This document shows positions 1 through 39,911 of a stretch of DNA of 39,911 nt, one piece after another. Location: NCBI GenBank assembly GCA_030622115.1, contig JAUXGN010000023.1, forward strand, positions 1-39,911, given 5' to 3'. The position numbers and the translations under genes were made by a program. How positions within the stretch are numbered: the first letter of the stretch is position 1; every line of letters begins with the position of its first letter. Origin of the DNA: Candidatus Eiseniibacteriota bacterium. Lineage in GTDB: Bacteria; Joyebacterota; Joyebacteria; Joyebacterales; Joyebacteraceae. The notes beneath the pieces are model-generated. The model did not search any database. It had not been told where the DNA came from and saw only the letters and a list, made by a program, of their open reading frames with translations.

Positions 1-1539
1 GAGCTCGTCCTCCATCCGGAGCAGCTTCTCGCTCTCCTCCTGTGCCAGCTTCCTGACTGGGATGCCGGTCATTGAGGCGACAACCGCGGCGACATCCTCA
101 GCCGATACGGTCGCCTTCCTCTCGTGCTTCGCCTGGATAAGTTCCTTCCTCGAACTCTCGAGCTTGCTTCTGAGTTCCCGCTCCCGATCCCTCAGTTCGG
201 CCGCCCGCTCGAACGCCTGCGACTCGCTGGCGGCTCTCTTCTCGTCCATGACGGAATCCAGCGCCTTCTCCAGCTCGCGGACCTCCAGAGGAATCGTGCT
301 TATCTCCATGCGAGCTCGTGCACCGGCCTCATCTATCACGTCTATGGCCTTGTCGGGCATGAATCTGTCTGAGATGTAGCGGTCGGCCAGCTTCGCGGCG
401 GCCACAAGTGCCTCGTCGGAGATACTGGCCATGTGATGCTCCTCATACTTCCCCCTGAGGCCCCTCAGAATCTCTATGGTTTCCAGAACGCTCGGAGCGT
501 CCACGACGATCGGCTGGAACCGGCGCTCGAGAGCCCCGTCCTTCTCGATGTGTTTTCTGTACTCGTCCAACGTCGTGGCCCCGATACACTGCAATTCTCC
601 TCGAGCCAAGGCTGGCTTCAGCATGTTCGCCGCGTCGATAGCACCCTCCGCGCCGCCGGCTCCCACGATCGTGTGAAGCTCATCGATGAAGACGATAACG
701 TTCTCACTCTCCCTGATCTCGCTTATGAGGGTCTTCAGGCGTTCCTCAAACTGACCGCGGTATTTCGTCCCCGCGACCGTCGACGAAAGATCGAGCATGA
801 CCAGGCGCCTGTCCTTCAGAATACCCGGCACCTCATTCGCCACGATCTTCTGCGCCAAGCCCTCGACGATCGCCGTCTTCCCCACTCCCGGCTCGCCGAT
901 CAGAACAGGGTTGTTCTTCTTGCGACGGGAGAGAACCTGGAGCACACGCTCGATCTCATTCGTGCGGCCGATGACAGGGTCGAGTTCTCCTCGCCTTGCC
1001 ATCCTGGTGAGATCCCGACCGTACTGGTCGAGTGTGGGAGTCTCCGTCTCTTCAGTGGTCGGGACGTCTTGAGCTGCCATTCCTCCGCCTCCGCCGCCGC
1101 CACCCAGAACCTTCATCACCATCTCGCGCGCAGTCCTCAGGTCCACATCCAGATCCTTGAGCGCCTTTGCTGCGACTCCGTCTCCCTCACGTATCAATGC
1201 CAGAAGCAGATGTTCGGTTCCGATGTACTGGTGATGGAGTATCCGAGCCTCTTCACGCGCCAGTTCGAGAACCGTCTTGGCCCGGGGAGTCCACTGGGTC
1301 TCCTTCATGGAGGCGCCATAGCTGCCGCGAGCAACGTGTGATTCGACCATCTCTCTCACGGTGTCGAGGTCGATGGCAAGTTCACGCAGAACCGTTGCCG
1401 CAACACCCTCACCCTCCCGAACAATGCCGAGTAGAAGGTGCTCCGTACCCAGGTAGTCGTGGTGAAGACGCGTGGCTTCCTCTCGCGCGAAATACAGAAC
1501 TCGCCTGACGCGCGGCGTGAAGTCCGTATGTCTGTACAT
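1..1539 (-). CDS. clpC: ClpC AAA+ unfoldase, N-terminal 513 residues (truncated by window edge)
   Basis: Hsp100 unfoldase that feeds substrates to ClpP in the cytoplasm. Two Clp_N repeats (about residues 1-140, both with the 'GTEHLLL' core) lead into an eight-glycine linker (about 134-141). The first AAA domain has Walker A GEPGVGKT near residue 214 and a Walker B region [13 protein letters not shown]. The start of the middle domain carries a UVR-like motif ([11 protein letters not shown]) that resembles the one in McsA. The second ATPase domain and the C-terminus lie outside the window. The ATG at 1539 follows a strong GGAGGGGAGA ribosome site. It is the last gene of mcsA-mcsB-clpC, 24 bases after the mcsB stop. 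In the known family (Bacillus) this trio degrades arginine-phosphorylated proteins. The assignment as ClpC rather than ClpB or ClpA rests on the paired N-domains, the UVR-type middle domain and the mcsAB context. Confidence 0.95.
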
Positions 1540-1563
1540 TCTCCCCTCCGTTCATCAGGAAGC

Positions 1564-2628
1564 TTAGGCTCTGCTTCCCGACGCCAGTTCCCTGCGGATA
1601 AGATCCGCCCTGATGCGATCGCGCCGGTCCGGCCCGGGATCCCTGCCATCGAAGTGCTTGAGATGACCAGGCTGTGTAGAGACGAGAAGCCCGTTTGCCG
1701 TGGCCAGATTGACCGAATCGATGAACCCCTCGGTGATACCGAATCTCAGCGATGAACAGAGCGCCATCATCTCATCCGATGAGATGATCCTCGCACTCGT
1801 CAGGATGCCGTACGCTCTGTGCACCTCGTCCTCGATCCTGTGTCCGCCCTTCTTCGTCAGTTCGCTCCTGGCCTCAAGTTCGAGAGAGACCAATTGCCCC
1901 GCCACTCTCTCAACAGTGTAGGCTATGTCATCCTCTGATTGTCCAAGCGTCATTTGGTTCGAAACCTGAAAGAAGCCTCCGAGAGCTGCACTCTTCTCGC
2001 CGTAGAACCCTCTCACAGAAAGCCCAAGCTTTGATATGCTGCCAAGGACCTGCGCGATGCGGTTGCTTCTGACAAGTCCCACCAGATGCATGAGAACAGA
2101 TACCCGCATTCCTGTACCCACATTCGTGGGGCAAGATGTCAGGTATCCCCAGTCGCTGGAATATGCATAATGCAAGTTCTGCTCCAGTTCGGTATCGAGC
2201 CGTTCGACCAGACGCCAGGCATCCATCGGCATGAGACCAGACTTGATACACGCTAACCTGAGGTGATCCTCCTCGTTGATCACTGCGCTAACGAGTTCAC
2301 CGTCACCTATGATGACCGCACGTCCGGGACCGGCTCCCAGAAACTCCCGGCCTGTCAGGTGACGCTCCACCAGGATCTGTCGTCGCGACTGCGCCTTCTC
2401 ATCCACGATCAGGACCAGCGCGTTTGCCAGGTAGTTGCCCGCGGACGCCGCGGCCAGTGCGCGATCTCTCACGCGCTCAAGATCAGAGCTACCGGCCCTC
2501 ATGGGAAACGGTACGCCCTCGAGATTTCGGGCCAATCGTACTCTGGTCGAGAGGACAACATTGGAGATCGGCCCGGATGCGTCAAGCCAGCTGGGCGGAG
2601 TGGCAAGCATCTGCTCAAACGTCTCCAT
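1564..2628 (-). CDS. mcsB: McsB protein-arginine kinase
   Basis: Phosphagen-kinase-fold enzyme that phosphorylates arginine residues of proteins, marking them for ClpCP in known systems. At 354 aa it has the family's usual length. The family's nucleotide-binding loop CPTNVGTGMR lies around residue 168. Near the C-terminus the sequence RDRIRA matches the RDxxRA allosteric phospho-arginine site described in Bacillus/Geobacillus McsB, which separates it from metazoan arginine kinases. The start was placed at the ATG at 2628, with GGGGGTGA upstream, because the open frame upstream lies inside mcsA. The gene therefore overlaps the end of mcsA by 14 bases, suggesting translational coupling. I see no missing key motif. 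Confidence 0.93.
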   Translation of the reverse strand: METFEQMLATPPSWLDASGPISNVVLSTRVRLARNLEGVPFPMRAGSSDLERVRDRALAAASAGNYLANALVLIVDEKAQSRRQILVERHLTGREFLGAGPGRAVIIGDGELVSAVINEEDHLRLACIKSGLMPMDAWRLVERLDTELEQNLHYAYSSDWGYLTSCPTNVGTGMRVSVLMHLVGLVRSNRIAQVLGSISKLGLSVRGFYGEKSAALGGFFQVSNQMTLGQSEDDIAYTVERVAGQLVSLELEARSELTKKGGHRIEDEVHRAYGILTSARIISSDEMMALCSSLRFGITEGFIDSVNLATANGLLVSTQPGHLKHFDGRDPGPDRRDRIRADLIRRELASGSRA

Positions 2629-3139
2629 CGTCACCCCCGCCGCATTGCGCCGATTCGAGACTCCGGATCTGGTCACGGAGTTCGGCCGCACGCTCATACT
2701 CCTCACCTCTGACTGCCCTGTCCAGGTCCAGCTTGAGACGCCTGACCTCCCGGATCGACTCTGCGTCCTCGGGAGCCTTTGATGGGATCTTGCCGGTGTG
2801 TCGACTGCTACCGTTGATGCGACGTATGAGGGGTCTCAGTTCCTTCTCAAATGACGTGTAGCAGACCGCGCACCCGAGCTTGCCAGTTCGACGAAACTCG
2901 GCATATGACAACCCGCACTCGGAACACGCTGATCCCTGCGCTTCCACGGGTTCGTCCGCTCCCGCCTCCTCCAGAAACCCCATGAGCAAGTTCACGATGG
3001 GGCCTGCGAGAGGAGCGAACGACAGACCTATGCCTCGCGCCCCGGCGCATTCCCCGCAGAGCTGCATCACCCGCATCTCGCCGTTCACCGTCTCTACAAA
3101 CCGGATGGTCGCTGGCCTGCCACACTCGTCGCAGATCAT
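2615..3139 (-). CDS. mcsA: McsA-like zinc-finger/UVR protein, activator of McsB
   Basis: 174 aa. Four CxxC pairs are visible (CDEC at residues 3-6, CGEC near 28-31, then CSEC and CAVC), consistent with the McsA zinc-binding domains. A C-terminal UVR motif ([16 protein letters not shown]) follows, of the type used to contact ClpC or UvrB partners. In Bacillus, McsA binds and activates the McsB kinase. The start at 3139 (MICDEC) is favoured by an upstream GGAGCCGGAGAG and by the fact that the first zinc knuckle begins at residue 3; the longer reading frame would run back into lolD. The gene starts 16 bases after the lolD stop and overlaps mcsB. The classical ctsR repressor gene is not next to it; LolCD genes precede it instead. 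Confidence 0.9.
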   Translation of the reverse strand: MICDECGRPATIRFVETVNGEMRVMQLCGECAGARGIGLSFAPLAGPIVNLLMGFLEEAGADEPVEAQGSACSECGLSYAEFRRTGKLGCAVCYTSFEKELRPLIRRINGSSRHTGKIPSKAPEDAESIREVRRLKLDLDRAVRGEEYERAAELRDQIRSLESAQCGGGDDGDV

Positions 3140-3155
3140 CTCTCCGGCTCCTTCG

Positions 3156-3857
3156 TCAGATGCTGACCGTCGTTCCTTCTCTGAGTTCCACGACCCTATC
3201 CGCTCTCTCATAGAGCGCGGGATTGTGGGTCACTATCACGAATGTCTGTCCAAGCTCTTCCCGCATGCGCCAGATGAGATCGTGAAGCTCGCTGCCGCCG
3301 GCACGATCGAGGTTGCCCGACGGTTCGTCGGCCAAGACCACGGAAGGACCGTTGACAAGCGCTCTTGCCACAGCCACACGCTGCTCCTCGCCGCCCGAGA
3401 GTTCTCCCGGCCTGTGGTGGGCGCGGGGAGCCAGGTGCACCTGCTCAAGCGTCGCAAAAGCTCGCTCCCTGGCGGCCGAACCACTCATCCCAGCTATGAG
3501 ACAGGGCATCATGATGTTCTCGAGAGCGGTCAGCTCGCGCATGAGGTGGTGGAATTGGAACACGAATCCGACGGTCCTGTTTCTGAAACCCGCGCGCTCT
3601 ACTTCCGGCAGAGCGAAAACGTCCGTCGAATCTATGAAGACGCTGCCGGATGTGGGGCGATCGAGCGTACCCATGATGTGAAGCAGAGTGCTCTTACCAA
3701 CGCCGGACGGTCCGACGATGGCAACGATCTCGCCTCGTCTCACGGCCATATCAACGCCTCTAAGAACGTGCAGTTCCTCCGCCCCTGATGTAAAGGACTT
3801 GGTCACACCTTCGACCGTCAGCATGGCCCCACCCGGACCCGGTGTGCGGTTACTCAT
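3156..3857 (-). CDS. lolD: LolD-type ABC transporter ATPase (lipoprotein release)
   Basis: ATPase that powers extraction of outer-membrane lipoproteins from the inner membrane with its permease partner. 233 aa, single ABC domain: Walker A GPSGVGKST (about residues 49-57), signature LSGGEEQR, Walker B VVLADEPSGNLD and the switch histidine in VTHN. The ATG at 3857 overlaps the lolC stop by 8 bases and has GGAGG nine bases upstream; an ATG at 3824 (MLTVEGVTKSF) would give a more typical N-terminus and cannot be excluded. The immediate upstream lolC partner supports LolD over other members of the MacB/FtsE ATPase group. Confidence 0.88.
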   Translation of the reverse strand: MSNRTPGPGGAMLTVEGVTKSFTSGAEELHVLRGVDMAVRRGEIVAIVGPSGVGKSTLLHIMGTLDRPTSGSVFIDSTDVFALPEVERAGFRNRTVGFVFQFHHLMRELTALENIMMPCLIAGMSGSAARERAFATLEQVHLAPRAHHRPGELSGGEEQRVAVARALVNGPSVVLADEPSGNLDRAGGSELHDLIWRMREELGQTFVIVTHNPALYERADRVVELREGTTVSI

Positions 3858-5103
3858 TGCGGATGGCCTCCACCGGAGCCAATCTGGCTGCCTTCCATGC
3901 CGGATAGAGAGCTGCGAGGAAGCTGATCAGGATCGCCGCGCCCGCGACGATCACGAAATCACTGAGCTTCATGAGCACGGGGAGTGTCTCCACGGGATAC
4001 ACATCCCCCGGGAGAGATATGAATTCATACCTATCGAGGAGCGACGCCAGAACGAATCCACTGATGCTGCCGATGAACATTCCAAGGACTCCTATCACGA
4101 GCCCCTCGGCGATGAATATCCTGAGAATCGACCGGGCGGTCGCTCCCATCGACTTCATCACGCCGATGTCTTTGGTCTTCTCCATGACAACCATGATGAG
4201 AGTGCTCGCGATATTGAACGCGGCCACCATGATGATAAGGGACAGTATCCAGAACATGACCTTCTTCTCAGTCCTCATCCACGTGAAGAGGTTGCGGTTC
4301 AAGTAGATCCAGTTGTTCGCGCGGTAGGGAAACCCCCCGACAGCCTCTACCACCGCACTTCCAACCTCGGGAGCTCGCCAAGGATCGTCTACCCGTATCT
4401 CGATACCCGTAACTCCGTCCCCCATACCGAACAGGCGCTGCGCCACGGGTAGGTCTATGTACACCAGTTGCTGGTCGTACTCGTACATCCCCGAACTGTA
4501 GAGTCCGACGACCCTGAACTGTGAAACGGATGTCATCACCCCCATTGGCGTGACGACGTAGTCGAAAGGCGAAGACAGAGCAACCGTGTCCCCGACGGTG
4601 ACCCTGAGCCTCAGGGCCAGCTCGTCACCGATGATCATCAGGGGAATTTCACCGGGCTCACTCGCCAGTGTCTCAAGCCGGGGCTCGATGTTCTCCATGA
4701 TGTCGGTGACTCTTGCCTCGCTCTCAAGATCCGCCCCACGGATGACCGCGCCATCGCAGCGTTCGTAACCCTTGATAACGCCCTTCGAATACGTGAACGG
4801 CGCCGCCGCGACAACCTCAGGAACGGTCTCAGCAATGCCAATGATCGTCTGGAAGTCCCGGATCGGTTCGGCTCCGTACTTGAGCAGTATCACGTGGGCG
4901 TTGATGCCGATGATCCGTCGGTGTATCTCCTCCTCGAAACCGTTCATCACGCCAAGAACAACCGTCAGTGCCATGACCCCAACTGCCACGCCCACGACCG
5001 AGATGATCGTGATTATCGAGATGAATCTGGTCTTGCGGCGCGCCCTGAGATAGCGCCACGCGACGAACCACTCAAATGACAAGAATGGACTCCTCTCCAT
5101 CAT
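3850..5103 (-). CDS. lolC: LolC/E-type lipoprotein-releasing permease
   Basis: Inner-membrane permease of the lipoprotein-releasing ABC transporter. 417 aa. The N-terminal part reads as a LolC/E family start (VAWRYLRARRKTRFISII), with one membrane helix at about 28-52, then a large periplasmic domain, then three membrane helices in the last 150 residues (FtsX-type permease domain). It ends EAIRNE, typical of MacB/LolC permeases. Only one permease gene accompanies lolD here, so the complex may be a homodimer of the kind described as LolF; that is inference, since another permease could lie elsewhere. Two adjacent ATGs (5103, 5100) are possible starts. It lies 24 bases downstream of lysS. Confidence 0.9.
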   Translation of the reverse strand: MMERSPFLSFEWFVAWRYLRARRKTRFISIITIISVVGVAVGVMALTVVLGVMNGFEEEIHRRIIGINAHVILLKYGAEPIRDFQTIIGIAETVPEVVAAAPFTYSKGVIKGYERCDGAVIRGADLESEARVTDIMENIEPRLETLASEPGEIPLMIIGDELALRLRVTVGDTVALSSPFDYVVTPMGVMTSVSQFRVVGLYSSGMYEYDQQLVYIDLPVAQRLFGMGDGVTGIEIRVDDPWRAPEVGSAVVEAVGGFPYRANNWIYLNRNLFTWMRTEKKVMFWILSLIIMVAAFNIASTLIMVVMEKTKDIGVMKSMGATARSILRIFIAEGLVIGVLGMFIGSISGFVLASLLDRYEFISLPGDVYPVETLPVLMKLSDFVIVAGAAILISFLAALYPAWKAARLAPVEAIRNE

Positions 5104-5127
5104 CGGTATGCCGACTCCCAGCGACCA

Positions 5128-6633
5128 CTACTTGTCTCTCTCCGGCCGCATCGCCGGGAACAGAATGACGTCACGGATCCCGGGGGAGTCCGTCAGCAGC
5201 ATGACCACCCTGTCCACTCCGATGCCCAGCCCCCCCGTTGGGGGCATGCCGTGCTTGAGCGCCATGATGAAATCATCGTCCATCCCGTGTGCCTCTTCAT
5301 CACCCTGAGCGCGCTTGTCCACCTGCGCGCTCAGGCGCCGTACCTGCTCGTCCGGGTCGTTCAACTCTGTGAACGAGTTGCCGAGTTCGATCCCGGCTAT
5401 GAAGACCTCGAACCTCTCGACGATCGTGGGATCGCCCGGCGTCTGCTTTGCAAGCGGCGAGATCTCGAGCGGATAGTCGATCAAGAAAGTCGGCTCCATG
5501 AGCTTCGGTTCCACGAGTTCGCTCAGGATCTTCTCCACAAGCTCTCCGAAACCCGGGAGTTCATCGCCCACGGGGTCACCCAGATCGAGATCGGCCGCCC
5601 GGGCCGCCGCCGCCAGAGCCTCCCTGCTCTTGAGTGCATCGGCCCCGACCGCGTCCGCCACGGCCTCCATTACCTTAACACGCTTCCACGGCGCCTTGAC
5701 GTCGATCTCACGCCCCTGCCATGTGAAGCTGGTGCCGCCGGTGAGTTCGAAGGCGAGCCGCTCGAAGAGCGATTCTGTTGTCTCCATCATCACATTGTAG
5801 TCTGCGTAGGCCTGATAGAGTTCGAGCTGCGTAAACTCCGGGCTGTGTGTCCTGTCCATGCCCTCGTTGCGGAAGTCCTTGCCGATCTCAAAAACGCGTT
5901 CGAACCCCCCGACGATCAATCGCTTGAGATAGAGTTCGTCTGCGATCCTCAGATAGAGCTTGAGATCAAGCGAGTGATGGTGCGTCTCAAAGGCGCGCGC
6001 GAAGGCCCCACCGTAGATCGGCTGGAGTATCGGCGTCTCGACCTCCAGGAAGCCCCGCTCCGTCAGGAAATCCCGCATGATATGAACGATCCTGCTCCTC
6101 GCGCGGAAGACGCTCCGCGTCTCCTCATTCGAGATAAGATCCAGGTACCGCCTGCGATACCTGATCTCCTTGTCCTTGAGACCGTGCCACTTCTCCGGAA
6201 GCGGAAGAAGGGCCTTCGCAAGAAGCGTGAGTTCCTTCACCTTGATGCTTACTTCACCTGATCTGGTCTTGAAAACCTCGCCGCGCGCACCGACGATGTC
6301 ACCAACGTCGAGGAGTTTCCAAACCGCGAACTGCTCGTCTCCGACCTCGTCTCGCCGCACGTAGAGCTGCATCTTCCCCTTCTCGTCCACGAGATCGGCG
6401 AAGCCTGCTTTCCCATGGCCTCTCGTCGCCATCAGGCGTCCGGCCACTGTCACCTCGCTGCCCTCAAGACGGTCGAAATCATCCACGACTTCGCGCGAGA
6501 GGCGCGATCTCTCGAAGCGACGCGGATACGGATCGACTCCGCTCTCCCTCAGGCTCTCGAGGTTCGCTCGCATCTGTTCCTGAGCGACGCCCTCCGGTCT
6601 TTCCAAATCACTAGCCTCCTGGCTCACGGTCAA
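5128..6633 (-). CDS. lysS: Lysyl-tRNA synthetase, class II
   Basis: Charges tRNA-Lys. 501 aa, the usual bacterial LysRS length. An N-terminal OB-fold anticodon-binding domain (about residues 55-165) contains GKAGFADLVDEKGKMQLYVR. The class II catalytic core follows, with motif 2 FRNEGMDRTHSPEFTQLE and motif 3 GLGIGVDRVVMLL near the C-terminus. The start is probably the TTG at 6633, with GAGGAA about 12 bases upstream; a GTG two codons further in is an alternative. The first ATG (codon 21) would cut into the N-terminal helix. The 198-base gap from prfB upstream makes a separate promoter possible: a TATACT box sits at 6762-6767 on this strand, but I see no convincing -35 partner. Confidence 0.95.
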   Translation of the reverse strand: MTVSQEASDLERPEGVAQEQMRANLESLRESGVDPYPRRFERSRLSREVVDDFDRLEGSEVTVAGRLMATRGHGKAGFADLVDEKGKMQLYVRRDEVGDEQFAVWKLLDVGDIVGARGEVFKTRSGEVSIKVKELTLLAKALLPLPEKWHGLKDKEIRYRRRYLDLISNEETRSVFRARSRIVHIMRDFLTERGFLEVETPILQPIYGGAFARAFETHHHSLDLKLYLRIADELYLKRLIVGGFERVFEIGKDFRNEGMDRTHSPEFTQLELYQAYADYNVMMETTESLFERLAFELTGGTSFTWQGREIDVKAPWKRVKVMEAVADAVGADALKSREALAAAARAADLDLGDPVGDELPGFGELVEKILSELVEPKLMEPTFLIDYPLEISPLAKQTPGDPTIVERFEVFIAGIELGNSFTELNDPDEQVRRLSAQVDKRAQGDEEAHGMDDDFIMALKHGMPPTGGLGIGVDRVVMLLTDSPGIRDVILFPAMRPERDK

Positions 6634-6831
6634 TCCCGCGATGTTCCTCTACCAATTCAATGCGAATCCGGACGGCCGCCGCATTGGAGAACTAAGTTGC
6701 CCGTCCGACCCACTCAACTCCCCTGCAGTCGGAGACGCTTCGCTGTCTGATACACGGCCCCAGTATATCCCATGTCGGCGCCGGGGCGTGCCTGCAATCC
6801 GCACGGCGGCCACCGGTGCCATCGCAGGCCT

Positions 6832-7924
6832 TTATCCAGTCGCCTTAAGAAATGCTTCGATGAATGGGTTAAGAGCGCCATCAAGCACACCGTTCACGTC
6901 GGACGTCTCGACTCCGGTCCGGTTATCCTTGACCATCTGATACGGATGGAGAACGTATGACCGTATCTGGCTGCCCCAGGCTATCTCCAGCTTCTCTCCC
7001 GCTTTTGCCTGCTGTTCCTTTCTGCGTTCATCCTCTCGGACGGCGTACAGACGAGCCTTCAGCACCTTCATCGCATTCTCGCGGTTCCGGAACTGCGACC
7101 GTTCACTCTGGCAATTGACGACAATGCCGGTCGGCAGATGCGTCAGTCGGATGGCCGTGGAGCTCTTGTTGACGTGCTGGCCACCGGGACCGCTCGCCCC
7201 GAAGACGTCCGTCCTGATATCCGACTCGCTGACCTCGATGGCCGTCTCCTCGTCGACCTCAGGATAGACAGCCACGGATGCGAACGATGTGTGCCGGCGG
7301 TGGTTCGCATCGAACGGTGAGAGACGAACCAGGCGATGAACACCGATCTCAGCTTTCAGGTAACCGTACGCGTACGATCCCTTCACGAGGACCGTGGCGC
7401 TCTTGATGCCGGCCTCGTCGGCCGACTGAATGTCTATGACCTCCGCCGAAAAGCCGCGCTTCTCTGTCCAGGCCATGTACATTCTGAAGAGCATCTGCGC
7501 CCAGTCCTGCGAGTCGGTGCCGCCGGCGCCCGGATGAACCGATAGGATCGCGTTCCGTTCGTCGTCCTTTCCCGAGAGCATCTTCCTGAACTCGAGATCG
7601 TCGAGCGCCTTCGAGGCAACTGCGAGTTCCTTCGCAGCCTCCACCTCGGCCTCGCCACCCTCTTCCTCTGCCATCTCAAGCAGGGTCTCCAGATCCAAAA
7701 CACGCTCTTTGAGCGACGCCACAGGCGCAAGCCAGGCCTTGAGCGAGGATATCTCCCCGACGACTCCCTTGGCACGCTCCGGGTCCAGCCAGAAATCGGA
7801 AGCGGCCGTCATCGTCTCAAGCTCGCCCATTCGCTTCTGCTTGCCCGGGATGTCAAAGATACTCCTCGAGCTCACCTACGCGCCTGGCTATGTCCTTGAG
7901 TGTTCTCGCTCTGTCGTTGCTCAT
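6832..7924 (-). CDS. prfB: Peptide chain release factor 2, expressed through a programmed +1 frameshift
   Basis: RF2 terminates translation at UGA and UAA. The GGQ peptidyl-hydrolysis motif (SGPGGQHVNK) and the RF2 stop-reading tripeptide SPF (RLSPFD) are both present. The frame from 6832 alone lacks a proper start. Upstream, in the next frame, the ATG at 7924 encodes 23 residues ending TAT CTT, then an in-frame TGA (7855-7853). Slipping +1 at CTT TGA C joins the two frames and gives YL-DIPGKQKRM, aligning with E. coli RF2 (YL-DYDAKKER). A GAGGAG Shine-Dalgarno-like stimulator lies just upstream of the slip site, as in E. coli. The joined product is 363 aa, close to the E. coli length of 365. 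The start overlaps the coaE stop as ATGA. The level of RF2 itself controls frameshifting in known cases. Confidence 0.95.
7853..7868 (-). promoter_or_regulatory. prfB programmed +1 frameshift signal (CTT TGA C with SD-like stimulator)
   Basis: On the minus strand the bases read GAGGAG TAT CTT TGA. The hexamer resembles a Shine-Dalgarno sequence, CTT is the slippery codon and TGA is the in-frame stop recognised by RF2 itself; the next base is C, the poor-context base typical of this site. The arrangement and spacing match the E. coli prfB recoding site. Confidence 0.93.
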
Positions 7925-8532
7925 GTGTCATTCCTTTCCCCGGACACGCACTCCGTCCAGAAGTCCCTGATCCTCACACCAAGCTCCTCGATCGAACCGT
8001 CATTCTCAATCACGACATCCGCCACTTCCAGCAGCCGCTCGCGCGGCAGCTGCGCCCGCATCCTGTTGAGAGCAGCGCTCCTCGAGAACCCCATCCCGGC
8101 AAGTCTGTCGAGCTTGGTCTCGAGCGACGCATCGATGACGAGCACGATATCGAAGAGATCCAGGATACCCCACTCAGCAAGGAGAGCGGCGTCCACGACA
8201 AGCACGTCGACATCTCCGGCATTCTCCACACGCTCAATGGTCGCCCTTATGGCATTCACAAGCGACGGGTGTGTCGCGGCGTTCAGTCTCCTGAGAGCTC
8301 CGTCTGAAACAAAGGCCGCCTCGGCCAGTTCTGCACGGTTCAACCGTCCATCATCCAGGAGGATCTCGTCGCCGAACTCCACACGGAGAACGTCGAGAAC
8401 GGGCGATCCCGGTCTCGTCAGATCGCGTGCGAGGTCGTCTGCAACGACAACGTGTGCTCCAAGTCGAGCGAGCACGCGGGCCGCCTCGCTCTTCCCGGAA
8501 CCGATCCCCCCGGTGAGACCGATCCTGATCAT
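7921..8532 (-). CDS. coaE: Dephospho-CoA kinase
   Basis: Catalyses the last step of coenzyme A synthesis, ATP-dependent phosphorylation of dephospho-CoA. 203 aa, normal length. The P-loop GLTGGIGSGKS opens the protein (about residues 4-14), followed by the substrate-binding DDLARDL segment. The ATG at 8532 is chosen because it places the P-loop at the usual distance from the N-terminus and has GAGGTGA upstream; the longer open frame runs into polA. It lies 37 bases downstream of polA and its stop overlaps the prfB start (ATGA). Confidence 0.94.
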   Translation of the reverse strand: MIRIGLTGGIGSGKSEAARVLARLGAHVVVADDLARDLTRPGSPVLDVLRVEFGDEILLDDGRLNRAELAEAAFVSDGALRRLNAATHPSLVNAIRATIERVENAGDVDVLVVDAALLAEWGILDLFDIVLVIDASLETKLDRLAGMGFSRSAALNRMRAQLPRERLLEVADVVIENDGSIEELGVRIRDFWTECVSGERNDT

Positions 8533-8569
8533 CTTCACCTCAGTTTGTGTCTCATGGGCTCCCGGCGCA

Positions 8570-11269
8570 TCAGTGCGCCTCGAACCAGCTATTGCCGTGT
8601 CCGATATCAACAACGACGGGAACGGACAGTTCGACCCCCTTCGGTCGTGCCATCTCCTCGCGAACGATCGAGGCAAGCTGATCGACCGCTCCATTCTCCA
8701 CCTCGAGAATCAGTTCGTCGTGAACCTGGAGGATCAGGGAGCACGGAAAATTCTCCCTCTCGATCCTTTGAGCGAGTCCGATCATTGCCACCTTGATCAT
8801 GTCGGCAGCGCTCCCTTGGATCGGCGTGTTCACGGCCACCCTCTCGGCCATACCTCGGATGCGTCCGTTCTCCGAATCAAGCCCCGACACCTTGCGCCTT
8901 CGTCCCAGCAGTGTCGAAACGTATCCGGTCTCGAGGACCTCCCGCTTGACACGCTCAGTGTACGCGAGTACGGCCGGATAGCTCTCAAAGTAGCGGTCGA
9001 TGAAAACCTCGGCCGCGTCGTTTGAGATCCCGAGCTGTCGAGCCAACCCGAACGAACTCATGCCGTACATGATCCCGAAGTTCACCGTTTTCGCCCAGTC
9101 GCGCTCAGATGGCTCGACATCCTCCTCGTTCTTCTCGAGTATCAGCGCGGCCGTGGCTCTGTGGAGATCCTTCCCCTCATCGAATGCCATCTTCATATTC
9201 TCGTCGCCGGAGATGTGAGCCATGATCCTGAGTTCTATCTGAGAGTAGTCCGCCGACATCAGGATCGAGCCATCGTCAGCCACGAACGCCTTCCTGATCT
9301 CCCGCCCCAGGACGGTTCTGGTCGGGATATTCTGGAGATTGGGATTACTGCTCGAGAGCCGCCCGGTGGCCGCAACAGCCTGGTTGAAAGACGTGTGAAC
9401 ACGTCCCGTCCTTCTGTTCACAAGTCTTGGAAGCGCATCGAGATAGCCCGATTTCAACTTCGTGAGCTGACGGTACGACAGTATCAGGCGCGCTATCTCG
9501 TGCTCGTGACTGAGATCACCGAGAACCCTGTTGTCTGTCGAGTACCCTGTTTTGGTCTTCCTCCCCCTTGGAAGTCCAAGGCGTTCGAAGAGGACCTCAC
9601 TCACTTGTTTGGGGGAATCAAGATTGAACTCGATTCCTGAGAGCTCGTGCACATCGGCGCGGAGCTCACCTATCGTCTTTCCGAAGCGGTCGCCCAACCT
9701 GCACAGAATGCCCGTATCAAGAGCCACACCCTTGAGTTCCATGTGCGCCAGCACACGCAGGAGCGGCATCTCGACGTCCGCCATAAGCGGCGTGAGGCCG
9801 GCATGGGAGAGCTCTGGTCGCAACTCTTCCGTCAACGCGTACGCAACCTCGGCGTCCTCACAAGCGTAGTCGCCTGCCTTGTCCACATCGACATCTGCGA
9901 ACGAAAGCTGGTTCGTGCCCTTGCCTATCAGATCTTCTATCGGGGTCACGCTCCTCCCCAGGTATTCAAGCGCGAGAGCAGCGAGGTTGTGGCGACGCCT
10001 CCCCGGGTCCAGCAGATAGGAGGCCAGCATCGTATCGAATTCCATGCCGCGCATCTCGATACCGTGCACTCTGAGGATCTCGTAGTCGTATTTCAGGTTC
10101 TGTCCATATTTCCTGACTCCGTCGTCCTCAAGGAGAGGACGCAGTCTCTTGAGCAGGCTTTTTCTCTGAACACCGGGAGAGCCCTTCTTCTTGACGGGAA
10201 TGTACGTGCCCTTCTGAGCAGCACAGGAGACCGAGACCCCCACTATGTCCGCTGAGAAGGGATCAAGGGAGGTCGTCTCCAGATCGACCGCAAACGCTCC
10301 GGCTTGGGCTAGTTCCAGAACAAGCTGGTCGAGTTCCTGGATGGACTTGACCATCCGGTATTCGAACTCACCCGAATCTGTCTTCGCAACAGGGAGACGC
10401 TTCTGGAGCGATGGAAATTCCAGTTCTCTGAAGAGCTCAGTTGCGCGCGCGACATCCATGGGGCCGTTCGACAGATCCTCAACACCCATATCGACCGGCG
10501 CGTTGAGTTCGATCGTGACAAGAACCCTGCTCTCGATCGCCTGATCCCGATACACATCAAGATTCTCGCGCCTCTTGGCACCGCTCACGGAGTCCAGGTT
10601 CTTGAGCACATCCTCAATGGTCCCGAACGATCGAATGAGATCCACGGCCGTCTTCTTGCCGATACCCGGAACTCCCGGAACGTTGTCCGACGAGTCCCCC
10701 ATGAGTCCAAGAACCTCGGTGACCTGCCTGGGCGGTACGCCGAACTTCTCGACCACGCCATCGGCATCGTACTGAACCTTCTTGCTTGGATCATAGATCG
10801 AGACATCATCGCAAACGAGCTGGTAGAAATCCTTGTCGCCCGAGACAATGATCGTATGAACACCGAGCGAGCGAGCACGGACGGTCAGTGTTCCAATGAC
10901 GTCGTCGGCCTCGTAGCCCGGAGACTCGAGCACTGAGATCCCAAGCGCACCGACGGTCTCCCGGATCATCGGAAGCTGCGAGATCATTTCCTCGGGAGCC
11001 GCCTCCCGCGTCGCTTTGTAGTCCTCGAACATCTTGTGTCGGAAGGTCGGCTCTGGAGTGTCGAAAACGACCGCGATGTACTCCGGCTCAAACCGATCGA
11101 GCAGATCCATCACCGATGCGATGAACCCGAAGACGGCGCTGACGTTCTCGCCCTTCGAGTTGACAAGCGGGTTTCGGATGAAAGCATAGTGAGATCTGTA
11201 GACCAGGGCGCTCCCGTCGATGAGACAGAGGACCGGGACGTCCCGTCCTGCAGCTTCGACGCTGGTCAT
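8570..11269 (-). CDS. polA: DNA polymerase I with 5' nuclease and proofreading domains
   Basis: 899 aa, full three-domain Pol I for Okazaki-fragment processing and repair. The N-terminal 5' nuclease domain (about 1-290) has the helix-hairpin-helix segment GDSSDNVPGVPGIGKKTA. The 3'-5' exonuclease domain (about 310-500) keeps its metal ligands: DLET near 328, NLKYD near 392 and YACED near 468, so proofreading should be active, unlike Taq Pol I. The polymerase domain keeps motif A DYSQIELR (near 671), the O-helix region, QGSAADMIK and motif C VHDE (near 850). The ATG at 11269 overlaps the nadD stop as ATGA, which decides the start over a longer upstream frame. Confidence 0.97.
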   Translation of the reverse strand: MTSVEAAGRDVPVLCLIDGSALVYRSHYAFIRNPLVNSKGENVSAVFGFIASVMDLLDRFEPEYIAVVFDTPEPTFRHKMFEDYKATREAAPEEMISQLPMIRETVGALGISVLESPGYEADDVIGTLTVRARSLGVHTIIVSGDKDFYQLVCDDVSIYDPSKKVQYDADGVVEKFGVPPRQVTEVLGLMGDSSDNVPGVPGIGKKTAVDLIRSFGTIEDVLKNLDSVSGAKRRENLDVYRDQAIESRVLVTIELNAPVDMGVEDLSNGPMDVARATELFRELEFPSLQKRLPVAKTDSGEFEYRMVKSIQELDQLVLELAQAGAFAVDLETTSLDPFSADIVGVSVSCAAQKGTYIPVKKKGSPGVQRKSLLKRLRPLLEDDGVRKYGQNLKYDYEILRVHGIEMRGMEFDTMLASYLLDPGRRRHNLAALALEYLGRSVTPIEDLIGKGTNQLSFADVDVDKAGDYACEDAEVAYALTEELRPELSHAGLTPLMADVEMPLLRVLAHMELKGVALDTGILCRLGDRFGKTIGELRADVHELSGIEFNLDSPKQVSEVLFERLGLPRGRKTKTGYSTDNRVLGDLSHEHEIARLILSYRQLTKLKSGYLDALPRLVNRRTGRVHTSFNQAVAATGRLSSSNPNLQNIPTRTVLGREIRKAFVADDGSILMSADYSQIELRIMAHISGDENMKMAFDEGKDLHRATAALILEKNEEDVEPSERDWAKTVNFGIMYGMSSFGLARQLGISNDAAEVFIDRYFESYPAVLAYTERVKREVLETGYVSTLLGRRRKVSGLDSENGRIRGMAERVAVNTPIQGSAADMIKVAMIGLAQRIERENFPCSLILQVHDELILEVENGAVDQLASIVREEMARPKGVELSVPVVVDIGHGNSWFEAH

Positions 11270-11847
11270 GAGTAGAGGTTCTTCTCTCTTATGTAGGATT
11301 CGACGGCCGGTGGAACAAGGTAGCGAATCGAGCGTCCCTCCCTCGCAAGCCATCTGATACGACTGCTTGATATCTCCATGAGGGGACTGTCGAGAACAAG
11401 CACTCTCTCAAGCGCCGCGGGATCGGCGTCGCGCTCATCCACTCCCGGCCTGCCGACGACGACGATCTCGACCTCGTCAAGCAGGTGTTCCGGCGCCTTC
11501 CACGATGAAAGCTGTGTCAGACTGTCAGCTCCCATAATGAAACAGATGCGCTCATTCGGACCGAGCACGCGCCTCACCTCACGAACAGTCTCGATCGTGT
11601 ACGACTTGCCTTCCCGTCGTGTTTCGATATCGGACAGTTCCAGACGGGGATTGTCCTCAATCGCAAGCCGGACCATCTCGATCCGGTCCTCTATCGAACT
11701 CACCCCACCCTCGCTCTTGTGGGGAGGGCGGGCCGACGGAACAAGGAGGACACGATCGAGACCGCACTGTTCGAGCGCCACCTCCGCAATTATGAGGTGC
11801 GCGACATGTATCGGATCGAAGGTCCCTCCCATCAATCCTGTCGCCAC
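11266..11847 (-). CDS. nadD: Nicotinate-nucleotide adenylyltransferase
   Basis: Makes deamido-NAD from nicotinate mononucleotide and ATP. 193 aa. The nucleotidyltransferase signature GGTFDPIHVAHL is at the N-terminus, and the C-terminal SSSRIR (ISSSRIRWL) binds ATP phosphates in this family. The likely start is the GTG at 11847 with GGGGGAGG six bases upstream; the in-frame upstream extension falls in the bamD-like gene and lacks family similarity. The stop overlaps the polA ATG, and the gene begins 22 bases after the upstream lipoprotein gene. Confidence 0.93.
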   Translation of the reverse strand: MATGLMGGTFDPIHVAHLIIAEVALEQCGLDRVLLVPSARPPHKSEGGVSSIEDRIEMVRLAIEDNPRLELSDIETRREGKSYTIETVREVRRVLGPNERICFIMGADSLTQLSSWKAPEHLLDEVEIVVVGRPGVDERDADPAALERVLVLDSPLMEISSSRIRWLAREGRSIRYLVPPAVESYIREKNLYS

Positions 11848-11869
11848 AGACGACCTCCCCCGGGCCCTG

Positions 11870-12646
11870 TTATTCAGAGCCCCCCGGCTCGGCCAGGAGA
11901 TTCTCTGCTTCCACGGCCTCGGCGGTGTTTGGGTATAATTCATCCAGACGCCCGAGCGTCTCCCTCGCGTGTGCCGTCTCCCCCCTTGCAACGTAGCTCC
12001 GCACGAGTTCGAGCAACGCTCTGGGAGCCCAAGGGGTGTTCGGATACTCGGCAGGAATCGACTCCAGGTAGACTCTGGCCGCGGCGGGGCTTCCGAGCTT
12101 GACGTAGAGCATTGCCGTCTCGAAGTCCTTCTGCGCCAGACGGGCCCTCAGCTCTCTCAAGTACTCCCTCGCACCGTCTGAAAATTCACCATCCGGGTAG
12201 CTTCGCAGAAAGCGTCTGAATTGCTCGATGGCTTCGTCCGTCGTCGATTGATCCAGCGCGGCCGGCTTCGACTGCTCGAAGTAGACAACTCCAAGCTTGT
12301 ACTCAGCCTCGGGCACAAAGTCGGATCGGGGGTAGTCGGAGAGCAGCCGGAGATATTCACCTTCAGCGGATGCATAGTCGTCCATGTCGAGGTACGCATC
12401 TCCCAACGCCATCAGAGCATCGTCCGCCCTCTCATCCAGTGGCCAGGACATCGAAATGCGCTTGAAGGCCTCGATGGCCACCATGTAATCCCCGCGCTCC
12501 TGCGCCTCCTGCCCTATCGCGTACAAATCCTCCACGCTCGTCTCACCAAACTCGGGGATCGGCGAGCAGCCGATAGCGAACGCAACGATTGCAGCTAAGA
12601 GAAAGAGAGTAACTCCCGCGCGTGCGCGAGGCTCTAGAAACGACAT
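11870..12646 (-). CDS. BamD-like outer-membrane assembly lipoprotein (TPR)
   Basis: 258 aa. A signal peptide ends in a lipobox (FAIGC, cysteine near residue 27), so a lipid-anchored periplasmic protein is expected. The rest is tetratricopeptide-like helices: YAIGQEAQERGDYMVAIEAF, then ALMALGDAYLDMDDYASAE, then a repeat with YKLGVVYFEQ and a C-terminal pair around APRALLELVRSY. Length, lipobox and five TPR-like units match BamD/YfiO, the essential lipoprotein partner of the BamA barrel-assembly machine; a general Tol-Pal-type TPR lipoprotein is the alternative. It lies 12 bases after a barrel protein gene, which suits a role in outer-membrane biogenesis. The ATG at 12646 has GGGAGGT upstream. 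Confidence 0.8.
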   Translation of the reverse strand: MSFLEPRARAGVTLFLLAAIVAFAIGCSPIPEFGETSVEDLYAIGQEAQERGDYMVAIEAFKRISMSWPLDERADDALMALGDAYLDMDDYASAEGEYLRLLSDYPRSDFVPEAEYKLGVVYFEQSKPAALDQSTTDEAIEQFRRFLRSYPDGEFSDGAREYLRELRARLAQKDFETAMLYVKLGSPAAARVYLESIPAEYPNTPWAPRALLELVRSYVARGETAHARETLGRLDELYPNTAEAVEAENLLAEPGGSE

Positions 12647-12658
12647 TCTGTGACCTCC

Positions 12659-14185
12659 CTATTCGCTCGACTTGCTTGTGTAAAAGAGGTAGATGAGTCC
12701 TCCCACGATGCCGGCCACAACGACCGGCTCGATGACTTTATCCCATCCCCCTGGCTCGATCTCGGGTGACGTGAACGACTGTCCCGGGGTGCCCAGGGTG
12801 TCGAGTCGCGAACCAGGTACAATGTCCCGCCGCTCACGCTCCTCGCTCCCGGCCCAGACGATGGCATTTGAGGTATCGGCAAGCCGGAAGTAGATATCGA
12901 CCGACGACCGGCGCTCGACCTTCCTGGCCCCCACCATCCACTCCCGCCACACACGCGTGTAGGTAGCATCGCAGGATACGATGCGATAAGATACGTCATA
13001 CGACTCCACTTCGTCGACTCGGGCCACCATCCCGCCCCCGGCGGGCAGCGTGGCGGCGGTCCTCACGGTGTGACCCCGGTCAGTCAGTTCCTCCAGGAGG
13101 ATGGACTGCACCAGCCAGTTTGCCCCGTGCGTGTCGATCTGATCTATGCGCACTTCGGCGCCGGCTGAGATACCCATCGCATCCAGGGCGTCACCTACCA
13201 CGATGCGCGTGAGATCGGACAGGACGTTGATATTCGACATTGGGATCGACAATTCTTCAAGTGTCCCTCTGTAGGCCGCGCCCTCCGCCTGCTCAGCCGG
13301 CGTGACGCCGCCGAGTCCGGCCGATAACGCCAGCCAGTGTGTCCCACCAAGATCGGTCGGACGATAGGCGTAGTCGATCGCCCACCGCTCGTCCCAATTC
13401 AGCCCGACACCCCCGGTGAAGGACGAGAGAGCCGTGCCGCCACCGAGTATCATCCCTCCTCGCAGATCGATATAGCGCACAGGGGAATACTCCACACCGG
13501 CACGTGTTGTGACATCCAGGTCGTTCACCTTCTCGAAATCGAGCGCGAAGACGGCGTCATTCCAGAGATACGAGGCGCCGACCGTGATCGTCGAGGGCAG
13601 TGGATCGCTCTCCCCCTCAAAAGTCAGTCCGGGACCCAGATTTCTGACTGCGGCGCCGACCCTGACCGACCTCGACGGCGCATAGACGGCGCCGATATCG
13701 AAGGCATAGGAGGACGCACTCGCGTCACCGAGTGAACTCGTGAGATACTTCAGACTCCCGCCCACTCCGAGGTTCGGGCGGATGCGGCGTCCATAGCCAA
13801 CGACACCGGAAAAGTCGCCGGCCTCGAAGGCGCCGTCACCGGTGTTGTCCCACGACAGAGACCCCTGTTCAAGCGCAAGCCCCACCGATCCATCCGAACC
13901 GAGCGGAGTGGCGAACGACGCGTACTGATACGAAGCATCATCCAGCCACGAGACGTGAGACACATCGAGCCGCATCCCGGCAGTCTGCGAGAGCCCTGCA
14001 GGGTTCCAGTAGAGCGCGGAACCATCGTCGGCGAGGGAAACATACGCTCCACCCATACCCACAGACCGTGCACCCATACCTATCCCGAGAAACTGCGCCC
14101 CCGACGTCCCCTGCGACCAGCACTCGACAGATGGAACTACGGCAAGAAACAGTGCAGCGAAAACCACGAACCGCTTCGACACCAT
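12659..14185 (-). CDS. PorV/PorQ-family barrel protein with extra C-terminal domain and membrane helix
   Basis: 508 aa. A signal peptide (about 1-24) precedes a PorV/PorQ-type N-terminus (FLGIGMGARSVGMGGAYVSL, then SALYWNPAGL) and an outer-membrane beta-barrel of about 270 residues, the usual size for the family. Unlike the other three such proteins in this window it does not stop there: about 200 more residues form a mixed alpha/beta stretch (with VGDALDAMGI and WLVQSILLEELTDRGH) and end in a hydrophobic helix followed by a short tail, KSSE. I do not recognise the C-terminal domain; its alternating pattern vaguely recalls LpoB/FlgO-like periplasmic domains, but that is a guess. The start follows GGAGG. 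It sits 21 bases after the FlgD-like gene and 12 before the BamD-like gene. Confidence 0.82.
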   Translation of the reverse strand: MVSKRFVVFAALFLAVVPSVECWSQGTSGAQFLGIGMGARSVGMGGAYVSLADDGSALYWNPAGLSQTAGMRLDVSHVSWLDDASYQYASFATPLGSDGSVGLALEQGSLSWDNTGDGAFEAGDFSGVVGYGRRIRPNLGVGGSLKYLTSSLGDASASSYAFDIGAVYAPSRSVRVGAAVRNLGPGLTFEGESDPLPSTITVGASYLWNDAVFALDFEKVNDLDVTTRAGVEYSPVRYIDLRGGMILGGGTALSSFTGGVGLNWDERWAIDYAYRPTDLGGTHWLALSAGLGGVTPAEQAEGAAYRGTLEELSIPMSNINVLSDLTRIVVGDALDAMGISAGAEVRIDQIDTHGANWLVQSILLEELTDRGHTVRTAATLPAGGGMVARVDEVESYDVSYRIVSCDATYTRVWREWMVGARKVERRSSVDIYFRLADTSNAIVWAGSEERERRDIVPGSRLDTLGTPGQSFTSPEIEPGGWDKVIEPVVVAGIVGGLIYLFYTSKSSE

Positions 14186-14206
14186 GCTCGGACCTCCCGG
14201 GTTCCT

Positions 14207-15859
14207 TTACTTGACAATGGCTACCTTGCGGACAGCGTTGCCCTCGTCGGTGACGATCTTAAGGAAGTAGACTCCACTGGCGACCAACTGGTCGTTGTCG
14301 CTCCTGCCGTTCCACGTCAGGCTCTGTGCGTCCTCGGCTTCCAGTCTTCTGACCAGCGTACCGGTCATGTTGAAGATCTCAACGACGACCTTCCCGGAAT
14401 ACGATCCGAGATCCATTTCCAGCACGTCGCCTTCCGCCGGATTGAAGAAATTGCGATCCAACGACAGCTCCGACGGCTCACCGGAGCCGGGAAGCAAAAC
14501 CACGATCACTGATGAATCGGCGAGAGAGCGCTCAAAGTGGTCAGTTGCCTCTATTCTCACTCGCGCCATCGAGACCGGGGTGATCGCATTCGGAGAGATC
14601 GTGTAGCTCACGATATACTTGCCTGTGCCCGAGTCGGAGACAGACACGTCCTCAGGATCGAAGTTGCTATCTACGGCACTGAAATCGACATCCAGATCGT
14701 ACCCGTCGTCGTCCCACTCGCTCCATATTGTAACCGTCTGACCGGGGTAATAGGTGTTGTCGTCGTCCTTGATCGTGCTCTCGTCGTGATAGGGACCGGC
14801 GACGTCAAACGTGACGAGGAATGAGAGAACTGGCGAACCGCTTACGATGCCATTGACGTGCCCCTCGCCGTCGGCCGTGTCGACGCCGTCGTGCCCGCGC
14901 ACGTAGACCGAGAGAGCTTCGTCGCTTGTGCCGGGAACACAACCGGAGCACGCAAGCGTGTGCTCCCACCAGACAGTGTCCGGACCCGAAAACGAGATCT
15001 CGACCCAGTCCACCTGATCAAGCGAGAGCTCTACGCTCGTGACGCCCGCGCGGTCGTACGCCCAGCCGTTCACGATCGCCAGCGTGTCATTGACCCTGAC
15101 CTCGGACAGAATGCTATCGGGGTAGATCACCCCCAGATACGGAGCGCACAGGTCCAGATCGATAAGAACCTCAGTCCGCGACACATTGCCGGCCGGATCA
15201 CGGGCTTCGATGTCCACCGAGTAGAGCGCGTCGGGCGATTCGGCGCCGCTATCGTGGATACCGTTCCAATGGACGACCACAGACTCCGCACCGACGGATG
15301 AGAAGAGCTGTTTCACCTCCCCGCCGTCCAGATCAAGCACGAGAACTGAGACCTGCCCTCCACCGCCCGTGTAGTCCACGTTGAACGAGACAGCAACGCT
15401 GTCGGCGACTCCATCGCCGTCGGGAGTGAAACGATTGGGGACCGCACTCACGTCCGAGATGATGGGGGCCTCCGTGTCAACCCTGACCGGAATCTCCAGG
15501 TCTTCGGGTCCACCCGCCTGAGGGATGGCCTGGATCAGGAAGTAGTAGCCGCCATCCGGGACCACCGTCCTCTGATCACTGCCGTTCCACCAGTGCCGAT
15601 GCTCCCCGGGTTCCTCCCACCCCGACCAAAGCATGAGGATCTCAGATAGAGTCGAGTCAGCTACGGAGATCACGATCGCGGACGTGTCTGAGAGCGTGTA
15701 GAAGACTGCCGTAGAATCGTTGGCTCCATCCGCGTTTGGCGAGAAGGGGCTGGGTATGACCCCGGCATCAGTGATCAACCCTGCCACAGCCGCCGGGGCA
15801 AGCCCTGCGATGACGACAAGAACCAGCCAGCCCGATCGGATCGGGGTCGCTCTCTGCAT
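14207..15859 (-). CDS. Secreted protein with Ig-like repeats and FlgD-like C-terminal domain
   Basis: 550 aa. A signal peptide (about 1-27, ending APAAVAG) leads into a first domain, IPSPFSPNADGANDS, of the FlgD-Ig/gliding-associated type with a repeated asparagine/aspartate-glycine pattern. A second copy, VPNRFTPDGDGVADS, starts about 110 residues later. Middle Ig-like domains follow. The last 80 residues (SLDRNFFNPAEGD ... VEIFNMTGTLVRRLEAED ... GVYFLKIVTDEGNAVRKVAIVK) match the FlgD-like/type A C-terminal domain used by secreted proteins of FCB-group relatives, where it can act as a type IX sorting tail. Surface or extracellular location is inferred. The ATG at 15859 has GGAGGT upstream and was preferred over an ORF start 93 bases further up. 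Confidence 0.82.
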   Translation of the reverse strand: MQRATPIRSGWLVLVVIAGLAPAAVAGLITDAGVIPSPFSPNADGANDSTAVFYTLSDTSAIVISVADSTLSEILMLWSGWEEPGEHRHWWNGSDQRTVVPDGGYYFLIQAIPQAGGPEDLEIPVRVDTEAPIISDVSAVPNRFTPDGDGVADSVAVSFNVDYTGGGGQVSVLVLDLDGGEVKQLFSSVGAESVVVHWNGIHDSGAESPDALYSVDIEARDPAGNVSRTEVLIDLDLCAPYLGVIYPDSILSEVRVNDTLAIVNGWAYDRAGVTSVELSLDQVDWVEISFSGPDTVWWEHTLACSGCVPGTSDEALSVYVRGHDGVDTADGEGHVNGIVSGSPVLSFLVTFDVAGPYHDESTIKDDDNTYYPGQTVTIWSEWDDDGYDLDVDFSAVDSNFDPEDVSVSDSGTGKYIVSYTISPNAITPVSMARVRIEATDHFERSLADSSVIVVLLPGSGEPSELSLDRNFFNPAEGDVLEMDLGSYSGKVVVEIFNMTGTLVRRLEAEDAQSLTWNGRSDNDQLVASGVYFLKIVTDEGNAVRKVAIVK

Positions 15860-15917
15860 AGCACCTCCAGATCTTGTATTGGGCGACGGCCCCCCGGAAG
15901 GGACCACTCTGCAACAG

Positions 15918-15946
15918 GATACAACGTTATCCGTCCGCCGTGTCAA
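15918..15946 (-). promoter_or_regulatory. Candidate sigma-70 promoter for the 15.9-1 kb minus-strand cluster
   Basis: A perfect -35 box TTGACA (15946-15941) is followed after 17 bases by TGTATC, a weak -10. It lies about 60 bases upstream of the first gene of the cluster. The -35 is convincing; the -10 matches at only three positions. Confidence 0.4.
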
Positions 15947-15973
15947 GCCCAAACGGGCGTCGGCTCCCGAACA

Positions 15974-17032
15974 TCAGAAATGAAGTAGAACAGAGATGAG
16001 ATGGCGCGGTCCGGCCCCCCCCTTCAGGAGGACCGCGTAGTTCAGAACAAAGCTGTCGGCCCGAAACGCATCCTGTCTCTTGAAACACGCGGTCATGGGG
16101 ATAGCGCCGGCGCCAAGTGATAAGACGACCGACTCACCATCATCTTCACGATAGAGACCTCCTCGAAAGGCACCGCGTCCCCAGAGATTCCACTCGGCGC
16201 CGAATCGGGGCTCAAGGGCGGTGTCAGGGTGCTTCTCAGCCAGATCCCTGAGATCGAACGCCAGAACCAGATTCTTCGTGGGCCTGAACGTCAGACCCGC
16301 ATTCATCGTGCGACTCGCCAGTCCCTCGATCTCGCGGCGATAGTTGTTGAACCCGTTGGCAACGTCATAGTAGATGAACCCGACGGTGACGCGGTCGTTG
16401 GGCTCGAGCATTGCGCCATAGACGCGACCTCCTCCGTAGAGTCGCTCTCCCGAGCCATCCAATCCGCTGAAGATCACCTGACTCAGACCGATCGAGACAG
16501 CCGGCGCCAGGATGAAACCGACGGTCAGGGTCGAGTAGTATGCGTCCAGGAGACGTGTCGGATCGGACAAGCCTTGGTCCTCTTCAAGGCCGGCTGGATC
16601 CAGTTGCTCCTCGAGAAGCAGCATCCCTATGGCCAGACCGCCCCGACGCACCGTCACTCCCTTGACAACACTCCCGATCGCTACGAAGAGCTTCTCTCCG
16701 TCAGGCAGTTCACTGAATGGTTCGGTGTACACGCCTGACAGGAGACCCGTTTCTCTGATCACCGCAGGACCGCCGAGGATATTGGCGTGCACGCGTAGAT
16801 TCACCCCAGTTCGGCAGCGCGGGGGATTGAGGCCGGCAGGATTCCACGCCATGGCTGCGAGTTCACCTCGAATAGCCACGAAGGCGCCTCCCATGCCCAG
16901 CGGACGCGGCGCAACCGTGCTCACGCTCCCTACGCCGCTTGCCGGAGAGAATGCAAGAGACAGACAGAGAACAACCATCAGGAAGCTCGGGACGGATCCC
17001 ATGTTCCAGACGTATCGAGAAGGGCGCATCAT
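15974..17032 (-). CDS. PorV/PorQ-like outer-membrane beta-barrel protein
   Basis: 352 aa from the ATG at 17032. A signal peptide (helix VPSFLMVVLCLSLAFSPASG) precedes a PorV/Q-like start, RPLGMGGAFVAIRG ... MAWNPAGL, and a run of amphipathic strands ending in a C-terminal phenylalanine (SVLLHF), the usual outer-membrane insertion signal. It lacks the FLEIGAGAR element of the other family members in the window and is the most divergent of the four. Alternative starts are the second codon and the ATG at 17002. It appears to be transcribed alone from a promoter just upstream, and its 3' end lies 115 bases from the next gene on the same strand. Substrate or partner is unknown. Confidence 0.75.
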   Translation of the reverse strand: MMRPSRYVWNMGSVPSFLMVVLCLSLAFSPASGVGSVSTVAPRPLGMGGAFVAIRGELAAMAWNPAGLNPPRCRTGVNLRVHANILGGPAVIRETGLLSGVYTEPFSELPDGEKLFVAIGSVVKGVTVRRGGLAIGMLLLEEQLDPAGLEEDQGLSDPTRLLDAYYSTLTVGFILAPAVSIGLSQVIFSGLDGSGERLYGGGRVYGAMLEPNDRVTVGFIYYDVANGFNNYRREIEGLASRTMNAGLTFRPTKNLVLAFDLRDLAEKHPDTALEPRFGAEWNLWGRGAFRGGLYREDDGESVVLSLGAGAIPMTACFKRQDAFRADSFVLNYAVLLKGGAGPRHLISVLLHF

Positions 17033-17039
17033 GATCGGT

Positions 17040-17069
17040 AGTATACCACCAAAGGTTCACCGGTCACAA
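17040..17069 (-). promoter_or_regulatory. Candidate promoter immediately upstream of the PorV-like gene at 17032
   Basis: TTGTGA (17069-17064), an 18-base spacer and a good -10, TATACT (17045-17040). Transcription would begin around 17033, at or just before the ATG at 17032, implying a leaderless transcript or use of the ATG at 17002. Confidence 0.45.
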
Positions 17070-17089
17070 GCGGCCCTGCCCGTTTGCCG

Positions 17090-17118
17090 TTGACACTGCA
17101 GAGTTCCCCTGATACGGT
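17090..17118 (+). promoter_or_regulatory. Candidate promoter for the small secreted protein
   Basis: A perfect -35 TTGACA (17090-17095) with a 17-base spacer to TACGGT (three of six matches). It lies about 55 bases upstream of the coding start, back to back with the promoter of the divergent barrel gene. Confidence 0.45.
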
Positions 17119-17178
17119 ACATTTGAAGGCTTATGATCAAGGGCAATTCAAGGTTTCAGGAAGGAAGGTGGATTCACA

Positions 17179-17694
17179 ATGAGGTGGATACTCGTTCTTC
17201 TGGTAGGTGCACTACTCGTGGCAGGCGGTATTCCTGCTGCTGCTATTGGACCGAGTGACAGCACAGGAACTGCTCCGGTGTCTTCCCCGGGACGCTTGGT
17301 TTCGTCCACGGGATTCGCCACAACGAGTGAAACATCGATCGACGGCATGGTCATGAACCTGGACGGCTATCCTCTCGGTGATGTCACTGTGAAGCTCTAC
17401 GTCGGCGGCGTTCTCCTCGCAGAAAAGATGACATCGCCGGATGGAACGTACGAGATCGTCGAACTGATCGACTACGCCAGGGACGCGACGATCTCTCTCT
17501 GGTTCGTCTCGGACGATCCGAACCTGGTCATGGAGAATATCCTTCTGAAGGAGAGCGCGGCTGCGGTGCAGCAGAGTCTCTACAGCCCGTGTGTCAAGCG
17601 GATTCGGATCGACCCTCTGACCTATGTGCCCGTGAAGCTCATGGATCTCGACAGCAGAACACGCTGGCTGAGTGAATCCGATTGCGCCGGTTAG
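17179..17694 (+). CDS. Small secreted protein with carboxypeptidase-regulatory-like (Ig) domain
   Basis: 171 aa. A signal peptide (MRWILVLLVGALLVAGG ... AAA) is followed by a serine/threonine-rich linker (about 24-52) and one domain of about 75 residues with the pattern IDGMVMNLDGYPLGDVTVKL ... SPDGTYEI, which is the CarboxypepD_reg-like beta-sandwich found at the start of TonB-dependent receptors and in many surface proteins. Here it stands alone. A pair of cysteines (CVK and SDC) in the last 35 residues could form a disulfide. The ribosome site GGAAGGTGG lies nine bases upstream. It has its own promoter and a strong terminator, so it is a single-gene unit between two minus-strand genes. Function unknown. 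Confidence 0.75.
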   Translation: MRWILVLLVGALLVAGGIPAAAIGPSDSTGTAPVSSPGRLVSSTGFATTSETSIDGMVMNLDGYPLGDVTVKLYVGGVLLAEKMTSPDGTYEIVELIDYARDATISLWFVSDDPNLVMENILLKESAAAVQQSLYSPCVKRIRIDPLTYVPVKLMDLDSRTRWLSESDCAG

Positions 17695-17725
17695 GATCCG
17701 TTTGATCGGCGAACCAAGTAGCGAG

Positions 17726-17750
17726 CGCCCGGCTGTTTACCAGCCGGGCG
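17726..17750 (+). terminator. Intrinsic terminator after the small secreted protein gene
   Basis: A perfect 10-bp GC-rich stem (CGCCCGGCTG / CAGCCGGGCG) with loop TTTAC, followed by TCTTGTC. The T tract is short. It sits 32 bases after the stop and could also serve as the boundary of the convergent minus-strand gene. Confidence 0.75.
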
Positions 17751-17808
17751 TCTTGTCAATCTCCCCAAGGTACTCGCCTCTCCCGACGTCCAGTGTGTGC
17801 CCACGGTG

Positions 17809-19191
17809 CTAGGCAGTATGGATGGAAACGCCAAGAACTCCCGCGGCCGCCTCCATTACTGATTCCGACAACGTCGGGTGCGCATGAATAACTCCCGCGA
17901 TGTCATCCGCCGAAAGATCGTTCGCTATCGCGATGCCTATCTCGTGGACGAGCACGCTGGCATTGGCGCCCACAACAACGCCGCCAACCACGCGGCCGGA
18001 AACCGCTTCGGCGATCACCTTCACGAAACCCGTGGTCTCTCCCTCCGCGAGTGCCTTCCCCAAGGCCGCGAACGGGAATCGCCCCACATCCACTTCGAGG
18101 CCCCGCTCGGCCGCCTCCACCTCCGTGACGCCTACACTGGCTATCTCCGGATGAGTGAACGTGCATCGAGGAACTGCGCGGTAGTCCATGGAGAGATCGT
18201 GCCCGGCGGCGCGACTTGCGGCAACGATACCCTCACGAGAGGCGACGTGTGCCAGCAACCAACCTCCGACCAGATCGCCTATCGCATAGACACCCTCAAG
18301 CGACGTCTCCATGTGATCGTTGACCACGACTGCCCCGCTCCTGATCTCGACTCCACTTTCGATGATCCACGCATCCTCTACTGCGGGTCTGCGCCCCATG
18401 GCCAGAAGAGCGACCGCGGCTTCGATGGGCTCTCCTTCAGACAGCTCGGCTCTGACACGTGTGTCGCCCGGGGTGAGGGACTCGACCCTGACGCCGGTCC
18501 TGATGTCTACTCCGCGCTTCTTGAGAGCTCTCTTCAGAAGTCTCACGGCCGACGCGTCCTCACCCGGGAGTATCTCAGGAAGCATCTCCAGCAGCACCAC
18601 ATCTACGCCCATCGCAGCGTAGAAGCCGGCGAACTCGCATCCTATCGCACCGGTCCCGATCACGATCAGGCTCCCCGGAAGATCCACCATCGAGAGAGCC
18701 TCGGTGCTGGTGATGACTCGCCTCCCATCGTAGCCGAACGCTGAAGGCACAATGGGTGTGGACCCCGTCGCCAGAATGACGCTCGACGATTCGAGCAGGC
18801 GTTCGCCTTGAGCCTCTTCCACCCTCACGACGCCGGGTTCGAGAAGCGCGCCAACGCCCTTCACAACCACGACGGCCCGCTTCTTCAGGAGTTTCTCAAC
18901 TCCGCTTCTCAACCGCTCCACGATTGCGTCTTTCCTCGCAAAGACGGCCGGCAGATCGACACGAGGATCGCCCACCAAGATCCCGTACTCCCCCGCTCGC
19001 CCGATGCTCTCAAGGATCCTGGCGCTCGCAAGGAGCGCCTTGGTGGGAATGCCTCCCTCATTCAAGCAGACGCCCCCAAGCCTGTCCTTTTCGACGAGGG
19101 CGACCTTGAGACCAAGCTGGGCAGCTCGAATCGCCGCGACGTAGCCTCCGGGGCCCCCGCCAACCACGGTCAGATCGAATCTCTCCGGCAT
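17809..19191 (-). CDS. lpdA: Dihydrolipoamide dehydrogenase-like flavoprotein lacking one redox cysteine
   Basis: Homologue of E3, which reoxidises dihydrolipoamide in pyruvate/2-oxoacid dehydrogenase and glycine cleavage complexes. 460 aa, normal length. FAD-binding VVGGGPGGYVAA (residues 9-20), a second Rossmann motif GTGAIGCEFAGFYAAMG for NAD, the FAD motif GVYAIGDL, and the C-terminal catalytic His-Glu dyad in HAHPTLSE are all present. The redox-active motif, normally CxxxxC (GGTCLNxGCIPSK in the family), reads GGVCLNEGGIPTK: Cys42 is present but position 47 is glycine (codon GGC at 19053-19051, one base from TGC). As written it could not form the disulfide. The start is ATG 19191 (AGAGGA upstream). 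No E1 or E2 gene is adjacent. The family is certain; activity is doubtful unless this is a sequencing error. Confidence 0.92.
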   Translation of the reverse strand: MPERFDLTVVGGGPGGYVAAIRAAQLGLKVALVEKDRLGGVCLNEGGIPTKALLASARILESIGRAGEYGILVGDPRVDLPAVFARKDAIVERLRSGVEKLLKKRAVVVVKGVGALLEPGVVRVEEAQGERLLESSSVILATGSTPIVPSAFGYDGRRVITSTEALSMVDLPGSLIVIGTGAIGCEFAGFYAAMGVDVVLLEMLPEILPGEDASAVRLLKRALKKRGVDIRTGVRVESLTPGDTRVRAELSEGEPIEAAVALLAMGRRPAVEDAWIIESGVEIRSGAVVVNDHMETSLEGVYAIGDLVGGWLLAHVASREGIVAASRAAGHDLSMDYRAVPRCTFTHPEIASVGVTEVEAAERGLEVDVGRFPFAALGKALAEGETTGFVKVIAEAVSGRVVGGVVVGANASVLVHEIGIAIANDLSADDIAGVIHAHPTLSESVMEAAAGVLGVSIHTA

Positions 19192-19403
19192 CGATTCCTC
19201 TCTTTCCACACGCAGAACGCTTCACGCAGGCTTTGTCTTAAGCCTATCGGTCGCAGCCTTGCCGTGTCAACCGCTGGCTCGCGGAGGCCCGGCGGGAACG
19301 GGGGATCCCGTATGCGTCCACTGGGCTTCCGGGCCGCCCGCCTCCACCCCGCTTCGGGCGACGAAGAGTACGAAGCAGCAAGCCGTCTGACCCGTCAGAC
19401 ACA

Positions 19404-19432
19404 TTGACGCGCTCTACACAATGTGCTACACG
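19404..19432 (+). promoter_or_regulatory. Candidate promoter for aspartate kinase (extended -10)
   Basis: TTGACG (19404-19409), a 17-base spacer and TACACG preceded by TGC, an extended -10 element. The predicted start of transcription near 19439 leaves a leader of about 25 bases containing the ribosome site GGAAGGTGA. Confidence 0.45.
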
Positions 19433-19463
19433 AGTGAGATAGCTGATCGTGGAAGGTGAATCA

Positions 19464-20642
19464 ATGGCCGTTATCGTACAGAAATATGGTGGCACGTCTG
19501 TTCAGGACCACGAACTGGTCCTGCGCGTTGCCCACAGGGTGGCCGATCTCAGGACGCAGGGGAACGACGTGGTCGTCGTAGTCTCCGCTCGTGGTGAGAC
19601 GACCGACCGCCTCGTACAGGAGGCCCGACGCTTCACTGACGCTCCCGAGCAACGTGAGCTCGACATGCTCATGAGCGCCGGGGAGCGCATATCAATGTCG
19701 CTTCTCGCGATAGCCCTCAACTCGATCGGATGCCCGGCAGTCTCGTTCACTGGTTCGCAGGCCGGGATAATCACGGACACTCGCCACACTGATGCGCGTG
19801 TTCTGGAGGTGAGACCGTTCAGAGTTGTGAGGGAGCTTGAGCGGGGCAACGTCGTCGTCGTCGGCGGATTCCAGGGTGTCAGCACGGCGAAGGACGTCAC
19901 GACACTCGGCCGTGGAGGATCGGACACAACGGCCGTCGCTCTGGCAGCCGCTCTCAAGGCCGATCTCTGCGAGATCCTGACCGATGTCGACGCTGTCTAC
20001 ACCGCGGATCCCCGTGTCGTGCCGGCGGCGCGCGCGATCGACGAGATAGCGTACGATGACATGGCAGAACTGGCTCGCTTCGGCGCGCGGATACTGAAGG
20101 AGGAAGCCGTCCGCTTCGCTGAGCGCAACGGCATCAGGATCCGCATCGCCGGGAGCAATAGCGATGCAGCTGGGACGATCATTCTCAAGGAACCGCACGG
20201 AGAGGAACCACCGATCATCGGCCTCTCGCTTCTCGAGGACCATGTCTTTCTGTCGGCTCCTTCTGCGGATCACGACCGGACAACGTCGTGGATGGAACCG
20301 AAGGCATCTCCCCTCCTCATCGTCCATTCAGGTGACCGGATCGAGATTGTGGTGTCGGGCCTGGCGGACGGGATCATCGTGCCCGACGATACTGCGAGGG
20401 AGGGCATCTCCGGGCTTCCAACCGGCGTGACTGCTGTGAACGTGGACGTGGTCTCAATCGTGGGAAGCGGCGCGGCTCGCGGAGGAGTGATCACCGACGC
20501 CATTGCTGAACTGGAGGTGTCCGGGACGAAGTGTATCTACGCCGTGACCGTGGGGCGCCTGGCACTCCTTGTGCTGCCGATCGGGAGCGGCGCTCGCGCC
20601 GAACTCCGCTTGCACGATTCTTTGATCGGAACGGGGCAGTGA
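19464..20642 (+). CDS. Aspartate kinase (monofunctional)
   Basis: Phosphorylates aspartate, the first step toward lysine, threonine and methionine (and diaminopimelate for the wall). 392 aa. The N-terminal kinase motif VQKYGGTSV (from about residue 4), the central GRGGSDTTA near 150 and [14 protein letters not shown] near 178 are all intact. The regulatory half is shorter and less regular than usual: only the second ACT domain ([16 protein letters not shown] ... LALLVLP) is easy to see, and the first lacks the usual DxPG element. Feedback control may therefore differ. The start at 19464 is favoured over the upstream GTG by family length and by GGAAGGTGA. It is convergent with the amidohydrolase gene and stands alone. 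Confidence 0.92.
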
Positions 20643-20651
20643 CATGCATGA

Positions 20652-20676
20652 CCGGTAGGCGGGCGGCCTAGACCGG
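20652..20676. terminator. Weak hairpin between convergent genes
   Basis: CCGGT-AGGC, a five-base loop, then GCCT-AG-ACCGG: nine base pairs with a two-base bulge. It spans the stop of the minus-strand amidohydrolase and lies ten bases after the aspartate kinase stop. There is no T run on either strand, so a bidirectional terminator role is only a suggestion. Confidence 0.3.
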
Positions 20677-22188
20677 AAGGACGAGTTTGTGCCCTTCTCT
20701 GTAGAGGCCATTGACTGCTATCTCACGAATGCCGTTCGGTGAAACCTCAAACGGGTCTTCCCCAAGCACAACGAAGCTGGCCTCCTTGCCGGGTTCCAGC
20801 GTCCCCCTCCGCTCCTCATCGAATGATATCCAGGCCGCGGCGCTCGTGAACAACGAAACGGCTTCGAAAACCGATGTGCGTTCGGCCTCATTCGGCCTGT
20901 TGACGGCCGCGTGGATGCCCAGAAGGCAGTCCATCGGGGTCACGTACGAGTCAGACCCGCCGGCCAGCGGAACGCCGGCCTCGAGCAGAGTTCCGTATGG
21001 GTTGCTGCGCGCGGCTCTTGCCGCTCCAAGACGCTTCTCCATCATTCCGCCGGGGCCACCCCACATGAGTTCGAACGTCGGCTGGACACACGGTGCCACG
21101 CCGAGTCTCAGAATGGATGCGATGTGCGCGGCCGAAGGTAGCTCACAGTGCTCGATCCTGTGGCGCGAGGATGCGGAATCGTGTCCGCACGCCGCCTCAT
21201 AGCACGCGAGCGCCTGCCCGATGGCCCGCCCGCCAATGGCATGCACAGAGAGCTGAAGACCTCGTTCGTTCGCCGACCGGAAGAATCCGGTCAGCTCATC
21301 ATCGGTGTAGTAGAGAACGCCTCGCCCTTCACGGTCCGCGTACGGATCAACAAGCGCCGCGGTTCCCGAACTGAACGAGCCATCAAGAAGAAGACAGCCT
21401 CCGATCCTCGGAAGTCCAAGACCGGCGACGCGCCCAACGTCCTCCGTCTGTGCAAACACGACGAGTTCTATCGGCAGTTGATCCTGGACGTCCAAGATCA
21501 ACTCGATGTCGGAATCGCTCGGATCCTTGTTTCCCACGAGCGCGTGCACGACGCCAATCCCTCGTTCCACCGCCTTCCACGCGGCGGCGTGGAAGCACGA
21601 GATCCGCTCATCTCTTGTCAGCGATTCCCTCGACGCGAGCGCAGCGACCGCGTTGGCCCCAAGTCTCAGCACACCGGTTGAGCGGCCTGCCTCGTCCTTC
21701 TCAACCCCGGGGAGATCATCGCTCACACCGAGCGCAGTCATCGCTCGACTGTTGACCGCGCAGGAATGTCCATCGCGGCGCCTGATGAATATGGGGATAT
21801 CGCTCGATATCGCATCCAGCTCGTCTCTTGTGGGGTAGCGCCCGTCAGCAAGGAGATCAGGATCAAAGGAGTGCGCTCTGAGCATGGAGCCTGAGACTGC
21901 CCGAGAAGCCTCGTAGATGAGTTCCAGAACATCGTCGAATCGGGTTGCCTGCCCGAGATCGAGGTCTATCTCAAGAAGGCCTGTCTCCAGAAAGTGGACG
22001 TGGCAGTCGCAGAGGGTGGGCAGAATAGTCTCTTCGGACAGATCAAGCTCGGGCAGACCACCCGCTGATGATTCCGGAGCAGGCCCGCGGCCGAGACGTT
22101 CGATGACGCCGTCATGGAGAATCATCCAGTCGTGCGGCTCTTCCATCCTGGCCATCGAACGGATGCGGCCTCGCACCAGAGTTCTCAT
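20668..22188 (-). CDS. Amidohydrolase family 3 (YtcJ-like) metal-dependent hydrolase
   Basis: 506 aa. Cytoplasmic TIM-barrel amidohydrolase. The HxH metal site is CHVHF (His63, His65); RDGHSCAVNSRAM is the family 3 signature; HAIGGRAI and IEHCE supply further metal ligands and GGSDSY the catalytic aspartate. The closing segment GTLEPGKEASFVVLGEDPF is the usual return to the beta-sandwich domain. No signal peptide is seen. The family includes enzymes acting on N-acyl amides and cyclic amides; the substrate cannot be told from sequence. It is the last gene of the minus-strand export operon, 20 bases after the GWxTD gene, though it has no obvious functional link to efflux. No ribosome site stands out close to the ATG. 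Confidence 0.88.
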   Translation of the reverse strand: MRTLVRGRIRSMARMEEPHDWMILHDGVIERLGRGPAPESSAGGLPELDLSEETILPTLCDCHVHFLETGLLEIDLDLGQATRFDDVLELIYEASRAVSGSMLRAHSFDPDLLADGRYPTRDELDAISSDIPIFIRRRDGHSCAVNSRAMTALGVSDDLPGVEKDEAGRSTGVLRLGANAVAALASRESLTRDERISCFHAAAWKAVERGIGVVHALVGNKDPSDSDIELILDVQDQLPIELVVFAQTEDVGRVAGLGLPRIGGCLLLDGSFSSGTAALVDPYADREGRGVLYYTDDELTGFFRSANERGLQLSVHAIGGRAIGQALACYEAACGHDSASSRHRIEHCELPSAAHIASILRLGVAPCVQPTFELMWGGPGGMMEKRLGAARAARSNPYGTLLEAGVPLAGGSDSYVTPMDCLLGIHAAVNRPNEAERTSVFEAVSLFTSAAAWISFDEERRGTLEPGKEASFVVLGEDPFEVSPNGIREIAVNGLYREGHKLVLPV

Positions 22189-22208
22189 TGGCTCCCTCCA
22201 GGACCATC

Positions 22209-23489
22209 CTAGATCCGTGTCATCTCGACAAGCGAGTAGTCCCCGAAGCCCTGTCTGTCCACAAACACGAATTTCTTGTGCTCACCGTAGTAGTACCAGG
22301 ACTCCCAAGCGTGCATAGAGGCCCCGCTCGGCACACTGTCCACATCGTCCGGTTCGCCGTGCTGGATGAAGATGCGGCCCATGTCGGTCTGCCACCCCTC
22401 GATGAGCGACGTGAATCGACTGTTGGCGTAGCCCAGCCGCCGAAGGAATTCCTCCTTGAATTCGTTCCAGTCGGTCGTGGGGTCAGGATCTCGATTCCTC
22501 CAGAAGGCGTCCCACGCCTCGTCCCGCTCATCGGGAGCCGCCGAAGAGAGCCGAGCGACCTCATCACGAGTCGCGACGTACCCGATCTGCACGATCATCT
22601 TCTCGAAATCGTCGCCCCAGCTCTTCGGAGAGGTCAGAACTCTGAACGGCGACTCGATGTACGATTCGTTCCCCCCGGGAGCCAAAACTCTCACATCCAG
22701 AAGATAGTCGCCCACCTCGAAATCAACGACGGAGAACTGCCGGACGTGTCTTGTCACCCACGCGGTCTGCACGACCGTGTCGCGCATGGTCATCTGAGTC
22801 TGATTGTCAGGCGTTCTAGCTCTGAGTTCGAGCGTGTAGATGACCCCACTGTCTCCGTGAGCGGGCACGTGCACGCGAACGGTGGAGTTCTCCCGCCCAT
22901 ATTGCCTTGAAGGATTCGGAACGAATTCGGCGGTACCGGAAGGCAGACTCCGGCTTGCCATTTCGAACTCGACCGTGCCGAGCGCAATGTATCCCTCTGC
23001 AAGCGCGTCTACGTCGATTCGCCGCTCGGCCACGCCGCGCTCTCGGGAGCTGAGACTCGACAGCTCCACCTTGAGCTTGTAGGAACCCGGCTCCACTCCT
23101 ATGCTCAAGACGTCCCTTGCGGCGTTCTTCCTGGAGTTGGTCTCACCGTAACCCCGGACATCTACCGACCTCACCCAGGAGTCTCCGGCCACTTGTCTGC
23201 CGCGGTCGTCGTACAGGATAGCCGTGACCTCGTAGCGAGCTCTGTAGCCGTCGCCGTGCTTCAGAAACGTCAGCTCGTTGTGGACGACCGAGTAGCCTAT
23301 CTCGACCGCGGTGCCACCGTCGGCTGTCGGCAACGCCGCGATGTCCAGAGTGAATCGGATATCTCCAAAGCTGGATGGTGTGATCGAATAGGGGGACACG
23401 GTCTCTGCGACGGCGTCCAACGACGCCGTCACAATCAGAGCAAGTGCTACGGACAGCAGCACCGCGTCACACAACCGGAGCATACGCAT
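22209..23489 (-). CDS. GWxTD-domain secreted protein
   Basis: 426 aa. A signal peptide (about 1-29, AVAE) is followed by a beta-rich region containing ARYEVTAILYDDRGRQVAG, then the C-terminal GWxTD domain: EGWQTDMGRIFIQHGEPDD with the trailing WESWYYYGEHKKFVFVD. This domain is common in Acidobacteria, Ignavibacteria and candidate phyla of the FCB side and has no settled function; a periplasmic or surface location is likely. The ATG at 23489 directly abuts the stop of the permease gene (23490), so translational coupling to the export system is probable. A second ATG two codons in is equally possible. Confidence 0.85.
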   Translation of the reverse strand: MRMLRLCDAVLLSVALALIVTASLDAVAETVSPYSITPSSFGDIRFTLDIAALPTADGGTAVEIGYSVVHNELTFLKHGDGYRARYEVTAILYDDRGRQVAGDSWVRSVDVRGYGETNSRKNAARDVLSIGVEPGSYKLKVELSSLSSRERGVAERRIDVDALAEGYIALGTVEFEMASRSLPSGTAEFVPNPSRQYGRENSTVRVHVPAHGDSGVIYTLELRARTPDNQTQMTMRDTVVQTAWVTRHVRQFSVVDFEVGDYLLDVRVLAPGGNESYIESPFRVLTSPKSWGDDFEKMIVQIGYVATRDEVARLSSAAPDERDEAWDAFWRNRDPDPTTDWNEFKEEFLRRLGYANSRFTSLIEGWQTDMGRIFIQHGEPDDVDSVPSGASMHAWESWYYYGEHKKFVFVDRQGFGDYSLVEMTRI

Positions 23490-24818
23490 CTACTCGTACC
23501 TCAGTGATTCGATGGGATCGAGCTTCGCCGCCTTTGATGCGGGATAGAAGCCGAAGAACAAGCCGACGGATACGGACACGCCGAGCGCGAGGATGATCGA
23601 CCAGAGCTCGATCGATGCGGGGATCGGCGTTGCGGAGGCGACCGCCTTCGTCAAGCCCACGGCTGCAAGGAGACCGAAGATGCCCCCGATTCCCGAGAGC
23701 ACCGCGGCTTCAACGAGGAACTGAGTGAGCACGTCGCGCGACTGCGCCCCCACGGCCTTTCTGATCCCGATCTCCCTCGTGCGCTCGGTAACGGAGACCA
23801 TCATGATATTCATGATGCCCACGCCGCCTACGATCAGTGCAATCGCAGACACACCGATCATCACGATCCATGTGATCCTGGTTAAATTCTCATACATCTC
23901 GGTTAACTGTGATTGAGTGATGATCTCGAAGTTGTTCCGGTCAGCCGGCTTGAGTCCCCGGCGGATCCTTAATGTAGTCTCCACCTGTTCTAGGGCGGCG
24001 TCAACATCTTCCCCGCTTCTGGCCTTGACTGAGAGCCTTGTCATCAACCTCGAGCCATACAGCTTGCTGACTGTCCTGAAAGGAATGATCACGTAGTCAT
24101 CGAGACTCTGGCCGAACATCTCTCCCATAGGGGTCATCACACCGACCACGCGGAATCGTCTGTTGCCTATGAGGACGCTCTGCCCCATTGGATCCCGCTC
24201 GCCAAAGAGATGCTCCGCCACGGGATGCCCGAGTACGACAACCTGCCGCTTGCGATCTGATTCCGGCCACGCGAAGAAACGACCGTCCCCCAGGTCCGCG
24301 TCGGAGACGTACTGATATTCCGGCGTCACGCCAAGCACCGCAATCTCCTTCGTGGATCTCGATCCCTGTTTGACCTTTCTGAGAACGATCGCCTGAGGGG
24401 AGACAGCGACTACCGCAGGGCACTGCTCGGCAATCGCCTCCGCATCCGCATATGTGAAATCGGGACGTCGCATGTACTCAAGGTACTCGGCATAGTTGAA
24501 GTTGCCTGCGGGCATCTTCGTCACGATAAACGAGTTAGTACCCATCGAGCTGAACAGGTCAGCGACACTCTGGTTGACTCCGGAAATAAGGCCAACCATG
24601 CCTACGACATTCATGACGCCTATCAGTATGCCAAGCGAGGTAAGAAGGGAACGCGTCCGATTCGCCCGAATGGCCTTGAGTGCAGACACCACGCTCTCAA
24701 GGAATCTGCCGGCGGGCAGAAGCGATCCGCTCGCCTCTTGAGTTCCCGCTCCGCCACCAGCTCCGATAGCGTGCAGCGCTCGCGTCATCTCTCTCTTCTT
24801 GTCGTGTTCATTCATCAT
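23490..24818 (-). CDS. MacB-type ABC transporter permease (second of two)
   Basis: 442 aa. An unusual 40-residue hydrophilic N-terminal tail rich in glycine and alanine precedes the first membrane helix (LLTSLGILIGVMNVVGMVGL). A large periplasmic MacB-PCD domain follows, then an FtsX domain with three C-terminal helices containing GGVGIMNIMMVSVTERTREIG, a hallmark of MacB permeases. It ends LDPIESLRYE. There is no ATPase domain, which in E. coli MacB is fused to the permease. The ATG at 24818 overlaps the stop of the other permease (ATGA). The two permeases share the same plan and look like a duplicated pair, possibly forming a heterodimer with the single ATPase encoded upstream. Confidence 0.9.
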   Translation of the reverse strand: MMNEHDKKREMTRALHAIGAGGGAGTQEASGSLLPAGRFLESVVSALKAIRANRTRSLLTSLGILIGVMNVVGMVGLISGVNQSVADLFSSMGTNSFIVTKMPAGNFNYAEYLEYMRRPDFTYADAEAIAEQCPAVVAVSPQAIVLRKVKQGSRSTKEIAVLGVTPEYQYVSDADLGDGRFFAWPESDRKRQVVVLGHPVAEHLFGERDPMGQSVLIGNRRFRVVGVMTPMGEMFGQSLDDYVIIPFRTVSKLYGSRLMTRLSVKARSGEDVDAALEQVETTLRIRRGLKPADRNNFEIITQSQLTEMYENLTRITWIVMIGVSAIALIVGGVGIMNIMMVSVTERTREIGIRKAVGAQSRDVLTQFLVEAAVLSGIGGIFGLLAAVGLTKAVASATPIPASIELWSIILALGVSVSVGLFFGFYPASKAAKLDPIESLRYE

Positions 24819-26026
24819 TCGTAGCTCAGCGCCTGTATGGGATTAAGTCGACCCGCTCTGAGAGCCGGATAGACGCCGAAGACGATACCTGTTATCAGCG
24901 AGAATGCGACGGCCAGCCCCACGGACCCCGGAGTCGTGGCTGCCGGCAGAGGTGTCGCGACGCGTACCAGGACACCTATTCCGGCTCCGCCGCCGATCCC
25001 AAGAGCACCTCCAAGAACTGTGAGAATAACCGACTCAATCAAGAACTGGAATGTCACGTCACGCCGGCGGGCCCCAATGGCCTTCCTCACACCGATCTCC
25101 CTCGTGCGCTCTGCCACAGACACAAGCATCACATTCATAACTCCGATGCCGCCTACGAGGAGCGCCAGTGCAACAATGCCCGTCATCGCGAAGTAGAGAA
25201 CACCTGTGAGTTGCTTGTAGGAAGCAGTCAGATCTTCCTGCGTGTTGATCGCGAAATCATCGGGCTTGTCCCTCGGAACCTGTCTCCGGATCCGCATGAG
25301 CGCACGGATATCATCGATGGCACGAGTCATCGTTACACCGTCGGCGGGCTGACAGTCCACGACGACAGACCTCCGCGACCCGAATGCCTTCTTGAATGCC
25401 GTGAAGGGAATGATCACATGCTCGTCAAGACTCTCGCCGAAGATGTCACCCTTCTCCTCGAGGATCCCGATGACCAGGAATATCTTCCCACCGATCCGCA
25501 TCTCCTTCGCGATGGGATCCCTGAGACCGAACAGCTTCTCTGAGACATCCGATCCGATAACGACAACCTGCCGCCTGCGCTCAACGTCGAACTGGGTAAT
25601 GAAGCGACCGGATTCCACAGAGTAGTTGTCGATCGTCTCATACTCGGGCGTGGTCCCGGAAACACGCACACGTCTCATGCTCTCTCCGCCGTACGACAAA
25701 CCGCGTCTGGTGTGTATATTGGGAGCCACAAGGCCGATCGAGGGGAGACTTGCGATCGCGTCTGAGTCGTGGATGGTTATGCTCTTGCGGTTCCGGTATT
25801 CGTCGGAGTCCCCCATCTGCACCCAGGGGAAGTGGCTGACGGATATGATATCGGTTCCGACCGACTGGAATTGCGCAGTCACGCTCTGATTGAGTCCGGC
25901 TATGAGCGACATCACGGCCACGAGCGAGCCGGCCCCGATGATGATCCCAAGCATCGTGAGGGCGGATCGCATCTTGTGCGAACCGAGCGTTCGGAGCGCG
26001 CTCAGGAATGTCTCGCGGAACTCCAT
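24815..26026 (-). CDS. MacB-type ABC transporter permease (first of two)
   Basis: 403 aa. First helix LTMLGIIIGAGSLVAVMSLI (about 20-40), a periplasmic domain, then a C-terminal FtsX permease domain with GGIGVMNVMLVSVAERTREIG and a final LNPIQALSYE. The start is placed at the ATG at 26026, one base after the ATPase stop; the longer frame would overlap the ATPase gene by about 60 bases. It shares the MacB plan with the next gene but lacks its N-terminal tail. Role: inner-membrane component of a MacAB-TolC-like exporter whose cargo (peptide, lipid, lipoprotein or antibiotic) cannot be inferred. Confidence 0.9.
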   Translation of the reverse strand: MEFRETFLSALRTLGSHKMRSALTMLGIIIGAGSLVAVMSLIAGLNQSVTAQFQSVGTDIISVSHFPWVQMGDSDEYRNRKSITIHDSDAIASLPSIGLVAPNIHTRRGLSYGGESMRRVRVSGTTPEYETIDNYSVESGRFITQFDVERRRQVVVIGSDVSEKLFGLRDPIAKEMRIGGKIFLVIGILEEKGDIFGESLDEHVIIPFTAFKKAFGSRRSVVVDCQPADGVTMTRAIDDIRALMRIRRQVPRDKPDDFAINTQEDLTASYKQLTGVLYFAMTGIVALALLVGGIGVMNVMLVSVAERTREIGVRKAIGARRRDVTFQFLIESVILTVLGGALGIGGGAGIGVLVRVATPLPAATTPGSVGLAVAFSLITGIVFGVYPALRAGRLNPIQALSYE

Positions 26027-26027
26027 G

Positions 26028-26753
26028 CTACGTTCTCTCGGCCGAACCGACCGGCCTTGTTGGGGACGCCCCACGGGCCGCGCGCTCATCGCTGGAAATC
26101 AGCCCGTCATGCAACCTGATAATCCTGTTGGCGTGCTCTGCTATGTACTCCTCGTGTGTGACGAGGATGATCGTGTTCCCTGCTCGGTGAAGCCCTTCGA
26201 ATACCTGCATGATCTCTTCACCCGTACCAGAATCAAGGTTCCCGGTAGGCTCGTCCGCGAGGATTATCGAAGGATTGTTGATGAGAGCTCTTGCGATGGC
26301 GACACGCTGCCGCTGTCCTCCCGACAACTCATTCGGCCGGTGCAGCGCCCTTTCCCTGAGACCGACTGCGTCCATCACACTCCACACGCGCTCCGCCCGC
26401 GTCCGCCTGTGTGCCTTGCTGTAGATGAGCGGTAGCTCGACATTCTGAAAGGCGGTCATCCTCGGAAGCAGATTGAAGGTCTGGAAGACAAAACCAATCT
26501 CTGCGCTTCTGATCTCCGCCAGCTCGTCATCGTCAAGATCCCCTACCTCCTGGTCCTTCAGGCGGTACGAACCCGAGGTGGGCGTATCGAGACAGCCGAT
26601 AACATTCATCAGCGTTGATTTGCCGGAGCCGGATGGCCCCATGATGGCGAGATACTCGTTCTTCTCAATGGAGAGCGAGACGCCCCCAAGCGCGTTGACC
26701 TTCTCAGTTCCCACCTCGTAGATCTTGGTCACGCCCTCAAGCTGGATCAGCAC
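26028..26753 (-). CDS. MacB-type ABC transporter ATPase
   Basis: 241 aa. Walker [10 protein letters not shown] (about 39-47), Q-loop [17 protein letters not shown], signature ELSGGQRQR, Walker [14 protein letters not shown] and the switch histidine of VTHEE. It belongs to the MacB/LolD/FtsE group; adjacency to two MacB-type permeases and a MacA-type adaptor assigns it to the exporter rather than to lipoprotein release. A charged tail of about 20 residues follows the ABC core. It starts four bases after the adaptor gene. Confidence 0.93.
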
Positions 26754-26756
26754 GGG

Positions 26757-27992
26757 CTACTCCTTCCCATCGTCCGACGAGTCTTTCTCGTCTATCTTGA
26801 GAGCTGCGCCGTTCTTGAGATTCCTCAGGATCTTGTACGGCCCGGACACAACTCTCTGTCCCGCCTCCAGATCCCCCCTGACTTCGAGGCTGAGCTCATC
26901 GGCGATTCCCGTCACGACGGGTACGAAACGAGCATCGTCATTCTCGTCGACGATGAAGACGCCCTCGAGTTCTTCCTCATCCTTCCGTTCATTTCTCTTG
27001 AGTCTCGGCTCGTCCTCAGCCTTGTCCTCGTCCGTGTCCTCCTTGAGTTCGGAAGGCGTGCGGGAGACCACTGCCTGGATAGGGACATTCAGTACATCCA
27101 CGTGCTCCGCGGTCACGATACTCACGGTCGCCGTCATGCCCGGCTTGAGCCCAGGGTGAGCATCATCCAGAAGGACGGACACAAGGAAGTTCGTCACCTC
27201 TTCCTGGGTCCCGGCCATGCCGGTGATCCCCGAGTTGCCGACCTCGGTCACTGTCCCGACAAGGACTGTGTCGGCAAGAGCCTCGACCTCAACCTCGGCC
27301 TTCTGGCCGATGGCGACATCTACGATATCCGTCTCATCGATCTCGATCTCCACTTCCATGTGCGACAGATCGGAGATCGTCATGATCACGGTACCGGGAG
27401 CGTTCATGGTTCCCGTGACGACATTCTCGCCGGCCTCTACATTCAAACGCGTGACAACGCCGGAGATCGGAGAGTAGAAAACCGTCTTGTTGAATTGGTC
27501 CTCGGCGGCCCTCAGCGATGCGAGCGCCTCCTGGTGCGTCTGGCGGTAGGCGATGGCCAGCGCACGCACCTCATCGCGCTCGCGCTCAGAGACCAACCCC
27601 ACATCGAACTGTTCGTCGTAGTCCGACAGATCACGCTCAGCGGTCGATAGCTGGGCCTGAGCTCGCTGGGCGCCGGCCTTGGCCTGCTCAACGCGCGACT
27701 TGTAGTAGACGTCGTCCAGCGCGAGAAGGAACTCCCCCTCCTCCACGACATCGCCCTCGTCGACACCGAGCCGCACGACCTTCGCCATGACGCTCGAACT
27801 GATCTGGACCTTGGTCTCAGCCCTCACTCTGCCGGGACCCGACACCTTCGCAACCAAGTCTCCGCGCTCGACCTCCTCGACTGTAACGTCGCTCCTGTCC
27901 TTCCTGTCGATGCCGAGATTGGCGAACAGAGCAGCCGCAATGACAACCGCGATCACGACAAGGACAATGATGTTCCTCTTCTTGCTGGCCAT
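26757..27992 (-). CDS. MacA/HlyD-type periplasmic adaptor protein
   Basis: 411 aa. An N-terminal membrane anchor (NIIVLVVIAVVIAAALFANL) is followed by barrel-sandwich and lipoyl half-motifs (VSGPGRVRAETKVQISSSV and a second copy at FYSPISGVVTRLNVEAGENV) flanking an alpha-helical hairpin (about 100-160), then beta-barrel and membrane-proximal domains. A highly acidic, lysine-rich insert (about 320-350, ELKEDTDEDKAEDEPRLKR) interrupts the membrane-proximal region and is unusual for the family. Adaptor proteins bridge the inner-membrane permease and the TolC channel. The start is the ATG at 27992 (GGGGGTG upstream); a GTG three codons earlier is possible. It lies 42 bases after the TolC-like gene. 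Confidence 0.92.
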   Translation of the reverse strand: MASKKRNIIVLVVIAVVIAAALFANLGIDRKDRSDVTVEEVERGDLVAKVSGPGRVRAETKVQISSSVMAKVVRLGVDEGDVVEEGEFLLALDDVYYKSRVEQAKAGAQRAQAQLSTAERDLSDYDEQFDVGLVSERERDEVRALAIAYRQTHQEALASLRAAEDQFNKTVFYSPISGVVTRLNVEAGENVVTGTMNAPGTVIMTISDLSHMEVEIEIDETDIVDVAIGQKAEVEVEALADTVLVGTVTEVGNSGITGMAGTQEEVTNFLVSVLLDDAHPGLKPGMTATVSIVTAEHVDVLNVPIQAVVSRTPSELKEDTDEDKAEDEPRLKRNERKDEEELEGVFIVDENDDARFVPVVTGIADELSLEVRGDLEAGQRVVSGPYKILRNLKNGAALKIDEKDSSDDGKE

Positions 27993-28034
27993 GAACCACA
28001 CCCCCAGATGTTCCGTGCGCTTCCCCGCGTCTAG

Positions 28035-29327
28035 CTAGTAGCCGAGCACAGTCTTGAGTTCGGCCTCGGCGATCTCATGGTCGTAGCGAGCTTTCACCAG
28101 ATCTGCTCTTGCCCGCGAGTAGGCCAATCTCGCGTGGATGAGATCGAGCATGCTCGCTGCGCGAAGACGGAATCGTTCCTCAGAGATCCTGAGCTCTTCA
28201 CTGGCCTGTTCGACGACCTTCTCCGACACTTCAACACTACGACGCTGCTCGATCACGCTGATCCGCGCAGCTTCAATCTCGTATGCGGCATAGAGCCTTA
28301 CGTCCCGCAGTGATAGTTCATAACTTCTCAGACTCGCCCTGCTGTTGTCTATGCTCGCCTTGGTCGCGAGGCCGTTGAAGACCGGCAAGGACAGGGTCAG
28401 ACCGAGCGATCGTGTGTAGTCTTCATCGTAGTGTTCGCCGAGGTCGCCCAAGGTGTTCCCGCCTGTCCCGTACGATGCTGTGAGAGACAACGACGGCAGC
28501 CGACCAGCCTTCGCCGACGAAAGCGATTTCCTGGCGGCCTCGAGCGCTTCCTCCTGTGCGCGCACGTCCGGACGGCGCTTGAGAGCCCGCTCCACATCCA
28601 GATCGAGCGGTTCGTCCTCGCCGAGTTCTGCCGGATCGGCAACCTCCAGCTCCGTACCGATGTCGATGCCGATGGTGTACAGAAGCCAGAGGCGAGCCGT
28701 GTGCACGCCCGAATCCGCCGCAATCCTCGCCAGCTCCGCCTGCCCGACCTCGACCTCAGCCTTCAGGTAGTCTGATTTCGAGGCCGACCCAAGCTTGTAG
28801 AGGCTCTCGGCCTTTCTCAACTGCTCCAACGCCAGACCGACGGCCTCGTTCTGCACCTCGAGGAGTCTCTCTGCTTTGAGGACTCCATAGTAGGCACGTC
28901 TCGTAGCCAGCATGGCATCGCTTCTGGACGACTCCAGCGTGTGTGCGGCCGAGTTTCTGCTGTGGCTAGCGCCGGAGATCCCCGAGAATGTCCCCCAATC
29001 GAAGAGCGTCTGACTGAGACCGATGTTGCCACTGTAGCTCTCGTTTCCAGTGCTCATTCCCCCGACCGCCGTCGTGACATCGGAGTAAGACAGACTCGCG
29101 GACACGTGTGGAAGAGCGCCCGACCAACTCGACATCAACCCGGCATCTGCACTCGACAGACTCGCCTCCGACCTCGCAAGCGAGGTGTTGTTTGCAGCGG
29201 CGATCTCAAGGCACTCGTCCAGCTCATACACGCGGGCGCCGACATCCGCCGCCGGAGCAACCACGAGCGCGGCTGCGATGGCGAGAACACCGAGAATCTG
29301 CCGAAGATCCACTCTAGCCCGAAACAC
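28035..29327 (-). CDS. TolC-family outer-membrane efflux channel
   Basis: 430 aa. After a signal peptide (LGVLAIAAALVVAPAADVGA) come two OEP repeats: YELDECLEIAAANNTSLARSE, long coiled-coil helices, a second repeat beginning DLDVERALKRRPDVRAQEEAL, and SLPVFNGLATKASIDNSRAS, the family pattern for the barrel/helix turn. It provides the outer-membrane conduit for the MacA/ABC system encoded next. The likely start is the GTG at 29327: AGGAGG sits eight bases upstream, whereas the GTG at 29336 lies inside that ribosome site. It overlaps the end of the YIP1-like gene by 14 bases. Confidence 0.92.
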   Translation of the reverse strand: MFRARVDLRQILGVLAIAAALVVAPAADVGARVYELDECLEIAAANNTSLARSEASLSSADAGLMSSWSGALPHVSASLSYSDVTTAVGGMSTGNESYSGNIGLSQTLFDWGTFSGISGASHSRNSAAHTLESSRSDAMLATRRAYYGVLKAERLLEVQNEAVGLALEQLRKAESLYKLGSASKSDYLKAEVEVGQAELARIAADSGVHTARLWLLYTIGIDIGTELEVADPAELGEDEPLDLDVERALKRRPDVRAQEEALEAARKSLSSAKAGRLPSLSLTASYGTGGNTLGDLGEHYDEDYTRSLGLTLSLPVFNGLATKASIDNSRASLRSYELSLRDVRLYAAYEIEAARISVIEQRRSVEVSEKVVEQASEELRISEERFRLRAASMLDLIHARLAYSRARADLVKARYDHEIAEAELKTVLGY

Positions 29328-30117
29328 CGAATCCACCTCCTGGTATCATTGCGATGAGCGCCGACACGGCGAGCCAGGCAAGCACGACCACGGTCGCCGC
29401 CTTGCCCTTTGAGACTCTGTAGCCGACTGCCAGACCTATGATGAGAATGACGAGCCACCATATCGAAAACAGATCGAGGCCCGTGAACAGGAACTTGTAG
29501 AGCTTGTCGGAAGGCTCCAGCTGAGGCAGGAAGATCGTCGGACCCAGCTCAACGAACATCGTCTCCTTGGATATCATTATGGGGAGCTTCACAAGGCTCC
29601 CGATGGTACCGATGATCATGCCGTATCCGACCACGGCACGCGCATTTCTGAATGAGCCCTTCCCGCCGACCATGCGAAAGAGCAGATGGAAGACACCAGC
29701 AACCGCAAAGAGCATCACAAACGTCTGGATTGGCGCACCTATCACGGCGGATGGCAGCGCGAACTTGGAAGCCATGGAGAGCGCCATCTCAGCGTCCTCT
29801 GGGCTACCTCCACGATCGACGATCGACGCGCGGATCGCCTCGGCCTGCATAGGCATCACGATGTTGGGAACAATATACAGGGAGACAACGATCGCGATGA
29901 TCGCCGTGACGATCACGGGGAGCCACCATCTCGTGTGATCACGCGTCTTGTCGGGATTGCCTCGTTCTTCGACTGCCACGTTCGCGGCGATCTGTGTGAA
30001 GGTGTTGCCCGGATCCATCACGACCCCGGCCATCCATCCCCATGGATTTGGGCGATTGTTCGTCGGTGTGAACTCGGGAACAACTGGGGATCCTCCGTCC
30101 CTCTCTCTTTCTGACAT
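29314..30117 (-). CDS. YIP1-family integral membrane protein
   Basis: 267 aa. A soluble N-terminal stretch carries NPWGWMAGVVMDPGNTFTQIA, the 'P..TF..I' entry motif of bacterial YIP1 proteins. About five membrane helices follow (for example VIVTAIIAIVVSLYIV near 91-106, and two close to the C-terminus). The family is found next to ABC exporters in many genomes; its function in bacteria is not settled, and a role in membrane organisation or transporter assembly is inference. The start at 30117 has AGGAGG directly upstream; the longer reading frame would begin inside the terminator hairpin. It is the first gene of the export operon. Confidence 0.8.
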   Translation of the reverse strand: MSERERDGGSPVVPEFTPTNNRPNPWGWMAGVVMDPGNTFTQIAANVAVEERGNPDKTRDHTRWWLPVIVTAIIAIVVSLYIVPNIVMPMQAEAIRASIVDRGGSPEDAEMALSMASKFALPSAVIGAPIQTFVMLFAVAGVFHLLFRMVGGKGSFRNARAVVGYGMIIGTIGSLVKLPIMISKETMFVELGPTIFLPQLEPSDKLYKFLFTGLDLFSIWWLVILIIGLAVGYRVSKGKAATVVVLAWLAVSALIAMIPGGGFGVSG

Positions 30118-30437
30118 CTCTCTCCTCCTGCGTCTTACCCGGGACACCAATTGGCGACCCCACCATCCGCGACCACGCTCCCGCGGACGGCGCGGCGTTT
30201 CTATAGACCTGGCGCTACTCCCCTGAAATAGACAAAAGGGCAGCGGCTCGGGCCCGCGCTGCCCTTTCTGACACACACAAACTCATTATGGTTTCATTCA
30301 AGGCTCATTGATGCGCTTTTTGGCGCACTCCACCCCGCCCAAGCACCCCAATTCACACTCGCGCCTGTGCCTGGATCCCGGCCGCACCCGATACTCCCCC
30401 CGAGATCGATGCCGCCGGATGTCCCCACGCGCGCGGG
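30118..30437 (-). other. Intergenic region between the tonB operon and the export operon
   Basis: 320 bases with no convincing gene. It holds the terminator hairpin at 30235-30267 and, between it and the YIP1-like start, presumably the promoter of the export operon. I could not find a clear -35/-10 pair there. Between 30298 and 30437 I see no structure worth naming. Confidence 0.6.
30235..30267 (-). terminator. Intrinsic terminator of the exbB-exbD-exbD-tonB operon
   Basis: A perfect 11-bp stem (AAAGGGCAGCG / CGCTGCCCTTT) with an 11-base loop. On the minus strand the stem ends in a run of four Ts followed by GTC, so it can act as a rho-independent terminator about 170 bases after the tonB stop; on the other strand the tail is TTTCTG. 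Confidence 0.8.
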
Positions 30438-31070
30438 CTAGCCTGTGAGCGTAAACCTGATCGGCACAGATATCCGCACCGGAACAGCTTCGTCTCGCTG
30501 CTTGGCCGGACTGAACTTCCACTGGTAGACGGCATCCAGTGCCGCCTGATCGAGGCCGGGTACCGACTGGATAACGGTCGCTTCCACGACGTTCCCGAAC
30601 TCGTCGATCCCGATCAACACGCGCACCACACCCTCCAACTCCGCATCCCTCGCCATGTCGGGATACTTCGGCGTGACCTGCTTGAGAACCACAGGCGCCG
30701 TGTCGTACGACAGGAAGAACTCCGCCCTCGTCCGTGCCGGCGGAAGCTCCGGCGGAGCCTCGACATCCAGCTCCGTCGACGCGATCGTCTCTTCCGCGGC
30801 CGCGTCATCACTCGGCGCGATCTCGGTCACGATCTGCTTCTTGACCTCCTCCTTAGGAGGTGGCGGAACCTCAAACTGGTCCGGAATCGCGATCGCCTCG
30901 ATCGACTGCTTCTCACGAAGCCTGTACGGGCGGATCGTGGGTTCCGGGACTGTGAGGAAAGCCAAGACATGCACAACGAACGCTATCAGGAACGCATTCC
31001 TGAACATCCTGGAATACGAATCCTTAAGGCGCTGCTCTGCCGTCATGTGCACCATCATGTAAGGACTCAT
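30438..31070 (-). CDS. tonB: TonB-family energy transducer
   Basis: 210 aa. A short cytoplasmic N-terminus and one membrane anchor (AFLIAFVVHVLAFLTV, about 26-41) lead into a proline/glutamate-rich periplasmic linker (FEVPPPPKEEVKKQ). The C-terminal TonB domain follows: PKYPDMARDAELEGVVRVLI, then GLDQAALDAVYQWKFSPAKQ. It passes inner-membrane proton-motive energy through ExbB/ExbD to outer-membrane transporters. No TonB-dependent receptor is encoded in the window. It lies 52 bases after the second exbD gene and is the last gene of the operon. Confidence 0.92.
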   Translation of the reverse strand: MSPYMMVHMTAEQRLKDSYSRMFRNAFLIAFVVHVLAFLTVPEPTIRPYRLREKQSIEAIAIPDQFEVPPPPKEEVKKQIVTEIAPSDDAAAEETIASTELDVEAPPELPPARTRAEFFLSYDTAPVVLKQVTPKYPDMARDAELEGVVRVLIGIDEFGNVVEATVIQSVPGLDQAALDAVYQWKFSPAKQRDEAVPVRISVPIRFTLTG

Positions 31071-31122
31071 TCTCTCACGCCTTTCACTTCATCTTCTGGT
31101 CACTGAAGTCCGGGCGGTCCGG

Positions 31123-31530
31123 CTAGCTCTCCTCAAGCGTCGTAGTAAACGAGACGCTCAGAGCGTTCGCTCGCTTCAACTGCTCCATCGCATCGTCCAT
31201 CACGCCGTACGGTGCGTTCGCATCGGTGTTGAATGCAATAATGAGCGCCGGATTCTCCCGCAGCTTCGCCAGCACAAGAGGTTCGATATCGCTTATGCCG
31301 ATGACGAGATCATCAATGGCCACGGTCCCCGCAGCGTCCACCCAGATGTGAGCTATTTTCTCTCTCGGGATCTTCTCACCGGCCGCCGATCTTGGTAGCG
31401 AGATCGGCAGTCCCTCCTCGAGCTTGAAGATCGTGGTGACCATGAAGAAAATGATCAGCAGAAACGCGATGTCCGCCATCGAAGACGTCGGGATCTTCGC
31501 TCCACTTCCCTCTTTTCTTCTCAGATTCAA
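31123..31530 (-). CDS. exbD: ExbD/TolR biopolymer transport protein (second copy)
   Basis: 135 aa. A single membrane helix with the essential membrane aspartate (SMADIAFLLIIFFMVTTIF, Asp at about residue 20) is followed by a small periplasmic domain. Helical proton-channel partner of ExbB. It differs clearly from the first copy 17 bases upstream (shared helix, diverged periplasmic part), suggesting the two form a mixed dimer or specialise. The ribosome site GGAGGTATC precedes the ATG. Confidence 0.93.
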   Translation of the reverse strand: MNLRRKEGSGAKIPTSSMADIAFLLIIFFMVTTIFKLEEGLPISLPRSAAGEKIPREKIAHIWVDAAGTVAIDDLVIGISDIEPLVLAKLRENPALIIAFNTDANAPYGVMDDAMEQLKRANALSVSFTTTLEES

Positions 31531-31546
31531 TTGATACCTCCAACCG

Positions 31547-31993
31547 CTATTCTAGTCCGAGCGCCTTGAGCGAGATGCGTTTCTCACGCACGATGCCTTC
31601 CAGTCTGAGTTCGTCGTAGACGACCCAGACTGAGTCCAGCACCTCGACCATGCTGCCATAAGGCGCCTCGGGATGAGTCTCGATCGAAATAATCAGGTTC
31701 TCGTTCTCTGCCAGCCGCTCTTTCAACAGAACTTTGATCTGCGGCAACTCGGTCGGTTCCATCTCGAGATTGATGAAGTGAGCGCCGCTCCTCGCGGTCA
31801 CGACCTGAATAACGTTCTCGCGCTTGATCTGCTTCACGTCGCCTTGTGAACTCGGCAGAATCAGTGGAAGGCCGATCTCCGGGAACGACGTGCTGACAAT
31901 AAAAAAGATCAAGAGCAGAAAAGCGACATCGGACATGGCCGAATCACCGACCATATCGGCAGATATCTTCGACCTTCTACTGAACATTGCCAT
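31547..31993 (-). CDS. exbD: ExbD/TolR biopolymer transport protein (first copy)
   Basis: 148 aa. A membrane helix AMSDVAFLLLIFFIVSTSF with the conserved aspartate at about residue 22, then a periplasmic domain with DVKQIKRENVIQV and a C-terminal extension (VVYDELRLEGIVREKRISLK). Paired exbD genes after exbB are common in Bacteroidetes-type TonB systems, which fits the FCB-like character of the window. Confidence 0.93.
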   Translation of the reverse strand: MAMFSRRSKISADMVGDSAMSDVAFLLLIFFIVSTSFPEIGLPLILPSSQGDVKQIKRENVIQVVTARSGAHFINLEMEPTELPQIKVLLKERLAENENLIISIETHPEAPYGSMVEVLDSVWVVYDELRLEGIVREKRISLKALGLE

Positions 31994-32032
31994 TCGAGAG
32001 CCTTCCTCGCGTTGCGGACAGCCGGTACCCTG

Positions 32033-32881
32033 CTACTTGCCGATGAAATTCATGTCCTGCAAGGTATCGAGCATTTCGGAAGCGCTGTCCTCCATCTCGA
32101 CCACAAAGCGGTCGATGCGCTGAACGTACAGGTTGTGCGCGACCTGGAATGGAATCGCGATCATGAGACCCGTCATGGTGGTAATCAGGGCCTCAGAGAT
32201 ACCGCTGGCAACAAGCTTCGCGCTGACCTGCTCGGCCTGGGCGATCGCCTCGAACGCGCCGATCATTCCCGAAACCGTTCCAAGGAAACCAAGAAGCGGA
32301 GCGACGTTCGCAACCGTGGCGAGAAGGATCAGTCCTCTTTCCAGGAACGACATCTCGATGATACCGGCCGTCTCGATGGACTTCTCCATTGCTTCTGTGC
32401 CCTTGCCGACCTTCAGAAGCCCTGCATGGAGAACCTGCGGGATCGGGCCCCGGGTGTCGGCGCAGATCGCGAGGGCATCTTCCATCTTGCCCTTCTTGAG
32501 AGCGCCTACGACACGTTCCATGAGCTTGCGGACGTCGGTGGTCGCCTTGTGTAGAGTGATTCCTCGTTCTATCGTGACCGCCAGACCCAGAATCGAGAGC
32601 GCAAGAAGCGCCCACATGAACCTGCCACCCTTGTTGAAAAACTCGACGAGACCGCTTGTACGAAAACCACCGCCGGACGTTGTCTCGGTCTCGGCGACGG
32701 GCGCAACGGGTTCTTCAACCACGGCAGCCAACGAATCGGCGGCGGCGGTATCTGCCAGTGCGGCGTCGACGGCAGTGGTCTCCGCTATCGTTGCAGCACC
32801 ACCCTCCATCTGCGCACTTGCCGGTCCGACCAGCATCATGACCATCAGTACGACTGGAACGATGTAGAGGATTCTTCTCAT
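32033..32881 (-). CDS. exbB: ExbB/TolQ-type proton-channel protein with signal peptide and periplasmic extension
   Basis: 282 aa. An N-terminal signal peptide (IVPVVLMVMMLVGPASA) is followed by about 55 residues rich in alanine, threonine and glutamate. Then come the three ExbB membrane helices: FMWALLALSILGLAVTIERG (about 88-107), and the pair ILLATVANVAPLLGFLGTVSGMIG and ALITTMTGLMIAIPFQVAHN. The long cytoplasmic loop contains the ERG and ALKKGKMEDAL segments. The cleavable signal and extension are seen in some ExbB proteins (for example in Pseudomonas). It is the first gene of its operon, with a near-consensus promoter and a leader of about 240 bases. Confidence 0.93.
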   Translation of the reverse strand: MRRILYIVPVVLMVMMLVGPASAQMEGGAATIAETTAVDAALADTAAADSLAAVVEEPVAPVAETETTSGGGFRTSGLVEFFNKGGRFMWALLALSILGLAVTIERGITLHKATTDVRKLMERVVGALKKGKMEDALAICADTRGPIPQVLHAGLLKVGKGTEAMEKSIETAGIIEMSFLERGLILLATVANVAPLLGFLGTVSGMIGAFEAIAQAEQVSAKLVASGISEALITTMTGLMIAIPFQVAHNLYVQRIDRFVVEMEDSASEMLDTLQDMNFIGK

Positions 32882-33119
32882 TACTCTGATTCCCCCCTCT
32901 GTGCCACGCCTCTACCGTAGGTCTCGGCGGGCAGACTCCAATGCTCGGATGAGCCGCGGCATCCTGGCTCAGCATCGTCTTCAGGGCCTCCAACTGGAGA
33001 CCCAAGCCAACACTCGGTCCCAACTTTCCCCTATGCATCTGTTGTGAAAACGGTAGGGAGTCCGGTCCCATACTCTCAGTAATCTCAAGCGGAGGATGCT
33101 CGCGCCAGCTCTCCGCTTA
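32882..33119 (-). other. Long structured 5' leader of the exbB operon
   Basis: About 238 untranslated bases between the predicted transcript start and the exbB ATG. Hairpins visible by eye on the minus strand are AAGCGGAG / CTCCGCTT close to the start, a nine-pair stem GGGTCTCCA / TGGAGGCCC (one G-U pair) in the middle, and a GAGCC / GGCTC stem after it. I do not recognise a known riboswitch consensus; I saw no B12-box-like sequence. Confidence 0.5.
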
Positions 33120-33125
33120 GTTGGG

Positions 33126-33154
33126 ATTGTACAGACGCCCGCATCCGCTGTCAA
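33126..33154 (-). promoter_or_regulatory. Near-consensus sigma-70 promoter of exbB-exbD-exbD-tonB
   Basis: TTGACA (33154-33149), a 17-base spacer and TACAAT (33131-33126): eleven of twelve consensus bases. The predicted start of transcription is near 33119. Confidence 0.85.
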
Positions 33155-33231
33155 TGGAATTGTGGCCTCTGGAATCGCCTAACCTGTTGCGGGACATGCA
33201 ATCCCGCCATCCCGGCACGCGGTTTTTGGTA

Positions 33232-33259
33232 TTGACATGTGTCCCTTGAGCAGTATAAT
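33232..33259 (+). promoter_or_regulatory. Perfect-consensus sigma-70 promoter for the lipoprotein pair
   Basis: TTGACA (33232-33237), a 16-base spacer and TATAAT (33254-33259), twelve of twelve consensus bases. The predicted start is near 33266, leaving an untranslated leader of about 190 bases. It is divergent from the exbB promoter, 77 bases separating the two -35 boxes. Confidence 0.88.
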
Positions 33260-33265
33260 GACCTT

Positions 33266-33454
33266 GCGTTCCCCTCGTCTCAAGGTAGCCCATTGTGGGA
33301 GGCGCATGAGCATCCGGTCTCTGCACCTGATGCGATCTCAGCCGGGAGCAAGAGCATGCGACGGGTGGACTCGCGGGCGCAGAGCTGATAGAACCAGCCC
33401 CCAGGATTCGTGTGCGCCTTCACCAACAAACAGAGTACGGAGGGACAGACAATT
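33266..33454 (+). other. Long 5' leader of the DPDG-repeat lipoprotein pair
   Basis: About 190 bases with no credible coding frame. Small hairpins are possible (for example CCCA-TTG-TGGG at about 33289-33299), but no riboswitch consensus was recognised. It ends in the ribosome site GGAGGGACAG ahead of the ATG at 33455. Confidence 0.4.
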
Positions 33455-34873
33455 ATGATTCCGTTCCGGAGACTGGCAGCCGGCACCCTCGCAACCGTCT
33501 TGCTCGCGCTACCACTGGTAGCGATGCTTTTCATGACAGGCTGTCGCAAGGAGGAGAAGCTCCTGGTCGACACGAACCTCTCCCCCGATACGCGCCTGAC
33601 AAGCGCTCCTGCCCCCTACGATCAGACGAACTACAGAGTGAACATACACTGGGCCGGGTCCGATCCGGATGGGTTCGTGGCAGGCTACTATTTCGCGTGG
33701 GACGACACCCTGCCGGGCGTGGGAGCCAACCCCAGCGCCTGGACGTTCACGGACAGTACACACCGGCTCTTCAAGGCGCAGATCGACACAGCGGGTGAGA
33801 CACGACGGCACACGTTCTTCGTGCGCGCAATCGACAACGAGGGAGCACTGGATCCAAGCCCCGCGCGAGTTCGCTTCGACGCCTGGACCGTCCAGCCCGT
33901 CGTCGATTCTCTCATTAGGGAGAACGGCCCCGAGGATCCCGCCGGCGACAACTATAACCCGGGCTACAAGGACACGGTCCTTATGTCCACTCCCTGTGTT
34001 TTCCTGTGGGATGGCCACGACCCCGACGGTGAAGGGGCCTCGGTTGAATTCAGCTACAGGCTTGACTCTGACCCATTCTCCGAGTGGTCGAATGCCACGA
34101 CTGCGACCGAAGAGGACGTCGCGAGTGGGACGCACTTCTTCTACGTTAAGGCCAAGGACGAAACCGGGTCGGAGAACTTCCCCGAAAACGCCAAGTTCGT
34201 CATGAACTACGATCCTGACTCCGATATCATCGAGCCGAGCGAGCCCAGCGGCACGCTCACCGTGGCCGATCGCGACACGATCTGGTTCCGTTGGGACGCT
34301 CACGACCCCGAAGAGGTTGAGGGACTCGAAGGCGGCGTTATCGAGATCTGGATCACGCTCGATGTCGGATTCCAAAAGAGGTTCGTGTACGATGGACCAC
34401 CCTACACGGGCGAATGGTACTTCACATCGAACACGTACCCGTCGGATGAGCACTACACATCCAGCCTCAACAACCCGACCGGCGGCAACAAGGTTCATGA
34501 GTTTGCTATCTACGCGAAGGATGTCGAGAACCGATTTGAGACGACCAGCACTCTCATATCCGATCGTGAGATATACGAGTTCTGGTACAACTTCTCTCCG
34601 GTGAGCGCAATCACGTACCCTGCTGAAGGTGACACGGTCCCTCCTGACTTCACGGTGACGTGGGAAGGAACCGACACTGACGGAGAAATCGTTCACTACA
34701 TGTTCAGTCTTGACCCCGTGATAAACACCTGGCTGATAACCGAGGACAACTTCAAGGAATACGAGGGTGTCGCAATCGGCGAGCATACGTTCAAGGTCCG
34801 CGCATGGGACAACGCCGAATGCTGGGAGGTAGGCTATCAGGAAGTGTCATTCACCGTGTCAGACAGCAAGTAG
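33455..34873 (+). CDS. Lipoprotein with DPDG-type Ig-like repeats (first of a paralogous pair)
   Basis: 472 aa. The signal peptide ends in a lipobox (LFMTGC, Cys near 30), so it is lipid-anchored in the envelope. The body is built from Ig/fibronectin-like units marked by a repeated entry motif: WAGSDPDGFVAGYYFAW, WDGHDPDGEGASVEFSY, WDAHDPEEVEGLEGGV and WEGTDTDGEIVHYMFSL, spaced about 100-120 residues apart. This resembles surface proteins of candidate phyla and Bacteroidetes relatives; binding function is unknown. The start at 33455 is chosen because it gives a proper signal peptide after GGAGGG; an upstream in-frame ATG has none. It is co-transcribed with the next gene (47-base gap). A long antisense frame covers most of it but is a shadow. 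Confidence 0.82.
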   Translation: MIPFRRLAAGTLATVLLALPLVAMLFMTGCRKEEKLLVDTNLSPDTRLTSAPAPYDQTNYRVNIHWAGSDPDGFVAGYYFAWDDTLPGVGANPSAWTFTDSTHRLFKAQIDTAGETRRHTFFVRAIDNEGALDPSPARVRFDAWTVQPVVDSLIRENGPEDPAGDNYNPGYKDTVLMSTPCVFLWDGHDPDGEGASVEFSYRLDSDPFSEWSNATTATEEDVASGTHFFYVKAKDETGSENFPENAKFVMNYDPDSDIIEPSEPSGTLTVADRDTIWFRWDAHDPEEVEGLEGGVIEIWITLDVGFQKRFVYDGPPYTGEWYFTSNTYPSDEHYTSSLNNPTGGNKVHEFAIYAKDVENRFETTSTLISDREIYEFWYNFSPVSAITYPAEGDTVPPDFTVTWEGTDTDGEIVHYMFSLDPVINTWLITEDNFKEYEGVAIGEHTFKVRAWDNAECWEVGYQEVSFTVSDSK

Positions 34874-34920
34874 GAGTGGGGCCCCCTGTGTGCGACAGAT
34901 ACGAGGAGGAGTAGAAGACA

Positions 34921-36867
34921 ATGATGGGTTTCAAGCGAACTCTGGCGGTACTCCTGATTGTCGGGGTCTTGATCGTAGTCCTGCTGGCCGGATGCACCAA
35001 GTTCAGCCCGGGCGACCCAGCAGAAAACATTCGCCCGGAGACGACGCTCTCCTTCGCACCGGATCAGGACGATAACGCGAGCTATCGTGTGAGGATGAAC
35101 TGGTTCGGGTGGGATCCCGACGGGAAGGTAGCTTACTACTGGACGAAGTGGGACACGATGGATTGGGTAAGGGTCGTGAGCACGGATAGTGTCTTCCTCG
35201 TCTCCGCGCATGCTGACAGCGTCGACTCGCTGAAGGGCTACGAGTACCACAGCTTCAGCGTGAAAGCCGTCGACAACGACGGAGACGAAGATCTGTCGCC
35301 GGAGAGCATATCCTTCACTGCTTTCACTCTGGTTCCTGATACGGATATCGTGCGAGGGCCGTCCGGTGTCACCGGACCGATGGTCACGTTCGAGTGGCTG
35401 GGTACGGACCGTGACGGCGTCATCGCATCCTACGCGTACAAGCTCTTCCGCTGGGAGATCTCGACACTTGAGTGGATTCAGGTCTCGAGCCAGGACAGCC
35501 TGGATGCTGACTGTACTGTTGCGAATTTCGGACCTCTGGCAGGATTGCACAGGTTTGAGGTCTGGTCGACCGACGATGCCGGGGCATCGGACCAGAGCCC
35601 CGCGGTCAGGGAGTTCACATGCAACCCGGATCTCGCCGGTCCCAAGCTGTACGCCTACTCCAACGTATTCGGCCTGAGGGTGTTCCGGGGACCAGTGTGG
35701 AACCCGGACTACAACCTACCGACTCCGATCTTCGCCGGAGAGAGGCTCACTTTCCGATGGTCAGCATCGGCTGAGTCATACGGTGGTCAGGTAATGGGGT
35801 ACCGCCACGCATACGACGACACGTCTACCTGGCCTGCATGGTCGGTCTACGACACGGAGTTCTCAGTCACTCCTACCCTCGGCAGGCATTCGCTCTTCAT
35901 CTCAGCCATCGACAATTCAAATGTCGTGACGCGAGGCAGATTCTACTTCGATGTCGTCGAGGCCACTCTCGATGAATTCATACTGATTGTCGATGATTGG
36001 GATGATGGTGAGGGCGACGTAGGTATGGCGACTGACGAAGAACGTAGCGGCTTCTGGAACGACCTGCTCTCGGGCTACGAGCACGAGCGTGTGGAGTGGC
36101 AGCCAGACCAGCATGAGCAAGGCAGCGGGCCAGAGCCACCGGATGTGGAGACCTTGAGGAGCGCCTCCACCGTGATCTGGTATACGGACCTGTGGCAAGA
36201 GACGCCGTCAGCAACGGAACTCGGCGATCTGTTCAATCCGCAACTGTCCGGGTACAACGCGCTGGCGGGCTACATGCGGGTCGGCGGAAACCTTATCCTC
36301 TCCGGATACAGATGCCTCGAGCAGATAACTCGCATGACCTACCCAATGGAGATCGCGGACACGGACACGACTGAGGGCGCTCGCTTCGTCAGAGACATAC
36401 TGCACATCAGCGCGGCAGACGCAAGCGGGACCCTTCCCAACAAGAACTCCCCGTGGAAGTACGGCTACTGCCTCTATGGCGACGTGCCGAGCGACGCCGG
36501 TGAATCCTACGGCTTCGAGCCCATGTATATCGACAGCGTGGGGCCGGGCGGCTACCCGGATCCCGGGAAGTGGTACATGTATGTGTTATCATACCCAAAC
36601 TACTCCCGCTGCGGTCTCCCCGATGTGGAGAAGCTCGAAACATATCTAGGTGCCGGTCTCGAGATCTACACCATCGATTCGTTTCTCAACATGAACTACG
36701 AAGGCATGACATCTTGCGTTCTCTACCTTTCGGGCGATGATCGCGGCAACACATGCTACTTCGGTCACCCGCTGTATTTCTTCCAGGCGGATCAGGTCGC
36801 GCCCAACTTCGACCGGATCATGGCGCTCTTTGGAGAGCAGAAGCTGACTGTGGCCGGGCAGGACTAG
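34921..36867 (+). CDS. Large lipoprotein: DPDG-type repeats plus uncharacterised C-terminal domain
   Basis: 648 aa. Lipobox LLAGC (Cys near 25). The N-terminal domain is clearly paralogous to the preceding protein: both start with a P-E/D-T-x-L-x-x-A-P stretch, then YRV, then WxGxDPDG (here WFGWDPDGKVAYYW). A second unit has WLGTDRDGVIASYAY. After a third beta domain, about residues 350-640 form a different module starting FILIVDDWDDGEGD, with LRSASTVIWYTDLW, GGNLILSGYR and a late GNTCYFGHPLYFF. The strand-DDWD opening and the GGxLILSG segment resemble type 1 glutamine-amidotransferase-like (ThuA/DUF4350-type) folds, but I see no catalytic Cys-His pair, so an enzyme role is not claimed. A strong ribosome site, GAGGAGGAG, precedes the ATG pair. 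Confidence 0.8.
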   Translation: MMGFKRTLAVLLIVGVLIVVLLAGCTKFSPGDPAENIRPETTLSFAPDQDDNASYRVRMNWFGWDPDGKVAYYWTKWDTMDWVRVVSTDSVFLVSAHADSVDSLKGYEYHSFSVKAVDNDGDEDLSPESISFTAFTLVPDTDIVRGPSGVTGPMVTFEWLGTDRDGVIASYAYKLFRWEISTLEWIQVSSQDSLDADCTVANFGPLAGLHRFEVWSTDDAGASDQSPAVREFTCNPDLAGPKLYAYSNVFGLRVFRGPVWNPDYNLPTPIFAGERLTFRWSASAESYGGQVMGYRHAYDDTSTWPAWSVYDTEFSVTPTLGRHSLFISAIDNSNVVTRGRFYFDVVEATLDEFILIVDDWDDGEGDVGMATDEERSGFWNDLLSGYEHERVEWQPDQHEQGSGPEPPDVETLRSASTVIWYTDLWQETPSATELGDLFNPQLSGYNALAGYMRVGGNLILSGYRCLEQITRMTYPMEIADTDTTEGARFVRDILHISAADASGTLPNKNSPWKYGYCLYGDVPSDAGESYGFEPMYIDSVGPGGYPDPGKWYMYVLSYPNYSRCGLPDVEKLETYLGAGLEIYTIDSFLNMNYEGMTSCVLYLSGDDRGNTCYFGHPLYFFQADQVAPNFDRIMALFGEQKLTVAGQD

Positions 36868-36890
36868 AAGCCGGCCCTCTACGAACCAGT

Positions 36891-36929
36891 ACGGAACGCC
36901 TGGAGCTTCCAAAGCTCCAGGCGTTCCGT
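36891..36929 (+). terminator. Terminator of the lipoprotein pair (18-bp perfect inverted repeat)
   Basis: Arms 36891-36908 and 36912-36929 are perfectly complementary over 18 bp with loop CCA. It begins 24 bases after the stop of the second lipoprotein gene. The following bases (CGTTGT) are only mildly T-rich. Confidence 0.75.
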
Positions 36930-37016
36930 CGTTGTGGCATGACGCAGGCTCTCTCAGCCCGCAAGCTCAAGGCTCAGGCGGACCAAGCACCTCTGGCTCC
37001 CTCTCCGGATCCTCCC

Positions 37017-37150
37017 GCACAACAGCCGCACATCAGCTGCGAGCTAGGGCCGGCGCGGCAGGTGAAGGCGGCGTAGCCCCGGCGCGTGCTCCGCACGCGA
37101 TAGCAGTCAGCGTGACGGCCAAGCTCGGCGGCTGCATGCGCTAGTTAGGC
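37017..37150 (-). repeat. Candidate attC site (integron cassette recombination site)
   Basis: On the minus strand the site opens with GCCTAAC (37150-37144), which fits the R'' consensus RYYYAAC, and closes with G at 37023 plus TTGTGC. The arms, GCATGCAGCCGCCGAGCT and AGCTCGCAGCTGATGTGCGGCTG, are imperfectly complementary, with unpaired bases as in known attC sites. Between them is a variable region with its own six-pair hairpin (37084-37098). If the cassette is circularised, the closing G joins TTAGGC from 37795-37790, giving GTTAGGC, the exact complement of GCCTAAC. The total length of 134 bp is within the known attC range. Confidence 0.72.
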
Positions 37151-37795
37151 ATCGCGCCCTAGAACTCAACGCCGACCAAAGCCCAGATCGCTCTGGTACG
37201 GATGTACGGATCTTCCTCCACGACGTCAATGAGACCGACCGATAGGCGCGCTTCGACGAGGATCCGATTGTTCGGAGTCGCGATCGCGTAGCCGAGACCG
37301 ATGTTCGCTGCCACATCGAACTGACGGTAGCTCCATGAGCGCGACCCGCCCTCGCTTCGGTCGGCGTCGGGGCCCATGGGCTCAACTGGATCGTCGGATA
37401 CACGCAACCCAAGCTCTGGACCGAGCAAGACGTAGCCACCAGAGCGCGAAGCGGTGTCGGTCCATCGAAAGTATGGGCAGACCGTGAGGTAACGAGTTCG
37501 CTCCGAACCCTGCTCAAACTGCGCACCCTTCTCTACTAGTAGGACATCGAATCCAAATGATGCGCGCCTACTTGACTCCGAAGAGATCCCGGCACCGATG
37601 ACAAACTGGCTCAGGGAGCGTGCGTCCTCATGTGTCAGACGGCCCGCGCTGAAGCCAGCCTTCGCCTGTATGACCGCCGGTGCGTCGGTGACCCCGGCGC
37701 ACGCAATCGCAAGACCGACGAACGTGACGGCGAGACCGCGCGCGAGACCAGACACCTTGAGTACCTCCCTACCCATACTGGGCGCGTATGCCTAA
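37023..37795 (-). mobile_element. Candidate lone integron gene cassette (773 bp)
   Basis: The boundaries follow the G^TTRRRY cleavage rule: GTTAGGC at 37796-37790 is the leading junction and the degenerate GTTGTGC at 37023-37017 is the trailing one, as expected when a cassette inserts at a secondary site. Inside lies one gene in the cassette orientation, followed directly by the attC site. No integrase gene is in the window. The leading and trailing ends also share an outward-in match (GTTAGGCAT, then CGCGCCC), so a small element with terminal inverted repeats is the alternative; no target duplication is visible. Confidence 0.62.
37159..37755 (-). CDS. Small outer-membrane beta-barrel protein (cassette-borne)
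   Basis: 198 aa from the GTG at 37755, which has GGGAGG eight bases upstream; an ATG at 37776 is the alternative but would include the ribosome site. The signal peptide (LARGLAVTFVGLAIACAGV) is followed by alternating beta strands (ARRASFGFDVLLVEKGAQF, GGYVLLGPELGLRVSD, FDVAANIGLGYAIATPNNRI) and a C-terminal phenylalanine (WALVGVEF), typical of an outer-membrane barrel of about eight strands. The cysteine in IACAG could be read as a lipobox but the barrel pattern is stronger. No specific family is recognised. It lies entirely within the candidate gene cassette, its stop eight bases before the attC site. Confidence 0.72.
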   Translation of the reverse strand: MSGLARGLAVTFVGLAIACAGVTDAPAVIQAKAGFSAGRLTHEDARSLSQFVIGAGISSESSRRASFGFDVLLVEKGAQFEQGSERTRYLTVCPYFRWTDTASRSGGYVLLGPELGLRVSDDPVEPMGPDADRSEGGSRSWSYRQFDVAANIGLGYAIATPNNRILVEARLSVGLIDVVEEDPYIRTRAIWALVGVEF

Positions 37796-37806
37796 CTCCA
37801 AGTAGT

Positions 37807-37839
37807 AGCGCCCAAGGGCAGTAACTGCCCCTGGGCGCT
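37807..37839 (-). terminator. Terminator hairpin after the tandem PorV-like genes
   Basis: A 15-bp stem with a single A-C mismatch and a TAA loop, 30 bases after the stop at 37869. Neither strand shows a long T run. The cassette junction GTTAGGC follows eleven bases further on, so the putative insertion is just outside this transcription unit. Confidence 0.6.
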
Positions 37840-37868
37840 TATCGATCTCTCGGAAATCTGCTCGATTC

Positions 37869-38849
37869 CTAGAAGATGAACGTCACCGAGAATCTATCAA
37901 TGTGATCCAGATTCCCCATATCCGCGTAAGCGTAGTCGACACGAATCGACGCCTCGCTGGTCGGAAAGAGCAGGCCGGCTCCGAGTGTCAGTCCCTCTTC
38001 ATCGTAGTTCAAGCGGTAACCGGCACGCCCAAACAGGAAAAGGTTGCCCTTGTTGAATGTGTACTCGGTCCCAGCGCTCATGCGATTCGCCCCGCCGGGC
38101 GTTCTCTTGTAATCCGCCGCCACGGTGACGCGGTGAGTCACGATATCAAAGACCCTCATCGAAGCGCCAGCTCTATAGGTGGTCGGCATCGGAAATTCGT
38201 CCCCGAAGCCGCTCTCGGAACCCGTTCTGGCCCACTGGTTCGCAGGACCGAGGTTCATCACAGAGGCTCCCACACGTAGATTCCGCACGCGGGTTTCATA
38301 GAGAACACCAAGATCTGCGATCACACCCTCACAGAACGCGTCCGCCATCCCCAAGTGGTACCACCGAACAGTCGCGCCGGCAGAAAGACCATCGCCGAAA
38401 TCCCAGCAGTAGCTACCTCCGAACGCCATGTCCCCCGCATCGACCTTTGCTCCAGTACCGATTCCCAGCTCGCTATCGGGATCGTAATACTCGGTCTTCT
38501 CGGAGTACGGATTCATCTGCATCACGGCCCAACTGAACGCGAAAGTACCAGGCAGAACGCTGTGATGGAATCCGTAGCTCACGTGCTGGTATGAGATATC
38601 CCCAGGCCAGGTGGACGTTTCGATGTGGATCTCGCTCGCCTCCATCAGCCTGAGTCCCGCGGGATTGTAGAAGACGGTGAGTGCATCGTCGGCGAGTCCC
38701 GTAAACGCGCCTCCCATCCCGATCTGCCTCGCACCTGCATCCACCTCGAGAAAACTGGCAAGATGCGTCCCGGCTCCACCGGCGAAGCCCGCCTGTGGAA
38801 CGCAGATCAGCAGTGATAGCGCGCCTATCGCAAGCAGGTGTCGTCGCAA
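37869..38849 (-). CDS. PorV/PorQ-family outer-membrane protein
   Basis: 326 aa from a TTG at 38849, chosen because AAGGAG lies seven bases upstream and the resulting N-terminus (LRRHLLAIGALSLLICVPQAGFA) is a proper signal peptide; the longer frame to 38918 runs upstream without one. Family marks are FLEVDAGARQIGMGGAFTGL followed by ALTVFYNPAGL. The rest is beta strands ending SVTFIF. The C-terminal third (YRLNYDEEGLTLGAGLLF) closely parallels the next gene upstream. In T9SS organisms PorV shuttles cargo to the sorting enzyme at the outer membrane; whether this paralogue does so is unknown. Confidence 0.85.
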   Translation of the reverse strand: MRRHLLAIGALSLLICVPQAGFAGGAGTHLASFLEVDAGARQIGMGGAFTGLADDALTVFYNPAGLRLMEASEIHIETSTWPGDISYQHVSYGFHHSVLPGTFAFSWAVMQMNPYSEKTEYYDPDSELGIGTGAKVDAGDMAFGGSYCWDFGDGLSAGATVRWYHLGMADAFCEGVIADLGVLYETRVRNLRVGASVMNLGPANQWARTGSESGFGDEFPMPTTYRAGASMRVFDIVTHRVTVAADYKRTPGGANRMSAGTEYTFNKGNLFLFGRAGYRLNYDEEGLTLGAGLLFPTSEASIRVDYAYADMGNLDHIDRFSVTFIF

Positions 38850-38932
38850 GTAGTATCTCCTTTCAACATCCCCCGGTCGAAGACACCCAGAAGGGGGATA
38901 CTTCACTTGGCGGAACAATCGGGTCTGGAGTA

Positions 38933-39904
38933 TCAGAAGGCAACTGTCATCCCCACGCGGTGAATGGCTCCAAGATAGCCAAAGTCCACGTAGCTGTAGT
39001 CAACTCCGATCCAACCGAGAGAACCAACGAAGACCCTTGCCCCACCTCCAGCTGAAAATGTCTCCTCATCGTAGTTCATCTTGTAGCCGACGCGCGCGAA
39101 GTACATCTCATTGAGAGCATACTCCGCCCCCACATTGATCTTCTCCGATGTATCGGAGGGATGCCTGAACTCGGCTGCGACCGTCACCCTCTGCCCCGGT
39201 GTGTCGATAACCCTCATCGAGACACCGAACTTGAACGTCGCCGGCATCGGAACATCATCGTTAATGTAGGTGGCGCCCGGGCCCATATTCTGGATTGCCA
39301 GGCCTATCTTCAGGGAACGGAAACCCGTGTCGTAGAGAGTCCCGAAGTCCATCAGGAGTCCCTCCACGTAGTAGTCGTCCAGCCCCTCAATTCCCAGCAC
39401 AGAGAGGTCGCCGAGGCTTGAGTGAACCCACTTCAGCGTACCGCCGGCCGAAAACTTGTCGGTGAAGATCCTGGTGTAGGTAACACCAACGGCCAGGTCG
39501 CTGCACTGAAAATCAACACCAACACCCTCTGGGACATCCGCAGTCCTCACGGCCATGGGATCCATGGAGACCGATGTCACGCTGATGCCGAGGACGCCTG
39601 GAATGAAACCGGGACGCATTGCGTAGCCGAAATACTGATGGGCGATATCCGCCGGCCAGGTCGCATACGTGAAAAGAGCCGTCGGCTTGGTCACAAACCT
39701 CAGCCCCGCGGGGTTCCAGTAGAGCGACTCGATCCCCTCTACCGCTCCGACCATTGCCTCACCCATCGCCGTCCCGCGAGCCCCCGCTCCGATCTCCAGG
39801 AACTGAAAGCCGACTGTGCCGACCTTCTCGAACATCTCTGTGGCTGACGCCGGCACCGCCAGAACACCCACAGCGAGCAGGGCCAGTAGAAGCTTCCGAG
39901 TCAA
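38933..39904 (-). CDS. PorV/PorQ-family outer-membrane protein
   Basis: 323 aa. A signal peptide (TRKLLLALLAVGVLAVPASA) then FLEIGAGARGTAMGEAMVGA and SLYWNPAGL, a barrel of the usual length, and a C-terminal phenylalanine (VGMTVAF). It is a tandem paralogue of the preceding entry: YKMNYDEETFSAGGGARVF here matches YRLNYDEEGLTLGAGLLF there. The start codon is a TTG at 39904 with GGAG only three bases upstream; because the frame stays open to the window edge, a start outside the window is possible, although the signal peptide looks complete. The intergenic gap to the next gene is 83 bases. Confidence 0.85.
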   Translation of the reverse strand: MTRKLLLALLAVGVLAVPASATEMFEKVGTVGFQFLEIGAGARGTAMGEAMVGAVEGIESLYWNPAGLRFVTKPTALFTYATWPADIAHQYFGYAMRPGFIPGVLGISVTSVSMDPMAVRTADVPEGVGVDFQCSDLAVGVTYTRIFTDKFSAGGTLKWVHSSLGDLSVLGIEGLDDYYVEGLLMDFGTLYDTGFRSLKIGLAIQNMGPGATYINDDVPMPATFKFGVSMRVIDTPGQRVTVAAEFRHPSDTSEKINVGAEYALNEMYFARVGYKMNYDEETFSAGGGARVFVGSLGWIGVDYSYVDFGYLGAIHRVGMTVAF

Positions 39905-39911
39905 GAACTCC

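Follow-up and report, generated by a model that had tools for sequence, protein, structure and literature searches.

Gene cassettes of integrons carry attC sites, in which the R'' box has the form RYYYAAC and the R' box the form GTTRRRY. Insertion of cassettes by integron integrases at secondary sites, termed attG, has been reported (Recchia 1994 and Loot et al. 2024 Nat Microbiol, as cited in PMC12444791, PMC11023631 and PMC12901181). The junctions left by IntI follow a rule whereby the cassette G comes to lie by host TT and the host G by cassette TT, at a GNT core (PMC10127599, PMC4618277). By default, IntegronFinder 2 calls CALINs from two attC sites upwards, and single sites can be true ones (PMC9024848).

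The locus described here lies in a 39,911-nucleotide stretch of a Candidatus Eiseniibacteriota genome (G000), the whole of which we call the window, and very probably represents a single integron gene cassette that was inserted by an integron integrase at an ordinary intergenic site of the chromosome. As in attG insertions, a whole cassette with its attC stands at a G|TT position that is neither attI nor attC, with a GNT core and no duplication. Experimental attG integrations in E. coli were spread over many loci, according to PMC12444791, whereas here a second, different cassette occupies the same base in a sister species. The window also goes beyond the laboratory attG cases in being natural, in coming from an uncultured phylum and in having sister species in which the site is empty. 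Like sedentary chromosomal integrons and CALINs, the lineage has a TIGR02249-type IntI, attC arrays and attC sites that are alike within the lineage; unlike CALINs, the window holds one attC only. The window cassette is an unusually clean case of the already known attG insertions, while what is new is a cassette at the identical base in a related genome (G004) and a lone cassette in G002 whose empty site in G003 is precise to the base.

Structure of the locus

The elements of the locus are as follows (positions in the window).

34921-36867, plus strand: left-flank host gene, 648 aa, no Pfam family; syntenic in relatives
36891-36929: perfect, terminator-like 18-bp hairpin that follows the left host gene, without a T-tract; some 90 bp short of the insertion point
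37017-37023, minus strand: R' position, cassette G plus host TTGTGC giving GTTGTGC (GCACAAC on the plus strand); from sequence, with the same junction in G004
37017-37150, minus strand: attC in its chromosomal form (R'' GCCTAAC to host-hybrid R' GTTGTGC), 134 nt; from covariance models and covariation
37023-37795, minus strand: integrated cassette of 773 bp; limits set by the R boxes and by aligning the joined flanks with relatives
37135, minus strand: unpaired G at attC position 16, the extrahelical G of the L'' box equivalent; invariant in 13 sites and bulged in the consensus fold (definition in PMC2727003)
37144-37150, minus strand: R'' box GCCTAAC (GTTAGGC on the plus strand); from sequence
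37159-37755, minus strand: cassette gene (open reading frame), 198 aa from GTG 37755 (205 aa from ATG 37776); ribosome-binding site GGGAGG at 37764-37769
37780-37796, minus strand: left cassette end GTTAGGCATACGCGCCC, complementary at 16/17 nt to the R'' surroundings (37144-37159)
37807-37839: terminator-like hairpin after the right host gene, 11 bp past the cassette's other end; kept in relatives without the cassette
37869-38918, minus strand: right-flank host gene, PorV/PorQ family; conserved in relatives
38933-39904, minus strand: second host gene of the PorV/PorQ family, by family match

On the minus strand, GTTAGGC comes first, then some 40 nt of leader containing GGGAGG, one gene, and the 134-nt imperfect palindrome, which opens with GCCTAAC and ends with GTTGTGC; boxes, single gene and inverted repeat are as the first-pass annotation had read them in proposing a lone cassette with an attC site. 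The leading GTTAGGC occupies minus-strand 37796-37790 (GCCTAAC on the plus strand, 37790-37796) at the upstream end of the cassette gene. The cassette itself, one gene with attC on its 3' side that is absent from relatives, runs on this strand from TTAGGC to a final G, between a host G (37796) and a host TT (37022-37021). Its R'' box fits RYYYAAC, and the R' of the circle, being the left cassette end GTTAGGC, fits GTTRRRY; once circularised, the site reads GCGGCTG|TTAGGC at this point.

The two ends of the cassette match over more than the 7-nt box, as GTTAGGCATACGCGCCC is the reverse complement of the R'' side, GTTAGGCATCGCGCCC, at 16/17 positions. Paired with each other they reach an anchored score of 14, compared with a maximum of 11 against the R'' ends of 49 other cassettes, and they are therefore the ends of one cassette. 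Across 49 array cassettes of the lineage (L135-L165), the uninterrupted run of end matching, counted where both cassette ends begin GTT, has a median of 12 nt and often reaches 15-17, and a score of 12 was attained by 63% of true end pairs versus 2% of shuffled pairings. This complementarity (about 12-17 nt) exceeds the 9-11 nt given for most cassettes (PMC2727003). It is also greater than in the plasmid integron of Gemmatirosa kalamazoonensis (NZ_CP007129), whose IntI is 53.5% identical to that of G002 and whose cassette ends are complementary over shorter lengths (median anchored score 9 versus 13 in the window lineage).

Insertion site and empty sites in relatives

Across most of the family, the flanking host genes are kept side by side. 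In G001, G002 and G003, which belong to the same genus, both flanks stand adjacent across short intergenic DNA that holds the two hairpins and lacks the cassette, providing the empty sites for which the first-pass annotation had recommended comparing relatives. Removal of 37023-37795 joins the flanks of the window as CCTCCCGCACAA^CTCCAAGTAGTAGCGCCC, which aligns to G002 (CTTCCCGCACGATGCCACACGGAAACGCCC) without a gap across the junction. The empty junction is CCCGCACAACTCC, the joined host sequence at the site is TACTTGGAGTTGTGCGGG, and the G|TT target on the minus strand is TACTTGGAG|TTGTGCGGG. Relative to G002, the insertion is exact at the GNT core (G|TT), with target bases neither duplicated nor lost, and the junction obeys the published IntI rule (PMC10127599, PMC4618277). 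The earlier reading of the far GTTGTGC as a cassette G joined to host TTGTGC agrees with such an insertion and with the empty site in G002. Neither the cassette gene nor its protein was found in any of 40 other genomes. The suggestion that the insertion point lies just after a terminator held in part: the 18-bp hairpin is there, but the terminator scanner accepted no T-tract at either flanking hairpin.

An attG-like consensus taken from the lone sites, GGAG|TTNGGC, occurs in the window no less often than chance predicts and was left unused as evidence. In G008 (L044, 2067-3280), which has a full intI, an unrelated gene occupies the same intergenic space; we rejected it as another cassette because these models find no attC there.

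The attC site

The palindrome was scored with covariance models built from attC sites of the lineage. Model R1, whose training set includes the window site, gives it 101.9 bits, and R2, built only from sites of the sister species G001 and G002 with no G000 or G004 site, gives 88.9 bits (E 8.8e-17), such that a check against an attC model, of the kind that the first-pass annotation proposed, returned a strong match. This is the only significant attC match across the window, and its 134 nt lie within the attC length range of 57-142 nt. BLASTN detects matches to the palindrome at about 18 other places in G000, which, together with the left-out model score, indicates that it is more than a chance inverted repeat. 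As an external control, both R1 and R2 recognise the array of attC sites that follows intI on the Gemmatirosa kalamazoonensis plasmid.

Alignment of 13 attC sites yields one consensus hairpin, in which 92.4% of cells are paired versus 19-42% with the partners slid, and in which 8 pairs have changed on both sides; no shuffle was equally good on these measures. An extrahelical G of the L'' box has been described for attC sites (PMC2727003), and its counterpart is listed above. Conversely, single-sequence fold energy is ordinary for the GC content (z -0.26 and -0.86) and, not being discriminating in GC-rich DNA, was dropped as proof of an attC. The predicted fold, and with it the foldability that had been claimed, is supported by comparison, through compensatory changes, and not by energy.

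Integrase and cassette arrays in the lineage

The first-pass annotation had likened the locus to single attC sites in genomes without an integrase, and this comparison has to be corrected. G000 (98 contigs, 100% complete) carries a partial intI and about 26 model matches to attC in all, many of them in arrays spaced by single genes, such as a 6.4-kb array with five attC sites on contig C59 (L014). The intI, of which 202 aa are present, lies on contig C42, whose end falls inside the gene, and the IntI thus broken off scores 226.7 bits against TIGR02249 (cut-off 265). It stands behind a gene that we take from its sequence to be ispG and a GNAT gene, the same locus as the full-length intI of G002. 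The G002 IntI has 361 aa and scores 436 bits to TIGR02249, and among solved structures it is closest to IntI4 (2a3v, E 5.6e-86), in an alignment that spans residues 38-349 and includes the integron-specific region. The window itself has no TIGR02249 match, and no intI or attI adjoins the cassette; a complete integron is not present at the locus.

IntI matches with E < 1e-60 occur in 9 of the 20 genomes of the phylum examined (8 over the curated cut-off), and the TIGR02249 cut-off is exceeded in G001, G002 and six other genomes of the family. Judged by these predicted integrases, integrons are a common feature of this small phylum of Candidatus Eisenbacteria type. The lineage is uncultured, and the deposits of its named relatives are MAGs labelled Candidatus Eisenbacteria or unclassified bacterium; we found no paper that mentions Eisenbacteria together with integrons, in keeping with the initial remark that integrons are little described there.

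Every genome compared is a metagenome assembly, in which contigs that carry arrays may be assigned to the wrong bin. A 4.3-kb array stretch of G000 (C88, L021, 3799-8143) is 99.95% identical to G002 contig C29 (L153), unlike the host genes at the window locus, which are 87% identical between the two genomes; this near-identity reflects either a recent transfer or a mis-binned contig. The window contig is steadily 80-91% similar to each same-genus relative.

The cassette gene and its expression

Translation of the cassette gene probably starts at the GTG at 37755 behind GGGAGG, rather than at the ATG at 37776. The protein has a signal peptide-like N-terminus and a weak match to PF13568, an outer-membrane beta-barrel family, at 27.5 bits, barely over the cut-off of 27. 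As far as sequence can tell, the product is a probable secreted or outer-membrane protein, in line with the outer-membrane protein originally predicted. PHROGs and NCBIfam gave no match to the cassette gene, and an AlphaFold prediction of the protein alone was unusable (mean pLDDT 39), with the C-terminal half predicted as long strands. Other cassette genes of G000, on contigs C59 (L014) and C39 (L172), look secreted or outer-membrane by eye, and a cargo bias towards such proteins in G000 cassettes is possible.

A sigma-70 scan, which may not suit this phylum, found no promoter for the cassette gene. The gene is co-directional with the upstream PorV-family genes and has its own ribosome-binding site, and it would probably be expressed by read-through from those genes or from an unrecognised promoter.

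A different cassette at the same base and further lone cassettes

G004 is the closest relative at the locus (right flank 90.7%). Its cassette, about 920 bp long (C191, L041, 3362-4287), is a different one bounded by the same host bases as in the window, and the gene product has a TonB C-terminal domain. The bodies of the G000 and G004 cassettes are unrelated DNA and each cassette has its own complementary ends, while their attC sites are 88-89% identical, are sisters in a 93-site tree (0.87 support) and have common motifs absent from all other sites of the set. High attC identity was rejected as proof of one insertion, since 228 of the 2838 site pairs of the genus are at least as alike.

We regard it as a serious possibility, while leaning somewhat against it, that G000 and G004 received their cassettes separately at one attG hot spot, a reading compatible with insertion by an integron integrase. 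The unrelated bodies with their own matching ends and the unexceptional attC identity favour it, as does the attC pair being less alike than the intergenic flanks (89% vs 96%, p 0.04), whereas the sister relationship of the attC sites and their unique motifs suggest one ancestral insertion with exchange of gene parts. A more specific form of such exchange, which we consider speculative and rather improbable, is that both genomes inherited the attC and the gene before it was replaced: a new cassette would have entered in front of the old one, and the old gene would then have been deleted by homologous recombination of the two attC cores, leaving the new gene with its own ends and the old attC. 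If this were true, attG would work as a persistent docking site for single cassettes, and cassettes could acquire hybrid attC sites, which bears on the open question of cassette origin.

A second lone cassette, of about 330 bp with a 60-aa ORF and an attC of 91.7 bits, is present in G002 (C224, L167, 3957-4288), inserted directly before a hairpin as at the window site. In G003 (C9, L192, at about 1423) its flanks stand joined at that site as ACAACCGGAG|TTAGGCTGGTT (ACCGGAG|TTAGGC), and the insertion is therefore exact to the base. A third lone attC cassette, in G003 (C276, L169, 802-1627), has matching ends and a left end, GTTAGGG, with 0 mismatches. Off-array insertion thereby appears to recur in the genus. 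Separately, part of the neighbouring HIT-like gene is repeated some 3.5 kb further along contig C276.

Proposed mechanism and alternative explanations

Because G000 itself possesses an intI, along with arrays whose attC sites resemble this one, the cassette was most likely dispersed from the resident integron. The resident IntI of the lineage would, most likely, have taken up a circular cassette whose attC folds in its bottom strand (the plus strand of the window), a choice of strand carried over from the known system. The folded attC would then recombine with the double-stranded G|TT target between two convergent genes and their hairpins, supplying a gene that has its own ribosome-binding site and whose product is probably secreted or located in the outer membrane. 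We infer the resident IntI as agent, the strand used, present mobility and expression; integrase activity, strand and mobility are drawn from the known system. Since the chromosomal attC is retained, the cassette should still be excisable or exchangeable today.

Arrays shrink by attC x attC excision, and the site could be the remnant of a longer array from which all cassettes but one were lost. An ancestral A-B array with alternative losses would explain the different single cassettes in G000 and G004, and degenerate attC sites do occur elsewhere in G000 (e.g. on C44). We nonetheless judge this unlikely, as the 40-kb window holds no second attC or fragment of one, the right junction GTTGTGC is non-attC host sequence, and the joined flanks match G002 without extra bases. 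A chimeric join of an array contig to host sequence deserves mention in a MAG, given that assemblies break at attC repeats and many array contigs end in attC. It is, however, highly improbable where syntenic host genes continue on both sides of the cassette, the join coincides exactly with the G|TT base, and these junctions recur with another cassette between them in G004, a MAG obtained independently (contig of 4.4 kb).

The palindrome is a dispersed repeat, as would be expected if it were an inverted repeat of another kind (REP/BIME, MITE or structured RNA) that flanks the gene by chance. We find this hardly credible, and the attC model match and the cassette arrays have already refuted it in large part. 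Moreover, Rfam gives no match to any family, the repeats lie in arrays spaced by single genes, their GTTRRRY/RYYYAAC variants agree from one end of a cassette to the other, and the extrahelical G is invariant. The repeats are also confined to the intI-bearing family, with R1 finding no match in 21 genomes of other families. None of the refuting outcomes named by the first-pass annotation occurred, as the attC model matched, compensatory changes back the fold, and relatives share both flanks but not the gene. Its interpretation is supported, and insertion of a single cassette by an integron integrase is the explanation that we retain.

Significance

Off-array cassette insertion has been known mainly from laboratory work with IntI1. 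The present lineage offers a natural case: the genome carries an integrase, the site is filled in some sister species and empty in others, the junctions are precise to the base, two different cassettes stand at one position, and there is a second, independent example elsewhere. Survey thresholds of two attC sites would skip lone sites such as these, and genes dispersed by integrons may therefore be undercounted. In this lineage, integrons scatter genes outside their usual arrays in nature.
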